DNA of 64,000 nucleotides from Pseudomonas orientalis. Its GTDB lineage: Bacteria; Pseudomonadota; Gammaproteobacteria; Pseudomonadales; Pseudomonadaceae. Below, piece by piece: positions 1-64,000 of this stretch. How positions within the stretch are numbered: position 1 is the stretch's first letter; the number at the start of each line of letters is the position of its first letter. The DNA is taken from assembly GCF_022807995.1 (NCBI RefSeq), contig NZ_CP094351.1:432501-496500 (forward strand). Reading direction: 5' to 3'. A program made the translations under genes and the position numbers. The notes under the pieces are model-generated. The model searched no databases. It was not told the DNA's origin and saw nothing but the letters and a program-made list of their open reading frames with translations.

Positions 1-387
1 GAAATAGTTGGGGCGATTGACCAGGGTTTGCTGGTGCTGGTGGCCGTCGAACCTTCAGATACGCCCGAGAGCGCCGATAAACTGCTGCACAAACTGCTTA
101 ACTATCGAGTGTTCAGTGACGATGAGGGCAAGATGAACCTGTCGTTGAAGGATATCGGCGGTGGTTTGCTGCTGGTGTCGCAGTTCACCCTGGCGGCGGA
201 CACCAAAAGCGGGCTGCGGCCGAGCTTCTCCACGGCGGCCCCGCCGGCCCTGGGAGCGGCGCTTTTTGATCACTTGTTGTTACAAGCGCAACAATTGCAT
301 GGCAAGGTGGCATCAGGGCGTTTTGGCGCGGATATGCAGGTGCATTTGGTCAATGATGGCCCTGTGACCTTTCTCTTACAGACCTGA
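1..387 (+). CDS. dtd: D-aminoacyl-tRNA deacylase, 5' end outside window
   Basis: Hydrolyses the ester bond of D-amino acids mischarged onto tRNA, recycling the tRNA in the cytoplasm. The reading frame is open from base 1, so the first part of the gene lies off the left edge; the first in-window methionine is not the start. The two DTD family signatures are visible: SQFTL near the middle of the fragment and NDGPVTF just before the C-terminus. About 128 residues are present of a usual length near 145, so only some 15-20 residues are missing. The next gene, opgG, is 267 bases downstream on the same strand. Confidence 0.93.
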
Positions 388-654
388 ATGTATGAAAAAC
401 GACGTTAATGCCTAAAAACGCAGGGTTTCGCTACAAATACTTCGTTGTCCCTGATGCGTTGTCTCGCGGGCTGCTAGATAATCGCGCGCTACGGGGATCA
501 GCGTTGTTTGGTCCATTTTTGACTTAGGTAGAGACTTGTCCGACAAACCAGTGGGGAATCATTTTGCCCCTGAGGAGTCGGAACAATGCTCGCCAACCTG
601 GCATATAGATAGCTGGCCGTTGGTTTTTTGATCTGTTTTCGGCGAGGGTTGCTC
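388..654 (+). promoter_or_regulatory. opgGH leader with two strong hairpins, one terminator-like
   Basis: This 267-base gap contains an extended -10-like TGCTAGATA at 472-480 without a good -35 box. It then has a two-tier hairpin at 536-586: TTGTCCGAC pairs with GTCGGAACAA (one bulged A), and GGGG at 553-556 pairs with CCCC at 567-570. A second hairpin follows at 593-623: CCAAC and GGC (two-base bulge) pair with GCCGTTGG, directly followed by six T at 624-629. The second element looks like an intrinsic terminator 25 bases before the opgG start. It could be a leader attenuator or the end of a small RNA; the sequence alone does not decide. Confidence 0.4.
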
Positions 655-2406
655 GTGATTGTTAGTCCCTGTAATGCACCAAAATTGTCTGCCAAACGGT
701 TACGAAACGCACTGGTGACGGGCTCTGCCCTGTTCTGCCTGTTCGGCGCGGGTCAACTGTGGGCATTCAGTCTGGACGATGTATCGGCCAAGGCAAAAGA
801 GCTGGCTGGGCAGAAATACGAAGCTCCGCGCAGCAATCTGCCGAACGAATTCCGCGAAATGAAATTCGCTGATTACCAGAAAATTCGTTTCCGCAATGAA
901 AAAGCCGAGTGGGCCGATCAGAACACCCCGTTCAAGCTGTCCTTCTATCACCAGGGTATGCACTTCGATACGCCGGTGAAAATCAATGAAGTCACCGCTG
1001 ACAGTGTCCAGGAAATCAAGTACGACCCCAATCGCTTCGATTTCGGCGACGTGAAATTTGATCCGAAAGCCACCGAACAGTTGGGTTATGCCGGCTTCCG
1101 GGTGCTGTTCCCGATCAACAAGGCCGACAAGCAAGACGAAATCATGACCATGCTCGGCGCCAGCTATTTCCGCGTCGTCGGCAAGGACCAGGTGTATGGC
1201 CTGTCCGCCCGTGGTCTGGCGATCGACACTGCGCTGCCGTCCGGCGAAGAATTCCCGCGTTTCACCGAGTTCTGGATCGAGCGTCCGAAGCCGGGCGACA
1301 AGCACCTGGTGATCTTCGCCCTGCTGGATTCGCCGCGTGCGACCGGCGCCTACCGTCTGATTCTGCGTCCGGGCACCGACACCGTGGTCGACGTCAAATC
1401 CCAGATGTACCTGCGCGACAAGGTGAGCAAGCTGGGCGTGGCCCCGCTGACCTCGATGTTCCTGTTTGGCGCCAACCAGCCGTCCAAGGTCCTCAACTAC
1501 CGTCGTGAGCTGCACGATTCCAGCGGCCTGTCGATCCATGCCGGCAATGGCGAGTGGATCTGGCGCCCGCTGAACAATCCTAAACACCTGTCGGTCAGCA
1601 ACTTCAGCGTGGAAAACCCGCGTGGGTTCGGCCTGCTGCAACGCGGCCGCAACTTCAGCCACTACGAAGACCTGGACGACAACTACGACAAGCGCCCAAG
1701 CGCCTGGATCGAACCTGAGGGCGACTGGGGCAAAGGCACCGTCGACCTGGTAGAAATTCCGACCGCTGACGAAACCAACGACAACATCGTTGCCTTCTGG
1801 AGCCCGGCCGAACTGCCGGAAGTCGGCAAGCCGCTGGATGTGTCCTACCGCCTGCACTGGACGCTGGACGATGCCGCCTTCCATTCGCCGGACAGCGCCT
1901 GGGTCAAGCAGACCCTGCGTTCCACCGGTGACGTGAAGCAATCCAACCTGATCCGTCAACCGGACGGCACCGTCGCTTATCTGGTGGACTTCGAAGGCCC
2001 GGCCCTGAAGAAGCTGCTGCCCGACGCTCCGGTGCGCAGCCAGGTGAGCGTTGGCGACAACGCCGAACTGGTCGAAAACAGCGTGCGCTACAACGAGCAC
2101 ACCAAAGGCTGGCGCCTGACCCTGCGCATGAAGATCAAGGACGCGAGCAAGCCGACTGAAATGCGTGCGGCGCTGGTGCAAGAGATCGCACAGGCTGAGC
2201 CCGAGCAGGTGTCGACTCACGTGCTCAAGGCTGACAAGGTCCTGGCCAAGCAACACGAGAAACAGGCCAAGAAAGACGCCAAAGAGGCGAAGGACAAGGA
2301 CGCCAAGCAGCCCGAAGCTGCCCCGGCCCCTGTCACGCCGGAGCCGGCCAAGACCGAACAAGTCCTGACCGAAACCTGGAGCTACCAGTTGCCTGCCGAT
2401 GAGTAA
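655..2406 (+). CDS. opgG: Periplasmic glucan biosynthesis protein OpgG (MdoG)
   Basis: Periplasmic protein needed to build or release the beta-glucan backbone of osmoregulated periplasmic glucans. The frame is open further upstream, but I take GTG at 655 because GGCGAGGG lies about ten bases before it and the product then starts [10 protein letters not shown], giving 583 residues. The N-terminus is a long signal sequence with basic residues (KRLRNAL) and a hydrophobic core ending near QLWAFS. The C-terminal 60 residues are Lys/Ala/Glu/Pro-rich and low in complexity. The stop overlaps the opgH start by 8 bases, so the two are translationally coupled. Confidence 0.93.
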
Positions 2407-4969
2407 TTCACAAGTCAAGCCAGAAACTCTGACCGAGTACCTGGCGCATCTCCCCATGACGGCTGAGCAGCGCGCCGAGCTGGCGGGCTGCAGCTCCTTC
2501 AGCGAGCTGCACGAACGCCTGTCGTCCGCCACCTTCGACGCACCCACCGATGCCGCCCAGGCGTCGGTGGGCCGCCGGCTGACCCTGAGCACCGCTGAAG
2601 AGCTGCAGGACGCCGAGATGCTGGCGCTCGACGCCAGCGGTCGCGTCTGCCTGAAGGCCACCCCGCCGATCCGTCGGACCAAAGTGGTGCCCGAGCCTTG
2701 GCGCACCAACATCCTGGTACGTGGCTGGCGCCGGATGACCGGGCGCACCAATCCGCCGAAGCCGCCGAAAGACGAACGGGTATTGCCCGCCGCGCGCTGG
2801 CGTACCGTGGGTTCGATCCGCCGCTATATCCTGTTGGTGCTGATGCTGGGCCAGACCATCGTGGCCGGCTGGTACATGAAAGGCATCATGCCGTACCAGG
2901 GCTGGTCGCTGGTCGACTTCGACGAGATCCGCAACCAGACCCTGCTGCAAACCGCTACCCAGGTACTGCCTTACGCACTGCAGACCAGCATCCTGATCAT
3001 GTTCGGGATTCTGTTCTGCTGGGTGTCGGCCGGTTTCTGGACCGCGCTGATGGGCTTCCTCGAGCTGCTGACTGGTCACGATAAATACCGTATCTCCGGT
3101 AAGAGTGCTGGCAACGAGCCGATTCCGAAGGATGCGCGCACCGCGCTGGTGATGCCGATCTGTAACGAAGACGTGCCGCGAGTATTCGCCGGTTTGCGCG
3201 CCACGTTCGAATCGGTCGCCGCGACCGGTGACCTGGACCGTTTCGACTTCTTCGTGCTCAGCGACAGTAACGAAGCGGATATCTGCATTGCCGAACAACA
3301 AGCCTGGCTCGACGTGTGCCGCGAAGCCGGTGGTTTCGGCAAGATTTTCTATCGCCGCCGTCGCCGTCGCGTCAAGCGCAAGAGTGGCAACCTCGACGAC
3401 TTCTGCCGTCGCTGGGGCGGTGACTATAAGTACATGGTGGTGCTCGACGCTGACAGCGTGATGAGCGGCGAATGCCTGACCAGCCTGGTACGCCTGATGG
3501 AAGCCACGCCGGATGCCGGGATTATCCAGACCGCGCCGCGTGCGTCGGGCATGGACACCCTGTATGCGCGCATGCAGCAGTTCGCCACCCGCGTCTACGG
3601 CCCGCTGTTCACCGCCGGCCTGCACTTCTGGCAGTTGGGTGAATCCCACTATTGGGGCCACAACGCGATCATCCGCATGAAGCCGTTTATCGAGCACTGC
3701 GCCCTGGCGCCGTTGCCGGGTAAAGGCGCGTTTGCCGGTGCGATCCTTTCCCACGACTTCGTTGAAGCAGCGCTGATGCGCCGTGCCGGCTGGGGCGTGT
3801 GGATTGCCTACGACCTGCCGGGCAGCTACGAAGAGCTGCCGCCCAACCTGCTCGACGAACTCAAGCGTGACCGTCGCTGGTGCCACGGTAACCTGATGAA
3901 CTTCCGCCTGTTCCTGGTCAAGGGCATGCACCCGGTGCACCGTGCGGTGTTCCTGACCGGCGTGATGTCCTACCTGTCGGCGCCGTTGTGGTTCTTCTTC
4001 CTGGTGTTGTCCACGGCGTTGCTGGCGGTCAATACCCTGATGGAGCCGCAGTACTTCATGGCGCCGCGCCAGTTGTACCCGCTGTGGCCGCAATGGCATC
4101 CGGACAAGGCGGTGGCACTGTTCTCCACCACCATCGTGCTGCTGTTCCTGCCCAAGCTGCTCAGCATCATCCTGATCTGGGCCAAGGGCGCTAAAGAGTT
4201 CGGCGGCAAGTTCAAGGTGACCCTGTCGATGCTGCTGGAGATGCTGTTCTCCATGCTGCTGGCGCCGGTGCGCATGATCTTCCACACCCGCTTCGTACTG
4301 GCCGCGTTCCTCGGCTGGGCCGCGACCTGGAACTCGCCGCAGCGCGACGACGACTCCACACCCTGGAGCGAAGCGGTCAAGCGTCACGGTCCGCAGACCT
4401 TGCTGGGCTTTTTGTGGGCGTTGCTGGTGGTGTGGCTGAACCCGAGCTTTTTGTGGTGGCTGATCCCGATCGTCGGCTCGCTGATGCTGTCGATCCCGGT
4501 GTCGGTGATTTCCAGCCGAGTCAAGCTGGGCCTCAAGTCCCGTGACGAGAGCCTGTTCCTGATCCCTGAGGAATACAATCCGCCGCAGGCGCTGCTGTCG
4601 ACCGAGAAGTACACTCACGAAAACCGTTGGCATGCGCTCAATGACGGGTTTGTGCGTTCGGTGGTCGACCCACAGCAGAACGCCCTGGCCTGTGCCCTGG
4701 CGACCTCGCGTCACCGCGAGGCGGAGCCGATCGAGTACTTGCGTGTGGAGCGTGTTCGCCACGCGTTGAAAGTCGGCCCGGCTGGCCTCAACAACAGCGA
4801 ACGCCTGGCCCTGCTCAGCGATCCGGTGGCCCTGGCCCGCTTGCACGAACAGGTCTGGAGCGAAGGCCACGCCGAGTGGCTGGACGCGTGGCGTGCATCG
4901 ATCAAGGCTGATCCGCACGCGCCATTGCTACCGCTGCAACCGCTGTCGTCCCAGGCTCAACCGGCCTGA
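2399..4969 (+). CDS. opgH: Glucans biosynthesis glucosyltransferase OpgH (MdoH)
   Basis: Inner-membrane family 2 glycosyltransferase that polymerises the linear glucan chain from UDP-glucose and probably exports it to the periplasm, where OpgG acts. At 856 residues it matches the family. Two membrane spans near residues 140-160 and 195-220 precede a cytoplasmic GT2 domain starting [13 protein letters not shown]. Visible GT2 elements are the LDADSVMSG motif, a HDFVEAALM acidic motif and the DRRWCHGN segment corresponding to Q/RxxRW. Several further membrane spans fill the C-terminal third. ATG at 2399 lies inside the end of opgG. A perfect hairpin terminator follows the gene. Confidence 0.95.
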
Positions 4970-4975
4970 TTCAGA

Positions 4976-5006
4976 CGCCCCCGAGGGTTCACCTCGGGGG
5001 CGTTTC
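4976..5006 (+). terminator. Intrinsic terminator after opgGH
   Basis: An 11-bp perfect stem, CGCCCCCGAGG (4976-4986) with CCTCGGGGGCG (4992-5002), encloses a 5-base loop and is followed by TTTC. It starts a few bases after the opgH stop. Confidence 0.85.
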
Positions 5007-5154
5007 AAGCGCTGGTCCTACAGCGTTTGGCGCCTCTTCCTTTCCTCGCTAACTCCTTGTTATTTCGAAACAAAAGACCTTCGTTCGAAGCGTATTGCCG
5101 TGCCTGTGGCTGGGGTAGCATCGCCCCCAAATTTGACGCGCCACGGGGGCACAG

Positions 5155-5955
5155 ATGTTCAAAAGGTATTGTTCGGCACTGTTGATAAGTGTTGCCGCGT
5201 TGCTGCACACCGGCTTGCTCTCTGCCGGGGCGATTGACGACGCTGTGCGCCGTGGCGTGCTGAAAGTGGGCACCACGCCGACTTACGTACCGTTCGAAAT
5301 GACGGACAAGCAGGGGCGCATCATAGGCTTTGAGATTGACTTGCTCCAGGCGATGAGCCGCGCGCTGGGGGTTGAACTCGAACTGGTCGCGGTGCCCTAC
5401 ACGCAGTTGCTGTCGGGGCTGATGGCGAATAAGTTCGACTTGATCGGCAGCGGCATGACGGTCACCCAGGAGCGCAACCTGCAGCTCAACTTCAGTGATT
5501 CCTTTATCGTGGTGGGCCAATCCGTCCTGCTGAATTCGCGCCTGGCCGGCAGGGTATCGAGTATCGAAGACCTGGACGAGGCGGGTTATCGAATCGCGGT
5601 CGCCGAAGGCACCACCGGCGAGGCCGCGGCGCAGCGCTTCCTGGGGGCGGCCCGGCTCCAGCGTTTCACTGCGCCGGAGGACGGCGTGCGCCAGGTGGTG
5701 GAGGGCAAGGCCGACGCCTTTATTTATGATGCGCCCTACAACCTGATCGCCATGACCCGGCCCGAGAACAGCGCATTACTGACGCTTGAGCAACCTTTTA
5801 CCTTCGAACCCCTGGCGTTCGGCCTGAAAAAGGGTGATTACGACAGCGTCAACTGGATCAATCACTTCCTCAATCAAGTGGCCCAGGACGGCACCTACGA
5901 TCAATTGCACGACAAGTGGTTCAGGGACACTGCCTGGCTCGCGGAGATTGAATGA
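5155..5955 (+). CDS. Periplasmic amino-acid-binding protein (family 3), paralogue 1
   Basis: Solute-binding component of a polar amino acid ABC transporter: signal peptide (about residues 1-24, ending LSAGA), then a two-lobed family 3 SBP fold. It is clearly paralogous to the next gene: both mature proteins begin AIDDAV-RG-LKVG, share VPFEMTDK/MPFEMTDK, the GSGMT-TQERNL stretch, the FTFEPLAFGLKKGDYDS block and a DKWF C-terminal motif. It has 266 residues, the normal size. A weak sigma70-like promoter is visible (TTGCCG 5095-5100, 15-base spacer, TAGCAT 5116-5121). A 215-base gap separates it from the second copy, so it may be expressed independently. Substrate unknown. Confidence 0.85.
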   Translation: MFKRYCSALLISVAALLHTGLLSAGAIDDAVRRGVLKVGTTPTYVPFEMTDKQGRIIGFEIDLLQAMSRALGVELELVAVPYTQLLSGLMANKFDLIGSGMTVTQERNLQLNFSDSFIVVGQSVLLNSRLAGRVSSIEDLDEAGYRIAVAEGTTGEAAAQRFLGAARLQRFTAPEDGVRQVVEGKADAFIYDAPYNLIAMTRPENSALLTLEQPFTFEPLAFGLKKGDYDSVNWINHFLNQVAQDGTYDQLHDKWFRDTAWLAEIE

Positions 5956-6080
5956 TCGTCATAACTACTTACACATCAACTCATTAGCGAGTCCGTGCAG
6001 CGACCTGTCTAGGTCTTTAGTCAGGCGCCGTGCGGTAGGGTCTCTCTTGCCGGCGTCAATAACATTTAGTCGTGAAACCT

Positions 6081-6108
6081 TTGTGACGGGCAACGAGTGG
6101 GTTAGGAT
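6081..6108 (+). promoter_or_regulatory. Probable sigma70 promoter for the ABC transporter operon
   Basis: TTGTGA at 6081-6086 and TAGGAT at 6103-6108 are separated by 16 bases, about 60 bases before the ATG of the second binding-protein gene. Confidence 0.5.
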
Positions 6109-6170
6109 CGCACCCCGAAATAGCGCAGCCCATAGCGCGCCAACCTTATAAAAACCGTTCAGGGGACTTG

Positions 6171-6971
6171 ATGATGAAAAAGTATCTTTCGATGCTGATG
6201 CTCGGCGTCACCGCGCTGGTGGCGGCCACTGCGGCACAGGCCGGCGCCATCGATGATGCGGTCAAGCGCGGCACGCTGAAAGTCGGCATGGACCCGACCT
6301 ACATGCCGTTCGAAATGACTGACAAACGTGGCGAAATCATCGGCTTCGAAGTCGACATCCTCAAGGCCATGGCCAAGTCCATGGGCGTCAAGCTGGAGCT
6401 GGTGTCCACCGGCTACGACGGCATCATCCCGGCCTTCCTGACCGGCAAGTTCGATATGATCGGCAGCGGCATGACCCTGACCCAGGAGCGCAACCTGCGC
6501 CTGAACTTCAGCGAACCCTTCATCGTGGTGGGCCAGACCCTGCTGATTCGCAAGGAGCTGGAAGGCACCATCAAGTCCTACAAAGACCTGAACGACGAAA
6601 AATACCGCCTGACCTCCAAACTGGGCACCACTGGTGAGATGGTTGCCAAAAAGCTGATCGCCAAAGCCAAGTACCACGGCTATGACAACGAGCAGGAAGG
6701 GGTGCTGGACGTGGTCAACGGCAAGGCGGACGCCTTTGTCTACGACGCGCCGTACAACGTAGTGGCCGAGAAGAAAGTCGGCAATGGCAAGCTGGTGTTC
6801 CTCGACGAACCCTTTACCTTTGAGCCCCTGGCGTTCGGCTTGAAGAAAGGCGACTACGACAGCGTCAACTTCATCAACAACTTCCTGCACCAGATCAAGA
6901 ACGACGGCACCTACGATCGCATCCATGACAAGTGGTTCAAGAGCTCCGAGTGGCTCAAGGACATGGAATAA
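6171..6971 (+). CDS. Periplasmic amino-acid-binding protein (family 3), paralogue 2
   Basis: Binding protein of the ABC importer encoded by this gene and the next two. The start is ATG at 6171 (or 6174) behind AGGGGA at 6161-6166; the upstream TTG at 6168 is not needed. A signal peptide of about 23 residues (MMKKYLSML..., ending AAQA-GA) precedes a family 3 SBP fold with GSGMTLTQERNLRLNFSEPF. Product length is 266-267 residues. It is adjacent to and codirectional with the permease and ATPase genes, which supports a polar amino acid system; the substrate cannot be read from sequence. A REP pair lies between this gene and the permease gene. Confidence 0.9.
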   Translation: MMKKYLSMLMLGVTALVAATAAQAGAIDDAVKRGTLKVGMDPTYMPFEMTDKRGEIIGFEVDILKAMAKSMGVKLELVSTGYDGIIPAFLTGKFDMIGSGMTLTQERNLRLNFSEPFIVVGQTLLIRKELEGTIKSYKDLNDEKYRLTSKLGTTGEMVAKKLIAKAKYHGYDNEQEGVLDVVNGKADAFVYDAPYNVVAEKKVGNGKLVFLDEPFTFEPLAFGLKKGDYDSVNFINNFLHQIKNDGTYDRIHDKWFKSSEWLKDME

Positions 6972-6993
6972 GGCTTAAGACCGAGTTGCCTGT

Positions 6994-7058
6994 ATCGGGG
7001 GCAAGCCCCCTCCCACAGGGAAACGCATTCCAAATGTGGGAGGGGGCTTGCCCCCGAT
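6994..7058. repeat. REP pair in reversed (outside-in) order
   Basis: Two REP copies face each other as ATCGGGGGCAAGCCCCC...CCACA (6994-7017) and TGTGGGAGGGGGCTTGCCCCCGAT (7035-7058). In the other REP pairs of this window the TGTGGG ends are outermost; here they are innermost. The pair sits inside the transporter operon, 22 bases after the binding-protein stop. Confidence 0.9.
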
Positions 7059-7094
7059 GGCGGCCTACCAGGCAACACCTATGCGGACAGTGAA

Positions 7095-8054
7095 ATGAAA
7101 CAGAAAAAAGCCCAATGGCCCTGGCACCTGCTGACCGTGGTCGTGCTGGTCGGCCTGGCGGGCGCCTTGTACTACGCCACCTCGTTGATGTCTTATGAAT
7201 GGCGCTGGAATCGCGTACCACAGTACTTCGCCTATCAGGCCGAAGAGGCGCAGCGTGCAGCCGATGTTTCCACCGTCATTGAGCTGGTACGCCAAGGCGA
7301 TGTGGCCGAGGTGACTTTGCGCAACGATGCCGGAGCCGAGCAAAAGGTGACGGTCGCCGACAACAGCCTGCAAGTGGCGCGCGGCGATGATGTGGCTGAA
7401 GGTGACGTCATCGGTGTCAACCGTCATTGGGCATTGGGCCCGCTGATGTGGGGCTTGTGGACCACGCTGTGGTTGTCGGTGGTGTCCGGTATCCTGGGCC
7501 TGGCGATCGGCCTGGCCACTGGCTTGTGCCGGCTGTCCCGCAACCCGACCTTGCGCGACCTGTCGACGATCTACGTCGAACTGGTGCGCGGTACGCCGCT
7601 GCTGGTGCAAATCTTCATTTTCTATTTCTTTATCGGCACGGTGCTCAACCTGTCCCGGGAGTTTGCCGGGATCGCGGCGCTGTCGCTGTTCACCGGTGCC
7701 TACGTGGCGGAAATCGTACGTGCCGGTGTGCAATCGATCACCCGTGGCCAGAACGAGGCAGCGCGCTCCCTGGGCTTGAGCGCCAGCCAGTCGATGCGGC
7801 ATGTGGTGCTGCCGCAGGCCTTCAAACGCGTCCTGCCGCCGCTTGCCGGTCAGTTCATCAGCCTGGTCAAAGACACCTCGCTGGTCTCGGTGATCGCAAT
7901 CACCGAGCTGCTCAAGAGCGGGCGCGAAGTGATCACTACCTCGTTTTCACCCTTTGAAATTCTGTTCTGTGTGGCAGGCCTTTACCTGCTGATCAACCTG
8001 CCGCTGTCGAAAATGGCCAGCCGGCTTGAGCGGAGGCTCGCGCAAAGTGATTGA
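7095..8054 (+). CDS. Amino acid ABC transporter permease with N-terminal periplasmic insert
   Basis: Inner-membrane permease of the HisM/GlnP type. The C-terminal two thirds (from about residue 112) is a standard domain beginning [10 protein letters not shown], with [12 protein letters not shown] and the EAA loop [26 protein letters not shown] that docks the ATPase. At 319 residues it is roughly 90 longer than the usual 220-240. The extra N-terminus is one membrane span (residues 10-28) followed by about 75 soluble residues, presumably periplasmic, rich in Glu/Asp/Val. The stop overlaps the ATPase start by 8 bases. The role of the insert is unknown. Confidence 0.9.
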
Positions 8055-8781
8055 AGTCCGCGATCTGGTAAAAGTCTTCGACACCCGTGGCCACGTAGTG
8101 CGCGCCGTGGACCATGTCACCACTCAGGTAGCCAAGGGTGAAGTGCTGGTGGTGATCGGCCCGTCCGGTTCCGGCAAGTCTACCTTTCTGCGCTGTCTTA
8201 ACGGGCTGGAGGAATTCGATTCAGGCTCGGTCAGCATCGACGGTTTGCAGCTGGCCGATCCGAAGACCGATGTGAACGCCTACCGCCGTGAAGTCGGCAT
8301 GGTGTTCCAGCATTTCAACCTGTTCCCCCACATGACCGTTCTGGAAAACCTGTGCCTGGCGCAAAAGGTCGTGCGCAAGCGCGGCAAGCGAGAACGAGAA
8401 GCGAAGGCCCTGGCGTTGCTGGAGAAGGTGGGTATCGCCCAGAAAGCCAATGAATTTCCGTCGCGCCTTTCCGGAGGCCAGCAGCAGCGGGTGGCGATTG
8501 CCCGAGCGCTGGCAATGGAGCCCAAGGTGATGCTGTTTGACGAACCGACCTCGGCGCTGGACCCGGAAATGGTCGGCGAAGTGCTCGACGTCATGAAGAC
8601 CCTGGCCCTGGAAGGCATGACCATGGTCTGCGTCACCCACGAGATGGGCTTTGCCCGCGAGGTGGCGGACCGGGTGCTGTTCTTCGATCATGGCAAATTG
8701 CTGGAAGACGCGGCGCCGGCCGAGTTCTTCGAAGCACCCAAAGACCCGCGGGCCCAGGCTTTCCTGCGCCAGGTTTTATAA
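8047..8781 (+). CDS. Amino acid ABC transporter ATP-binding protein
   Basis: Cytoplasmic ATPase that powers the importer encoded just upstream. GTG at 8047 gives [12 protein letters not shown]..., 244 residues, the usual size; CGGAGG at 8030-8035 is a Shine-Dalgarno, though a TTG at 8026 would add seven residues. Visible motifs are Walker [11 protein letters not shown]-loop [12 protein letters not shown], signature LSGGQQQR, Walker [13 protein letters not shown] and switch His in VTHEMGF. Sequence is closest to the GlnQ/HisP polar amino acid group. Overlap with the permease gene indicates translational coupling. A REPIN follows the stop. Confidence 0.95.
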
Positions 8782-8782
8782 A

Positions 8783-8871
8783 TGTGGGAGGGGGCTTGCC
8801 CCCGATAGCGGTGTAACAGTCAATACATTAGGGACTGACACTCCGCCATCGGGGGCAAGCCCCCTCCCACA
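8783..8871. repeat. REPIN (inverted REP pair)
   Basis: TGTGGGAGGGGGCTTGCCCCC at the left and its reverse complement at the right, with GATAGCGG and CCGCCATC continuing the pairing inward and a short CAGTCA/TGACTG-like inner repeat. It lies between the convergent ATPase and chemoreceptor genes. Confidence 0.93.
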
Positions 8872-8900
8872 TTGGATTTCCATCGCTTGCAATTGATGTT

Positions 8901-10808
8901 TCAGAGCTTGAATTTGGCGACCAGCGTCTGCAGATCCACGCTCAACCGCGTCAATTGAACACTCGCTGCGGCCGTTTCCTCGCTGGCGGCGGCGGTCTGT
9001 TCCGATACATCCCGTACCTTCAACACACTGCGATTGATCTCCTCGGCCACCGCGCTTTGCTGTTCGGCGGCGGCGGCAATCTGCGGGTTCATTTCCTGGA
9101 TCACCGATACCGTGCGGGCAATCGCCGCCAGGGCCTCGCCGGCGTCGCGGGTCAGGGCAACGCTGTTGTCGGTCAGGCTGCGGCTGCTGTCCATGATGTC
9201 CGCTACCTGCTGGGTGCCGTTATGCAGGCCCAGGATCAATCCTTCGATTTCTTCGGCTGATTCCTGTGTTCGCTGGGCCAGGCTGCGTACCTCGTCGGCG
9301 ACTACGGCGAACCCTTGGCCGGCACTGCCCGCGCGCGCCGCTTCGATGGCGGCGTTCAGGGCCAGCAGGTTGGTCTGTTGGGACAAGGACTTGATAACGT
9401 CGAGCACGCTGGCGATCTTCTGGCTTTCCTGTTGCAGGGTCAGCATGGCACGACCGGACAAAGCCATTTCACTGGCCAGGTTGCCGATCTGCTCAACCGC
9501 TTGAGTGACCACCTGCTCGCCGGCGCCGGCCTGCTGGTCTGCTTCGTTGGCGGCAACGGACGCGCGTTCGGCATGGCGTGCGACTTCCTGGGCGGTAGCG
9601 AGCATTTCATTCATCGCCGTGGCCACCTGGTCGGTTTCATCTTTCTGGTCGTTGAGCCCGTTGCGCGTCTGTTCAGTCACGGTGGACAACTGTGTCGCCG
9701 CACCGGCGATCTGGCGGGCGCTGTCACCGATGCTGCTGATCAGGCTGCGCAGGCTGCGGGTCATTTGCCCGATGCTGTGTTGCAGTTGGCCCAGTTCGTC
9801 GCGGCGCTCTACCTGGGTATCGTGGCTCAAGTCGCCCTGGGCAACACGGTTGGCGGCGATAAGGATTTCACGCAGCGGCGAAGCGATCTGCCGGGCAATC
9901 CACCACGCGGCCAGGGCGCCCAGCACGAGCGCAGCCAGCGTGACGCCGATCATCAAGGTGCGCGTCTGGTTGGCCTCTTCATTGCGCTTGGTGTTCTGGC
10001 TCTGGCTCAACAGGTTACTTTTCTCACGCAACGCGTTGAGCTGCTGCTCGAAGCGGTTTTGCACGGTCTCGACGTTGAGCTGGGCTTCCTTGAGCTTGAC
10101 CAGTTGTGCCCGATAATTGGCCAGGTCGGCTTTGAGCAGCGCCGAATCCACCGGCAGTGTGGTCACGGCGGCCTGTGCGATATCCAAGGCGTCCAGCGTC
10201 TGGCTGGCGGCCTCGGCATAGGCCTGTAACGATTCGGCCGCCCAGGCCGGGTTCTGGGCGCGATCCTCAGCCTGCTCCATGGCTTGGCGCAGTTGCTCGA
10301 TGGTATCGAGCGCCTTTTCGTCATTCTGGTCGGGCAGGTCGCTGGCGAATTCGGCCAGGGTGTCACTGGCTTGCAGGGCGGACGTCTTCAGCGCCGGGCG
10401 TATATTCTCGCGCTGTTCGATCAAGGCGGGTAGCTGCGCCAGCGCGGTCTTGAAATCGGCGACCAGGCGTACCGCCTCTTCATTACGTTGCACGTCCACC
10501 GGGTCTATCAGACGATGTGAAAGCTCTGCCAGATGCTGGTCGATTTTTTCGATCTTCTGCGCCATCTGGCCAAGGCTGGCTTTGTCCGCCAGGGTGCGGT
10601 ATACGATGCGATCGGCGCGCATGGCCTCGGCATATACGGCCAGCTGGCCCAGGCTCGTCAAGCTGTCGGAGCGATAAAGCACGGCGTTCAGGGCCTGCCA
10701 GCCCGTTGCAGCGATGATGAAGCTGAGCATCAGCACTTGGCCAAAACCCAGCGCGAGCTTGAGGCGTACGCTGGCGTTCACCAGCATGCGGGTCAGCCGA
10801 GATAACAT
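8901..10808 (-). CDS. Methyl-accepting chemotaxis protein, probable HBM sensor, copy 1
   Basis: Transmembrane chemoreceptor passing ligand signals to CheA/CheW. The frame is open to 11060, but ATG at 10808 follows GGGAGGTGCGCC and gives 635 residues beginning MLSRLTRMLVNASVRLK. TM1 is about residues 17-39, a helical periplasmic region about 40-281, TM2 284-304, then HAMP and a signalling domain with the highly conserved hairpin-tip region ([24 protein letters not shown]). The 240-residue all-helical sensor fits the helical bimodular (HBM) class, whose known members bind organic acids or amines; I infer this from size and from recalled synteny with PA5072 (McpK). The ligand is not determined. 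No C-terminal CheR-tether pentapeptide is seen. Confidence 0.9.
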   Translation of the reverse strand: MLSRLTRMLVNASVRLKLALGFGQVLMLSFIIAATGWQALNAVLYRSDSLTSLGQLAVYAEAMRADRIVYRTLADKASLGQMAQKIEKIDQHLAELSHRLIDPVDVQRNEEAVRLVADFKTALAQLPALIEQRENIRPALKTSALQASDTLAEFASDLPDQNDEKALDTIEQLRQAMEQAEDRAQNPAWAAESLQAYAEAASQTLDALDIAQAAVTTLPVDSALLKADLANYRAQLVKLKEAQLNVETVQNRFEQQLNALREKSNLLSQSQNTKRNEEANQTRTLMIGVTLAALVLGALAAWWIARQIASPLREILIAANRVAQGDLSHDTQVERRDELGQLQHSIGQMTRSLRSLISSIGDSARQIAGAATQLSTVTEQTRNGLNDQKDETDQVATAMNEMLATAQEVARHAERASVAANEADQQAGAGEQVVTQAVEQIGNLASEMALSGRAMLTLQQESQKIASVLDVIKSLSQQTNLLALNAAIEAARAGSAGQGFAVVADEVRSLAQRTQESAEEIEGLILGLHNGTQQVADIMDSSRSLTDNSVALTRDAGEALAAIARTVSVIQEMNPQIAAAAEQQSAVAEEINRSVLKVRDVSEQTAAASEETAAASVQLTRLSVDLQTLVAKFKL

Positions 10809-10941
10809 GGCGCACCTCCCATTCAGAAAAAGCGTTTCGCGACAGATGAACGCTAATTCGAATTGGAGTGAGGGCGGGCTGATAACCGTGTAGGAAATTT
10901 CACAAGATGCGGCAGCCGCAATCGACCGCCGCGCAGGTCTG

Positions 10942-12858
10942 TCAGATACGGAAGCGTCCGACCAGGGTTTGCAAGTAGATGCCCAGGCGGGCCAGCTCGG
11001 CACTGGACGCCGCCGTTTCTTCGCTGGCCGAAGAGGTTTGTTCGGAAACATCGCGCACATTCAACACGCTGCGGTTGATCTCCTCGGCGACGGCGCTTTG
11101 CTGTTCGGCGGCCGTGGCGATCTGCGAGTTCATCGCCTGGATGGTCGACACGGTGCGGGTGATGCTTTCCAGCGCGCTGCCGGCCCGGCGGGTCAGTTCG
11201 ACACTGCTGTCGGTCAGGCCGCGACTGTTGTCCATGATGGTCGCCACCTGCTGGGTACCGTTTTGCAGGCCGACGATCAGTTCCTCGATCTCTTCGGTGG
11301 ACTTCTGTGTGCGCTGGGCCAGGCTGCGCACTTCGTCGGCCACCACGGCGAAGCCACGTCCGGCTTCACCGGCACGCGCCGCTTCAATGGCCGCGTTGAG
11401 CGCCAGCAGGTTGGTTTGCTGGGCCACGGACTTGATGACGTCGAGCACGCTGCCGATCTTGTCGCTTTCGCGCTTCAGATCACCCATGGCGATCGTCGAG
11501 TTGCCGACTTCAGTGGCCAGGCGCTCGATCTGGGCGATGGCTTCGCCGACCACCTTGTCGCCTTCACGGGCCTGCAGGTCGGCGGCCACGGCGGCTTCCG
11601 ACGCTTCTTCGGCATTGCGCGCCACTTCCTGCACAGTGGCGGCCATTTCGTTCATGGCCGTGGCCACCTGGTCGGTCTCGATCTTCTGACTGTTGACCCC
11701 GGCGCTGGTCTGTTCGGTGACTGCCGACAGCTGCTCGGCGGCGCTGGCGATCTGGGTGACGCCGTCGCTGATACCGCCAATCAACGTGCGCAGGCCCACG
11801 GTCATGCTTTGCATGGCGCGTTGCAGTTGGCCCAGTTCATCCTGGCGGGCGGACTCCAGATTGTGGCTCAGGTCGCCCGAGGCCACGCGTTCGGCGACCT
11901 GGAGGGTTTGATTGAGCGGAATGATGATCTGGCGAGTGATGGCCCAGGCGGCGAAGAGGCCAAACAGCAGTGCCAGCAGGGTAGCCAGCAGCAACAGCTG
12001 TTTGGCTTGGGCGGCGTCGCTGTCGCGGACCACGGTTTGCGAGGCGGTGAGCTTGTTGCTGCGGTCCAGCAAGATGTCGCCCTGGGCGCTCATGATTTTC
12101 AGCGCGGCGGCGCTGGCCACCTGTGAGTCGCGGTACTGGCTGACAGCGGCGCGGTAGGCTTGCAGTGAAACGCCGGCCTGTTGCAGGTTGGTCGAAAATT
12201 GATCAGGTAGCTGGCCGTTGAGCGCGGCGACTTTCTTCAGGGCGTTATCGATGGCATCCAGCGCGGGCTGCTCGGCCTCGACTTTGCCGCTGTAGGTGTA
12301 ACCGCGCACCTGGAACCGCGCCTGCTGGATCAGCTTGCTCAGGTCGACGATGCTGTTGAATTGGCTGACGCTGTCGCCCTGTAGCAGGCTCGTTTCCACT
12401 TCACGGACTTTGAGCACCGCGTTGTCAGCGGTATCGCCAAGCTTGCTGCGCGCATTTTCGCGATTGGCGCCCGCCTGGACCATGGTGTCGAAGGCGCGCT
12501 TGTACTGATCCACGGCGGCGAGCTGGTCATCGATCAACGCGATATCGGCGGGCTGTTCAATCAGCGTCCGCGCGGTTTTCAGGCCGCTTTCCAGTTGGTC
12601 CAGAAAACCATTGACCGCCGCCGGGCCCTGTTCGCCACGGCGCATTTCAAAGTCCAGGCGCGCGATGCGCAGGTCCTTGCTCAAGTCGTTGAGGCTGGCG
12701 ATGTAGCCCAGTTTGTCGCCACGGCTGATCACACCTGAAAGCCCGGCCCAGCCGGTGAGTGTGATAATTAATGTAAGCAGCAACACCAGGCCGAAGCCGA
12801 CGCCCAGCTTGGTTTTGACGCTGACATTCCCCAGCTTTTCGGCTAACCAACGATACAT
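10942..12858 (-). CDS. Methyl-accepting chemotaxis protein, probable HBM sensor, copy 2
   Basis: A 638-residue chemoreceptor paralogous to the one just downstream (133-base gap). It starts [23 protein letters not shown] after CAGGGGAGTTCGCAGC. TM1 is about residues 18-40, a long helical periplasmic domain runs to about 280, TM2 follows ([18 protein letters not shown]), then HAMP and a signalling domain nearly identical to copy 1. The periplasmic parts are much more diverged than the cytoplasmic parts, consistent with duplication and ligand change. Both end in Phe-basic-hydrophobic residues (FKL, FRI). Ligand unknown. Confidence 0.9.
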
Positions 12859-12942
12859 GCTGCGAACTCCCCTGGAGCAAGGCTTGGACTTATTCCGGGG
12901 TTATCGGCATGTGTATGAAATTCTGAAGCGACGCAGTACCCC

Positions 12943-13033
12943 TGTGGGAGGGGGCTTGCCCCCGATAGCGGTGTATCAGCCACTAAATGTGGTGACTGAT
13001 ACTCTGCCATCGGGGGCAAGCCCCCCTCCCACA
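12943..13033. repeat. REPIN (inverted REP pair)
   Basis: Same architecture as the copy at 8783: TGTGGGAGGGGGCTTGCCCCC outer arm, GATAGCGGTGTATCAG inner arm, and the complementary right half with one extra C in the right REP. Located between the chemoreceptor start and the rsmE stop. Confidence 0.93.
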
Positions 13034-13044
13034 CTGGATCATTG

Positions 13045-13752
13045 TCAGAACAAGCGGGCAAGCAGGGCGGTGACGGCGGTTTCAACCCGCAGGATGCGCG
13101 CGCCCAGTTGCACCGGCTGCAGGCCGGCCTTGCTCAGCAATTCGACTTCATAGGGGATCCAGCCACCTTCCGGCCCGATGGCCAGGGTCACCGCTTCATC
13201 CAGGCCACGGGGGCAAGGTGGGTAATCGCCGGGGTGGCCGATCAGGCCCAGGGTGCCCGCGGCCATGGCCGGCAAGCGATCCTCAACGAACGGCTTGAAG
13301 CGCTTCTCGATAATGATCTCGGGCAATACCGTGTCCCGCGCCTGTTCCAGGCCAAGGATGAATTGCTCGCGAATCGCTTCAGGCTCCAGGAACGGGGTCT
13401 GCCAGAAGCTTTTTTCTACGCGGTAGCTGTTGACCAGCACCACCTTCGGCACGCCCATGGCCGCCACCGTTTGCAGGACCCGACGCAGCATCTTCGGGCG
13501 CGGCAGGGCCAGCAGCAGGGTCAGCGGCAGTTTGCTCGGCGGCGTCTGGTCGAAGCTGACGTGCAGCTCCGCTTCCCCAGTTTCCAGGCGCAGCAGTTGA
13601 GCATTACCCATCAGCCCGCCAATGCGGCCCACGCGCAGGTTGTCGCCCACTACGGCGCGGTGGACCTCCTGCATATGCACCAGGCGCCGATCACGCAGCA
13701 CCACCCGGTCGGCCGCGATAAAATCGGCCTCTTCCAGCAGCAGCAGGTTCAC
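13045..13752 (-). CDS. rsmE: 16S rRNA (uracil-1498-N3)-methyltransferase RsmE
   Basis: Methylates N3 of U1498 in 16S rRNA of the 30S subunit using S-adenosylmethionine. The 235-residue product has an N-terminal PUA-like part and a C-terminal SPOUT (knotted) domain; the SAM-binding LAIGPEGGW near residue 190 and the closing [11 protein letters not shown] are both present. The start is a GTG at 13752 that overlaps the tatC stop by 4 bases, so rsmE is the last gene of the ubiE-tatC run. Length is normal for the family. Confidence 0.95.
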
Positions 13753-14540
13753 GGCTGGGTCGCTGGCGGCTGGTCGTCGTCGGCGGTCTGGTCATCCGGG
13801 TGTTCGCCACGCTTGCTGATCAAGCCGCTGAACAGGATGCCGATCTCGAACAGCATCCACATCGGCACGGCCAGCAGGGTCTGGGAGAAGATGTCCGGCG
13901 GGGTAAGGATCATGCCGACCACGAAGCAGCCGATGATCACGTACGGTCGGATCTTCTTCAGGTAAGCCACATTGACCACGCCGATCCACACCAGCAACAC
14001 CACCGCCACCGGAATTTCGAAGGCCACGCCAAAGGCGAAGAACAGCGTCATCACGAAGTCGAGGTAGCTGGTGATGTCGGTCATCATTTCCACGCCGGCC
14101 GGGGTGGCGGCGGCGAAGAACTTGAAGATCAGCGGAAACACCAGGAAGTAGGCGAAGGCCATGCCGGTATAGAACAGCAGGATGCTCGACACCAGCAACG
14201 GCACGGCGATGCGCTTCTCATGCTTGTACAACCCCGGCGCGATGAAGCCCCAGATCTGATGCAGGATCACCGGGATCGCCAGGAACAGCGAGACCATCAT
14301 GGTCAGCTTCAACGGCGTCAGGAACGGCGACGACACGTCGGTGGCGATCATCGTCGCGCCGGCCGGCAGATACTGGCGCAGCGGCGTGGAGACGAAGGTA
14401 TAGATCTGCTGGGTGAAGGCAAACAGCCCGGCAAAGATGATGAAGATGGCCGCTACGCAACGCAGCAGGCGGGTACGCAGCTCGGTGAGGTGCGAGACCA
14501 GCGGCATGTGCTGGTCGTTTTCCGGTTTATCAGCGCTCAT
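13749..14540 (-). CDS. tatC: Sec-independent protein translocase TatC
   Basis: Six-span inner-membrane protein that, with TatB, recognises twin-arginine signal peptides of folded proteins. It has 263 residues with the N-terminal [12 protein letters not shown] segment (conserved E in the signal-peptide site), the FxxPL pattern FVSTPLR, and FALAFEIP-like [11 protein letters not shown]. Six hydrophobic spans can be counted. The C-terminal tail is Asp/Gln/Pro-rich. The gene overlaps tatB by 4 bases upstream and rsmE by 4 bases downstream. Confidence 0.96.
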
Positions 14541-14941
14541 GGGGCTCGCGGCGGCAATGTAGGGTCATGGGGTGCGGGCGACGCAACGGGCGTCGGCGCA
14601 GGCTCGGTCGGCGCGGTCGGTGCCGGGGGGGCGGCTTGCGCCGCAGGCGCGATACTGTTGTGGGCCGCTGGTTCCACCGGCTTGGCGGGCTCCTGCACCG
14701 GCGACAGAATCTTGCGCGCCTCCTGCTCCAGCGACAGGATGTGTTCGTTATGCAGTTGCCGACGGATCTCGTCGGCACCGATTTCCCGTTCAACTTCCTG
14801 TTTGATCGCGTTGAAACTGCGCTTCAGGCGCCCGATCCACAGGCCGGCCGTGCGTGCTGCACCGGGCAGGCGTTCGGGCCCCAATACCAGCAGGGCCACG
14901 AGGCCGACGAGCAGCAGTTCAGAGAAGCTGATACCAAACAT
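14537..14941 (-). CDS. tatB: Sec-independent protein translocase TatB
   Basis: Single-span inner-membrane partner of TatC in the Tat receptor complex. The N-terminus [26 protein letters not shown] is the TatB hallmark (Glu in the span, LGPERLP hinge), followed by an amphipathic helix ([18 protein letters not shown]) and a long Pro/Ala-rich disordered tail. Length 134 residues. It is 10 bases after tatA and overlaps tatC by 4 bases. Confidence 0.95.
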
Positions 14942-14951
14942 TAGTCAGTGC

Positions 14952-15230
14952 TCACGAGTCTTTGCGGGTCGGCTCTTCGACTTTTTCAGCCTGCACGTCG
15001 AAGGTGCGACGCTCGGTGATCGGCTGGGCGGCCTGCGGATGCACCGGCTGGGCCGGTGGAACCGGGTTTGCACTGGGTTCGGCCGGCTTTTCATCGTCGT
15101 TCATGGCTTTACGAAAACCCTTGATCGACTCGCCGACATCGGTACCCAGGTTCTTGAGTTTCTTGGTGCCGAACACCAGTACCACGACCACCAGAATGAC
15201 GATCCAGTGTTTCCAGTCAAAAATACCCAT
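14952..15230 (-). CDS. tatA: Sec-independent protein translocase TatA
   Basis: Pore-forming subunit of the twin-arginine translocase. The product is 92 residues: a short N-tail and membrane span ([23 protein letters not shown]), the [10 protein letters not shown] hinge, an amphipathic helix and a charged, proline-containing tail. First of three tat genes; 25 bases downstream of hisE. Confidence 0.95.
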
Positions 15231-15255
15231 GCTGCAAATCCTCGATAAAAGTTAT

Positions 15256-15588
15256 TCAGGTGGACGGGCGTGCAGCCTTCTCGGCGTGCCCCGACAGGCC
15301 GAAGCGCCGGTCCAGTTCATCCAGCACGGCCTGTGGATGCTGCCCCAGTTGGGCGAGCATGACCAGGCTATGGAACCACAGGTCGGCGGTCTCGTAGATG
15401 ACATCGCTGCAATCGCCGCTGATCTGCGCATCCTTGGCGGCAATGATCGTCTCGACGGATTCTTCGCCGAGTTTTTCCAGAATCTTGTTCAAGCCCTTGT
15501 GATACAGGCTGGCGACGTAGGAGCTGTCGGCATCCGCGCCCTTGCGCTCTTCCAGCACCTGGGCCACGCGGTTGAGGGTATCGCTCAT
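15256..15588 (-). CDS. hisE: Phosphoribosyl-ATP pyrophosphatase HisE
   Basis: Second step of histidine biosynthesis: hydrolyses phosphoribosyl-ATP to phosphoribosyl-AMP. ATG at 15588 gives 110 residues starting [16 protein letters not shown]; the longer frame to 15651 runs into hisI and is not used. The all-alpha MazG-like motifs are present: [15 protein letters not shown] and [12 protein letters not shown], which bind Mg. HisE and HisI are separate genes here, as usual in Pseudomonas, with a two-base gap between the hisI stop and the hisE start. Confidence 0.95.
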
Positions 15589-15590
15589 GA

Positions 15591-15983
15591 TCAGTGTCCT
15601 GCCGAATAAATGGCGTGCGGGTCTTTGAGCACCGGTTCCACCACCTTCCACTCGCCGTTCTCGAACACACGATAGAAGCAGCTGTGACGGCCGGTATGGC
15701 AGGCGATGCCGCCGATCTGTTCGACCTTGAGGATCACCACGTCGCCATCGCAGTCCAGGCGCAGCTCATGCAGCGTTTGCACATGCCCGGACTCCTCGCC
15801 CTTGCGCCACAGTTTGCCACGCGAACGTGACCAGTAGATGGCGCGCTGCTCGGCGGCGGTGAGGCTCAGGGCCTCGCGGTTCATCCAGGCCATCATCAGC
15901 ACGCGCCCGGTCTTGTAGTCCTGGGCAATGGCCGGCACCAGGCCGTCACTGTCCCACTTGATCTCGTCCAGCCAGTCTTTCAT
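15591..15983 (-). CDS. hisI: Phosphoribosyl-AMP cyclohydrolase HisI
   Basis: Third step of histidine biosynthesis, opening the purine ring of phosphoribosyl-AMP. ATG at 15983 gives 130 residues beginning [22 protein letters not shown]. The family metal-site residues are visible in LRLDCDGD and in the C-terminal [10 protein letters not shown]. The frame extends upstream to 16184 but that part overlaps ubiB and lacks similarity. The gene lies 41 bases after ubiB and 2 bases before hisE. Confidence 0.95.
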
Positions 15984-16024
15984 GTTCGGCTCCGGCAATT
16001 TGCGACAGTGTATAACCGGATGGG

Positions 16025-17629
16025 TTATCGACGCACGATCAGATAAACGCCCACGGCGACCATGATCGCGGCCGGCCAGTAGCTCAGTTGATTCAACGGT
16101 CCGCCAATCGCCAGCATGACTCCACCCACCAGATGTGCGGCGCCGAGCAGGCGCAGGAACCAGTCGTCCCTGCGCTTGCGCCATGGCGGCTCCGGGTCCC
16201 TGGCGTGAGGCTGGGACATGCGTTCGAGCAGGTCACGGGTCATATTGGCCAGGTGCGGCAACTGTTCCATCTGGCTGTGCAGGTTGCCCAGCATGGTTTT
16301 CGGGCTCATTCGCTCACGCATCCAGCGCTCCAGGAACGGCTGCGCGGTGTTCCAGAGATCGAGGTCCGGATACAGCTGGCGACCCAGGCCTTCAATGTTG
16401 AGCAGGGTTTTTTGCAGCAGCACCAACTGCGGCTGCACTTCCATATTGAAGCGCCGCGCCGTCTGGAACAGACGCATCAGCACCTGACCGAAGGAAATAT
16501 CCTTTAACGGTTTTTCAAAGATCGGCTCGCACACGGTGCGGATTGCCGCTTCGAATTCATTCAGCTTGGTTTCCGCCGGCACCCAGCCCGAGTCGATGTG
16601 CAGTTGCGCCACGCGGCGGTAGTCACGCTTGAAAAAGGCGAACAGGTTACGCGCCAGGTAGTCCTGGTCTTCGGGTGTGAGGCTGCCGACGATGCCGCAG
16701 TCGATTGCGATGTACTGCGGACTCCACGGATTCACGGTGCTGACGAAGATGTTGCCCGGGTGCATGTCGGCGTGGAAGAAACTGTCGCGGAACACCTGGG
16801 TGAAGAAAATTTCCACGCCGCGCTCGGCGAGCATTTTCATGTCGGTGCGCTGGTCGGCCAGTGTGGCGAGGTCGGTGACTTGCACGCCGTAGATGCGCTC
16901 CATCACCAGCACTTTGGGGCGGCACCAGTCCCAATACACTTGCGGCACGTACAGCAGCTGCGAGCCTTCGAAATTGCGGCGCAGCTGGCTGGCGTTGGCC
17001 GCTTCGCGCAGCAGGTCGAGTTCGTCGTAGATGGTTTTTTCGTAGTCGGCCACCACATCCACCGGATGCAGCAGGCGCGCATCGGCGGAGAACCGCTCGG
17101 CAGCGCGGGCCAGGATGAACAGCCACGCCAGGTCCTGGCCGATGATCGGCTTGAGGCCCGGGCGGATGACTTTCACCACCACTTCTTCGCCGCTCTTGAG
17201 CTGCGCGGCATGCACCTGTGCGACTGAGGCCGAAGCCAGCGGCTCGACATCGAAGCGGCTGAACACCTCGCTGATTTTCCTGCCCAACTGCTCTTCGATG
17301 AGTTTCATCGACAACTGCGAATCGAACGGCGGCACGCGGTCCTGCAGCAGCATCAGCTCATCGGCGATGTCTTCGGGCAACAAGTCGCGGCGCGTCGACA
17401 AGATCTGCCCGAACTTGATAAAGATCGGCCCCAGGTCCTGCAACGCCAGGCGCACGCGAGCACCTCGGCTCAGCTCCAGTTTTCTGCGCGGCAACCAGCG
17501 CCACGGCAGCACATAACGCACTGCCAGCAGGAACCAGGGCAGGGGCAGGGCAAACAGCAGGTCATCGAGGCGGTAGCGGATTACGACGCGCTGGATACGA
17601 AACAAACGGCGGACGGCGAGCAGCTTCAT
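16025..17629 (-). CDS. ubiB: Ubiquinone biosynthesis regulatory kinase-like protein UbiB
   Basis: Atypical (ABC1/ADCK/UbiB) kinase-fold ATPase that supports the ubiquinone biosynthesis complex at the inner membrane. The 534-residue product contains the family KxGQ motif ([16 protein letters not shown]), the Ala-rich loop with [11 protein letters not shown], the VKVIRPG lysine, a catalytic-loop-like [10 protein letters not shown] and the metal-site AIDCG. Two C-terminal hydrophobic segments ([17 protein letters not shown] and [13 protein letters not shown]) anchor it to the membrane. It overlaps ubiJ by 4 bases. Confidence 0.95.
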
Positions 17630-18249
17630 GCGTTATCGCTTGGATCAAGGGAACGGCTCAGGCGCTCGAAGCGGGCCTCGAGGCGTTCCAGGTCGATTTT
17701 GGCCTTGTCGAGCTCACGAAAGCGCGCTTGCGCTTCTCGTTGCCCGACCAGGGTGCGCGATTCTTCGCTCAGGTATTCGGCGAGGTTCTGGTTGAGGCTG
17801 GCGAACCCTTGCTGGTACCAGCGCGAACGGCTGCGCAGGTGCCCACTGAGCAGCTGGGTGGCGACGGGGCCGATCCAGCGCGAGAGTTCGAATTCCCAGT
17901 CCAGGTCCAGGTCCTGCAACACGGCGGCCAGGTCCATCAGCACCGCGCTGTCGCCTTCCAGCGCCACTTCGGGGCTGTGCAGGATAGCGGTCTTGTTGCG
18001 GCTCAACGCCAGGTGCAACAGGCTGGAGGCCGGCGCACGCAAGGTGCAGTCGGCCTCGGCGGCCCATTGCGTGGCGAGCAGCAGGCCTTCATCGCTGGGC
18101 AGGATAAACAGCTGCAAGGCGGGGCTGCGGCAATCGACGGCGATGACGTTGCCGGTCAGGTGCGCAAGCCGCGCCAGGGCGGTGCTGTCCAGGCGCAAAA
18201 CACGGTTGAGCCCGTGTTCGACGCTGGCGACAAGGCCTGCGAGCAGCAT
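17626..18249 (-). CDS. ubiJ: Ubiquinone biosynthesis accessory factor UbiJ (SCP2 domain)
   Basis: Lipid-binding accessory factor that helps assemble the soluble Ubi complex around hydrophobic intermediates. The 207-residue product has an N-terminal SCP2 sterol-carrier-like domain and a C-terminal coiled coil ([25 protein letters not shown]). It sits between ubiE and ubiB, the conserved ubiE-ubiJ-ubiB order; start and stop overlap both neighbours (1 base with ubiE as TGATG, 4 bases with ubiB). Confidence 0.9.
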
Positions 18250-19019
18250 CAGGGCTTGATGCCGCGGTGCAGGGCAACGATGCCCGAGGTCATGTTGTGG
18301 TAGGTCACGCGGTCGAAACCGGCCTCCACCATCATGGACTTCAGGGTTTCCTGGTCGGGGTGCATGCGGATCGATTCAGCCAGGTAGCGATAGCTCTCGG
18401 CATCATTGGTGATCAGCTTGCCCATCAACGGCATGAAGGCAAACGAATAGGTGTCGTACACCTTGGACATCAGCGCGTTGGTCGGCTTGGAGAATTCCAG
18501 CACCAGCAGGCGGCCACCCGGCTTGAGCACGCGCAGCATCGAGCGGATCGCGTCCTCCTTGTGGGTGACGTTGCGCAGGCCGAAGGCGATGGTCACGCAA
18601 TCGAAGTGGTTGTCCGGGAACGGCAGTTTTTCCGCATCGGCCTGAACGAATTCGATATTGCCGGCCACGCCCTTGTCGAGCAGACGGTCGCGACCGACCT
18701 TGAGCATCGAGCCGTTGATATCGGCCAGTACCACCTGGCCGGTAGGCCCTACCAGCTTGGAAAATTTGGCTGCCAGATCGCCCGTGCCACCGGCGATATC
18801 GAGCACGCGATTGCCGGTGCGTACGCCCGACAGTTCGATGGTAAAACGCTTCCATAGGCGGTGCATGCCACCGGACAGCACGTCGTTCATCAAGTCGTAC
18901 TTGGCGGCTACGGAGTGGAACACCTCAGCGACTTTTTCCGCTTTCTGGCTTTCCGGGACGTTCTTGAAGCCGAAGTGAGTGGTGGGTTCGGCATCGCTGC
19001 CTTTGCGCTGATCAGTCAT
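18249..19019 (-). CDS. ubiE: Ubiquinone/menaquinone methyltransferase UbiE
   Basis: SAM-dependent C-methyltransferase of ubiquinone biosynthesis (2-polyprenyl-6-methoxy-1,4-benzoquinol methylase). ATG at 19019 gives 256 residues; an upstream extension to 19082 has no family similarity. Motif I is [12 protein letters not shown], with the UbiE signatures [18 protein letters not shown] and [11 protein letters not shown]. It is the first gene of the minus-strand ubiE-ubiJ-ubiB-hisI-hisE-tatABC-rsmE run, and is divergent from the PHA-associated gene at 19164 across a 144-base gap. Confidence 0.96.
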
Positions 19020-19163
19020 ATCGCTGTCACCAAAAGAGAATGCGGGACATGATAATCCCCGGGGCCTGCTTTGTCTTGGCAAGGCTGAAGGTAAGATAGG
19101 TGCTTATCGAGACCTTTTGCCGCATGGAAGGTTTCCAAGCCTCTATAGAAAGGAGTCATTGCA

Positions 19164-19439
19164 ATGGCCCGCATCACCGTTGAGCGTGAGCATTCCCTGG
19201 GTAAAGCAGGCGCACGGGCGAAAGCCGACACGCTGGCGCAGAAACTCAAGGATAAGTATGGCGTGGAGTCGTCGTGGTCCGGCGATACCTTGAATCTCAA
19301 GCGGTCGGGTGTTGAAGGCACGGTTCAGGTCTTTGATGATTCATTGCGTATCGATGTGAAGCTGGGCCTGTTGATGTCGGCCATGAGTGGTCCCCTCAAG
19401 TCCGAAATCGAAAAAGCCCTGGATAAGGCGCTGGCCTGA
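19164..19439 (+). CDS. Small polyhydroxyalkanoic acid system protein (PHA_gran_rgn family)
   Basis: A 91-residue protein beginning MARITVEREHSLGKAGARAKADTL, which I recognise as the polyhydroxyalkanoic acid system family often found next to phasin genes in Pseudomonas; its biochemical role is not established to my knowledge. It shows an N-terminal helix, a beta-rich middle (YGVESSWSGDTLNLKRSGVEGTVQVF) and a C-terminal helix. GAAAGGAG lies 8-12 bases before the ATG. TTGTCT (19071-19076) and TAAGAT (19092-19097, 15-base spacer) form a possible promoter. Confidence 0.75.
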   Translation: MARITVEREHSLGKAGARAKADTLAQKLKDKYGVESSWSGDTLNLKRSGVEGTVQVFDDSLRIDVKLGLLMSAMSGPLKSEIEKALDKALA

Positions 19440-19450
19440 TTCGACGCTCT

Positions 19451-19479
19451 TAGGGTGCCGATTCTAATTTTTCACCCTA
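19451..19479. promoter_or_regulatory. Inverted repeat upstream of phaI (candidate operator)
   Basis: TAGGGTG at 19451-19457 is mirrored by CACCCTA at 19473-19479 across 15 AT-rich bases, 65 bases before the phaI start. PhaD (TetR family, encoded nearby) controls phaI in P. putida, so an operator is expected here; assignment to PhaD is inference. Confidence 0.35.
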
Positions 19480-19543
19480 CGTTGTGCCCAAGCCCCCAAC
19501 TCCGGCGGGCGGTTCCTCCACCCGTTTCTACGTGAGGTGCACC

Positions 19544-19966
19544 ATGGCCAACGTTATTTTGCAGAAAAAAATCGACAGTCAGACCACCGCTCTGAATGAG
19601 GTTAAACGCTATGCCCGCAAGATCTGGCTGGCGGGTCTTGGTGTTTATGCCAAGGTCGGCAGCGAGGGTGGCGAATACTTCAAAGAGCTGGTTAAGAGCG
19701 GTCAACATATTGAAAGTAAAAGCAAAAAAGTTGCCATTGAACAACTTGATGCCGCCAACAGTCAGATTGACCAAGTAAGGAGTAACGTCTCCAGCATCGG
19801 CCACCGAGTTGAAGTTCAACTGGATAAAGTTGAAAAAGCTTTTGACTCACGTGTTGCAAGTGCCTTGAATCGAATCGGCATTGCGTCTAAACATGACGTG
19901 GAGACACTCTCTGCTAAGCTCGAAGAGCTGACGGCATTGCTCGAACGTGTCGCGCGTAAACACTAA
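19544..19966 (+). CDS. phaI: PHA granule phasin PhaI
   Basis: Coats the surface of intracellular medium-chain polyhydroxyalkanoate granules. ATG at 19544 follows GTGAGGTGCACC and gives 140 residues; the frame open to 19484 is not used. The phasin domain (VKRYARKIWLAGLGVYAKVGSEGGEYFKELVK) matches the N-terminal part of PhaF almost residue for residue, followed by a heptad-like helix that suits oligomerisation. Unlike PhaF it lacks the Lys/Ala-rich tail. Twelve bases separate it from phaF. Confidence 0.93.
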   Translation: MANVILQKKIDSQTTALNEVKRYARKIWLAGLGVYAKVGSEGGEYFKELVKSGQHIESKSKKVAIEQLDAANSQIDQVRSNVSSIGHRVEVQLDKVEKAFDSRVASALNRIGIASKHDVETLSAKLEELTALLERVARKH

Positions 19967-19978
19967 GGAGACATCGGG

Positions 19979-20857
19979 ATGGCTGTTAAAAAAACTACTC
20001 AGAAAGAAAGCAGCTCGTGGGTCGGGGAAGTTGAAAAATATTCCCGAAAGATCTGGCTTGCTGGTTTAGGCGTTTACTCGAAAGTGAGCAGTGACGGCGG
20101 CAAATACTTCGAGACGCTGGTCAAGGACGGTGAGAAGGCCGAGAAGTTGACCAAGAGCACTGTGGGTAAAAAAGTGGACGCGGCCAAGGTGAGCGCAGGT
20201 TCGGCCAAGTCGAGCATTTCCGACACCTGGAACAAGTTGGAAGAAACTTTCGACAAGCGCCTCAACAGTGCTATTTCGCGACTGGGCGTGCCGAGCAAGG
20301 CTGAGCTGAAAACGCTGCACAGCAAGGTCGATACGCTGACCAAGCAAATCGAAAAGCTCACAGGCGCCAAAGTGGCGCCAGCCAAGACTGCTGCGGCCAA
20401 GCCTGCAGCAAAACCGGCCGCCAAACCTGCGGCTAAAACCGCAGCGGCAAAACCGGCCGCGAAAGCTGCCGCCAAGCCTCTGGTTAAAGCGGCTGCCAAA
20501 CCGGCTGCAAAATCTGCGGCCAAGGCGCCCGCCAAAGCTGCTGCAAAACCCGCCGCCAAGCCGGCGGCGAAGACTGCCGCCGCCAAGCCAGCCGCAAAAG
20601 CTGTAGCGGCCAAGCCTGCCGCCAAGGCCGTCGCCAAACCTGCAGTTGTAAAACCCGCAGCCAAACCAGCCGCCACCAAACCAGCGGCAAAGCCCGCCGC
20701 CACGAAGAAGCCGGCGGTAGCGAAAAAACCAGCGGCAGCCAAGCCTGCAACTGCGGCGACAACCGCTTCCACAGCCAACTCGGTGTCCGCACCGACCCCC
20801 GCTGCTGCGACTCCGACTGCCACGTCGACAACCTCGACGCCATCCAGTCAGTCCTGA
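19979..20857 (+). CDS. phaF: PHA granule phasin/nucleoid-binding protein PhaF
   Basis: Granule-associated protein that also binds DNA and helps segregate PHA granules at division. AAGGAGACATCGGG precedes the ATG. Residues 1-125 form the phasin domain shared with PhaI, including a leucine-rich helix near the end of the domain (LHSKVDTLTKQIEKL). Residues about 130-255 are a histone H1-like run of KPAAK/AKPAA repeats, then a Thr/Ser/Ala/Pro-rich end. 292 residues. The repeats are imperfect at DNA level. A bidirectional terminator follows, separating it from convergent phaD. Confidence 0.95.
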   Translation: MAVKKTTQKESSSWVGEVEKYSRKIWLAGLGVYSKVSSDGGKYFETLVKDGEKAEKLTKSTVGKKVDAAKVSAGSAKSSISDTWNKLEETFDKRLNSAISRLGVPSKAELKTLHSKVDTLTKQIEKLTGAKVAPAKTAAAKPAAKPAAKPAAKTAAAKPAAKAAAKPLVKAAAKPAAKSAAKAPAKAAAKPAAKPAAKTAAAKPAAKAVAAKPAAKAVAKPAVVKPAAKPAATKPAAKPAATKKPAVAKKPAAAKPATAATTASTANSVSAPTPAAATPTATSTTSTPSSQS

Positions 20858-20872
20858 TTCTTCCCAGGACAC

Positions 20873-20908
20873 AAAAAATGCCCGACCTGCAAAGGTCGGG
20901 CATTTTTT
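20873..20908. terminator. Bidirectional terminator between phaF and phaD
   Basis: AAAAAATGCCCGACCT (20873-20888) pairs with AGGTCGGGCATTTTTT (20893-20908) around a GCAA loop: a 16-bp stem with A- and T-tracts usable from both strands between convergent genes. Confidence 0.92.
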
Positions 20909-20971
20909 ATAACGCCGCGTTCACAGATCATTCCTATGCTCCCGCGTGGGAACGATCACGGTCAGCGGGCT

Positions 20972-21592
20972 TCAATCCAGGTCATCCAGGTATTTCAATG
21001 CGAACCTCTCGGTCGCCTGCCGTGCCGGCAGCAGCAGATGCGGCGCAACCAGCATCATGACTTGGTACACCACCACTCGCACCTCGCCCTTACGATCCAG
21101 GATTCGCTGGTAGTCCAGGGAAAACAGCAGCGTCATGGTGATCTGCTCCACCAGTTGCCCCAACGCCTGGGTATCACTGACCAGTTGCCCGGCCGTCTTC
21201 AATCGCGCGAGCAAAGAAGCCAGTGTTCGCTTGAGCGCCGTGAGCAGGTTGCGAATGCCCTTGGCCAGCTTCGGCAGACGCCCGGCCAGGTTCGACAGGT
21301 CCTGGAACAGAAAACGGTAATGGGCCATGCGCTCGACGATCAGGTGCAGGAATAGCCAATAATCCTCGGCTTGCAGTTGTGCATCGGCAGGTGGATCGAG
21401 CAGCGGCGCCAACTCGCACTGAAAGCGCTCGAACAGTCCCAGCACCAAAGGCTCCTTGCCATGGAAGTGGTAGTAGAGATTGCCGGGGCTGATCCCCATC
21501 TCATTGGCCACTTCCATCGTCGATACATTCGGCTCGCCCTTGTGGTTGAACAACTGCAGGGCACATTCGAGGATACGGTCGCGGGTCTTCAT
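20972..21592 (-). CDS. phaD: TetR-family regulator PhaD of PHA genes
   Basis: A 206-residue DNA-binding protein with an N-terminal TetR helix-turn-helix (RILECALQLFNHKGEPNVSTMEVANEMGISPGNLYYHFHGKE) and a helical ligand-binding C-terminus. In P. putida PhaD activates the phaC1 and phaI promoters, apparently in response to a fatty-acid-derived signal; that role is carried over by homology and position. It is the last gene of phaC1-phaZ-phaC2-phaD, 27 bases after phaC2. A degraded repeat fragment (ATGCTCCCGCGTGGGAACGA) lies near 20936-20955, beyond its 3' end. Confidence 0.93.
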   Translation of the reverse strand: MKTRDRILECALQLFNHKGEPNVSTMEVANEMGISPGNLYYHFHGKEPLVLGLFERFQCELAPLLDPPADAQLQAEDYWLFLHLIVERMAHYRFLFQDLSNLAGRLPKLAKGIRNLLTALKRTLASLLARLKTAGQLVSDTQALGQLVEQITMTLLFSLDYQRILDRKGEVRVVVYQVMMLVAPHLLLPARQATERFALKYLDDLD

Positions 21593-21619
21593 TCAGCCTT
21601 CTTGGTCTGATCGTTGAGC

Positions 21620-23302
21620 TCAGCGTATGCGCACGTAGGTGCCTGGCGCCGCTTCCATCGGTGGGTAGTTCTGGTTGCCCAGGGCGGTGAGGGTTTCGCG
21701 TTGCGCGCCCGAGCGTTGCTGGACCCACTCCAGCCACTGCGGCCACCAGCTGCCTTCGACGTGACTGGCGTCGTAGTACCAGGCGCGCGGGTCGCTGCTC
21801 AGCCTGGGGTTCTCGACGTAGTTGGCCTTGGGGTTGCCCGGCGGGTTGAGGATGCTCTGGATATGCCCGCTGTTGGACAGCACGAAGCGCCGCTCGCCGC
21901 CCAGCAGTTGGGCGGAGCGATACACCGCGTCCCAGGGTGTGATGTGGTCGTTGATGCCGGCCACGCTGAAGCTGTCTACCGTGACCTTGCGCAAGTCGAT
22001 GGGGGTGCCGCACACCTCCAGGCCTCCCGGATGGCTCAGTGGGTTGTGCTTGAAAAAATCCAGCAGGTCGCCGTGCAGCGCGGCGGGCAGGCGCGTGTTG
22101 TCGTTATTCCAGTACAGGATGTCGAAGGCCGGCGGTTCCTTGCCCAGCAGGTAGTTGTTGACCCAATAGTTCCAGATCAGATCGTTGGGGCGCATCCAGG
22201 CGAACACCTTGGCCATGTCGCGACCGTCCAGCACACCTTGCTGGTAAGAACGGCGCTTGGCGGCTTCAAGGGTTTGTTCATCGGCGAACAACATGGCCGG
22301 GCCGTCGATCTGACTGTCGAGCAAGCTCACCAGGTAACTGGCGCTGGCGATGCGCCGCAACTGGCGCTTGGCTTGAAGATGGCCTTGCAGCGCGGCGATG
22401 GTCAGGCCGCCGGCGCAGGCGCCCATCAGGTTGACCTCGCGCGCGCCGGTGATCGCCCGGCAGGCGTTGAGGGCTTCTTCCAGCGCCGCCACGTAAGTCG
22501 ACAGGCCCCATTCGCGATGCCGCACATCGGGGTTGCGCCAGCTGACCATAAAGGTCTGCAGCCCGTTTTTCAGCGCGTATTGCACAAAGCTGTTGGCCGG
22601 ACTCAGGTCGAATATGTAGTACTTGTTGATTTGCGGCGGCACCACCAGCAAAGGCTTGGCGTATTGTTTTTCGCTCATGGGCTTGTACTGGATCAGTTCC
22701 AGCAGCTCATTGCGAAACACCACTGAGCCTGGAGTGGTGGCAACGGTCTTGCCGACTTCGAAGGCATGCTTGCTGACCTGACGCGGCAGGCCATTGTTGT
22801 GCAGCAGGTCCTCGAACAAATGGCTCACGCCACGCACCACACTGTTGCCGCCGGAGTTGAGCAACTCCTTGATCGCCAGCGGGTTGAGCAGCGTGTTGGA
22901 TGGCGATACGGCGTCGTTGAACAAGGCGAACGCGAACTGCGCGCGTGCACGGTCGCCTGCGTCGAGGGCGCTGTCATCGATCCAGTTGCGCGTGTGTTTT
23001 TGCCAGCTCAAGTAGGCTTGCAGGCTGCGCCGGTACAGCGGGTTGAGCGTCCAGGTGGGGTCTTTGAAGCGGTTGTCGTTGGGGTTGGGCTCATGCACCG
23101 TGTCCCCCAGCAACACGCGGCCCAGTTGGCCGCCCAGGGCCAGGGCGTGGCGTGCGGTGTGCACCGGGTTGCGCAGGCCATGGGCCGCCACGGTACGCAG
23201 GGTCGACAGCAGGTCTCGACCACGCAGGCCGGTGATCGCGTTTTGCGCGTTGATGAACGCAGCGGGGATGGGCGCCGGGTTCGTCACGGGTCGTTCACGC
23301 AT
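21620..23302 (-). CDS. phaC2: Medium-chain-length PHA synthase 2
   Basis: Class II synthase that polymerises (R)-3-hydroxyacyl-CoA into PHA on granules. ATG at 23302 is chosen because GAAGGAG stands 8 bases before it; the product is then 560 residues. The alpha/beta hydrolase nucleophile motif is GACAGG with Cys296; by alignment with PhaC1 the other catalytic residues are Asp452 (in NDHITPW) and His480 (in NSGHIQS). It is strongly similar to PhaC1 throughout (for example VVPPQINKYYIFDLSP and AWMRPNDLIWNYWVNNYLLG). It starts 89 bases after phaZ. Confidence 0.96.
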   Translation of the reverse strand: MRERPVTNPAPIPAAFINAQNAITGLRGRDLLSTLRTVAAHGLRNPVHTARHALALGGQLGRVLLGDTVHEPNPNDNRFKDPTWTLNPLYRRSLQAYLSWQKHTRNWIDDSALDAGDRARAQFAFALFNDAVSPSNTLLNPLAIKELLNSGGNSVVRGVSHLFEDLLHNNGLPRQVSKHAFEVGKTVATTPGSVVFRNELLELIQYKPMSEKQYAKPLLVVPPQINKYYIFDLSPANSFVQYALKNGLQTFMVSWRNPDVRHREWGLSTYVAALEEALNACRAITGAREVNLMGACAGGLTIAALQGHLQAKRQLRRIASASYLVSLLDSQIDGPAMLFADEQTLEAAKRRSYQQGVLDGRDMAKVFAWMRPNDLIWNYWVNNYLLGKEPPAFDILYWNNDNTRLPAALHGDLLDFFKHNPLSHPGGLEVCGTPIDLRKVTVDSFSVAGINDHITPWDAVYRSAQLLGGERRFVLSNSGHIQSILNPPGNPKANYVENPRLSSDPRAWYYDASHVEGSWWPQWLEWVQQRSGAQRETLTALGNQNYPPMEAAPGTYVRIR

Positions 23303-23391
23303 GAGCCAACACTCCTTCGTCAAGCCATCAAGAGGCACGCCAACTCAGAACCATAGTCGGTTCCTGGCAAGTTGCGCGGCGGTGGGGTCCT

Positions 23392-24237
23392 TCACACCGC
23401 CGGTCGCGGATGTATCACGGCGCGCAGGCGCTCTTCCTCGAGAAATTTCATGATGATCGGCGCCACGGCTTCGGCCCGGGTGATCAGGAATAAATGGCCA
23501 TCGTCGATGATATGCAACTGTGCATTGGGGATGCGCCAGGCGAGCATGCGCATGTTGATCAGCGGAATCAGCGGGTCGTCGTCCCCGGCCAACACCAGGG
23601 TGGGCTGACGGATCTTGTGCAGCCAATGGATGCTGGTCCAGCCCAGCCCAGCGAACAGCTGCCAGTAGTAGCCCAGCTTGCCGGCCGAACGCACTTTGCT
23701 GGCATGTTCGGCGGCCAGCTTGGGGTCGCGGCGGAACGAACCGCCGTAAATCATCGGCGCGATGCGCACCACGTGGGACGGCTGGATATAGCGCCGGGGG
23801 CTGGCCATCAGCCACAACACCTTGGGCTTGCCCGGCACCATAAAGGCTCCGGCAGCCGTGGCCGCCAGGATCAGCTTCTTGCAGCGCTCGGGGTAGTCAT
23901 AGGCGAACTGCTGCGCCAGCGCGCCACCCCAGGACACCCCCACCGCATTCACCTGGCCGTAATCCAGGTAATCGAGCATGCGCGCCGTCAGCTTGGCCAG
24001 GCCGGGGAAGCGATAGGGCCGGTTGGGCGTGGAGGAACCGCCCACGCCTGGCACATCGAAGGCGATCACTTCCAGGTCCGGGTCCAGGGCGTGGACGAAC
24101 GGGAACACCAGCTCCAGGTTGGCGCCGATGCCGTTGAAGATCAGCAGCGGCGTCAAGTGCGGCTTGCCCGGGCGCACCGCCGTGCGGATGGCCTGGCCAT
24201 CCAGGTCGATGGTGCGGAAGATGAACGGTTGCGGCAT
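23392..24237 (-). CDS. phaZ: Intracellular PHA depolymerase PhaZ
   Basis: Serine hydrolase that mobilises medium-chain PHA back to 3-hydroxyacids. ATG at 24237 gives 281 residues starting MPQPFIFRTIDLDG; a TTG two codons earlier is less likely. The lipase box GVSWGG holds Ser102, with Asp221 (GDDDPLIP) and His248 (DDGHLFL) completing the triad I counted in the sequence. It lies between the two synthase genes, the standard class II arrangement. A long hairpin separates it from phaC1. Confidence 0.96.
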   Translation of the reverse strand: MPQPFIFRTIDLDGQAIRTAVRPGKPHLTPLLIFNGIGANLELVFPFVHALDPDLEVIAFDVPGVGGSSTPNRPYRFPGLAKLTARMLDYLDYGQVNAVGVSWGGALAQQFAYDYPERCKKLILAATAAGAFMVPGKPKVLWLMASPRRYIQPSHVVRIAPMIYGGSFRRDPKLAAEHASKVRSAGKLGYYWQLFAGLGWTSIHWLHKIRQPTLVLAGDDDPLIPLINMRMLAWRIPNAQLHIIDDGHLFLITRAEAVAPIIMKFLEEERLRAVIHPRPAV

Positions 24238-24264
24238 GCTCAAGCCCTGTGAAGTGTTACAGGA

Positions 24265-24320
24265 GAAATGCGGTCAAAATGTGGGAGGGGGCAAGCCCCC
24301 TCCCACATTGACCGCATTTC
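24265..24320. repeat. Long REP-derived hairpin between phaC1 and phaZ
   Basis: A collapsed REP palindrome TGTGGGAGGGGGC...CCCACA (24280-24307) is flanked by an extra perfect inverted repeat: GAAATGCGGTCAA (24265-24277) and TTGACCGCATTTC (24308-24320). Together they form a stem of about 25 bp with a two-base bulge and a small loop. It starts 3 bases after the phaC1 stop in transcript direction and lacks a T-run, so it is more likely an mRNA-stability or partial-termination element than a simple terminator. Confidence 0.85.
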
Positions 24321-24323
24321 AAT

Positions 24324-26003
24324 TTAGCGTTCGTGTACATAGGTGCCTGGTGCAGCTTCCGCCGCTGCGTACGTCTTGTTACCCAGGCTTGTAGGGGCTT
24401 TTTTCAACTTACCCGCCCGCTCCGCCTGCCACGCCTGCCAGTGCAGCCACCACGAATCGGTATGCTTGGTCGCGTTTTCCTGCCATTGCAGCGCAGTGCC
24501 CGCCAGGCCCTCACTGGTCTGATATCGCGACTTGGGATTGCCCGGCGGGTTGAGGATGCTCTGGATATGCCCGCTGCTGGACAGCACGAACTCCACTTTG
24601 CCGCCAAACAATTGCGCCGACTTGTAGCAGGACTGCCAGGGGGTGATGTGGTCGTTGGTGCCGGCCAATGAATAGATATCGGCGGTGACCTGTTTGAGGT
24701 CGATGGGCGTGCCGCACACTTCCAGGGCATTGGCGCGCACCAGCGGGTTGTTCTTGAACAGTTCGATCAGGTCGCCATGGAAGGCGGCCGGCAGACGCGT
24801 GGTGTCGTTATTCCAGAACAGGATGTCGAACACCGGTGGCTCATTGCCCAGCAGGTAGTTGTTCACCCAGTAATTCCAGATCAGGTCGTTGGGTCGCATC
24901 CACGCGAACACCTTGGCCATGTCACGGCCTTCCAGTACGCCGGCCTGGTAGGAATGGCGCTTCGCCGCTTCGAGCGTCTGTTCATCGACGAACAGCGCCA
25001 CCTGGGTATCCAGCGTGGTATCCAGCACACTCACCAGCAACGTCAGGGCGTTGACTTTTTTCTCCCCCAGCGCCGCGTAGTGGCCCAGCAGCGCCGTGCA
25101 GGTGATGCCGCCGGAGCAGGCGCCGAGCATGTTGATATCTTTGCTGCCGGTGATCGCCGTGACCGCATCGACCGCTTCCTTGAGCGCCTCGATATAGGTC
25201 GACAGGCCCCACTCGCGCTGCGCCTTGGTCGGGTTGCGCCAGCTGACGATAAAGGTCTGCTGCCCATTGCGCAGGCAGAAGCGCGCCAGGCTCTTATCCG
25301 GGCTCAGGTCGAAGACATAGAATTTGTTGATCTGCGGCGGCACCACCAGCAGCGGGCGTTCGTGCACCTGCTCGGTGATGGGCCTGTACTGGATCAGCTC
25401 CAGCACATCGTTGCGAAATACCACCGCGCCTTCGGTGATACCCAGGCTCTTGCCCACTTCAAAGGCACCCATGTTGACCTGGCTTGGCATCCCGCCGTTG
25501 TGCACCATGTCCTTGGCCAGGTGGGACAGGCCATCGAGCAGGCTTTTGCCGCCGGTTTCAAAGAAGCGTTTGACCGCCGCCGGGTTGGCTGCGCTGTTGG
25601 TGGGCGCCATGGCTTCAGTCATCAGGTTGATCACGAAGTGGCCGCGACTGATGTCCTGTTCCGATAGATTGCTGTCGCCGATCCAGTCATGCAGTTCCTT
25701 GCGCCACGCCAGGTAAGTCTGCAGATAACGTTTGTAGAGCGGGTTCTGGCTCCAGGCCGGGTCATGGAAGCGCCGGTCATCGCTCTCCGGCACCAGCGCC
25801 GATCTGCCGAACATGACGTTCTTGAGCTCCACCCCGAAATGGGCGACATGTTTGACGCTGTGCAACGGTTGCTTGATGGCTTGGGTCAGCACCATCTTCG
25901 CCGAGGCCAATAGATCCTTTTTGCGTAACGCGATGATCGGGTTCAACCCCAGGGTGTTTTCCGAGGCCTGGCGTTTCAAATCATCGTTATTCTTGTTACT
26001 CAT
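24324..26003 (-). CDS. phaC1: Medium-chain-length PHA synthase 1
   Basis: Class II PHA synthase, first gene of phaC1-phaZ-phaC2-phaD. The product is 559 residues, the same as the P. putida enzyme as I recall it. I counted the catalytic triad as Cys296 (LGACSGG), Asp451 (GTNDHITPW) and His479 (SSSGHIQS). The N-terminal 100 residues are the variable region of the family; the hydrolase core follows. ATG at 26003 begins MSNKNNDDLKRQ. The 247 bases upstream contain two inverted repeats that may bind regulators. Confidence 0.97.
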   Translation of the reverse strand: MSNKNNDDLKRQASENTLGLNPIIALRKKDLLASAKMVLTQAIKQPLHSVKHVAHFGVELKNVMFGRSALVPESDDRRFHDPAWSQNPLYKRYLQTYLAWRKELHDWIGDSNLSEQDISRGHFVINLMTEAMAPTNSAANPAAVKRFFETGGKSLLDGLSHLAKDMVHNGGMPSQVNMGAFEVGKSLGITEGAVVFRNDVLELIQYRPITEQVHERPLLVVPPQINKFYVFDLSPDKSLARFCLRNGQQTFIVSWRNPTKAQREWGLSTYIEALKEAVDAVTAITGSKDINMLGACSGGITCTALLGHYAALGEKKVNALTLLVSVLDTTLDTQVALFVDEQTLEAAKRHSYQAGVLEGRDMAKVFAWMRPNDLIWNYWVNNYLLGNEPPVFDILFWNNDTTRLPAAFHGDLIELFKNNPLVRANALEVCGTPIDLKQVTADIYSLAGTNDHITPWQSCYKSAQLFGGKVEFVLSSSGHIQSILNPPGNPKSRYQTSEGLAGTALQWQENATKHTDSWWLHWQAWQAERAGKLKKAPTSLGNKTYAAAEAAPGTYVHER

Positions 26004-26122
26004 CTACGACGCTCCATTGTCCGAAAGACGAGTACCGGCGATTTCCGCGCACCCATTTCGATACACGACACCAGCCTGGTACTGCGCTCGGGTGACCGTT
26101 GATACCGCATCGTCAAATGCAG

Positions 26123-26138
26123 GGAACTTGCCAGTTCC
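26123..26138. promoter_or_regulatory. Inverted repeat upstream of phaC1 (candidate operator)
   Basis: GGAACT (26123-26128), four bases, AGTTCC (26133-26138), 120 bases upstream of the phaC1 start codon. TetR-type regulators bind such short palindromes, but no half-site is shared obviously with the repeat upstream of phaI. Confidence 0.3.
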
Positions 26139-26194
26139 ATTGGTTACCCGAGTTTAATTTTTTTCGCAAGCGGGCCAATCGTTGACCACGCGAC

Positions 26195-26229
26195 AGGGCA
26201 TTCAAGCAGATGAAATTAGAAAATGCCCT
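26195..26229. repeat. Inverted repeat between DUF971 gene and phaC1
   Basis: AGGGCATT (26195-26202) and AATGCCCT (26222-26229) are perfect inverted 8-mers around a 19-base AT-rich loop. It lies just past the 3' end of the DUF971 gene and could be a weak terminator or an upstream site for phaC1; no T-run follows. Confidence 0.35.
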
Positions 26230-26250
26230 CTAAAGAGCAAGAGGCCTGGA

Positions 26251-26628
26251 CTAGAGCATCAGCCGCACGACCGACTGACTCGGGTCGCGGGTTTTCCCGG
26301 CAGCTTTGAGTTCAGCGAGGTAATCGGCCCACAGCGCGTTCTGACGCACGGCCAGTTGATAAAGATAGTCCCAGGTGAACAGTCCGCTGTCATGACCGTC
26401 GTCGAAGGTCAATTTGAGGGCGTACTGGCCGGCCGGTTCCAGCTTGATCAATTTAACGTTGAGCTTGCCGAATTGCAGGATGGGCTTGCCGTGGCCCTGG
26501 ACCTCGGCGGAAGGCGAGTGCACGCGCAGGAATTCGGCGGGCAGTTGGTAGGTTTCGTCCGGCCCGTAGGTGAGACCCAGGGTATTGGAGGCTTTATGCA
26601 GGTTTACAGCAGTAGGAAATTTCGACAT
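26251..26628 (-). CDS. DUF971 (gamma-butyrobetaine hydroxylase N-terminal-like) protein
   Basis: A 125-residue protein made of a single DUF971 domain, the domain also found at the N-terminus of gamma-butyrobetaine dioxygenase and of some Fe-S cluster carrier proteins. Typical segments are LGLTYGPDETYQLPAEFLRVHSPSAEVQGHG and LTFDDGHDSGLFTWDYLYQLA. No catalytic dioxygenase domain is attached, and the function is unknown. Position between hslU and phaC1 is, from memory, conserved in Pseudomonas. A REPIN separates it from hslU. Confidence 0.85.
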   Translation of the reverse strand: MSKFPTAVNLHKASNTLGLTYGPDETYQLPAEFLRVHSPSAEVQGHGKPILQFGKLNVKLIKLEPAGQYALKLTFDDGHDSGLFTWDYLYQLAVRQNALWADYLAELKAAGKTRDPSQSVVRLML

Positions 26629-26660
26629 GGAGATAACCCTGAAGGAACCGGCTTGAACAA

Positions 26661-26749
26661 TGTGGGAGGGGGCTTGCCCCCGATAGCCGTGTGTCAGTCA
26701 GCATACATCTGTCTGACAGACCGCTATCGGGGGCAAGCCCCCTCCCACA
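26661..26749. repeat. REPIN (inverted REP pair)
   Basis: TGTGGGAGGGGGCTTGCCCCCGATAG left arm and CTATCGGGGGCAAGCCCCCTCCCACA right arm, with GTCAGTCAG / CTGTCTGAC-like inner pairing. Between hslU and the DUF971 gene, which are codirectional. Confidence 0.93.
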
Positions 26750-26776
26750 TTGAAGCGAAGCAGTTCTGTGTGAGGC

Positions 26777-28114
26777 TTACAGAATATAGCGCGACAAGTC
26801 TTCGTTCTGCGCCAGTTCGCCCAGATGGCTGTTGACGTAATCCGCGTCGATCCTGATCGCTTCGCCATTCTGCGCACCGGCCATGTCGCCGGCACTGAAG
26901 GACACCTCTTCGAGCAGGCGCTCAAGCAAGGTGTGCAGGCGACGTGCACCGATGTTCTCGGTCTTCTCGTTGACCTGCCAGGCAATCTCCGCCAGGCGCT
27001 TGATCCCGTCCGGCTGGAATTCGATGCCCAGGCCTTCGGTTTTCAGCAATTCCCGGTACTGCTCGGTAAGCGAAGCATGCGGCTCGCTGAGAATGCGCTC
27101 GAAATCGCCCGGGGTCAGCGCCTTGAGTTCCACGCGGATCGGCAGGCGGCCTTGCAGCTCAGGTACCAGGTCGCTCGGCTTGCTCAGGTGGAAAGCACCG
27201 GACGCGATAAACAGAATGTGGTCGGTCTTGACCATGCCCAGCTTGGTGTTCACGGTGCAGCCTTCGATCAGCGGCAGCAGGTCGCGCTGTACGCCTTCGC
27301 GGGACACATCGACACCGCCGGAATTGCCGCGCTTGGCCACCTTGTCGATCTCATCGATAAACACGATGCCGTGCTGCTCGACCGCTTCCAGGGCCTTGGC
27401 CTTGAGTTCTTCTTCATTGACCAGGCGTCCGGCTTCTTCGTCGCGCACCAGTTTCAGTGCTTCCTTCACCTTGAGCTTGCGGCTTTTCTTCTTGCCCTTG
27501 CCCATGTTGGCAAACAGATTCTGCAACTGGCTGGTCATTTCTTCCATGCCAGGTGGCGCGGAAATATCGACCCCGGACACTTCGGCCACTTCGATCTCGA
27601 TTTCCTTGTCGTCCAGCTGGCCTTCACGCAGACGCTTGCGGAACAGCTGGCGGGTGTTGGAATCCGATGACGGCGCGGCGTCTTCGTTGAAACCCATGCG
27701 GGCCGGTGGCAACAGCGCGTCGAGGATACGTTCTTCGGCGGCGTCTTCGGCGCGATGGCTGACCTTGGTCACTTCCTGTTCGCGCAGCATTTTCAGGGCG
27801 GCGTCGGCCAGGTCGCGGATGATCGACTCGACATCGCGGCCCACATAGCCGACTTCGGTGAACTTGGTGGCTTCGACCTTGATGAACGGAGCATTGGCCA
27901 ATTTGGCCAGGCGCCGGGCGATTTCGGTTTTGCCGACGCCGGTCGGGCCGATCATCAGGATGTTCTTGGGCGTCACTTCAACGCGCAGTTCTTCGGGCAG
28001 TTGCATCCGGCGCCAGCGGTTACGCAGCGCAATGGCAACGGCGCGCTTGGCATCGTCCTGGCCGATGATATGGCGATTGAGTTCATGGACGATTTCGCGG
28101 GGAGTCATTGACAT
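26777..28114 (-). CDS. hslU: ATP-dependent protease ATPase subunit HslU
   Basis: AAA+ unfoldase that feeds substrates into the HslV peptidase. ATG at 28114 gives 445 residues starting [25 protein letters not shown]; the frame open to 28246 enters hslV and is not used. Visible are Walker [13 protein letters not shown], the pore-loop GYVGRD, the acidic I-domain insertion (about residues 110-245), Walker B IVFIDEID and sensor regions, ending in the conserved RYIL tail that docks into HslV. It is 37 bases after hslV. Confidence 0.97.
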
Positions 28115-28151
28115 AGTGTTTGGCGGCCTCAAGCGCGAATAAGCCAGCGGC

Positions 28152-28682
28152 TTATTCGGCGAGGTCCTGCTCCTCAATGGTCTGGTTGTGGTTGGTGAAC
28201 ACGCAGATATCGCCAGCGATACCCAGGGCGGTCTCGACAATTTCACGCGCCGACAGGTCGGTCTTCTTCAAGAGTGCGCTGGCTGCGGCTTGTGCATAGC
28301 CGCCACCGGAACCCATGGCGATCAGGCCATGTTCAGGTTCAACCACATCGCCGTTGCCGGTAATGATCAGGGAAGCGTCTTTGTTGGCGACCGCCAGCAT
28401 GGCTTCGAGGCGGCTGAGGGAGCGGTCGGTGCGCCATTCCTTGGCGAGTTCGACGGCGGCGCGCACCAGGTGGCCCTGGTGCTTTTCGAGCTGGCCCTCA
28501 AAACGTTCGAACAGGGTGAAAGCGTCGGCGGTAGCACCGGCGAACCCGGCGAGAACCTGGCCGTGGTACAGGCGACGCACTTTCTTGGCGTTGCCTTTCA
28601 TCACGGTATTACCCAAGGAAACCTGGCCGTCGCCGCCCATGACGACTTTGCCGTGGCGACGTACTGAAACGATGGTGGTCAA
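28152..28682 (-). CDS. hslV: ATP-dependent protease peptidase subunit HslV
   Basis: Proteasome-like threonine peptidase forming the HslV dodecamer. I place the start at TTG 28682, giving 176 residues, the canonical E. coli length: the product then begins with Met followed by [19 protein letters not shown], so removing Met exposes the catalytic Thr. GGAGA lies about 8 bases upstream. No ATG is available at this position. The Gly-rich [10 protein letters not shown] segment is present. A heat-shock-type promoter lies 47 bases upstream of the start codon. Confidence 0.95.
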
Positions 28683-28728
28683 GGGGAGAGTCTCCACGCA
28701 GCGGGGCGAAAATGCCCTGATGGAACTC

Positions 28729-28755
28729 ATATGGGGGTGGCGGGGGGGATTTCAA
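28729..28755 (-). promoter_or_regulatory. Sigma32-type heat-shock promoter of hslVU
   Basis: Read on the minus strand, TTGAAA (28755-28750), a 13-base spacer, then CCCCATAT (28736-28729). This fits the RpoH consensus CTTGAAA-N(11-16)-CCCCATnT and is placed correctly for hslV. Confidence 0.75.
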
Positions 28756-28825
28756 CCGTAGGACGGCAGGGCGGACGAGTGGCAGTTATAGGCCAGGCAT
28801 GATCTTCAGACCGATGAAAATCAAA

Positions 28826-28915
28826 TGTGGGAGGGGGCTTGCCCCCGATAGCGGTGTATCAGTCGCTGAATATATTGACTGGTCTACCGCCATCGGGGGC
28901 AAGCCCCCTCCCACA
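28826..28915. repeat. REPIN (inverted REP pair)
   Basis: Same arms as the other copies, with inner GATAGCGGTGTATCAGTC and GACTGGTCTACCGCCATC. Lies between the SPOR protein stop and the hslVU promoter. Confidence 0.93.
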
Positions 28916-28938
28916 TTAGCCCTGCTATGTCTTCGAGA

Positions 28939-29640
28939 TCAGCGGCTCTGGCGTTGTTGTAACAGCAGGTTGCTAAACCCGGCGCCAGCCAATTGTTTCT
29001 GCGCCACCGTCAGTTGTTCACGGTTGCTGAACGGGCCGACCAGCACGCGATACCAGGTCGCCTCCTTCACGGTGCCGGATTCCACCGTCACCGCCTGGCC
29101 CAGCAGAATGATCTGTGCGCGTACCCGGTCCGCGTCCGCCTGTTTGGGGAACGAGCCCGCCTGCAGGAAGAACTTGGTCACCGGCGCCGCCTTGGTCTCT
29201 GCCACTGGGGGCGCCGGAGGCGGAGTAATGCCCGCCAGTGCGGCCTGGGCGCGAGCGGTGTCGATCTTCGCCGCTTCGGCTGGGGTTACCGGCGTGGTCG
29301 GCACTTGCGGCGTCGGCAGGGTTTTCTCCGGCACGGCGTCGGGCGGCACGATTACTTCTGATTCCGGCAGCAGCGTATAGAAGTCGTACTTGGGTTTCAC
29401 CGGAACCGTCGGGCTCGGCGCCGTCTTGTTGGCCTCGGCGATTTTCGTGGCTTTCTGCTGCTCCTGTTTGACGCGCTTGACGTCATCGCCCTGGCCGGGC
29501 TCCAGCTTCATCAGAAAGACAACGAATGCGCCGACCGTGAGGCCGATCGCCATCCACAGCCAACCCGGAATCGGCTGCTTGGCCGGGGCCTGGTAGCGGC
29601 TGGCGCCGCGCTTGGGTGCAGGTTTTTTCTTGGCGGCCAA
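28939..29640 (-). CDS. SPOR-domain, FtsN-like membrane protein
   Basis: A 233-residue bitopic inner-membrane protein: basic cytoplasmic N-tail (MAAKKKPAPKRGASRYQ), one span (about residues 25-43, PGWLWMAIGLTVGAFVVFLMK), a Pro/Ala/Thr-rich periplasmic linker, and a C-terminal SPOR domain (about residues 150-228: FFLQAGSFPKQADADRVRAQ...WYRVLVGPFSNREQ) that binds denuded peptidoglycan glycan strands. This layout matches FtsN-type division proteins, though it is shorter than enterobacterial FtsN. The gene starts one base after the argS stop, so both are likely in one transcript. Confidence 0.85.
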   Translation of the reverse strand: MAAKKKPAPKRGASRYQAPAKQPIPGWLWMAIGLTVGAFVVFLMKLEPGQGDDVKRVKQEQQKATKIAEANKTAPSPTVPVKPKYDFYTLLPESEVIVPPDAVPEKTLPTPQVPTTPVTPAEAAKIDTARAQAALAGITPPPAPPVAETKAAPVTKFFLQAGSFPKQADADRVRAQIILLGQAVTVESGTVKEATWYRVLVGPFSNREQLTVAQKQLAGAGFSNLLLQQRQSR

Positions 29641-29641
29641 C

Positions 29642-31378
29642 TTACATGCGCTCCAGAGTTTCCAGGCCCAACAGCTCCAGGCCTTGCTTTAGGGTCCGTC
29701 CAGCCAATGCGGCAAGGCGCAGGCGACTCTGCTTCTGGGCTTCATCGTCGGCGCTGAGGATCGGGCAGTTCTCGTAGAAGCTGGAAAACAGGCCGGCCAC
29801 TTCGTACAGGTAGGTGCAGAGGATATGCGGCGTGCCTTTCTCGCCGACGCTGTTGAGCACTTCGCCGAACTGCGCAAGCTTGGCGGCCAGTTCCTGCTCA
29901 TGAGGTGCATCCAGCACGATGTGGCCTTCGACCTCGCTGAAGTCTTTGCCCAGCTTGCGGAACACACCGGCCACACGGGTGTAGGCGTACAGCAGGTAGG
30001 GGGCGGTGTTGCCTTCGAAGTTGAGCATCAGGTCGAAGTTGAAGCTGTAGTCGCTGGTGCGGTGCTTGGACAGGTCGGCGTATTTCACCGCGCCAATGCC
30101 GACCACGCGGGCGATATTTCGCAGATCGGCCTCGGCCAGTTCCGGGTTCTTTTCCTTGACCAGGCTGTAGGCGCGCTCCTGGGCTTCGGTCAGCAGGTCG
30201 ACCAGCTTCACGGTGCCGCCATCGCGGGTCTTGAACGGGCGGCCATCGGCGCCGTTCATGGTGCCGAAACCCATGTGTTCCATGTGCATCGGGTGGGTGA
30301 CGAAACTGGCGCGGCGCGCCACTTCGAATACCTGCTGGAAGTGCAGGGCCTGGCGCTGATCGACGAAATACAGCGCGCGATCGGCCTTGAGCACGCCGCT
30401 GCGGTAGCGTACGGCGGCCAGGTCGGTGGTGGCGTAGAGATAGCCGCCATCGGCCTTGACGATGATCACCGGCAGCGGCTCGCCATCGGCGGTCTTGAAT
30501 TCTTCAAGGAATACGCACTGCGCACCGTTGCTCTCGACCAGCAGGCCCGCGGCCTTGAGGTCGTTGACTACGTTGATCAGGTCGTCGTTATAGGCGCTTT
30601 CGCCCATCACGTCGGCCATGGTCAGCTTGACGTTGAGCAGCTCATAGATTTCCTGGCAGTGGGACAGGGAGATGTCGCGGAACCGACTCCACAGTTCCAG
30701 GCATTCCTGATCCCCGGCTTGCAGCTTGACCACCAGGCTGCGCGCGCGGTCAGCAAATTCTTCGGATTCGTCGAAGCGCTTCTTGGCGGCGCGGTAGAAG
30801 TTTTCCAGGTCGGCCAGCTCGTTGCTGGTGATCGGGTTTTCCTGCAGGTAGGCCATCAGCATGCCGAACTGGGTGCCCCAGTCGCCCACGTGGTTCTGAC
30901 GGATGACGGTGTCGCCGAGAAATTCCAGGACCCGCGCCACACCGTCGCCGATGATGGTCGAGCGCAGGTGGCCGACGTGCATCTCCTTGGCGAGGTTGGG
31001 CGCCGACAGGTCGATGACCACGCGCTGGCTGTCGCCGGCCTTGCGTGCGCCGATGTGGGCATCGGCCAGGGCGGCATCCAGGCGCGCGGCCAGGGCCTGG
31101 GTGTTCTGGAAGAAGTTGATAAAGCCCGGGCCGGCGATTTCGGCCTTGGTGACACTGGCGTCGGCCGGCAGCGCGGCGATGATTTTTTCCGCCAGGTCGC
31201 GGGGCTTCATGCCGGCCGGCTTGGATAGCATCATCGCGATGTTGCTGGCGAAGTCGCCGTGGGTCTTGTCGCGGGTGTTCTCCACCTGGATCGCCGGCGA
31301 CAGGCCTTCAGGCAACACACCTTCGTTGACGAGTTGGGTGAGGGCTTGTTGGATCAGCTGGCGAATGGTGTCTTTCAT
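29642..31378 (-). CDS. argS: Arginyl-tRNA synthetase
   Basis: Class I aminoacyl-tRNA synthetase charging tRNA-Arg. ATG at 31378 gives 578 residues starting [17 protein letters not shown]. The HIGH-like motif appears as HVGH in [20 protein letters not shown]; as in many ArgRS a canonical KMSKS is not obvious. N-terminal Add-1 domain and C-terminal DALR anticodon-binding domain ([14 protein letters not shown] onwards) are present. The frame open to 31486 is not needed. Confidence 0.96.
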
Positions 31379-31488
31379 GGTGTTCTCTTTCGACCGCAAG
31401 CGGCGGCGCGCGATGCGCAGGTGGAAAAACTGGGCATTATCCGTGGCGAGGGCGGGCTTGCCAACCGTTCCGGACCTGTGGAGCATTT

Positions 31489-31588
31489 TGTAGGAGCGAG
31501 CTTGCTCGCGAAAATCGTCAACGATAACTCGGGCTTCCTGATTTAACGCGGTGTTCTTGAGTTTTTCGCGAGCAAGCTGGCTCCTACA
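31489..31588. repeat. REPIN of a second family (GTAGGAGCGAGC type)
   Basis: TGTAGGAGCGAGCTTGCTCG (from 31489) and its inverted counterpart CGAGCAAGCTGGCTCCTACA (to 31588) flank about 50 bases. The core differs from the TGTGGGAGGGGGCTTGCCCCC family seen elsewhere in the window. It lies between the priA stop and the argS start. Confidence 0.85.
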
Positions 31589-31600
31589 GTGGTGGCTGGA

Positions 31601-33820
31601 TCAGTACAGGTCTACCGGGTCCACATCCAGTGACCATCGCACCTGCCGGCCGCCGGGCATTTGCTCCAGGGCAAGCAACCAGCTGCTTAATAGCCGATGC
31701 AGCGGTGCACGGGACGTTGCCTGCAACAGTAGCTGGGCGCGATAGCGCCCGGCGCGGCGTTCCATGGGCGCGGGCACCGGGCCGAGCAGTTCGATGCCGC
31801 TCAGACCCAGCTCTACCAGCAAACGTTCAGCGGCGCTGCAGGCTTCGTCCAGAAAACCTTCGGCCTGCCCCGGTTTATGCGCCTCGGCGCGCAGCAGCGC
31901 CAGGTGCGCAAACGGCGGCAACCCGGCGGCGCGGCGCTCGCTCAACGCCTGTTCGGCGAAGGCAAAGTAACCTTGTTCGGTCAGTTGAATCAGCAGTGGG
32001 TGGTCGGCCAAGTGCGTCTGGATAATCACTCGGCCCGGCTCTTCGGCCCGACCTGCGCGGCCGGCGACCTGCACGATCAACTGCGCCATGCGCTCGCTGG
32101 CGCGAAAGTCGCCGGAGAATAAACCGCCGTCGGCATCCAGGATCGACACCAGGGTCACCCGAGGGAAGTGGTGCCCTTTGGCGAGCATCTGCGTGCCGAC
32201 CAGAATGCACGGCTGGCCTTTCTGGATCGTGGCAAACAATTGGTTCATTGCGTCTTTGCGCGACGTGCTGTCACGGTCCACTCGCAGCACCGGGTAATCC
32301 GGGAACAGGATGCCCAGGCGCTCTTCGGCGCGCTCGGTACCCGCACCGACCGGGCGCAGGTCGACCTTGCCGCACTGCGGGCAGTGGCGCGGTACAGGCT
32401 CGACATGGCCGCAGTGATGGCAGCGCAGTTCGCCGTAGCGCTGATGCACGGTCATGCGCGCATCGCAACGCTCGCATTCGGACATCCAGCCACAGTCATG
32501 ACACAAAAGCGTCGGCGCAAAACCGCGACGGTTGAGGAACACCAGGACTTGCTGGCCGGCGGCGAGGGTCTGGCCGATGGCTTGCTGCATCGGGCCGGAA
32601 ATACCGCTGTCCAGCGGTCGGCTTTTTACATCCAGGCGCAGGAAGCGCGGTTGCTTGGCGCCGCCTGCGCGCTCATTCAGGCGTAGCAGGCCATAACGGC
32701 CGGTGTAGGCGTTATGCAGGCTTTCCAGGGACGGCGTGGCCGAACCCAGCACAATCGGGATGTCCTCCTGGCGCGCGCGCACCAGCGCCAGGTCGCGGGC
32801 GTGGTAACGCAGGCCTTCCTGCTGTTTGTAAGAGCCGTCGTGTTCTTCGTCGATGATGATCAGCCCCGGATTTTTCATCGGGGTGAACAGCGCCGAGCGC
32901 GTGCCGATAATAATGTCGGCTTCGCCGTCCCGCGCCGCCAGCCACGACTCCAGGCGCTCACGGTCGTTGACGGCCGAGTGCACCAGGGCGATGCGTGCGT
33001 TGAAACGCTGTTCGAAACGCGCCAGGGTCTGCGGGCCGAGGTTGATCTCGGGGATCAGCACCAGCGCCTGTTTGCCAGCTTGCAACGTCTCGCGGATCAA
33101 CTGCAAATACACTTCCGTCTTGCCGCTGCCAGTGACGCCGGCCAGCAGGAACGCATGGAAACTGTCGAACCCTGCGCGGATCGCTTCATACGCGGCGCGT
33201 TGCTCGGGATTCAGTGGCAGCTCCGGCTGGGCCAGCCAGTGTTCATGGCGCGGGTCGGGGGCGTGCTTGCGAATTTCCACCTGCACCAGGCCTTTGGCGA
33301 GCAACAGGTCGAGGCTGTCCTTGCTCAGCATCAGCTTGCTCAACAGCTGATGGGCCACGCCGTGGGGATGCTGCGCCAGGGTGGCCAGGGCTTCACGCTG
33401 GCGCGGAGCGCGGGCGATGCGCGGGTCGTCCAGGCGCGCGCCGGGCACCATCGACCAGAAGCGCTCCTGGCGCGCTTCGGCCAGTTCGCCCTGGCGCAGC
33501 AGCACCGGCAGCGCCCAACTCAACGTGTCGCCCAGGCTGTGCTGGTAATACTGCGCGGTCCACAGGCACAGCTTGAACAGCGCGGGCGGCAGCGGCGCAG
33601 TGGCGTCGAGGATGGCGATGGCCGGCTTGAGCTTTTCAGCGGGCACTTCGCTGTGGTCGGTGACTTCCACCAGGATGCCGATCATTTCCCTGCGCCCGAA
33701 CGGCACGCGCACGCGCATGCCGGGTTCCAACTGCGCACGCGGCACACCGGCCGGCGCCCGGTAATCGAACAGACGGCGCAGGGGCGAGGGCAGGGCTAGG
33801 CGCAAAATGGCGTCGGGCAC
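31601..33820 (-). CDS. priA: Primosomal protein N' (replication restart helicase PriA)
   Basis: 3'-to-5' DEXH helicase that recognises stalled forks and reloads DnaB. The 739-residue product starts at GTG 33820 (MPDAILRLALPSPLRRLFDYR). Domains: N-terminal 3'-end-binding region, helicase lobe 1 with Walker A GVTGSGKTEVYLQ and DEEH box IIDEEHDGSYK, zinc-binding cysteines (CHDCGWMSECERCDAR and CHHCGH...CPQCG), and lobe 2 with QMLAKGHHFPRVTLV and QVAGRAGRA. Length and motif order are normal. Confidence 0.96.
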   Translation of the reverse strand: MPDAILRLALPSPLRRLFDYRAPAGVPRAQLEPGMRVRVPFGRREMIGILVEVTDHSEVPAEKLKPAIAILDATAPLPPALFKLCLWTAQYYQHSLGDTLSWALPVLLRQGELAEARQERFWSMVPGARLDDPRIARAPRQREALATLAQHPHGVAHQLLSKLMLSKDSLDLLLAKGLVQVEIRKHAPDPRHEHWLAQPELPLNPEQRAAYEAIRAGFDSFHAFLLAGVTGSGKTEVYLQLIRETLQAGKQALVLIPEINLGPQTLARFEQRFNARIALVHSAVNDRERLESWLAARDGEADIIIGTRSALFTPMKNPGLIIIDEEHDGSYKQQEGLRYHARDLALVRARQEDIPIVLGSATPSLESLHNAYTGRYGLLRLNERAGGAKQPRFLRLDVKSRPLDSGISGPMQQAIGQTLAAGQQVLVFLNRRGFAPTLLCHDCGWMSECERCDARMTVHQRYGELRCHHCGHVEPVPRHCPQCGKVDLRPVGAGTERAEERLGILFPDYPVLRVDRDSTSRKDAMNQLFATIQKGQPCILVGTQMLAKGHHFPRVTLVSILDADGGLFSGDFRASERMAQLIVQVAGRAGRAEEPGRVIIQTHLADHPLLIQLTEQGYFAFAEQALSERRAAGLPPFAHLALLRAEAHKPGQAEGFLDEACSAAERLLVELGLSGIELLGPVPAPMERRAGRYRAQLLLQATSRAPLHRLLSSWLLALEQMPGGRQVRWSLDVDPVDLY

Positions 33821-33935
33821 GCGGGGGTCTCATTCAGGCAGGTGGTGGCGCAGGGGCGCGAGCCTAGCAGACAGGGGAGGGCTTGGGTATGCCATGGTTT
33901 TCTGATGAAAGGCGGTTTCCAGTCGGATGTGCGGC

Positions 33936-33963
33936 TTGCGTGATTGAAAAGGTCTGTTAGAAT
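33936..33963 (+). promoter_or_regulatory. Probable sigma70 promoter of rpmE
   Basis: TTGCGT (33936-33941), 16 bases, TAGAAT (33958-33963), about 70 bases before the rpmE ATG. Confidence 0.5.
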
Positions 33964-34032
33964 TCGCGGCCTAATTACGTGCGGTATTCGACAATAGTGT
34001 CGAGTGGCGGCACGCTAGCCCGAGGAAGTGCC

Positions 34033-34266
34033 ATGAAAGCCGATATCCATCCAGCGTACGAAACCATCGAAGTCACCTGCAGCTGCGGTAACAAGTTCGA
34101 AACCCGTTCGAACCTGTGCAAGCCACTGGGTACTGACGTATGCAACGAGTGCCACCCGTTCTACACCGGTAAGCAGAAAACTCTGGACACCGGCGGCCGT
34201 GTACAGCGCTTCGCAGATCGCTTTGGTGCTTTCGGCAAGAAGCCTGCTGCTACTCCAGCAGAGTAA
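34033..34266 (+). CDS. rpmE: 50S ribosomal protein L31 (zinc-binding form)
   Basis: ATG at 34033 follows GAGGAAGTGCC and gives 77 residues beginning [20 protein letters not shown]. The cysteines of the zinc-containing C+ type are present: CSCGN, SNLCKP and [14 protein letters not shown]. Longer upstream starts are not supported. The stop codon overlaps the left arm of a hairpin that leads into the next gene. Confidence 0.96.
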
Positions 34267-34331
34267 GGCTCAAAAGCCTTATGGGCTTTTGCCAGCTGTT
34301 GAAAAAGGCGTCCCTTGCGGGCGCCTTTTTT
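34265..34331 (+). promoter_or_regulatory. Tandem hairpins overlapping the start of the nuclease gene
   Basis: Hairpin 1: AAGGCT (34265-34270), loop CAAA, AGCCTT (34275-34280), ending exactly before the ATG and holding the only nearby AAGG Shine-Dalgarno. Hairpin 2: AAAAAGGCG (34302-34310) and CGCCTTTTT (34322-34330), with CCC/GGG inside, followed by T: an intrinsic-terminator shape placed inside the signal-peptide codons. Confidence 0.6.
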
Positions 34332-35090
34332 GTGCCTGCGATTTGGTTTTCCGCCGCCCAGGCCCGGGTGTTCTGCCCCGCGCCAGCTTCAGTGGCGCCC
34401 GTGCACGTGCAGCGCGTGGTGGATGGCGACACCGTGCGCCTCAAGGACGGCCGCAGCGTTCGGATGATCGGTATCAACGCGCCGGAGACTGGTAAAAAGG
34501 GCCGCTCCGACGAGCCGTTTGCGGTCGCCGCGCGCCAGCGTCTGCAGGCTTTGGTCGACGCCAGTGACGGGCGTCTCGGGCTGGTGCCGGGGCGCGAGCG
34601 TAAAGATCGCTACGGCAGAACCCTGGCCCACCTGTATGGCGCCGACGGCAACAACCTCGAGGCGCAATTGCTGGCTGAGGGCCTGGGGTTTCAGGTGGGC
34701 GTCGCGCCCAATGTCGAACTGGTCACCTGTCAGCAGGCTGCTGAAAACAGTGCGCGTAAGGCGCGGTTGGGGCTTTGGCGGCAATCGCCGGTACACGGCG
34801 TGGCGCAACTCAAGCGGTCCGGGTTCGCTCTGGTCAGCGGACGGGTCAGCAAGATCGAACGCAATCGCGGTGGGGTCTGGATCGAATTGCAAGGCTCACT
34901 GGTATTACGCATTGCGCCCGATCTGGTGCGTCTATTCGATGCCGCCATGCTAAATGGTCTGCAAGGCAAGACAATCGAGGCGCGTGGCTGGGTGCAGGAA
35001 CGCGCCAGGCGCGGCGGGGTGAAAAAAGCTCAGGCCCGTTGGCTGGTGCCGATCACCGATCCGAGCATGCTTGGATCCGCGCAACAATAA
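34281..35090 (+). CDS. Secreted thermonuclease (SNase-like) family protein
   Basis: Probable exported nuclease of 269 residues. The signal peptide is about residues 1-29 (LLKKASLAGAFFVPAIWFSAAQA). The staphylococcal-nuclease-like domain (about residues 40-175) shows VDGDTVRLKDGRSVRMIGINAPETG, with the metal-binding Asp and catalytic-type Arg, then RKDRYGRTLAHLYG and LLAEGLGF. The remaining C-terminal 95 residues (KRSGFALVSGRVSKIERNRGGVWIELQGSLVLRI) resemble an OB-like beta domain. It starts 14 bases after rpmE with a Shine-Dalgarno buried in a hairpin, so expression probably depends on rpmE translation. Confidence 0.85.
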   Translation: MGFCQLLKKASLAGAFFVPAIWFSAAQARVFCPAPASVAPVHVQRVVDGDTVRLKDGRSVRMIGINAPETGKKGRSDEPFAVAARQRLQALVDASDGRLGLVPGRERKDRYGRTLAHLYGADGNNLEAQLLAEGLGFQVGVAPNVELVTCQQAAENSARKARLGLWRQSPVHGVAQLKRSGFALVSGRVSKIERNRGGVWIELQGSLVLRIAPDLVRLFDAAMLNGLQGKTIEARGWVQERARRGGVKKAQARWLVPITDPSMLGSAQQ

Positions 35091-35267
35091 AAATTGTAGA
35101 CATTTTTTAATGCGATTGTGAACACTCCAGCCCTTGTATCCCGTGGCTTTAGACTAAAGTACGCCGCCGCAGGGCCTTGACACCTGTGACTGACCAGTCT
35201 TGTAGGGGCTTTACGACACGCGTATCCTCGGCGGTCCGTCGACCAACAGTAAAAGCGGAATGCCGAT

Positions 35268-36536
35268 ATGTCTGATTTGAAAACTGCCGCTCTCGAATAT
35301 CATGCCAATCCTCGTCCAGGAAAGCTGAGTGTAGAGCTCACCAAAGCCACTGCCACTGCCCGTGACCTGTCGCTGGCCTACAGCCCTGGCGTTGCCGAGC
35401 CCGTACGTGAAATCGCCCGCGACCCCGAGCTGGCGTACAAGTACACCGGCAAGGGCAACCTGGTTGCAGTGATTTCTGATGGCACCGCAATCCTGGGCCT
35501 GGGTAACCTCGGCCCGCTGGCGTCCAAGCCGGTCATGGAAGGCAAGGGCGTGCTGTTCAAGCGCTTTGCTGGCATCGACGTTTTCGACATCGAAGTCGAC
35601 TCCGAAAGCCCGCAGGCTTTCATCGACACCGTCAAACGCATTTCCATCACTTTCGGTGGCATCAACCTGGAAGACATCAAGGCACCCGAGTGCTTCGAGA
35701 TCGAAAAGGCCCTGATCGAACAGTGCGACATCCCGGTATTCCACGATGACCAGCACGGCACCGCAATCGTTACCGCGGCCGGCATGATCAACGCCCTGGA
35801 AATCGCCGGCAAAACCCTGGGCGAGGCGAAGATCGTCTGCCTGGGCGCCGGCGCCGCGGCCATTTCCTGCATGAAGCTGATCATCAGCATGGGCGCCAAG
35901 CTGGAAAACATCTACATGGTCGACAGCAAGGGCGTGATTCAGTCCGAGCGTACCGACCTGAACCAGTACAAGGCGATGTTCGCCCACCCGTCCTCCAAGC
36001 GCACCCTGGCTGACGCCCTCGACGGCGCCGACGTGTTCGTCGGCCTGTCCGGCCCGAACCTGCTGAGCGCCGAAGGCCTGAAGTCGATGGCGCCGAACCC
36101 TATCGTGTTCGCCTGCTCCAACCCGGACCCGGAAATCTCGCCTGAGCTGGCGCACGCCACCCGCAGCGACGTGATCATGGCCACCGGCCGTTCGGACTAC
36201 CCGAACCAGGTCAACAACGTGCTGGGTTTCCCGTTCATCTTCCGTGGTGCCCTGGACGTTCGCGCCAAGCGCATCAACGAAGAGATGAAAGTCGCGGCCG
36301 CCAACGCCCTGCGTGAACTGGCCAAGCTGCCGGTGCCGCAGGATGTCTGCGACGCCTACGGTGGCGCCAAGCTGGAATTCGGTCGTGAGTACATCATCCC
36401 GAAACCAATGGACAAGCGCCTGATCACCCTGATCTCCGATGCCGTGGCCAAGGCTGCCATCGAGACCGGCGTCGCAACCCAGCCTTACCCGAAGAACTAC
36501 CCGCTGCAAAGCGTGGATGATGTGTTCAACGGCTAA
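35268..36536 (+). CDS. maeB: Malic enzyme (oxaloacetate-decarboxylating), short form
   Basis: Oxidative decarboxylation of malate to pyruvate, probably NADP-linked. The 422-residue product covers only the malic enzyme catalytic and NAD-binding domains: YSPGVAEPVREIA, FHDDQHGTAIV (metal site), and GAGAAAISCMKL (dinucleotide fold). The C-terminal phosphotransacetylase-like domain of E. coli MaeB (total about 759) is absent; short forms like this are normal in Pseudomonas. TTGACA at 35177-35182 is a possible -35 element with a poor -10. A strong terminator follows. Confidence 0.93.
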   Translation: MSDLKTAALEYHANPRPGKLSVELTKATATARDLSLAYSPGVAEPVREIARDPELAYKYTGKGNLVAVISDGTAILGLGNLGPLASKPVMEGKGVLFKRFAGIDVFDIEVDSESPQAFIDTVKRISITFGGINLEDIKAPECFEIEKALIEQCDIPVFHDDQHGTAIVTAAGMINALEIAGKTLGEAKIVCLGAGAAAISCMKLIISMGAKLENIYMVDSKGVIQSERTDLNQYKAMFAHPSSKRTLADALDGADVFVGLSGPNLLSAEGLKSMAPNPIVFACSNPDPEISPELAHATRSDVIMATGRSDYPNQVNNVLGFPFIFRGALDVRAKRINEEMKVAAANALRELAKLPVPQDVCDAYGGAKLEFGREYIIPKPMDKRLITLISDAVAKAAIETGVATQPYPKNYPLQSVDDVFNG

Positions 36537-36555
36537 GCCTGCGTAGCGCACCAAC

Positions 36556-36589
36556 AAAAGCCCCGGCTCTCGCGAGTCGGGGCTTTTTT
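36556..36589 (+). terminator. Intrinsic terminator after maeB
   Basis: AAAAGCCCCGGCTC pairs with GAGTCGGGGCTTTT around a TCGC loop (one mismatch), followed by TT. Confidence 0.88.
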
Positions 36590-36627
36590 GTGTCCGGCGT
36601 TTAAATTGAGCCTTGTGGAGCTCTAAA

Positions 36628-36718
36628 TGTGGGAGGGGGGCTTGCCCCCGATAGCGGTGTACCAGCCACCAGATTCATTGGCTGACAGCCCGCAATCGGG
36701 GGCAAGCCCCCTCCCACA
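36628..36718. repeat. REPIN (inverted REP pair)
   Basis: TGTGGGAGGGGGGCTTGCCCCC (one extra G) left arm and the inverted right arm; inner GATAGCGG / CCCGCAATC partly mismatched; loop contains CAGATTCATTGGCTG. Between convergent maeB and ponA. Confidence 0.92.
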
Positions 36719-36736
36719 TTGGAACTGTGTTGCGAC

Positions 36737-39202
36737 TTAGAAGAGGTCGATCGGCGCGCCTTCATCCGCCGGCAGCGGGCTGCCCGGTACAGCTCCGTTG
36801 CCCAGCTCGTTGACCGACGGCGGCGTGTCTTCGCTCTTGAACAGCTCGAAGTACGCGTTTGGCGTGCTTGGCGAGGCCGCGCGGCCACTGACCGGGTCGA
36901 TGCGCAGGCTGAGGATGCCTTCCGGTTCCGGCTGGGTGTGCAATGGCTTGTCCTTCAATGCCGCGCCCATGTAGCTCATCCAGATCGGCAGCGCCACGGT
37001 GCCGCCGAATTCGCGACGACCCAGGCTTTCCGGCTGGTCGTAACCGGTCCATACGGTGGTCACGTAGTCGCCGTTGTAGCCGGAGAACCAGGCATCCTTG
37101 GATTCGTTGGTGGTACCGGTCTTGCCTGCTATGTCCGCACGGCCCAGGGCCAATGCGCGCCGGCCGGTGCCCTTCTTGATCACGTCTTGCAGGATGCTGT
37201 TGAGGATATAGGTGGTGCGCCCATCCACGATGCGCTCGGCCACCGCCGGTGCCTGTGGCTCGCCCGGAGCCGGAGCGTTTGCGGCAGGCGTTGCGCCTGG
37301 CGTCGGCTCGATGGTGATGCCGCCGTTACTCGGCGCGGCGAGGCCATCGGTTGCCGCCACGCCATTGACCACATCGCCGGGTACCCGTGGCGGGTTGGCG
37401 GTGAACAGTGTGTCGCCGTTGCGGCTTTCAATCTTGTCGATCAGGTACGGAGAGATCTTGTAGCCGCCGTTGGCAAAGGTGCTCCAGCCAGTGGCAATTT
37501 CCATCGGCGTGAGGGTCGCAGTGCCCAAGGCCAGGGACAGATTCGGCGGCAGATCAGACTTGGCGAAGCCGAAGCGGGTCATGTAGTCGATGGTCTTGCC
37601 CACGCCCATCGCCTGCAGCAGGCGGATCGACACCAGGTTGCGCGATTTGTACAGCGCCTCGCGGATGCGGATCGGACCGAGGAAGGTGTTGGTGTCGTTC
37701 TTCGGACGCCAGACCTTGTCCAGGTACTCATCGACGAACACGATCGGCGCATCGTTGACCAGGCTGGCGGCGGTATAGCCGTTATCCAGCGCGGCGCTGT
37801 AGACGAACGGCTTGAAGCTCGAGCCCGGCTGGCGCTTGGCCTGGGTGGCGCGGTTGTAGTTGCTCTGCTCGAAGGCGAAGCCGCCGACCAGGGCGCGGAT
37901 TGCACCATTTTGCGGGTCGAGGGACACCAGTGCGCCCTGGGCGACCGGTACCTGGCTGAATTTCAGGTTGTCATCGGCCTGGCGTTGCACGCGGATCAAA
38001 TCACCCACCTGTGCCACGTCGGACGGTTGCTTGGGCATCGGGCCCATGCTGTTGGTATTCAGGAATGGACGTGCCCATTTCATGCTGTCCCACGCCACAT
38101 GCGCCTCGCCGGTGCGGGTCAGTACTTGCACGCCATCTTTGTTGACCTGGGTGACGATAGCCGGCTCCAGGCCACTGATCGAGCGTTGTTTGCCCAACTC
38201 GGTGGTCCAGGCGCTCAGGGTCTTGCCCGGCAGACGCGATTCAGGGCCGCGATAGCCGTGACGCTGGTCATAGGTGACCAGGCCATCGTGCAGCGAATGA
38301 TTGGCAATTTCCTGCAAGTTGCTTGGAACGGTGGTGGTAACGCGGAAACCTTCGGTGTAGGCCTCGCTGCCATACCGGCCAACCATTTCAGCGCGGGCCA
38401 TTTCGGCGATATAGGGTGCATTCACTTCCGGCGTTGGCACGTGATAGCTGGCATTCAGTGGTTCGGCCACGGCGCTCTCGTAGGCGGTCTGGTCGATCTT
38501 GCCGAGCTTGTACATGCGCCCCAGGATCCAGTCGCGACGCTCCTTGCTGCGCGCCGGGTTGGCCAGCGGGTTGAAGCGCGACGGCGCCTTGGGCAGGCCG
38601 GCAATCATCGCCATTTGCGCAAGGCTCGCATCACGAATCGACTTGCCGTAGTACACCTGCGACGCCGCCTCGATCCCGTAGGCGCGGTTGCCCAGGTAAA
38701 TCTTGTTGACGTAGAGCTCAAGGATTTCGTCCTTGGTCAACTGGCGTTCGATCTGCAGCGCCAGCAGGATTTCGGTGGCTTTACGCGAAAAACTGCGCTC
38801 GCTGGTGAGGAAGAAGTTCTTCGCCACCTGCATGGTGATGGTGCTGCCGCCGGATTGAATGTGTCCGCTTTTTACCAACTGCGTGGCTGCGCGCACCAGA
38901 CTGCTGGGGTCGACGCCATAGTGGTTGGCGAAATTATCGTCTTCGGCCGACAGCAATGCGTTAATGAAATTGGGCGGAATGTCGGCGAAACGGATCGGTG
39001 TACGGCGCATTTCGCCGAACTCCGCGATCAGTTTTTCATCGCTGCTGTAGACCCGCAAAGGAATCTGCAACTGGATACTTCTGAGGGCCTCTACCGACGG
39101 CAAACCCGGACTAAGGTAGAGGTAGGCCCCGCTGAGTACGAGCAGCAGCCCGCAGACGATCGCGACAATGGAGTACCCGAAAAACTTCAGCAGACGAATC
39201 AA
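36737..39202 (-). CDS. mrcA: Penicillin-binding protein 1A (bifunctional transglycosylase/transpeptidase)
   Basis: Class A PBP (also called PonA) that polymerises and cross-links peptidoglycan. The start is TTG 39202 (IRLLKFFGYSIVAIVCG), giving 821 residues; no better ATG exists near the expected N-terminus. One N-terminal span (about residues 8-30) is followed by the GT51 domain (SAEDDNFANHYGVD, GGSTITMQVAKNFFL), a linker/OB region, and the transpeptidase with the active-site Ser in GSSFKP, SRN in KSRNLVS, and KTGTT near residue 700. The two C-terminal thirds carry a Pro/Ala-rich insertion. Divergent from pilM. Confidence 0.95.
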   Translation of the reverse strand: MIRLLKFFGYSIVAIVCGLLLVLSGAYLYLSPGLPSVEALRSIQLQIPLRVYSSDEKLIAEFGEMRRTPIRFADIPPNFINALLSAEDDNFANHYGVDPSSLVRAATQLVKSGHIQSGGSTITMQVAKNFFLTSERSFSRKATEILLALQIERQLTKDEILELYVNKIYLGNRAYGIEAASQVYYGKSIRDASLAQMAMIAGLPKAPSRFNPLANPARSKERRDWILGRMYKLGKIDQTAYESAVAEPLNASYHVPTPEVNAPYIAEMARAEMVGRYGSEAYTEGFRVTTTVPSNLQEIANHSLHDGLVTYDQRHGYRGPESRLPGKTLSAWTTELGKQRSISGLEPAIVTQVNKDGVQVLTRTGEAHVAWDSMKWARPFLNTNSMGPMPKQPSDVAQVGDLIRVQRQADDNLKFSQVPVAQGALVSLDPQNGAIRALVGGFAFEQSNYNRATQAKRQPGSSFKPFVYSAALDNGYTAASLVNDAPIVFVDEYLDKVWRPKNDTNTFLGPIRIREALYKSRNLVSIRLLQAMGVGKTIDYMTRFGFAKSDLPPNLSLALGTATLTPMEIATGWSTFANGGYKISPYLIDKIESRNGDTLFTANPPRVPGDVVNGVAATDGLAAPSNGGITIEPTPGATPAANAPAPGEPQAPAVAERIVDGRTTYILNSILQDVIKKGTGRRALALGRADIAGKTGTTNESKDAWFSGYNGDYVTTVWTGYDQPESLGRREFGGTVALPIWMSYMGAALKDKPLHTQPEPEGILSLRIDPVSGRAASPSTPNAYFELFKSEDTPPSVNELGNGAVPGSPLPADEGAPIDLF

Positions 39203-39417
39203 GGCTTTTGGATTTCCAGAGAAAAGAAAGAGTTACGCGTCGGGGCATGCATGGCAAATGATGGATCGACCCGGGCGGCAGATAAAAAGCGGGAAAAAAC
39301 GCTGGGCATTAAAGCATTTTCGCCTCCGGGCGTCATTCGCACGGCTCAAACAAGTCGACCGAATGCATGGCCCGCAGGCAACCAGGCGGTCAGACAGGCA
39401 AAGCTTCAGGGAGTTTT

Positions 39418-40074
39418 ATGGAAAAGGGATTTTTCAGGCGCAAACACGACATCCTCCTCGGCGTTGACATCAACGACCAAGGTATCAAACTGATCGAACT
39501 GGGCCGTTCGGCGCAGGGTTTCAGCATTGAGGGCTGTGTCACGCAGTGCCTGCCGGCGCAGGCGGTGGTCGACGGCACAGTGCTCGACCTCGAAGGCGCG
39601 GGGCGGGCGCTGCAGCAGGCATTGTCGCGGCTGCGTAGCCGCGCCAGGCAGGCAGCCGTGGCGGTATCCGGCCCATCGGTGATTACGCGGGTGATTGAAA
39701 TGGATGCAGGCCTCAGCGACGAGGAAATGGCCTGGCAGATACAAATGGAGGCCGACCAGTACATTCCATACCCTTTGGATGAGGTCGCCATCGATTTCCA
39801 GGTGCGCGGCCCGTCACCCCAGGGAGCGGGGCGGGTCGAGGTATCGTTGGCCGCGTGCCTGCGCCAGCAGGTCGAGGCGCGCGAGGCGGTCCTGGGCCTG
39901 GCGGGGCTGGTGACGCGGGTGGTGGATGTCGAAGCATTTGCATTGGAGCGCGCTTGCCGTCAGGATTTTGCCAGCTTCACGCCAGGTCATCGAGTCGATG
40001 GCGCACAATGGGCCGTCGATGCCCACGGGATGGGAGTGGCTTGCGGTTTGGCCCTGAGGAGTTTCGCTGGATGA
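39418..40074 (+). CDS. pilM: PilM-like protein, internally shortened
   Basis: In type IV pilus systems PilM is a cytoplasmic actin-like ATPase that binds the N-terminus of PilN. ATG at 39418 follows CAGGGAGTTTT and gives 218 residues, against about 354 for canonical PilM. Residues 1-177 align with the normal first half (GVDINDQGIKLIELG, AVSGPSVITRVIEMDA, EADQYIPYPLDEVAIDF, VTRVVDVEAFALERA). The protein then jumps to a tail GVACGLALRSFAG that matches the normal C-terminus. The missing block of about 130 residues contains the phosphate-2 and adenosine-binding motifs, so ATP binding is unlikely. The frame is intact, not shifted. Its stop overlaps pilN (ATGA). Confidence 0.88.
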   Translation: MEKGFFRRKHDILLGVDINDQGIKLIELGRSAQGFSIEGCVTQCLPAQAVVDGTVLDLEGAGRALQQALSRLRSRARQAAVAVSGPSVITRVIEMDAGLSDEEMAWQIQMEADQYIPYPLDEVAIDFQVRGPSPQGAGRVEVSLAACLRQQVEAREAVLGLAGLVTRVVDVEAFALERACRQDFASFTPGHRVDGAQWAVDAHGMGVACGLALRSFAG

Positions 40075-40622
40075 CACGAATCAATCTTATGCCCTGGCGC
40101 CGGGCGCTGGCGGAGCGGCGTCGCAAGTATTTCCTTGGGCTTCTGCTGGCGTTCGCCTGCCTCGCGCTCGCGGCGGTGTGGCTGGCCGATCAAGTGATCG
40201 ACCAGGCGATAGACCGGCAGGTAACCCGCAACGTGCGCCTGGACGGGAATGTCGCCGAGCATGACTCACGGATCAAGACCATCGACGACCTGCAGGAACG
40301 AAGCCAGCAATTGGCGCAGCGCATGAAGGTGATGCAGGATCTGCACGACGCTCGCTCTTCCGGCGCCAGGCTGTTCGATCAGTTGGCTCGCGCGATGCCC
40401 GATGGCGTTCACCTGCATGAGGTGGTCGCGAACGGCGATACGCTCAGCATCCGTGGCAGTGCGGACAGCAACCAGGATATCGCCCAGTTGATGCGTGGGT
40501 TGGAGGCGTCGCAAGGCGGCCATTCCGCGCGGCTCGAACGTGTTCAGACAGGCGGTGAGCGCGGCGATCATCAGTTTCAGTTGATGGTGCGCCAGGGGGA
40601 AACCATCGAGGCGCAGCCGTGA
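40071..40622 (+). CDS. pilN: Type IV pilus/DNA-uptake assembly protein PilN
   Basis: Bitopic inner-membrane protein. ATG at 40071 gives 183 residues beginning MTRINLMPWRRALAERRRK: the INLxPWR motif that docks into PilM is retained. One span lies at about residues 22-42 (FLGLLLAFACLALAAVWLA), then a coiled coil and a ferredoxin-like periplasmic domain ending in QFQLMVRQ. Length is near normal. It overlaps pilM and the pilO-pilP gene by 4 bases each. Confidence 0.92.
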   Translation: MTRINLMPWRRALAERRRKYFLGLLLAFACLALAAVWLADQVIDQAIDRQVTRNVRLDGNVAEHDSRIKTIDDLQERSQQLAQRMKVMQDLHDARSSGARLFDQLARAMPDGVHLHEVVANGDTLSIRGSADSNQDIAQLMRGLEASQGGHSARLERVQTGGERGDHQFQLMVRQGETIEAQP

Positions 40623-41590
40623 GCCTGTCCAGGCTCGACTTTTCCGCACTCTCCTACAACGCTGCAAAATGGCCCTGGCCTGCAAGGGTCCTGCTTGGCT
40701 GCGCGCTGGGCGGCCTGGTGCTGTTGGTAGGGGAGGTGTCGTACCTTGGGACTGCGCGGGAGCGACTGCACGGGTTGGAGGCGCGGGAACAGGTACTGCG
40801 CGAGCAGCTTGAAGAGAAAGCCCGTGTGGCCGCCGACCTTGAGGTTTACGCCGAGCACGTCAGGGTGCTGGAAGAGACCGTCGCGGATCTCCAGGGACAG
40901 TTGTCCGGTGACTCGGCAGTGCCGGCCTTGCTCGAAGACATCGCCCGGCTGGCGGTTGCCAAGGGCGTATGGGTCGAAGGCATCGCAGTGTTGGATGAGG
41001 CGCCGCAGTCGTTCCATATCGAGCAACCTTTGAAGATTGACGTGACAGGGGCCTATCACGACCTGGCGGCGTTCGTCAGTGCCCTGGGTAGCTTGCGGCC
41101 TATCGTCACGGTGCATGACCTGGCGTTGCGGCCCGAGGGGGCTTTGTTGCGTCTTGACCTGCTTGCCAAGACCTATCGAAGTGCGTCCCGCGAGGCCCGC
41201 GCGCCACAGACGGTCGTCCAGGGGCCGCGCTTTGTTTATGACTCAGCGTCCTTGCGCGACCCGTTTCAACTCAAGGCCTTGCAGCCGGAGCACACGCCTG
41301 GGCGGCCCGCCCTTGCTCCGGATCCCACGCGGCCCCGTGGGGTGCTGGAGGGCATCGCAATCGACCGGTTCGACATGGTTGGTACGCTGTCGGGCGGCGG
41401 GCAAAGCTTCGCATTGTTGCGTGCCGGATCAACGGTGTATCGGCTGGCGGTCGGCGACTACCTCGGGCCGGATCACGGTCAGGTCACGTCCATTCAAGAC
41501 AGTCATGTGGAACTGCTCGAGCGCTTTCCCGATGAAAGGGGCATCTGGCTGGAGCGCCCGCGAACCCTGGTATTGAACGTCAACTCATAA
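40619..41590 (+). CDS. pilO: PilO-PilP fusion protein
   Basis: GTG at 40619 opens a 323-residue protein. Residues 1-190 are PilO-like: a span at about 22-42, coiled coil (ERLHGLEAREQVLREQLEEKARVAADLEVY) and a ferredoxin-like fold. Residues 205-323 are PilP-like: FVYDSASLRDPFQ corresponds to the FxYxxxxLRxPF entry of PilP, followed by its beta domain (GVLEGIAIDRFDMVGTL, YRLAVGDYLGPDHGQV, WLERPRTLVL). Normal PilP is a separate lipoprotein; here there is no stop, no second start and no lipobox between the parts. It ends 12 bases before pilQ. Confidence 0.88.
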   Translation: MSLSRLDFSALSYNAAKWPWPARVLLGCALGGLVLLVGEVSYLGTARERLHGLEAREQVLREQLEEKARVAADLEVYAEHVRVLEETVADLQGQLSGDSAVPALLEDIARLAVAKGVWVEGIAVLDEAPQSFHIEQPLKIDVTGAYHDLAAFVSALGSLRPIVTVHDLALRPEGALLRLDLLAKTYRSASREARAPQTVVQGPRFVYDSASLRDPFQLKALQPEHTPGRPALAPDPTRPRGVLEGIAIDRFDMVGTLSGGGQSFALLRAGSTVYRLAVGDYLGPDHGQVTSIQDSHVELLERFPDERGIWLERPRTLVLNVNS

Positions 41591-41602
41591 CGGAATCAAA
41601 CA

Positions 41603-42985
41603 ATGAAAAGGATTTTCTCGTCCTTCGGTGTGGCGCTATGGATAGCGTTCACGGCACCGATGGCTGCCGCTGTACCCAATCGCGTCGACCTTATCCATCT
41701 GCCGCCGCCCGAAAGTAAGCCATTGGCCAGCTATACGGGCGACAAACTGAACCTTAATTTCCAGAACATCGAATTGCGCGCGGCATTGCAGCAAATCGCC
41801 GACGTCGCGGGCCTGAACCTGGTGGCCGGTGACGAGGTACAGGGTTCGATCACCCTGCGGCTCAAGGACGTGCCCTGGGACCAGGCACTGGACCTGGTGT
41901 TGCAAGCCAAGGGGCTGGACAAGCGGGTGAAGGCCGGCGTCTTGCTGGTGGCCCCCGCCGATGAATTGGCCGCACGCGAATTGCTGACGCTGGAGGCGCG
42001 CAAGCAGATGGCTGAGCTGGCGCCGTTACGCCGTGAGTTGCTGCAGGTCAATTACGCCAAGGCGGCGGACCTGGCCAAGCTGTTCCAGTCCGTGACCGGC
42101 TTTGAAGGCGCGACCGACGAGCGCGGCTCGGTGGCGGTGGATGACCGTACCAACAATATCATCGCCTACCAGACCGCAGAGCGCCTGGAAGAACTGCGGC
42201 GGATCGTGGCGCAACTGGACGTCCCGGTACGCCAGGTGATGATCGAGGCGCGCATTGTAGAGGCCAATGTCGATTACGACAAAAGCCTGGGGGTGCGTTG
42301 GGGCGGCCGGCTCCATCGCGGCAATTGGGGCGCCGGGGGAATTTCCAAACCATTGGCAGACGGTGCTCAGCCCGCACAGGGCCCGCCCAGCTCACCCTTT
42401 GTCGACCTGGGCTCGCTGACCGGCACCTCCGGCCTGGGTCTGGCCTTTATCACCGACAACCTGTTGCTGGACCTTGAGCTGACCGCCATGGAAAAGTCCG
42501 GCAACGGCGAAATCGTCTCACAGCCCAAGGTGGTCACCTCGGACAAGGAAACCGCGCGCATCCTCAAGGGCACCGAGATTCCCTATCAGGAATCCACGTC
42601 CCAGGGCGCCACCTCGGTGTCGTTCAAGGAAGCCTCGCTGTCATTGGAGGTTACACCGCAGATCACCCCCGACGATCATGTGATCATGGTGGTCAAAGTC
42701 ACCAAGGACGAGCCCGACTACCTGAACAAACTCAACGACGTTCCGCCGATCAAGAAAAACGAGGTCAACGCCAAGGTCCTGGTCAAGAATGGCGAGACCA
42801 TTGTCATCGGCGGGGTTTTCTCCAATACCCAAAGCAAAGTGGTAGATAAAGTGCCATTTTTGGGCGATGTGCCGTATCTTGGCCGCCTTTTCCGGCGCGA
42901 TGTGCGGGCGGAGAAAAAATCCGAGCTGCTGGTATTCCTGACTCCGCGTATCATGAATAACCAGGCGATTGCTGCGAGTCGTTGA
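41603..42985 (+). CDS. pilQ: Short secretin PilQ (lacks AMIN domains)
   Basis: Outer-membrane secretin with signal peptide (residues 1-23, ending PMAAAV). Only a short linker precedes the N0/STN domain ([31 protein letters not shown]), then the N1 domain ([20 protein letters not shown]) and the secretin core ([76 protein letters not shown]). At 460 residues it is about 250 shorter than canonical PilQ: the N-terminal AMIN peptidoglycan-binding domains are missing, as in HofQ/ComE-type secretins. AroK starts 4 bases after the stop. Confidence 0.9.
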
Positions 42986-42989
42986 TTCT

Positions 42990-43508
42990 GTGCGAAATTT
43001 GATTCTTGTAGGGCCGATGGGGGCTGGAAAAAGCACCATCGGCCGTTTGCTGGCCAAAGAGCTGCGCCTGCCGTTCAAAGATTCCGATAAGGAAATTGAA
43101 TTGCGCACGGGTGCCAATATCCCATGGATCTTCGATAAGGAAGGTGAACTGGGCTTTCGCGACCGCGAGCAGGCAATGATTGCCGAACTGTGCGGCTGCG
43201 ATGGCGTGGTATTGGCCACCGGTGGTGGCGCGGTGATGCGCGACGAAAATCGCCGCGCTCTGCATGCCGGCGGTCGGGTGGTGTATCTGCATGCCTCGGT
43301 TGAGCAGCAGGTGGGCCGCACCGCCCGTGATCGCAATCGCCCGCTGCTGCGCACGGCCAACCCGGAGAAAACCCTGCGGGACCTGCTTTCGCTGCGCGAT
43401 CCGCTGTATCGGGAGATCGCCGATCTGGTGGTGGAAACCGATGAACGGCCACCTCGAATGGTGGTACTCGATATTCTTGAGCGCCTGCAACGGCTACCGC
43501 CCCGTTAA
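42990..43508 (+). CDS. aroK: Shikimate kinase AroK
   Basis: Phosphorylates shikimate in the aromatic amino acid pathway. I take GTG at 42990, giving 172 residues starting [22 protein letters not shown]; an earlier TTG at 42969 lies inside pilQ. P-loop GPMGAGKST, shikimate-binding DSDKEIE and the GGGAV and RDRNRPLL motifs are present. It follows pilQ by 4 bases and precedes aroB, the next shikimate enzyme encoded in the cluster. Confidence 0.95.
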
Positions 43509-43633
43509 AGCCTGGCCGCAAATGCGCTATTCTCGGCGGCGCGCCATGACCTTGCGAGGTGTGGCGTAGAGTTATCAGGCAACGTCTGATTCAGGCGTTA
43601 CCGGTTGTCACTACATCTTCAACGCGGGGACAC

Positions 43634-44734
43634 ATGCAGACACTTAAGGTCGATCTAGGCGAGCGCAGCTACCCGATTCATATTGGCGAAGGTCTGTTGG
43701 ACCTGCCCGAGCTGCTTGCGCCGCATATTGCCGGTCGGCAAGTGGCGATCATCTCCAACGAAACAGTGGCGCCGCTGTATCTTGAGCGTCTGAGCCGCAG
43801 CCTGGCGGCGTACTCGGTGATCTCCGTTATCCTGCCCGACGGCGAAGCTCACAAGAACTGGGAAACCCTGCAACTGATCTTCGATGGCTTGCTGAGCGCA
43901 CGGCATGACCGCCGCACCACCGTGGTCGCCCTGGGCGGCGGTGTGATCGGCGACATGGCCGGCTTTGCGGCCGCCTGTTACCAGCGTGGCGTGGACTTCA
44001 TCCAGGTGCCGACCACGCTGCTGTCCCAGGTCGATTCGTCGGTGGGCGGCAAGACCGGCATCAACCATCCGCTGGGCAAGAACATGGTCGGCGCGTTCTA
44101 TCAGCCCCAGGCCGTGCTGATCGACACCGCGACCCTCAACACCCTGCCACCGCGCGAACTGTCGGCAGGGCTGGCGGAAGTCATCAAATACGGGCTGATC
44201 TGCGACGAGCCCTTTCTGACCTGGCTGGAAGAACACATGGACGCCCTGCGCGCCCTCGACCAGGTGGCACTCACCGAAGCCATTTCCCGCTCCTGCGCGG
44301 CCAAGGCCCTGGTGGTGAATGCCGACGAACGGGAGTCCGGGGTGCGGGCTACCCTGAACCTGGGCCATACCTTCGGCCATGCGATCGAAACCCACATGGG
44401 CTATGGTGTGTGGCTGCATGGGGAAGCCGTCGCGGCTGGCACTGTGATGGCATTGGACATGTCGCAGCGCCTGGGCTGGATCAGCGCCCAGGAGCGTGAT
44501 CGCGGTATCCGTCTGTTCCAGCGCGCCGGTCTGCCGGTGATCCCGCCGTCTGAAATGACCGAGGCGGATTTCCTGGAGCACATGGCAATAGACAAGAAAG
44601 TGATCGACGGTCGGCTGCGGCTGGTGCTGTTGCGCCACATGGGCGAAGCGGTGGTGACCGACGATTATCCGAAAGAGATTTTACAGGCCACGCTGGGAGC
44701 GGATTACCGCGCCCTGGCCCAGCTTAAAGGTTAA
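43634..44734 (+). CDS. aroB: 3-dehydroquinate synthase AroB
   Basis: Converts DAHP to 3-dehydroquinate, NAD- and zinc/cobalt-dependent. ATG at 43634 (after GGGGACAC) gives 366 residues. Visible motifs: [48 protein letters not shown], and metal ligands in [20 protein letters not shown] and [11 protein letters not shown] 125-base gap separates it from aroK; damX follows after 10 bases. Confidence 0.96.
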
Positions 44735-44744
44735 TAAGATCCCG

Positions 44745-46319
44745 ATGACTAGTTTGCATGCCGACGAGGCGTTCCTCGGCCATTATCACTTGAGCCATGA
44801 CCCTTTCGCTCCACGGGTGCCTGGCTTCAAATTCTTCCCTGCCCAGCGCAAGCCGGTACTGGGACAATTGCACCATCTCGCGCGCTACAGCCAGTTGCTG
44901 CTGGTGGTCACGGGGCCGTTGGGCAGCGGCAAGACCTTGCTGCGCCAGGCGCTGGTCGCCAGTACCAACAAACAATCGGTGCAGAGTGTCGTGGTCTCGG
45001 CCCGTGGTGCCGGTGATGCGGCCGGCGTGCTGCGCCAGGTGGCGCAGGCGCTGGATGTCGCCAACGCTGAGCCGAACGCGATCCTCAAGCAGGTGGTGCA
45101 ACTGGGCCTGACCGGCCAGGAAGTCTATCTGCTGGTGGATGACGCCGAGCAACTCGACGAGTCCGCCCTGGAAGCGTTGCTGGCGCTGGCGGCGGGTACG
45201 CCGGAAGGGCGTCCCCATGTGTTTCTGTTCGGCGAGTCGTCGCTGATCGCCGATCTGGAACAGATCAGCGGTGATCAGGAACTGTTTCACGTCATCGAAT
45301 TGCAGCCGTACGAAGAAGAAGAAACCCGCGAATACCTGGCTCAGCGCCTCGAGGGCGCGGGGGCCGGTATCGAACTTTTCTCCGCTGCGCAGATCTCTGA
45401 TATTCACGAAAGCTCCGATGGCTGGCCTGGCAACATCAATCAGGTTGCCCGCGATGCAATGATCGAAGCCATGATTGCCAGCCGCTCCGCGGTCAAGCGT
45501 CCAAAGATGGGGTTTACTATGCCTAAGAAGCACGTATTGGCTATTTCCGCCGTTGTCGTGGTCGCTGTTGCCGCCGCCTGGTTGATTCCAGGTCGCAGCA
45601 AGGCGCCGACCACCGCCGGCGCGCCAACCGAACAGGCGCAGTTGCCACTGGGCAAGCCCACGCCGAATGTCGAATTCGCCAATTCCGGCCAACCGACCAA
45701 CCTGCCGATGGTCGGCCAACCTGTCATGCGCGGCCCGCTGGCCGAAGAAGCCGGTGGTATCTCCGAAGGTGACGACGGTGTGCCGGTGGAAGGCTCCAGC
45801 GCCACGCCGCCAACCGTGACCACCACTGCGCCGCCTGCTGGCGTACCGGCCGGCACGCCAGCTACCCCAGTGACGCCCGCCACACCCGTTGCCCCGGCCG
45901 CCAAGCCGACGCCAGCGCCGACGGTTGCCACGGCCAAGCCTGCACCGGTTGCCAAACCAACTCCGGCGCCTACGCCCGCGGCCAAGCCTGCTGAAAAACC
46001 TGCCGCCACCGTCGCCAAGACCGGCGCCGCCGGCAGCAGCTGGTACAGCAGCCAGCCCACCGGTAACTTCGTGGTGCAGATCCTCGGCACCAGCTCCGAG
46101 GCCAACGCCCAGGCGTTCGTCAAAGAGCAGGGCGGCCAGTACCGTTATTTCAAGAAAGTGCTCAACGGCAAGCCGCTCTACGTGATCACCTACGGCAGCT
46201 TCCCAAGCCGCGCCGCAGCCGATTCTGCCATCAAGGCCTTGCCAGCGAAGGTTCAGGCTGGTAAACCTTGGCCTCGCACTGTTGCCAGCGTTCAACAAGA
46301 ACTCGCAACTGCTCGCTGA
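44745..46319 (+). CDS. damX: AAA + SPOR domain protein DamX
   Basis: Membrane protein linked to cell division. The 524-residue product has a cytoplasmic ExeA/DamX-type ATPase domain (Walker A GPLGSGKTLLRQAL near residue 60; Walker B-like VYLLVDDAEQLD), one membrane span at about residues 264-284 (HVLAISAVVVVAVAAAWLI), a long Pro/Ala/Thr-rich periplasmic linker, and a C-terminal SPOR domain (about residues 440-520: FVVQILGTSSEANAQAFVKEQ...YVITYGSFPSRAAADSAIKALP). Its place after aroKB matches other gammaproteobacteria. A GGCGGCC/GGCCGCC hairpin without T-run follows at 46326-46346. Confidence 0.92.
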   Translation: MTSLHADEAFLGHYHLSHDPFAPRVPGFKFFPAQRKPVLGQLHHLARYSQLLLVVTGPLGSGKTLLRQALVASTNKQSVQSVVVSARGAGDAAGVLRQVAQALDVANAEPNAILKQVVQLGLTGQEVYLLVDDAEQLDESALEALLALAAGTPEGRPHVFLFGESSLIADLEQISGDQELFHVIELQPYEEEETREYLAQRLEGAGAGIELFSAAQISDIHESSDGWPGNINQVARDAMIEAMIASRSAVKRPKMGFTMPKKHVLAISAVVVVAVAAAWLIPGRSKAPTTAGAPTEQAQLPLGKPTPNVEFANSGQPTNLPMVGQPVMRGPLAEEAGGISEGDDGVPVEGSSATPPTVTTTAPPAGVPAGTPATPVTPATPVAPAAKPTPAPTVATAKPAPVAKPTPAPTPAAKPAEKPAATVAKTGAAGSSWYSSQPTGNFVVQILGTSSEANAQAFVKEQGGQYRYFKKVLNGKPLYVITYGSFPSRAAADSAIKALPAKVQAGKPWPRTVASVQQELATAR

Positions 46320-46669
46320 AGATCCGGCGGCCTTACCCAGGCCGCCCCTCCCGGCACCTCAAAAAACTACAACAGCGTGCAGCCCTGAAGGCCGCGCGCT
46401 TTGTGGTGTCTGCGTCACGGTAGCTTTTGAGTCGTAGCGGTCAGAATTAAAAAAGTTTTGACTAGCACAGCATATCGCTTTAAACCTTTCATAAATGCGA
46501 CATAGATTTGCGACATTTCGTCGCTAAATTTGTGAGCGTCTGTGTCGGTGTGTACAATGACCTCCCTTTTGCCCCCGCTAAGCCGGCGTACGTTCGGCGT
46601 GGAAGGTAACCGGTTGAATTGAAAAGAAATTTGCCTCGAGAAAAGAGGCAGCCTGGTGAGAAAGTGTCT
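46320..46669 (+). other. 350-base intergenic region upstream of gltB
   Basis: No ORF with coding character is seen. It holds a GC hairpin just after damX (46326-46346), a possible promoter TTGACT (46458-46463) with TAAACC (46481-46486, 17-base spacer), and a better promoter described separately. The DNA from 46440 to 46560 is notably AT-richer than the flanks. Confidence 0.6.
46530..46558 (+). promoter_or_regulatory. Probable sigma70 promoter of gltBD
   Basis: TTGTGA (46530-46535), 17-base spacer, TACAAT (46553-46558), about 110 bases upstream of the gltB ATG. Confidence 0.6.
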
Positions 46670-49600
46670 ATGAAAGCAGGTCTGTACCAACCCGATGAAT
46701 TCAAGGATAACTGCGGTTTCGGCCTGATAGCCCACATGCAGGGCGAGCCCAGTCATACCCTTTTGCAAACGGCCATCGAGGCCCTGACCTGCATGACCCA
46801 CCGCGGTGGGATCAACGCCGATGGCAAGACCGGTGATGGTTGCGGCTTGCTGATTCAAAAGCCCGACCTGTTCCTGCGCGCTGTCGCCAAAGAGCATTTC
46901 GCCGTCGAACTGCCCAAGCAGTACGCCGTGGGCATGGTGTTCTTCCACCAGGACCCGGTCAAAGCCCAAGCCGCTCGCGAGAACATGAACCGCGAGATCA
47001 TCGCCGCCGGCCTGCAACTGATCGGCTGGCGCAAAGTGCCGATCGACACCAGCGTGCTCGGCCGCCTGGCCAACGAGCGCTTGCCGCAGATCGAACAAGT
47101 GTTCATCGCCGGCGACGGCCTGAGCGACCAGGACATGGCGATCAAGCTGTTCACCTCGCGTCGTCGTTCGTCGGTGCTCAACGCCGCCGACACCGACCAC
47201 TACATCTGCAGCTTTTCCCACAAGACCATCATTTACAAAGGCCTGATGATGCCGGCGGACCTCACCGCCTTCTATCCGGACCTGAGCGATGAGCGCCTGC
47301 AAACCGCCATCTGCGTGTTCCACCAGCGCTTCTCCACCAACACCCTGCCGAAATGGCCGCTGGCCCAGCCGTTCCGCTTCCTCGCCCACAACGGCGAGAT
47401 CAACACCATCACCGGCAACCGCAACTGGGCCGTGGCCCGTCGCACCAAGTTCGCCAACGACCTGATGGACCTCGAAGAGCTCGGCCCGCTGGTCAACCGC
47501 GTCGGCTCCGACTCCTCGAGCATGGACAACATGCTCGAACTGATGGTCACCGGCGGCATCGACCTGTTCCGTGGCGTGCGCATGATCATTCCGCCTGCGT
47601 GGCAGAACGTCGAGACCATGGACCCGGACCTGCGGGCGTTCTACGAATACAACTCGATGCACATGGAACCGTGGGACGGCCCGGCCGGCGTGGTCATGAC
47701 CGACGGTCGCTACGCCGTCTGCCTGCTCGACCGTAACGGCCTGCGCCCGGCGCGTTGGGTGACCACCACCAACGGCTTTATCACCCTCGCCTCGGAAATC
47801 GGTGTGTGGGACTACAAGCCCGAGGACGTGATCGCCAAAGGCCGTGTCGGCCCTGGCCAGATCCTCGCCGTGGACACCGAAACCGGGCAGATCCTTGACA
47901 CCGACGCCATCGACAACCGTTTGAAGTCCCGCCACCCGTACAAGCAATGGTTGCGCAAGAACGCCCTGCGCATCCAGGCGACCATGGAAGACAACGACCA
48001 CGGTTCGGCGTTCTACGACGTCGATCAGCTCAAGCAATACATGAAGATGTACCAGGTCACGTTCGAAGAGCGCGACCAGGTGCTGCGCCCGCTCGGCGAG
48101 CAAGGCTACGAGGCCGTCGGCTCCATGGGCGACGACACGCCGATGGCCGTGCTGTCCCAGCGCGTGCGCACGCCGTACGACTACTTCCGCCAGCAGTTCG
48201 CCCAGGTGACCAACCCACCGATCGACCCGCTGCGCGAAGCCATCGTGATGTCGCTGGAAGTGTGCCTCGGTGCCGAGCGCAATATCTTCCAGGAATCGCC
48301 GGAGCATGCCTCCCGCGTGATCCTCAGCTCGCCGGTCGTTTCCCCGGCCAAGTGGCGCTCGCTGATGACCCTGGAGCGGCCGGGCTTCGAACGCCAGATC
48401 ATCGACCTGAACTACGACGAGAGCCTGGGCCTTGAAGCCGCTGTGCGCAATGTCGCCGACCAGGCCGAAGAAGCCGTGCGCGCCGGTCGTACCCAGATCG
48501 TGCTGACCGACCGCCACATTGCGCCAGGCAAGTTGCCGATCCACGCCTCGCTGGCCACCGGCGCGGTGCACCATCGCCTGACCGAGAAAGGCCTGCGCTG
48601 CGACTCCAACATCCTCGTGGAAACCGCCACGGCCCGCGATCCGCACCACTTCGCGGTGTTGATCGGTTTCGGCGCGTCGGCTGTTTATCCGTTCCTCGCG
48701 TACGAAGTGCTGGGTGACCTGATCCGCACCGGTGAAGTGCTGGGCGACCTCTACGAGGTGTTCAAGAACTACCGTAAGGGCATCACCAAGGGCTTGCTGA
48801 AGATCCTGTCGAAGATGGGCATCTCCACCGTCACCTCGTATCGCGGCGCGCAATTGTTCGAAGCCATCGGCCTGTCCGAAGAAGTCTGCGAGCTGAGCTT
48901 TCGTGGCGTGCCGAGCCGCATCAAGGGCGCGCGTTTCGTCGATATCGAAGCCGAACAGAAAGCCCTGGCGGCCGAAGCCTGGAGCGCGCGCAAGCCGATC
49001 CAGCAAGGCGGCCTGCTCAAGTTCGTGCACGGTGGCGAATACCATGCGTACAACCCGGACGTGGTCAGCACTCTGCAAGCCGCTGTGCAGCAGGGCGACT
49101 ACGCCAAGTTCAAGCTCTATACCGCGCTGGTGGATAACCGCCCGGTGTCGATGATCCGTGACCTGTTCAAGGTGAAAACCCTGGACACGCCATTGGCCAT
49201 CAGCGAAATCGAGCCGCTGGAATCCATCCTCAAGCGCTTCGACTCCGCCGGTATTTCCCTGGGCGCCTTGTCGCCCGAGGCTCACGAAGCCCTGGCCGAA
49301 GCCATGAACCGCCTGGGCGCGCGTTCCAACTCCGGCGAAGGCGGTGAAGACCCGGCGCGCTACGGCACGCTCAAGAGCTCGAAAATCAAGCAGGTGGCCA
49401 CCGGCCGTTTCGGTGTGACCCCTGAATACCTGGTCAATGCCGAAGTGCTGCAGATCAAGGTGGCCCAGGGCGCCAAGCCCGGCGAAGGCGGCCAGCTGCC
49501 AGGCGGCAAGGTCAACGGCCTGATCGCCAAGCTGCGTTATGCAGTGCCGGGCGTGACCCTGATTTCGCCACCGCCGCACCACGACATTTATTCGATCGAA

Positions 49601-51115
49601 GACTTGTCGCAGCTGATTTTCGACCTCAAGCAAGTCAACCCGCAGGCGCTGGTCTCGGTGAAACTGGTGGCGGAAGCCGGCGTGGGCACCATCGCCGCCG
49701 GTGTGGCCAAGGCCTATGCTGACCTGATCACCATCTCCGGCTACGACGGCGGCACCGGCGCTTCGCCGCTGACTTCGATCAAGTACGCGGGTGCGCCGTG
49801 GGAACTCGGCCTGGCCGAAACCCACCAGACCCTGCGCGGCAACGACCTGCGCGGCAAAGTGCGGGTACAGACCGACGGCGGCCTGAAAACCGGCCTCGAT
49901 GTGATCAAGGCTGCGATCCTCGGCGCCGAGAGCTTCGGCTTCGGCACTGCGCCGATGATTGCCCTGGGCTGCAAATACCTGCGCATCTGTCACCTGAACA
50001 ACTGCGCCACCGGCGTGGCGACTCAGAACGAGAAGCTGCGCAAGGATCACTACATCGGCACCGTCGACATGGTGGTGAATTTCTTCACCTACGTCGCCGA
50101 AGAGACCCGTGAGTGGTTGGCCAAGTTGGGTGTGCGTTCGTTGGAAGAGCTGATCGGGCGCACCGATCTGCTGGAAATCCTCGAAGGCCAGACCGCCAAG
50201 CAGCAACATCTGGACCTGACGCCTCTGTTGGGCAGCGACCACATCCCGGCAGACAAGCCACAATTCTGCCAGGTGGACCGCAACCCACCGTTCGACAAAG
50301 GCCTGTTGGCCGAGAAGATGGTCGAGATGGCCGGTTCCTCGATCAACGATGCCAGCGGTGGCGAATTCGCCCTGGATATCTGCAACTGCGACCGTTCCAT
50401 CGGCGCCCGCGTCTCCGGGGAAATCGCGCGCAAGCACGGCAACCAGGGCATGGCGAAAGCGCCGATCACCTTCCGCTTCAAGGGCACTGCGGGCCAGAGC
50501 TTCGGCGTGTGGAACGCCGGCGGCCTGCATATGTACCTGGAAGGCGACGCCAACGACTACGTGGGCAAGGGCATGACCGGCGGCAAGCTGGTGATCGTTC
50601 CGCCTGAAGGCAGCGTGTACAAGAGCCAGGACAGTGCCATCATCGGCAACACCTGCCTGTACGGCGCCACCGGTGGCAAGCTGTTCGCCGCCGGTACCGC
50701 CGGTGAGCGTTTCGCCGTGCGTAACTCCGGGGCCCACACGGTTGTGGAAGGCACCGGCGATCACTGCTGCGAGTACATGACTGGGGGCTTTGTCGCGGTA
50801 CTGGGCAAGACCGGTTACAACTTCGGTTCGGGCATGACCGGCGGTTTCGCCTACGTGCTCGACCAGGACAACACCTTCGTCGACAAGGTCAACCACGAGT
50901 TGGTCGAGATCCAGCGGATCAGCGGCGAAGCCATGGAATCCTACCGCAACCACTTGCAGCACGTGCTGGACGAGTATGTCGAGGAGACCGGCAGCGAATG
51001 GGGTCGTAACCTCGCCGAAAACCTGGATGATTACCTGCGTCGTTTCTGGCTGGTCAAGCCCAAGGCTGCCAACCTGAAATCGTTGCTTTCCAGCATCCGT
51101 GCCAACCCGCAGTGA
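46670..51115 (+). CDS. gltB: Glutamate synthase (NADPH) large subunit GltB
   Basis: Makes two glutamates from glutamine and 2-oxoglutarate together with GltD. ATG at 46670 gives 1481 residues; the frame open to 46619 is not used. The N-terminal propeptide [14 protein letters not shown] precedes Cys15 ([11 protein letters not shown]), the nucleophile of the class II amidotransferase domain after processing. The FMN-binding synthase domain follows ([27 protein letters not shown]), then the 3Fe-4S cysteines in [19 protein letters not shown] and the C-terminal beta-helix (TGG repeats). gltD follows after 32 bases. Confidence 0.97.
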
Positions 51116-51138
51116 TATGCGCCTGAAGAGTTTGATGA

Positions 51139-52566
<1,428 letters not shown>

Positions 52567-52597
52567 CCGCAAATCCCGAGTTGAAACGGGATCAAAC

Positions 52598-52687
52598 TGT
52601 GGGAGGGGGCTTGCCCCCGATAGCGGTGTATCAGTCACCAGATTCATTGACTGACCCACCGCCATCGGGGGCAAGCCCCCTCCCACA
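52598..52687. repeat. REPIN (inverted REP pair)
   Basis: Canonical arms with inner GATAGCGGTGTATCAGTCA, loop CCAGATTCAT and TGACTGACCCACCGCCATC; the inner CAGTCA/TGACTG pair is perfect. Between gltD and the terminator that precedes hemE. Confidence 0.94.
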
Positions 52688-52734
52688 TTTGTTTTGCAGC
52701 GCTTTTAAGTCCGCGACAAATTGACCCGATAGAC

Positions 52735-52764
52735 AAAAGGCACGGCTCACTCCGTGCCTTTTGC
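52735..52764 (+). terminator. Intrinsic terminator between gltD and hemE
   Basis: AAAAGGCACGG (52735-52745) and CCGTGCCTTTT (52752-52762) form an 11-bp perfect stem with a 6-base loop, ending in a T-run. Confidence 0.85.
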
Positions 52765-52809
52765 GTCGCGCTCTGAGAAAATGCCCGCACTTTTTTTGCG
52801 GATGCCGAC

Positions 52810-53877
52810 ATGACTGCCCTCAAGAACGACCGTTTCCTGCGTGCCCTGCTCAAGCAACCCGTGGACGTCACCCCCGTGTGGATGATGCGCCAGGCCGGTC
52901 GCTACCTGCCGGAATACCGCGCCAGCCGCGCTCACGCCGGCGACTTCATGAGCCTGTGCATGAATCCTGCGTTCGCCTGCGAAGTCACGATGCAGCCGCT
53001 GGACCGCTACCCCCAACTGGACGCGGCCATCCTCTTCTCCGACATCCTCACTATCCCCGACGCCATGGGCCAGGGCCTGTATTTCGAAACCGGCGAGGGC
53101 CCGCGCTTCAGGAAGGTCGTCAGCACCCTGGCCGATATCGAAGCCCTGCCGATCCCCGATCCGCACAAAGACCTCGGTTATGTGATGGATGCCGTCAGCA
53201 CCATCCGCCGCGAACTCAATGGTCGCGTGCCGCTGATCGGCTTCTCTGGCAGCCCGTGGACCCTGGCTACCTACATGGTCGAAGGCGGCTCGTCGAAAGA
53301 CTTCCGCAAGACCAAGGCCATGCTCTACGACAACCCGCAAGCGATGCACCTGCTGTTGGACAAGCTGGCGCAGTCGGTCACCGCCTACCTCAATGGCCAG
53401 ATCATGGCCGGCGCGCAAGCGGTGCAGATTTTTGACACCTGGGGCGGCAACCTCTCGGCGGCGGCCTACCAGGAGTTCTCCCTGGCCTACATGCGCAAGA
53501 TCGTCAGCGGCCTGATTCGCGAACAGGAAGGCCGCAAGGTGCCGGTGATCCTGTTCACCAAAGGCGGCGGCCTGTGGCTGGAAAGCATCGCCGACGCGGG
53601 CGCCGACGCACTGGGCCTGGACTGGACCTGCGATATCGGCGAAGCCCGCCGTCGCGTTGGCGGCCAGGTTGCACTGCAAGGCAACATGGACCCGACCGTG
53701 CTGTACGCCAAGCCGGAAGCGATCCGCACCGAAGTCGGCCGCATCCTCGCCAGCTACGGCAAGGGCACCGGGCACGTGTTCAACCTCGGCCATGGCATCA
53801 CCCCGGAAGTGAACCCCGAGCACGCAGGCGCCTTCCTGCGCGCGGTGCATGAACTGTCCGCCCAGTATCACGAATAA
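52810..53877 (+). CDS. hemE: Uroporphyrinogen decarboxylase HemE
   Basis: Decarboxylates uroporphyrinogen III to coproporphyrinogen III in haem synthesis. The 355-residue product starts [37 protein letters not shown], containing the family signature with substrate-binding Arg, plus the second signature [17 protein letters not shown] and the catalytic-site Asp in [16 protein letters not shown]. Length is typical. It is followed by a REPIN and convergent with the MFS gene. Confidence 0.97.
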
Positions 53878-53890
53878 AACACAAAACCAA

Positions 53891-53980
53891 TGTGGGAGGG
53901 GGCTTGCCCCCGATAGCAGAGTGTCAGTCAACAGATTCATTGACTGGATCACCGCTATCGGGGGCAAGCCCCCTCCCACA
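53891..53980. repeat. REPIN (inverted REP pair)
   Basis: Canonical arms; inner GATAGCAGAGTGTCAGTCA, loop ACAGATTCAT, TGACTGGATCACCGCTATC. Lies between convergent hemE and the MFS transporter gene. Its loop shares CAGATTCATTG with the copies at 36628 and 52598. Confidence 0.94.
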
Positions 53981-53997
53981 TTAAAAGCCAGAAACCT

Positions 53998-55266
53998 TCA
54001 GACCTGCCCCAGCGGCGGCAGCTTCGCCAGCTTCAACGCCACCAGCAACGCGCCAATCAACAGCGCCACGATAAACCCGCCAATCCCGTTCCATCCGCCC
54101 AAGTGCCAGAAGAACCCGCCCGCCGTCCCGGCAATGCTTGACCCTGCGTAATAGCAAAACAGATACAGCGACGATGCCTGTCCCTTGGCCCTCACCGCAC
54201 GCCGGCCGATCCAGCTACTGGCTACCGAGTGGGCGCCGAAGAAGCCGAAGGTAAAGATCAGCATGCCCGGCACCACCAGCCATAGCGGGCTGAACAGGGT
54301 CAGGGTCATGCCGGCGAGCATCAGCACAATGGTGCCCCACAGCACGCGACGGCGGCCCAGGCGGTCAGCCAGAGAGCCGATTTTCGCCGAGCTGTAGATG
54401 CCTGACAGATACACCAGCGACAGCAGGCCGACCACAGCCTGGCTGAGGTCATACGGATCGGCCAGCAGGCGGTAGCCGATGTAGTTGAACAGCGTCACGA
54501 ACGCGCCCATCAGTAGGAAGGCTTCAAGGAACAACCACGGCAGGCCCGCGTCCTTGAAGTGCATCACGAAGCCATCGAGCAGGTTGCGCGGCTTGAGGCT
54601 GCTGGCGCGGAAGTTGCGCGATTCGGGAAGGATTTTCCAGAATACGGTCGCGGCGATCAGCGCCAGGCCGCCGATGATCAGCATTGCGGTGTGCCAACTG
54701 ACGAAGTCGATCAATACGCCGATGATCAACCGTCCGCTCATGCCGCCAATCGCGTTGCCGCCGATGTAGAGGCCCATGGCCAGGCCGATGTGCTGCGGGT
54801 GGATTTCTTCGCTCAGGTAGGTCATGGCTACGGCGGCCAGGCCGCTCAAGGACAAGCCCACCAGTGCACGCATGAACAGAATGCCTTCCCAGCTCGGCAT
54901 CAAACCACTGGCAATAGTGGCCAGGGCCGCGCAGAACAGTGCGGCGACCATTACCGGCTTGCGCCCCAGTCGGTCGGAAATCGGCCCGGTGATCAGCAGG
55001 CCGAAGGCAAGCATCGCCGTGGCGACTGACAGGATCAGGCTGCTCTGCGCCGCATTGATGGAAAACTCGTGGGACAAGGCCGGCATCATCGGCTGCACGC
55101 AATACAACAGGGCAAAGGTGGCAAACCCGCCGGAGAACAGCGCCAGCACCGTGCGCATGAACATCGGCGTGCCTTTTTCGATGTAGGCGTCATTGAGCTG
55201 CGCCACCACTTCATCGATGGCGGTCGGCGTGGTTTGTTGGGCAAGTGGAGCAACAGCAGGATTCAC
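53998..55266 (-). CDS. MFS transporter, YnfM-like
   Basis: A 422-residue inner-membrane carrier of the major facilitator superfamily with about 12 hydrophobic spans. The loop 2-3 motif appears as GPISDRLGRKPVM and its second-half equivalent as GSLADRLGRRRVL. The start is GTG 55266, giving a 40-residue hydrophilic N-tail before span 1. It is divergent from a LysR-type gene 124 bases away, the same arrangement as E. coli ynfM-ynfL. Substrate unknown; the family includes sugar and drug exporters. Confidence 0.87.
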   Translation of the reverse strand: MNPAVAPLAQQTTPTAIDEVVAQLNDAYIEKGTPMFMRTVLALFSGGFATFALLYCVQPMMPALSHEFSINAAQSSLILSVATAMLAFGLLITGPISDRLGRKPVMVAALFCAALATIASGLMPSWEGILFMRALVGLSLSGLAAVAMTYLSEEIHPQHIGLAMGLYIGGNAIGGMSGRLIIGVLIDFVSWHTAMLIIGGLALIAATVFWKILPESRNFRASSLKPRNLLDGFVMHFKDAGLPWLFLEAFLLMGAFVTLFNYIGYRLLADPYDLSQAVVGLLSLVYLSGIYSSAKIGSLADRLGRRRVLWGTIVLMLAGMTLTLFSPLWLVVPGMLIFTFGFFGAHSVASSWIGRRAVRAKGQASSLYLFCYYAGSSIAGTAGGFFWHLGGWNGIGGFIVALLIGALLVALKLAKLPPLGQV

Positions 55267-55390
55267 GGGAACCTCGGGGGAGCAAAGACTGCCAGGACCG
55301 ACAATGCAAAAAAGAATATAGCTGGCTAATGATTCTTTCCAATATATTGTTCGACCTGTTTGATAGCTTTAACGACCTAATGAGGCTGGC
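55267..55390. promoter_or_regulatory. Divergent promoter region, MFS/LysR
   Basis: AT-rich region between divergent genes containing the palindrome CAATATATTG (55340-55349). LysR-type proteins usually bind T-N11-A sites in such gaps; the site cannot be fixed from one sequence. Confidence 0.35.
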
Positions 55391-56284
55391 ATGGAATTAC
55401 GTCATCTGCGGTACTTCATCGCCGTCGCCGAGGAGCTGCACTTTGGCCGTGCCGCGCAAGTGCTGGGCATTTCGCAACCACCGTTGAGCCAGCAGATTCA
55501 GGCGTTGGAACATCACGTGGGCGCACGGCTATTTGAGCGTACCAATCGTCGGGTCGAGCTGAGCGAAGCGGGCCGCCTGTTTCTGCATGAGGCGCGCCTG
55601 GTGCTGGCGCAAGTGGACAAAGCGGCGGACGTCGCACGGCGGGCGCAGATGGGAGAGCTGGGAGAGCTGAAAATCGGCTTCACCTCGTCGGCGCCCTTCA
55701 ATGCCAGCATTCCGCAGGCGATCTTTGCGTTTCGCCAAGCCTTTCCAGCCGTGCACTTGAGCCTGCAGGAAATGAGCAGCACCGAGGTGGCCGAGTCGCT
55801 GCTGGATGAATCGATCCAGGTCGGGCTGATGCGGCCTTTGCCGTTGCCCGAATCACTGTGTGTGGTCGAGCTGATGCGCGAGCCCCTGGTGGCGGTATTG
55901 AACGCCGGGCACCCTTTGGCCCAGAACAGCGAGCGCGGCTTGCACCTGGCGCAATTGGCGCAAGAGGCGTTCGTGTTTTTCCCGCGCACCTACGGCAGCG
56001 GTCTCTATGCGCAACTGCTCAGCCTGTGCCGTGACGCCGGGTTCAGCCCGCATGTCGCCCAGGAGGCGGGGGAGGCGATGACCATCATCGGTCTGGTGGC
56101 GGCGGGGTTGGGCGTCTCGGTGCTGCCGGCGTCGTATCAACGGATACGGATCGATGGTGTGGTGTATCGCACGTTGCTGGATCCGGAAGCGGTGACCGCG
56201 GTATGGCTGGTGCAGCGCAAGGGCGCGCAGACGCCGATGGCGAGGGCGTTTGTGGAATTGTTGACGCGTAGGGCGGGGGCGTAG
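55391..56284 (+). CDS. LysR-family transcriptional regulator
   Basis: A 297-residue regulator with the N-terminal LTTR helix-turn-helix (MELRHLRYFIAVAEELHFGRAAQVLGISQPPLSQQIQALE) and a C-terminal periplasmic-binding-protein-like effector domain (residues 90-297). It probably controls the divergent MFS transporter gene. Effector unknown. Confidence 0.92.
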   Translation: MELRHLRYFIAVAEELHFGRAAQVLGISQPPLSQQIQALEHHVGARLFERTNRRVELSEAGRLFLHEARLVLAQVDKAADVARRAQMGELGELKIGFTSSAPFNASIPQAIFAFRQAFPAVHLSLQEMSSTEVAESLLDESIQVGLMRPLPLPESLCVVELMREPLVAVLNAGHPLAQNSERGLHLAQLAQEAFVFFPRTYGSGLYAQLLSLCRDAGFSPHVAQEAGEAMTIIGLVAAGLGVSVLPASYQRIRIDGVVYRTLLDPEAVTAVWLVQRKGAQTPMARAFVELLTRRAGA

Positions 56285-56709
56285 GCATGTTCACATATCA
56301 GGTAACGCAACCAGCTTAGTGATTGGCAGGGGCGAGTCCGACGTGCTGGGCTAAATGCGACATTGTCGCGACAGTGAGTCTGGGCTGATTGGACCGAATA
56401 AAAAGTAAAGATCGTCATGGCAAACGAACTTACAAAATTGCAGAACTTACCCATGACCAGTATGTGGCGATAAAAGCGGCGGTGCGCAGTGCGCTCGGCT
56501 TGCGATAAAGCAGGCTCTGAATGGCCGGCGTTTTGCCACTGATTGCAGGCAATCTGTTTTCAGGCATACTGACCGAGTTCCCGAAAGGGGCTTGTGAGAC
56601 TCTGAGGATCCTGGGTAACCAGCCATTGCAGAGCCAGGCAGGAAGCGGCGATGACAAGCCAACCTGTTTGTGAAGAGGGCGCCGAAAGGCGCCCTTTGTC
56701 GTTTCTGGC
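56285..56709 (+). other. 425-base region without a protein gene
   Basis: No plausible coding frame is visible on either strand; frames that cross it are shadows of the LysR gene or end quickly. The first half shows nothing I can name. The second half contains a promoter-like pair, a structured stretch and an intrinsic terminator, listed as a candidate small RNA. Confidence 0.6.
56577..56704 (+). ncRNA. Candidate small RNA
   Basis: TTGCAG (56543-56548) and CATACT (56565-56570), spaced by 16 bases, predict a start near 56577. The transcript would end at a GNRA-capped terminator: GGGCGCC (56677-56683), GAAA, GGCGCCC (56688-56694), then TTTGTCGTTT. The T-rich side is on the plus strand, so it serves plus-strand transcription, yet no plus-strand ORF precedes it closely. 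Two GGA triplets in single-strand-like contexts are present. I do not recognise it as a named Pseudomonas sRNA. Confidence 0.45.
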
Positions 56710-57105
56710 CTACTGCATCCCCGCCGAGCGCAAACCCGCCAGAATATCCCGGTCCAGCATGCTCACCCAACGGTTGTAGTTGCGATGGATCTTGCCGTCC
56801 TTGTAGCCCAGTTCACGGCTGTCGCGGTAGGTGATGGCGTAGCTGTTGCGGGTGTAGCGGATGTCGATGGCCGCATAGAACTGGCCGCGCACGGTGATGT
56901 CAGCCTGCACCAACTGCGGGCTCAGGCGTTGTACCGCCCACTCGCGTTTTTGCAGGGCGCTGACGATTACCTGTTTCATTGTTTCTTCGCTGCGCTGGGT
57001 TGTGGCCGGCAGCTCGTGCTGGGTGTTGAGCACCGGTTTACTGGTGCAACCGGCGGTGGTCAACAGGGCCAGGGCGATCAGGGTGGCGCGTAGCAGGGAG
57101 GACAT
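56710..57105 (-). CDS. Small lipoprotein at the end of the polyene cluster
   Basis: A 131-residue lipoprotein: signal peptide with lipobox LLTTAGC (Cys at about residue 19), then a compact domain with NTQHELPATTQRSEETMKQVIVSALQKREW and YRDSRELGYKDGKIHRNYNRWV. I do not assign a function. It is 26 bases downstream of the ketosynthase gene on the same strand, so it is probably cotranscribed with the aryl polyene genes. After Cys, the second mature residue is Thr, which suggests outer-membrane sorting by the usual +2 rule. Confidence 0.75.
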   Translation of the reverse strand: MSSLLRATLIALALLTTAGCTSKPVLNTQHELPATTQRSEETMKQVIVSALQKREWAVQRLSPQLVQADITVRGQFYAAIDIRYTRNSYAITYRDSRELGYKDGKIHRNYNRWVSMLDRDILAGLRSAGMQ

Positions 57106-57131
57106 TCCGTTTTCTCCAATCGATTAAAAAG

Positions 57132-58358
57132 TCAGGACCAGCGGCGAAAGATCAGCGAAGTGTTGACGCCGCCAAAGGCAAAGTTGTTGTTCATCACGTA
57201 ATCGTTGTGCATCTGGCGAAAGCCACCTTGCAGGTAGTCCAGCTCACCGCAGTGCGGGTCGACCGAGTCCAGGTTGAAGGTGTGCACGTACTGGTCGCGG
57301 TTCATCATCTCGATGCTGAACCACGATTCCAGCGCCCCGCACGCGCCCAGGGTGTGGCCCAGGAAACTCTTCTGCGAACTGATGGGCATATGGCTGCCGA
57401 ACAGGCTGCTGGTGGCCAGGGTTTCGGCGATGTCGCCCTGGTCGGTGGCGGTGCCGTGGCCGTTCACGTAGCCGATGGCGGACGGCTCAAGCCCGGCGTC
57501 TTCCAGCGCCAGCTCCATGGCGCGGCGCATGGTTTTCTGCTCCGGGCGGGTGGTGTGCTGGCCGTCGGCATTGCTGCCGAAGCCGACCAGTTCGGCGTGA
57601 ATATGCGCGCCCCGCGCCAATGCGTGTTCCAGCTCTTCGAGCACCAGCATGCCGCCGCCTTCGCCGATCACCAGGCCATCGCGGCCGCTGTCGTAGGGGC
57701 GGGGGCTGGTTTGGGGAGCATCGTTTTTCAGGCTGGTGGCGTAGAGCGCGTCGAACACCATGGCCTCGGTGGGGCACAGTTCTTCGGCGCCGCCGGCAAG
57801 CATCAACGGCAGGCGGCCGAACTTGATGGCCTCATAGGCATAGCCGATGCCCTGGCTGCCGCTGGTGCAGGCGCTGGAGGTGGGGATCAGGCGCCCGGTC
57901 AGGCCAAAGAAGATGCTGATATTCGCCGCCGTGGTGTGCGGCATCATGCGCACATAGGAGTTGGCATTCAGCCCCTCGGCCACCGAGTTCAGCAGCATAT
58001 TGCCGAACGCCTTGATCTCATCGGTGCTGCCGGTGGACGAGCCACAGGCCACGCCCATGCGCCCGTCCTTGATCGACGCGTCGCCGAGCAAGCCGGCATC
58101 CTGCAGCGCCTGCTCCGCCGCCCATACCGCCAGGCGCGAGACGCGGCCCATGCTGCGCAGCTGCTTGCGCGTCCAGTGCGCGGGCACCACGAAATCATCA
58201 ATCGGCCCGGCCAGGCGCGTGTTCAATTCGGTAAAGCGGTCCCACTCATCCATGCGGCGGATGCCGCTGCGGTTGGCGCGAAAGTTGGCCGCGATGGTGT
58301 CCCAGTCGCTGCCCAGGGAGGTCATGCCGGCCATGCCGGTGACGACAACGCGCTTCAT
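57132..58358 (-). CDS. apeR: Beta-ketoacyl-ACP synthase (aryl polyene, ApeR-like)
   Basis: FabF-like condensing enzyme of an aryl polyene type II pathway. ATG at 58358 gives 408 residues starting MKRVVVTGMAGMTSLG; the open frame to 58991 overlaps the reductase gene and is spurious. The Cys-His-His triad is intact: SSACTSGSQG, NGHGTATDQGD and SFLGHTLGACG. In characterised aryl polyene systems this position is held by the ketosynthase thought to work as a homodimer (ApeR). TGATG overlap with the reductase gene. Confidence 0.85.
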   Translation of the reverse strand: MKRVVVTGMAGMTSLGSDWDTIAANFRANRSGIRRMDEWDRFTELNTRLAGPIDDFVVPAHWTRKQLRSMGRVSRLAVWAAEQALQDAGLLGDASIKDGRMGVACGSSTGSTDEIKAFGNMLLNSVAEGLNANSYVRMMPHTTAANISIFFGLTGRLIPTSSACTSGSQGIGYAYEAIKFGRLPLMLAGGAEELCPTEAMVFDALYATSLKNDAPQTSPRPYDSGRDGLVIGEGGGMLVLEELEHALARGAHIHAELVGFGSNADGQHTTRPEQKTMRRAMELALEDAGLEPSAIGYVNGHGTATDQGDIAETLATSSLFGSHMPISSQKSFLGHTLGACGALESWFSIEMMNRDQYVHTFNLDSVDPHCGELDYLQGGFRQMHNDYVMNNNFAFGGVNTSLIFRRWS

Positions 58359-59086
58359 CAGCACAGGCCCCCGTTCACGGCCAACACCTGGCGCGTGATA
58401 TAGCCGGCTTCGGCCGACATCAGGAAGTTCACCGCGCCGGCCACTTCTTCGGGAGTGCCCATGCGTTGCGCCGGGATCATTTTCATCAGCTCGTCGACCG
58501 GCACGTTTTCGTCCAGCATGGCGGTGTCGATCAAACCCGGTGCCACACAGTTGACCGTGATCCTGCGCTTGCCCAGCTCGATGGCCAGTGCCTTGGCGGC
58601 ACCGATCAGGCCGGCCTTGGAGGCGCTGTAGTTGACCTGGCCACGGTTGCCGATCAGCCCGGACACCGAGGTGATGCACACGATGCGCCCGGCGGCGCGA
58701 CGACGGATCATCGGCATCATCACCGGGTGCAGCACGTTGTAGAACCCGTCGAGGTTGGTGCGCATTACCACGTCCCAGTCGTCTTCCGAGAGCGCCGGGA
58801 ATGCGCCGTCGCGGGTCAGGCCGGCATTGAGCACCACGCCGTAATAGGCGCCATGTTGCTCGACGTCGGTCTCCAGGATCTGCTTGCACAGCACGCGATC
58901 CGCTACATCGAATTGCAGCACACGCGCCTGGCGGCCCAGGGCCTCGATCTCGAGCTGTACCGCGTCGGCTTCGGCACGGCCACTGCGGCAATGCAGCACG
59001 ATGTCATGCCCGGCCTGGGCCAGGCGCAGGGCAATGGCGCGGCCGATGCCACGGCTGGAGCCGGTGACCAGTACGGATTCAGTCAT
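58358..59086 (-). CDS. apeQ: 3-oxoacyl-ACP reductase (FabG-like, ApeQ-like)
   Basis: Short-chain dehydrogenase/reductase that reduces the beta-keto group during polyene extension. The 242-residue product has the NADPH motif VTGSSRGIGRA, the NAG motif (LNAGLTRDG), catalytic Ser/Tyr/Lys in CITSVSGLIGNRGQVNYSASKAG, and the VAPGLIDT segment. It overlaps the dehydratase gene upstream (4 bases) and the ketosynthase gene downstream (1 base). Confidence 0.87.
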   Translation of the reverse strand: MTESVLVTGSSRGIGRAIALRLAQAGHDIVLHCRSGRAEADAVQLEIEALGRQARVLQFDVADRVLCKQILETDVEQHGAYYGVVLNAGLTRDGAFPALSEDDWDVVMRTNLDGFYNVLHPVMMPMIRRRAAGRIVCITSVSGLIGNRGQVNYSASKAGLIGAAKALAIELGKRRITVNCVAPGLIDTAMLDENVPVDELMKMIPAQRMGTPEEVAGAVNFLMSAEAGYITRQVLAVNGGLC

Positions 59087-59544
59087 GGCGTTTGGTCCTT
59101 CGATTCATCTAAATAGTGGGCCGCCTGGGGCGGTCGAAATACGTTCAAGCGTGCGCTGGCCTGGATACCGTCGCCGGTGAGGTGGCATTCGAACACCCCC
59201 ATGCCATTGTCGTCCTCCAGGGAACGCAGGCCGTGGATAGTCAGCTCGGCGCCGGCGGGAAAGTGCGCCACATTGCACTCGAATTTACGCGTGCCCAGCA
59301 GGAAGCCCAGTTCCACCGCCTGGCCTTGCTGGCGCGCGCGGCACCCGGCATAGGCGGCGACGCTTTGCGCCATCAGCTCGATACCGACCCAGGCCGGCAG
59401 GCTGCCGTCAGCCTGGCTGAACAGGCCGCCGGGCTTGACGGTGAGACGTGTGTGCACCTGCTCTTCATCGAACGACAGCACCTGGTCGATCAGGATCATG
59501 TCGCCCGCATGGGGCAGCAGTTCGGCGAGTGGCCAAGCGATCAT
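59083..59544 (-). CDS. apeP: 3-hydroxyacyl-ACP dehydratase (hotdog fold, ApeP-like)
   Basis: FabA/FabZ-like hotdog protein of 153 residues starting MIAWPLAELLPHAGDMILIDQVLSFDEE. The central helix region PAWVGIELMAQSVAAYAG fits the dehydratase hotdog helix. It lacks an evident second hotdog domain, consistent with aryl polyene systems where ApeP pairs with another subunit (ApeI, not in this window). ATG at 59544 overlaps the stop of the upstream ketosynthase gene; longer starts are rejected. Confidence 0.82.
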   Translation of the reverse strand: MIAWPLAELLPHAGDMILIDQVLSFDEEQVHTRLTVKPGGLFSQADGSLPAWVGIELMAQSVAAYAGCRARQQGQAVELGFLLGTRKFECNVAHFPAGAELTIHGLRSLEDDNGMGVFECHLTGDGIQASARLNVFRPPQAAHYLDESKDQTP

Positions 59545-60707
59545 GAGGCCTCTCCAATAATCAGGCTGACGTTGTTGCCGCCAAAGGCAAACGAGTTGCT
59601 CATCAAATAAGGTTTTTTCAAGGTGTCGTCCTTGTGTGCCCACTGCAAGGCGGGCAGCGCCGGGTCGACGTGACCGTCCCACACATGGGGAGGGACACGG
59701 CCGTGCATCAGGCTCAACCAGCAGAATGCCGCTTCCAGTGCACCCGCTGCGCCGAGGGTGTGGCCGCTCATGGGTTTGGTCGACGAACAGGCCACGCCGC
59801 CCGGAAACAGGCTGGCGACCGCCAGGCTTTCCATGGCGTCGTTGTGCTGGGTGGCGGTGCCGTGCAGGTTCAGGTAGCCGATCTGCTCGGGCGCAAGTTT
59901 CGCCTGGGCCAGGGCCTTGCGCATCGCCTGCAACGCACCCTTGCCGGTGGGCTCGGGTGCGGAGATATGGTGCGCGTCGCTGCTGGCGCCGCTGCCCAGC
60001 AGGGCGACCGGTGCCGGCTCACGGCTCATCACGAACACCACCGCCGCTTCGCCGATATTGATGCCGTTGCGGTTCACCGAGAACGGATTGCAGCGCTCGG
60101 CAGACACCGCCTCCAGGGCGGTAAAGCCGTTCAGCGTCAGCCTGCACAAGCTGTCGACGCCCCCGCAGATCACCGCATCGCACAGGCCCAGGTCGAGCAG
60201 GCGCCGGGCACTCATCAGCGCACGGGCGCTGGAGGTGCAGGCGGTGGAAATCACATAGGCCGGGCCGCTCAATTGCAGCCAATCGGCGAGAAAATTCGCC
60301 GGGGCGCTGAGTTCCTGCTGCTGGTAGTCGTAGTCGCCAGGAAAGGTGTTATCGCGCAGGTAGTGGGCAATGCCGCGACTGGCTTCGTCGATGCCAGAGG
60401 TGCTGGTGCCCAGCACAACGCCAACCCGTGAGGGGCCGTAGGTGTGGATCACCTGGCGGATCGGGTCTTCGATCTGCAACGCCGCTTCCAGCAGCAACTG
60501 GTTATTGCGGCTGCTTTGGCCGGCCAACTGTGCAGGAAGGGGCGCCAGTTCGCCACGCACCGCCGCCACCGGCACCACGCGCTCCGGTACCCAGCCGCTC
60601 TCGGCGCGCATGCCGCGACAGTCACCGGCAAACAGGCTGCGGCTGACCTCGGCCTGGCTGCGGCCGAGGGCACAGATCACGCCCAGGGCGTTGAGGTAGG
60701 CGCTCAT
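59541..60707 (-). CDS. apeO: Beta-ketoacyl-ACP synthase (ApeO-like)
   Basis: Second condensing enzyme of the cluster. ATG at 60707 gives 388 residues starting MSAYLNALGVICALGRSQAEVSRSLF. The triad is intact: ISTACTSSARAL (Cys), NLHGTATQHND (His) and KPMSGHTLGAAG (His). It diverges clearly from the ApeR-like copy. In studied systems ApeO forms a heterocomplex with a chain-length-like subunit (ApeC), expected beyond the window edge. Overlaps both neighbours by 4 bases. Confidence 0.85.
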   Translation of the reverse strand: MSAYLNALGVICALGRSQAEVSRSLFAGDCRGMRAESGWVPERVVPVAAVRGELAPLPAQLAGQSSRNNQLLLEAALQIEDPIRQVIHTYGPSRVGVVLGTSTSGIDEASRGIAHYLRDNTFPGDYDYQQQELSAPANFLADWLQLSGPAYVISTACTSSARALMSARRLLDLGLCDAVICGGVDSLCRLTLNGFTALEAVSAERCNPFSVNRNGINIGEAAVVFVMSREPAPVALLGSGASSDAHHISAPEPTGKGALQAMRKALAQAKLAPEQIGYLNLHGTATQHNDAMESLAVASLFPGGVACSSTKPMSGHTLGAAGALEAAFCWLSLMHGRVPPHVWDGHVDPALPALQWAHKDDTLKKPYLMSNSFAFGGNNVSLIIGEAS

Positions 60708-61186
60708 TGGCCGACGCCCAGCGGGGTAATGCGATAGCTCAACGGTTGGCCCGCCATGTTCACGCTGAACACCTCTGAAGACTGATAGACGATTTGCCAA
60801 TGGCCCGGCAGCGTTCGCGTAAGGTCCCTGGCCTGGGCCGCAGGATACAGCGCACGCAGGTCATCCGCCGAGGCCAGGGCAAACAATAGCGCGGCGAACA
60901 ACGTTCGGGCCTGGGGATTGGGCGGCAGCAAGCCATCGGCCTCCCACTTGCCGTCGATCAACTTCTGCCGGGCCTGGGGAATGCCCAGCGGGTCCATCAT
61001 CGACCAGCGAATCGCGACGCCTTCACGCTGGATCACCAGCAACCAATCCTGGCTGCGGTCGCCCTCCAGGCGTTGCACATGCAATTGCATCGGCAAGTTC
61101 AGGGCCGGAAGTGTGGGCGGCAACGGCGCCTGGCTGGCGCACGCGCCGAGCAGCAACAGGCAACCCATTAACAGCAGGCGGATCAT
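60704..61186 (-). CDS. DUF3261 outer-membrane-type lipoprotein (ApeN-like)
   Basis: A 160-residue lipoprotein: MIRLLLMGCLLLLGAC gives a lipobox LGAC at residues 13-16, followed by a DUF3261 domain (LQVQRLEGDRSQDWLLVIQ-like segment, IRWSMMDPLGIPQARQKL, GHWQIVYQSSEVFSVN). The fold is thought to resemble LolA/LolB-like lipid carriers, and genes of this type sit in aryl polyene clusters, suggesting help in moving the polyene lipid to the outer membrane. ATG at 61186 overlaps the methyltransferase stop. Confidence 0.75.
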   Translation of the reverse strand: MIRLLLMGCLLLLGACASQAPLPPTLPALNLPMQLHVQRLEGDRSQDWLLVIQREGVAIRWSMMDPLGIPQARQKLIDGKWEADGLLPPNPQARTLFAALLFALASADDLRALYPAAQARDLTRTLPGHWQIVYQSSEVFSVNMAGQPLSYRITPLGVGQ

Positions 61187-61932
61187 GAACTCACGATCTC
61201 CATAGGCTTGCGCGCCACGCAGTTGACCAGGGTTTCCTCGCGCTGGCCCACCGGCGGCGCCCTGCGCAGGCCCCAGCGTTCCAGCAGGCCGAAATCGCTG
61301 GAGCGGCTCCACCACAGATAGGGGTACGAGACGTTCTGCGCGCCGAATTCAAAGCCCTGCTCGCGCAGCATGTCCAGGTATTGCTCGGCGCTTTTTTGCA
61401 CATGCATCGGGTGGCGGAACAGCCAGCGAATCACCCAGGTGTCGATATAGGCTTCGGTGGATTCGGCAAACAACAAATAGCCGCCCGGCTTGAGGACCCG
61501 ATAGAACTCCTTGAGGGCGCGATGCTGCTCGACCAGGTGGTGGAAGGTCTGGTGGCAAAACACAATATCGACGCTGGCGTCGGGCACCTCGAGGGTGGCG
61601 CAGTCGCTGCCGATCAACTCCACGGCCAGGCCTTGGCGCGTGGCTTCCTCGCGGCTCAGTGCCAGGCTGTGGGGGTCGGCATCCACGCCGATCAGGCGCG
61701 AGGGCGCGAACACCTGCTGCAGCAACTTGAACGATTTACCCTGGCCACAGCCGGCGTCGAGCAAGACCGGCGCCACCGGCAGCGGTTCGCTGAACAGGCT
61801 GCGCAGGTCATTGATCGCCACGCGCAGCACATGATGCTGCCAGGTATGGCTGCGCAGGAACCAGAAGCCGAAGCGGGTTTCTTCGACGTAGTTTTTGCTC
61901 AGGTAGTTCTTTTCAGCGGCGGGGCTGCTCAT
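61183..61932 (-). CDS. Class I SAM-dependent methyltransferase
   Basis: A 249-residue Rossmann methyltransferase with motif I LLDAGCGQGKSFKLL, acidic loop IGVDADPHSLALS, motif II-like VDIVFCHQTFHHL and KPGGYLLFAEST. Being in the polyene operon it may methylate the aryl head group or a carboxylate of the pigment, but a substrate cannot be read from sequence. Overlaps both neighbours by 4 bases. Confidence 0.8.
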   Translation of the reverse strand: MSSPAAEKNYLSKNYVEETRFGFWFLRSHTWQHHVLRVAINDLRSLFSEPLPVAPVLLDAGCGQGKSFKLLQQVFAPSRLIGVDADPHSLALSREEATRQGLAVELIGSDCATLEVPDASVDIVFCHQTFHHLVEQHRALKEFYRVLKPGGYLLFAESTEAYIDTWVIRWLFRHPMHVQKSAEQYLDMLREQGFEFGAQNVSYPYLWWSRSSDFGLLERWGLRRAPPVGQREETLVNCVARKPMEIVSS

Positions 61933-63176
61933 ACCGGCTCACTCGCACAGATTTGCGACAGCATCCGCAGGCGCCGCTTGGGCTCGCTGACAAACGGGTT
62001 GCGTTCATCCCAGGCGTAGCCGGCGAGGATCGAACTGATCATGCGGCGAATCTGCGGCGAACTGCCGGCGTGGAAAATCACGTCCTGGAACGTCCCGGCG
62101 TACCAGCCTTCGACGTAGCAGCGGAAGGTGTCGACGCCGCGCTTCAACGGTTCGGCAAACTCGGTTTGCCAGTCCACCGCTTCGCCTTGCAGTTGGCGGT
62201 GCAGCACGCCGGCGGCCATGCTTGCCGAGCGCATAGCGATGGTGACGCCGGAGGAGAACACCGGATCGAGAAATTCCGCCGCGTTGCCCAGCAGCGCAAA
62301 GCCCGGGCCATGCAGGGTTTTGACGTTGGCCGAATAGCCGCCGATGCTGCGCGCCGGGGTGTCCCACACGGCGTTCTGCAGTACGCCGGACAGGCTTGGG
62401 GTTTGCTCGATAAAGCTGCGCAGGCAGGCATCCAGATCGTGGTCACGGCCGTCGAAATGTTCCTTGGCCGCGACCACGCCGACCGAGCAGCGGCCATTGC
62501 TGAACGGGATGGTCCAGAACCAGATATCGCGCTTCTCGGGATGGGTGGTGACCAGAATCTTGGTGCGGTCGAAGCCTGGGTGTTCGATGCGGTCTTCCAC
62601 ATGGGTGAACACGGCCTGGCGCAGCGGGAAACCGGACGGCGATTCAAGGTCCAGCAGGCGCGGCAGCACGCGGCCATAGCCACTGGCATCGAGCACGAAG
62701 GTGGTCTTGAGGTGGTACTCGCTGCCATTCTCGCGACGTACGTGCAGGTAGCGATTCCCGCCGGCAAAGTCCACGCCGACGATGCTTTCGCCGTAGCGGA
62801 TTTCCACACCCTGCAACGCCGCCTGGTCGGCCAGCAGCTTGTCGAACTCGGCACGCTGCACCTGGAAGGTGGTCGGTTTGCCGTTGCTGAAGGTGTCACC
62901 GAAATCGAACGCACTGTAGCGCTCGCCCCAGGCGAACGCAGCACCGGTTTTCAGTTGAAAGCCGGCAGCCAGCACGGCGTCGAGCATGCCGGCTTCTTCG
63001 ATAAAGTCGATGCAGTGCGACAGCAGGCTTTCGCCAATCGAGAAGCGCGGAAAATGCTGGCGCTCGATAATCAATACATCATGGCCTTTGCGCTTGAGCA
63101 GCGCGGCCGCGATGGCTCCGGATGGCCCGGCACCGATCACCACCACCTGGCGACGTTCCATTTCAACTGTGGGCAC
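61929..63176 (-). CDS. FAD-dependent oxidoreductase, halogenase-like
   Basis: A 415-residue flavoprotein of the tryptophan-halogenase/geranylgeranyl-reductase-like superfamily. GTG at 63176 is preceded by AAGGAG; ATG at 63161 is an alternative. The FAD motif is VVVIGAGPSGAIAA (residues 11-24). Two features recall flavin halogenases: Lys76 in FQLKTGAAFAWG, at the place of the catalytic lysine, and WFWTIP at 219-224, matching WxWxIP. Non-halogenating relatives share parts of these. In the polyene operon it may modify the aryl ring by halogenation or hydroxylation. Confidence 0.75.
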   Translation of the reverse strand: MPTVEMERRQVVVIGAGPSGAIAAALLKRKGHDVLIIERQHFPRFSIGESLLSHCIDFIEEAGMLDAVLAAGFQLKTGAAFAWGERYSAFDFGDTFSNGKPTTFQVQRAEFDKLLADQAALQGVEIRYGESIVGVDFAGGNRYLHVRRENGSEYHLKTTFVLDASGYGRVLPRLLDLESPSGFPLRQAVFTHVEDRIEHPGFDRTKILVTTHPEKRDIWFWTIPFSNGRCSVGVVAAKEHFDGRDHDLDACLRSFIEQTPSLSGVLQNAVWDTPARSIGGYSANVKTLHGPGFALLGNAAEFLDPVFSSGVTIAMRSASMAAGVLHRQLQGEAVDWQTEFAEPLKRGVDTFRCYVEGWYAGTFQDVIFHAGSSPQIRRMISSILAGYAWDERNPFVSEPKRRLRMLSQICASEPV

Positions 63177-63209
63177 GAAGGCTCCTTGCCACTTTGGCGA
63201 TATTCACAT

Positions 63210-64000
63210 TCATAAGGCGTGCTTTTGTTGTCCGGCCCAGGGCGCCAGCATAAAGCTGAAGGCCAGGCCAAGGCTGACCGACAGGCCGAAATTGCTCACC
63301 GCCGGGGTACTGGAGACAGCCAGCAGGCCGAACGATAACCAAGTGGTCAGCGCGGCCAGCAAGGTTCCCAGCAGGCTGACGGCGGCCCCGCCGATCTGCT
63401 CGCGCATCAGGATCGCGTAGTCGACGCTGATGGCCGTGACCAGCAGCAGGCCGAACAGGCTGAACAGGGTCAGCGGCTGGCCCAGCCAACCGAGGCTGGC
63501 CAGGCTGCACAGCGCCGCCAGCAAGGGCAGCGCGACGACGCGCAAGGCGCCGGTGAAGCCGAAGGGCAGCATCAACAGCAGCACGATCAGTCCACAGGAC
63601 AGCAATTTCAATTCGGCCGCGCTGATCTGGGTGTCGGCAAACACACGGTTCAAATCACCCAGGCGATCCACCAGTTGCACGCCGGGCAAATCCACTGCCT
63701 GCACCCGCAGCAGCGCCGGGTTGTTCAGGCCTTGCAGGCTGACCATCGCCGCCACGCCGCCGTCTACCGGGCCCAGCCACAGCGTGCGCCATGGCTCCGC
63801 GAGAGGGCCTTTGAGCGCGGCGTCGATGTCTTCGGTGGGCAGCGCCTGCAACTGTGCGACTTCGGCTCGCAGCGCGTCGGCGGGAACGCCGAGCTCCAGC
63901 AACGGTTGCCAATGCTGCGCGAGGTTATTGAGCGCATCGCGCAGTTGCTGCTGCTCGGCAGGCAGGTTGACCAGTTGATTGAGCGCCAGGTAACCCTGCA
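63210..64000 (-). CDS. MMPL/RND-family exporter, C-terminal part, 5' end outside window
   Basis: The frame is open to the right edge, so the gene starts beyond it; about 263 C-terminal residues are visible. A soluble periplasmic part (QGYLALNQLVNLPAEQQQL onwards) is followed by five or six spans (ELKLLSCGLIVLLLMLPFGF, RVVALPLLAALCSLASLGWL, LTLFSLFGLLLVTAISVDYAILMREQ, AAVSLLGTLLAALTTWLSFGLLAVS, LSVSLGLAFSFMLAPWA). The ISVDYAI segment is the MMPL/RND TM4-like acidic motif. In aryl polyene clusters an MMPL protein is the presumed pigment-lipid exporter. 33 bases separate it from the flavoprotein gene. Confidence 0.85.
   Translation of the reverse strand, partial: QGYLALNQLVNLPAEQQQLRDALNNLAQHWQPLLELGVPADALRAEVAQLQALPTEDIDAALKGPLAEPWRTLWLGPVDGGVAAMVSLQGLNNPALLRVQAVDLPGVQLVDRLGDLNRVFADTQISAAELKLLSCGLIVLLLMLPFGFTGALRVVALPLLAALCSLASLGWLGQPLTLFSLFGLLLVTAISVDYAILMREQIGGAAVSLLGTLLAALTTWLSFGLLAVSSTPAVSNFGLSVSLGLAFSFMLAPWAGQQKHAL

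Follow-up and report, generated by a model that had tools for sequence, protein, structure and literature searches.

The window, a stretch of 64,000 nucleotides from Pseudomonas orientalis, carries at 39418-42985 four open reading frames, pilM, pilN, a fused pilO-pilP and pilQ, with ponA on one side and aroK-aroB on the other. The order ponA-pilMNOPQ-aroK-aroB is that of the type IVa pilus alignment complex, and all four operon proteins score above curated Pfam or NCBIfam cut-offs, again as type IVa components. The frames overlap by 4 nt at pilM/pilN and at pilN/pilO-pilP. The features of the locus are as follows.

36737-39202, minus strand: ponA/mrcA, flank and synteny anchor (open reading frame; neighbours in relatives 82-96% identical)
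39418-40074, plus strand: shortened pilM, 218 aa (TIGR01175 178 bits, cut-off 133; PF11104 1-168/340; internal gap relative to full-length PilM)
39958-39996, plus strand: pilM residues ~181-193, CRQDFASFTPGHR, at the internal deletion junction (from alignments)
40071-40622, plus strand: pilN, 183 aa, ATG overlapping the pilM stop (PF05137 55.8 bits, cut-off 22.8)
40619-41590, plus strand: pilO-pilP fusion, 323 aa, with a GTG start that overlaps the pilN stop (PF04350 at 51-187, PF04351 at 187-319)
40619-41188, plus strand: PilO half, with membrane helix, long helix and ferredoxin-like core (model helix 20-95, core 101-188)
41189-41293, plus strand: flexible linker in place of the PilP lipobox and tether (pLDDT < 50 at 191-225)
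41294-41590, plus strand: PilP half, beta domain (Foldseek to PilP 2y4x, TM-score by target 0.94)
41603-42985, plus strand: pilQ secretin, 460 aa, with signal peptide (TIGR02515 502.8 bits, cut-off 284; Pfam)
42991-43508, plus strand: aroK, flank and synteny anchor (open reading frame; order identical in E. coli)
43619-44734, plus strand: aroB, flank and synteny anchor (open reading frame; neighbours in relatives 86-98% identical)

The first-pass annotation had described this region as a reduced pilMNOPQ set, and the open frames and the recurrence of the layout across species confirm that description. The reduced layout is common to P. fluorescens, P. lactis, P. poae, and others of the P. fluorescens subgroup, and is also found in five further species. 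Because the layout is identical in the named subgroup species, it is neither a sequencing error nor a lesion of a single strain. PilM-PilN fusions are present in two relatives (G007 and G118).

Structure of the Reduced Components

The short PilM retains subdomains 1A and 1C together with the C-terminal helix, while domain 2 (2A/2B, canonical residues ~183-322) is absent. Its last ~33 residues align with residues 323-355 of the 356 in full-length PilM of a relative (G021), and its C-terminal end aligns with residues 322-356 of P. aeruginosa PilM (5eou). The ~140 missing residues (first estimated at ~130) were therefore lost internally, and a C-terminal truncation is ruled out by the retained helix. 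By these alignments the locus encodes no complete actin-like PilM with the nucleotide-binding domain 2. PilN is reported to bind the IA-IC cleft of PilM (PMC7613929), and PilM is the presumed docking site of PilB (PMC8389850, PMC11656802). The N-terminus of PilN here, MTRINLMPWRR, retains the INLMPWR motif.

PilO and PilP lie in one frame, scoring 97.8 bits (cut-off 22) and 100.8 bits (cut-off 25.6), respectively, and an AlphaFold model of the fusion (pLDDT 79) matches solved structures of both proteins. Profile search and lipobox inspection of 40619-41590 revealed no separate lipoprotein PilP, which bears out the earlier claim that PilP is fused to PilO and has lost its lipid anchor. In P. 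proteolytica, PilO and PilP are separate and PilP is still a lipoprotein with a lipobox (TGC); loss of the anchor therefore came with the fusion. The fusion also sets the PilO:PilP ratio at 1:1, and sets only that ratio. In canonical machines the PilP beta domain contacts the N0 domain of the secretin. The PilQ of this locus comprises N0, STN, Secretin_N and Secretin domains; as first noted, Pfam finds no AMIN domain in the 460-aa protein, vs. two in a canonical relative.

Pilus and Competence Genes of the Reduced Genomes

Genomes with the reduced locus retain pilA, pilC-pilD, pilT, a TfpB-like ATPase, FimT, PilV/W/X/E, ComEA, and ComEC, but are without PilB, PilY1, FimU, and a second PilT-family ATPase (a PilT paralogue). 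No TIGR02538 match exceeded the cut-off, and pilB is missing between pilA and pilC in the reduced genomes. A PilB hidden elsewhere in genome G000 is unlikely: the motor-family hits examined, all but one weaker hit, are the type II secretion (T2SS) GspE, the gcvH-linked ATPase, and PilT. PilY1 was found in none of 20 genomes without PilB and in all three with PilB, and FimT is present with FimU absent in 10/10 reduced loci. Profile searches and locus inspection of the genomes examined thus failed to recover the PilB, PilY1, and FimU of a twitching type IVa pilus. The first-pass annotation had proposed looking for pilA, pilBCD, comEA, and comEC together; pilA, pilC, pilD, comEA, and comEC were found, and pilB was not. 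A single genome thus combines ComEA and ComEC with the pilin, platform, peptidase, retraction ATPase, and secretin expected of a competence pilus. ComEA (23/23 genomes) and ComEC (17/17) are non-discriminating, as they occur in every pseudomonad tested.

The TfpB-like ATPase has an intact Walker A motif and lies near gcvH in the genomes sampled; it is neither GspE nor PilT, and genomes with PilB carry a gcvH-linked ATPase too. P. fluorescens A506 is reported to carry tfpB alone, with no pilB, and TfpB is able to support transformation of A. baylyi (PMC8213720). FimT binds DNA, while FimU serves twitching (PMC8897410), and competence in A. baylyi requires FimT, not FimU, as well as ComC (a PilY1 homologue), PilT, and PilU (PMC5542475). 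The C-terminal motif of FimT reads GRVSLR in the species of the window and in its PilB-positive relative, vs. a strict GRxR; it is GRIR/GRVR in G003/G009.

The reading favored here, with a probability of roughly 0.6, is that the locus is a type IVa alignment-complex and secretin operon pared down after loss of PilB, which would now serve a TfpB-driven pilus for DNA uptake. A role in DNA uptake is predicted from gene content, namely the retention of FimT, ComEA, ComEC, PilT, and pilins with loss of PilB, PilY1, and FimU.

Selection on the Locus

Across the reduced locus dN/dS is 0.05-0.41, relaxed yet purifying. Within the fluorescens clade it is 0.07-0.29 for PilM and 0.05-0.13 for PilQ. The values for TfpB, PilA, and PilC are 0.09-0.13, 0.11-0.14, and 0.14-0.21. 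Slow decay, too, would leave PilM and PilO-P under relaxed selection. Under such decay the pilus would have become non-functional once PilB was lost, its genes drifting toward loss and its fusions and truncations being deletions along the way. Every change seen is indeed a loss, dN/dS exceeds the canonical values 2-8-fold in PilM, PilN, and PilO-P, PilT is absent in G009, and pilM of P. kitaguniensis has an apparent frameshift. Nonetheless decay is unlikely. The machine parts tested keep dN/dS well below 1, intact frames persist in dozens of species over deep divergences (PilM is encoded in 149 of 150 genomes), the two independent fusions both preserve reading frame and spacing, and the reduced genomes examined retain pilA, pilC, pilD, and minor pilins. 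The PilT frames of G024 and G025, once seemingly interrupted by a TAG within the match, are intact and end at an ordinary stop with a slightly shorter C-terminus. Canonical genes with further frameshifts are not the rule among related strains. The conserved layout and the low dN/dS support the earlier view of a selected minimal machine rather than decay.

A short periplasmic pseudopilus, acting in adhesion or as an additional type II secretion system, with neither a surface pilus nor DNA uptake, is improbable. The secretin is short, type II secretion likewise has a shortened PilM-like protein, the cytoplasmic GspL, which a fold search with the PilM model recovers, and TfpB-type motors are reported to be as distant from PilB as GspE is (PMC8213720). 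Yet the genome encodes type II secretion in a separate cluster that includes a GspE-type ATPase, the secretin scores as PilQ (TIGR02515) rather than GspD (228 bits, below the GspD cut-off), PilT is retained although useless in type II secretion, and FimT is kept where FimU is lost.

Association with Loss of PilB

The central correlate of the reduction, missed in the earlier reading, is loss of PilB. In a survey of 150 Pseudomonas species, PilM was full-length in 87/87 species with PilB and half-length in none of them; all 52 species with half-length PilM lacked PilB, and 10 had full PilM without PilB. A Fisher test of PilB against PilM length, which ignores ancestry, gives p = 2e-30. On the species tree, PilB changes state six times, short PilQ arises three times, and reduced PilM and the fusion arise twice each. 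Three separate clades combine short PilQ with loss of PilB, and in two the fusion and PilM reduction coincide. The loci are graded, with AMIN domains falling from two to one to none, PilO and PilP passing from separate to fused, and PilM lengths running from 356 to ~350 (diverged), ~315, and 227/218. These intermediates suggest an order in which PilB and PilY1 would have been lost first, followed by the AMIN domains, then shrinkage of PilM, and then the PilO-P fusion. That the changes in PilM, PilO-P, and PilQ are lineage accidents causally unrelated to PilB and linked only through common ancestry is improbable: independent events are few and an independent-pairs test with three well-supported contrasts cannot reach significance, but the coincidences recur in separate clades and half-length PilM never occurs with PilB.

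A Proposed Path to a DNA-Uptake Pilus

Taken as an operon pared down after PilB loss, the locus suggests that a machine for movement has been reduced to one for DNA uptake, more than once. A lineage would first lose PilB, the standard extension motor. A TfpB-like ATPase may then extend a short or intermittently made pilus, with PilT retracting it, and DNA bound by FimT at the tip would be imported by ComEA and ComEC. Domain 2 of PilM, the nucleotide-binding half, would serve mainly for PilB docking or coupling, so that with PilB gone only the 1A/1C half, which holds the PilN N-terminal peptide, would be kept. Fusion of PilP to PilO would shorten the periplasmic chain, the PilO membrane anchor replacing the PilP lipid, and the peptidoglycan-binding AMIN domains of the secretin are proposed to have been lost because the machine no longer has to haul a whole cell. 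More tentatively, PilB loss may repeatedly release this one set of changes, the loss of tip adhesin and twitching pilin included, converging on a pilus driven by a TfpB-type motor and used for DNA uptake only.

What nucleotide binding by PilM and its second domain contribute is a long-standing question for type IV pili. In this locus that half of PilM is naturally deleted, with the rest under selection, and only in genomes without PilB; if the proposal is true, PilM has its nucleotide-binding half for the sake of PilB, and pilus assembly as such can do without it. Natural transformation of soil and plant pseudomonads is poorly known, and the pattern supplies gene-content markers by which a DNA-uptake pilus may be distinguished from a twitching one in these bacteria. 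No report of a PilO-PilP fusion or a reduced PilM in pseudomonads was found in a literature search conducted mostly without subscription journals, and the literature searched held no report of linked, convergent remodelling.

Comparison with Known Systems

The E. coli K-12 HofMNOPQ system of DNA utilisation, to which the first-pass annotation likened the locus, shares its place between mrcA and aroK-aroB and its short PilM and PilQ homologues. The analogy fails further in, as HofO and HofP are not fused, a 2A remnant of domain 2 that the PilM described here lacks survives in HofM (259 aa), and HofQ equivalog models score PilQ far below cut-off (287.8 bits vs. 554; 237.7 bits vs. 598). The Akkermansia Amuc_1101-type model covers PilM-like and PilN-like stretches, as do the PilM-PilN fusions of G007 and G118, but this locus scores far below its cut-off, and no PilO-PilP fusion is known in such systems. 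Canonical type IVa PilMNOPQ of P. aeruginosa, P. stutzeri, and other pseudomonads matches in synteny, gene order, and models above cut-off, and differs in that PilM here lacks domain 2, PilO and PilP are fused, PilQ has no AMIN domains, and the genome is without PilB, PilY1, and FimU. P. fluorescens A506, by name of the same species group, has no pilB, other type IV pilus genes, and a TfpB-like motor. Its lack of PilB is already published; the available portion of that paper notes motor content only, and does not include reduced PilM, the PilO-P fusion, loss of AMIN domains, PilY1, or FimU, or recurrence across clades (PMC8213720; Ellison et al., 2021). Although the A. baylyi Com/Pil competence pilus, unlike the system described here, has PilB, PilU, and ComC (the PilY1 homologue) and keeps its PilO and PilP homologues as separate proteins, it resembles it in a pilin set with FimT, PilMNOPQ homologues, PilT, and TfpB.

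The Reduced pilMNOPQ Locus

The locus lies in the window (G000:C1:432501-496500, within a Pseudomonas genome of 5.85 Mb, here G000) and comprises four closely packed genes, flanked by ponA on the reverse strand and by aroK-aroB:

39418-40074, pilM, 218 aa
40071-40622, pilN, 183 aa
40619-41590, pilO-pilP fusion, 323 aa
41603-42985, pilQ, 460 aa

By place and by models this is a PilMNOPQ operon, with PilM, PilN, PilO-PilP and PilQ each scoring above the curated cut-off of its family in model searches. Several structural features of the canonical PilMNOPQ complex are lacking, and the locus is therefore best called a reduced variant. Window PilM matches a 340-position PilM model at 1-168 only, yet the final ~33 residues match the extreme C-terminus of full-length PilM, so that ~140 internal residues are missing. 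Judging from what is established about the PilM/FtsA fold and from how the protein aligns with P. aeruginosa PilM, rather than from a measured structure, we take the missing stretch to be domain 2 (2A and 2B, the nucleotide-binding half) of the actin-like fold. The short PilM as modelled by AlphaFold (mean pLDDT 69) superposes over ~170 residues on PilM from the P. aeruginosa PilM:PilN complex. In the model of the single-frame PilO-PilP fusion (pLDDT 79), a long membrane-anchored helix and a core, both PilO-like, are followed by a disordered linker (191-225) and then by the beta domain of PilP; the model matches solved PilO and PilP structures. A domain scan found no AMIN domain in window PilQ. 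The first-pass annotation had described a shortened PilM, a PilO-PilP fusion and an AMIN-less PilQ, all of which are borne out; its interpretation stands in part and is much extended here. Downstream of aroB, 44745-46319 encodes a DamX-like protein whose C-terminal region is SPOR-like, and the order aroK-aroB-damX is likewise found in E. coli.

Distribution and Stages of Reduction

The reduced layout is a clade feature, arrived at stepwise. Comparison of the locus across Pseudomonas genomes, as earlier proposed, showed that it recurs in many species with graded intermediates, and every stage of reduction is seen at the locus among the compared genomes. Four of these (G021, G110, G150, G159) are fully canonical, with PilM of ~356 and PilQ of ~690 residues; PilQ of G021, the only one of the four scanned, has two AMIN domains. 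PilQ of G095 (573 residues) has one such domain, while G083 and G093 encode a full-length but diverged PilM and a PilQ of 465-477 residues, AMIN-less in G083. PilM has about 315-320 residues in G138 and G154, 227 in G128, and 216 in G030 and G032, where PilO and PilP are separate; short PilM is combined with the fusion in G000, G004, G017, G031, G061 and G158. P. proteolytica has short PilM and PilQ, yet separate PilO and PilP (the latter with its lipobox), which indicates that the fusion came later in the window's line. The window-type layout also occurs in strains of P. fluorescens and in P. edaphica, P. paracarnis, P. costantinii, P. lactis, P. grimontii, P. poae, P. canadensis and others. 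In a second clade, separate from this one (G003, G007, G009, G015, G024, G025, G079, G094, G152, G164 and others), a PilM of about 300 residues goes together with a PilO-PilP fusion and a PilQ of about 410-470. The complex shows one more fusion, with PilM and PilN in one frame, in G007 (L022:2564-3811) and G118 (L102:2508-3494), both with a reduced locus.

Some records call for comment. In P. costantinii LMG 22119 the locus lies on two contigs of one assembly (L132, L133) with equal identity to the query, either a duplication or an assembly artefact. Species names look wrong for a record named P. syringae PA-4-7F (L139), with a reduced fluorescens-type locus, and for one named P. putida ASAD (L193), whose place on the tree is with P. 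reinekei.

Loss of PilB and Reduction of PilM

PilM state and PilB presence were scored by whole-genome searches in 150 Pseudomonas species. PilB and full PilM occur together in 87 of the 150, half PilM without PilB in 52 and full PilM without PilB in 10, with both proteins missing from one genome; a reduced PilM was never found in a PilB-bearing genome. Among the ten with full PilM alone, G034 carries PilB in split form, and the genomes of G097 and G102 are incomplete; the rest are real intermediates. Since whole PilM occurs without PilB and reduced PilM never with it, the data suggest that PilB was lost before PilM was reduced. Fisher's test of PilM state against PilB gives p = 2e-30, a value that ignores ancestry and is not valid as a corrected test. 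On a tree built from PonA and AroB of 43 species, which included only those second-clade genomes with sufficient flank, parsimony gave six changes for PilB, three for short PilQ, two for reduced PilM and two for the fusion. The association of PilB loss with remodelling is thus repeated across clades, with independent events too few for a corrected test.

Other Pilus Genes

The first-pass annotation had proposed looking for pilA, pilBCD, comEA and comEC; all are present except pilB. In reduced genomes pilA adjoins a divergent pilC-pilD-coaE and pilB is missing from the interval; the order in a PilB+ genome is pilA-pilBCD-coaE. ComEC (17/17 genomes) and ComEA (23/23) occur in every genome tested, which leaves them without discriminating value. 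PilT is missing only from G009, and a second PilT-family ATPase above cut-off is absent from 12 reduced genomes and G021. PilY1 was found in none of 20 genomes without PilB and in all three with it. The minor-pilin locus, read in ten reduced loci, retains fimT, pilV, pilW, pilX and pilE without fimU, save that the stretch read for G003 showed no pilE. G021, otherwise canonical and without PilB, still has fimU together with a 143-aa pilY1 stub (L077:9171-9602) keeping only the last ~81 PilY1 residues; this stub, beside canonical PilM and PilQ, apparently represents an early stage of reduction. PilX of G000 (L075:8532-9062; G000:C1 ~868.5-869.1 kb) ends in RRVLWRQLQ, similar to the PilY1 C-terminus RRVMWRQIQ of a PilB+ relative; this ending looks like a remnant left when PilY1 was deleted in frame.

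An MshEN-domain ATPase with intact Walker A is encoded in both PilB+ and PilB- genomes, close to gcvH in nearly every locus read, and is the best candidate for a putative TfpB. The TfpB-like ATPases of G009 (L055) and G003 (L056) match the PilB model only to ~462 of 564, and the GEIRD motif as written is absent from that of G003; in these genomes the motor may be changing too.

Selection

Within the reduced fluorescens clade, pairwise dN/dS ranges over 0.07-0.29 for PilM, 0.05-0.17 for PilN, 0.17-0.41 for PilO-P and 0.05-0.13 for PilQ, compared with about 0.02-0.07, 0.01-0.16, 0.01-0.21 and 0.03-0.11 in canonical PilB+ loci; the TfpB-like ATPase, PilC and PilA give 0.09-0.21. Selection on the reduced machine is relaxed yet plainly purifying, in keeping with the earlier view of a selected minimal machine, not decay. 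The pilM of P. kitaguniensis MAFF 212408 (L143:5205-5857) looks frameshifted: the length of the match is not divisible by three, and the open frame begins at residue 55. Either the lesion is real or the sequencing is at fault.

A Proposed Working of the Machine

A. baylyi makes its pili by means of two motors, PilB and TfpB, either of which alone supports transformation at a reduced level, and P. fluorescens A506 is reported to have no pilB, only tfpB (PMC8213720). Without PilB, a TfpB-like ATPase would drive the reduced machine and PilT would retract the pilus. The pilus would bear FimT and no PilY1, and may serve DNA uptake rather than the pulling of cells. FimT orthologues, that of P. aeruginosa among them, bind DNA, while FimU serves twitching in P. 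aeruginosa and shows no DNA binding except very weakly in X. campestris (PMC8897410); competence in A. baylyi needs FimT and not FimU, and V. cholerae transformation occurs without a PilY1 homologue (PMC5542475). PilN binds in the 1A-1C cleft of PilM (PMC7613929), and PilM is thought to be the docking place of PilB (PMC8389850, PMC11656802). The PilN-holding half of PilM is retained and the other half, which would be superfluous without PilB, is lost. Lost too are the PilQ wall anchor and PilP lipid anchor, speculatively of use under high load.

Comparison with Known Systems

The motor content of A506 is already known; the linked remodelling was not found described in the literature searched. 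The likeness to E. coli HofMNOPQ raised in the first-pass annotation holds for chromosomal place and for the short PilM and PilQ homologues, whereas the window locus is not Hof by model, its PilM is reduced further, and its PilO and PilP are fused.
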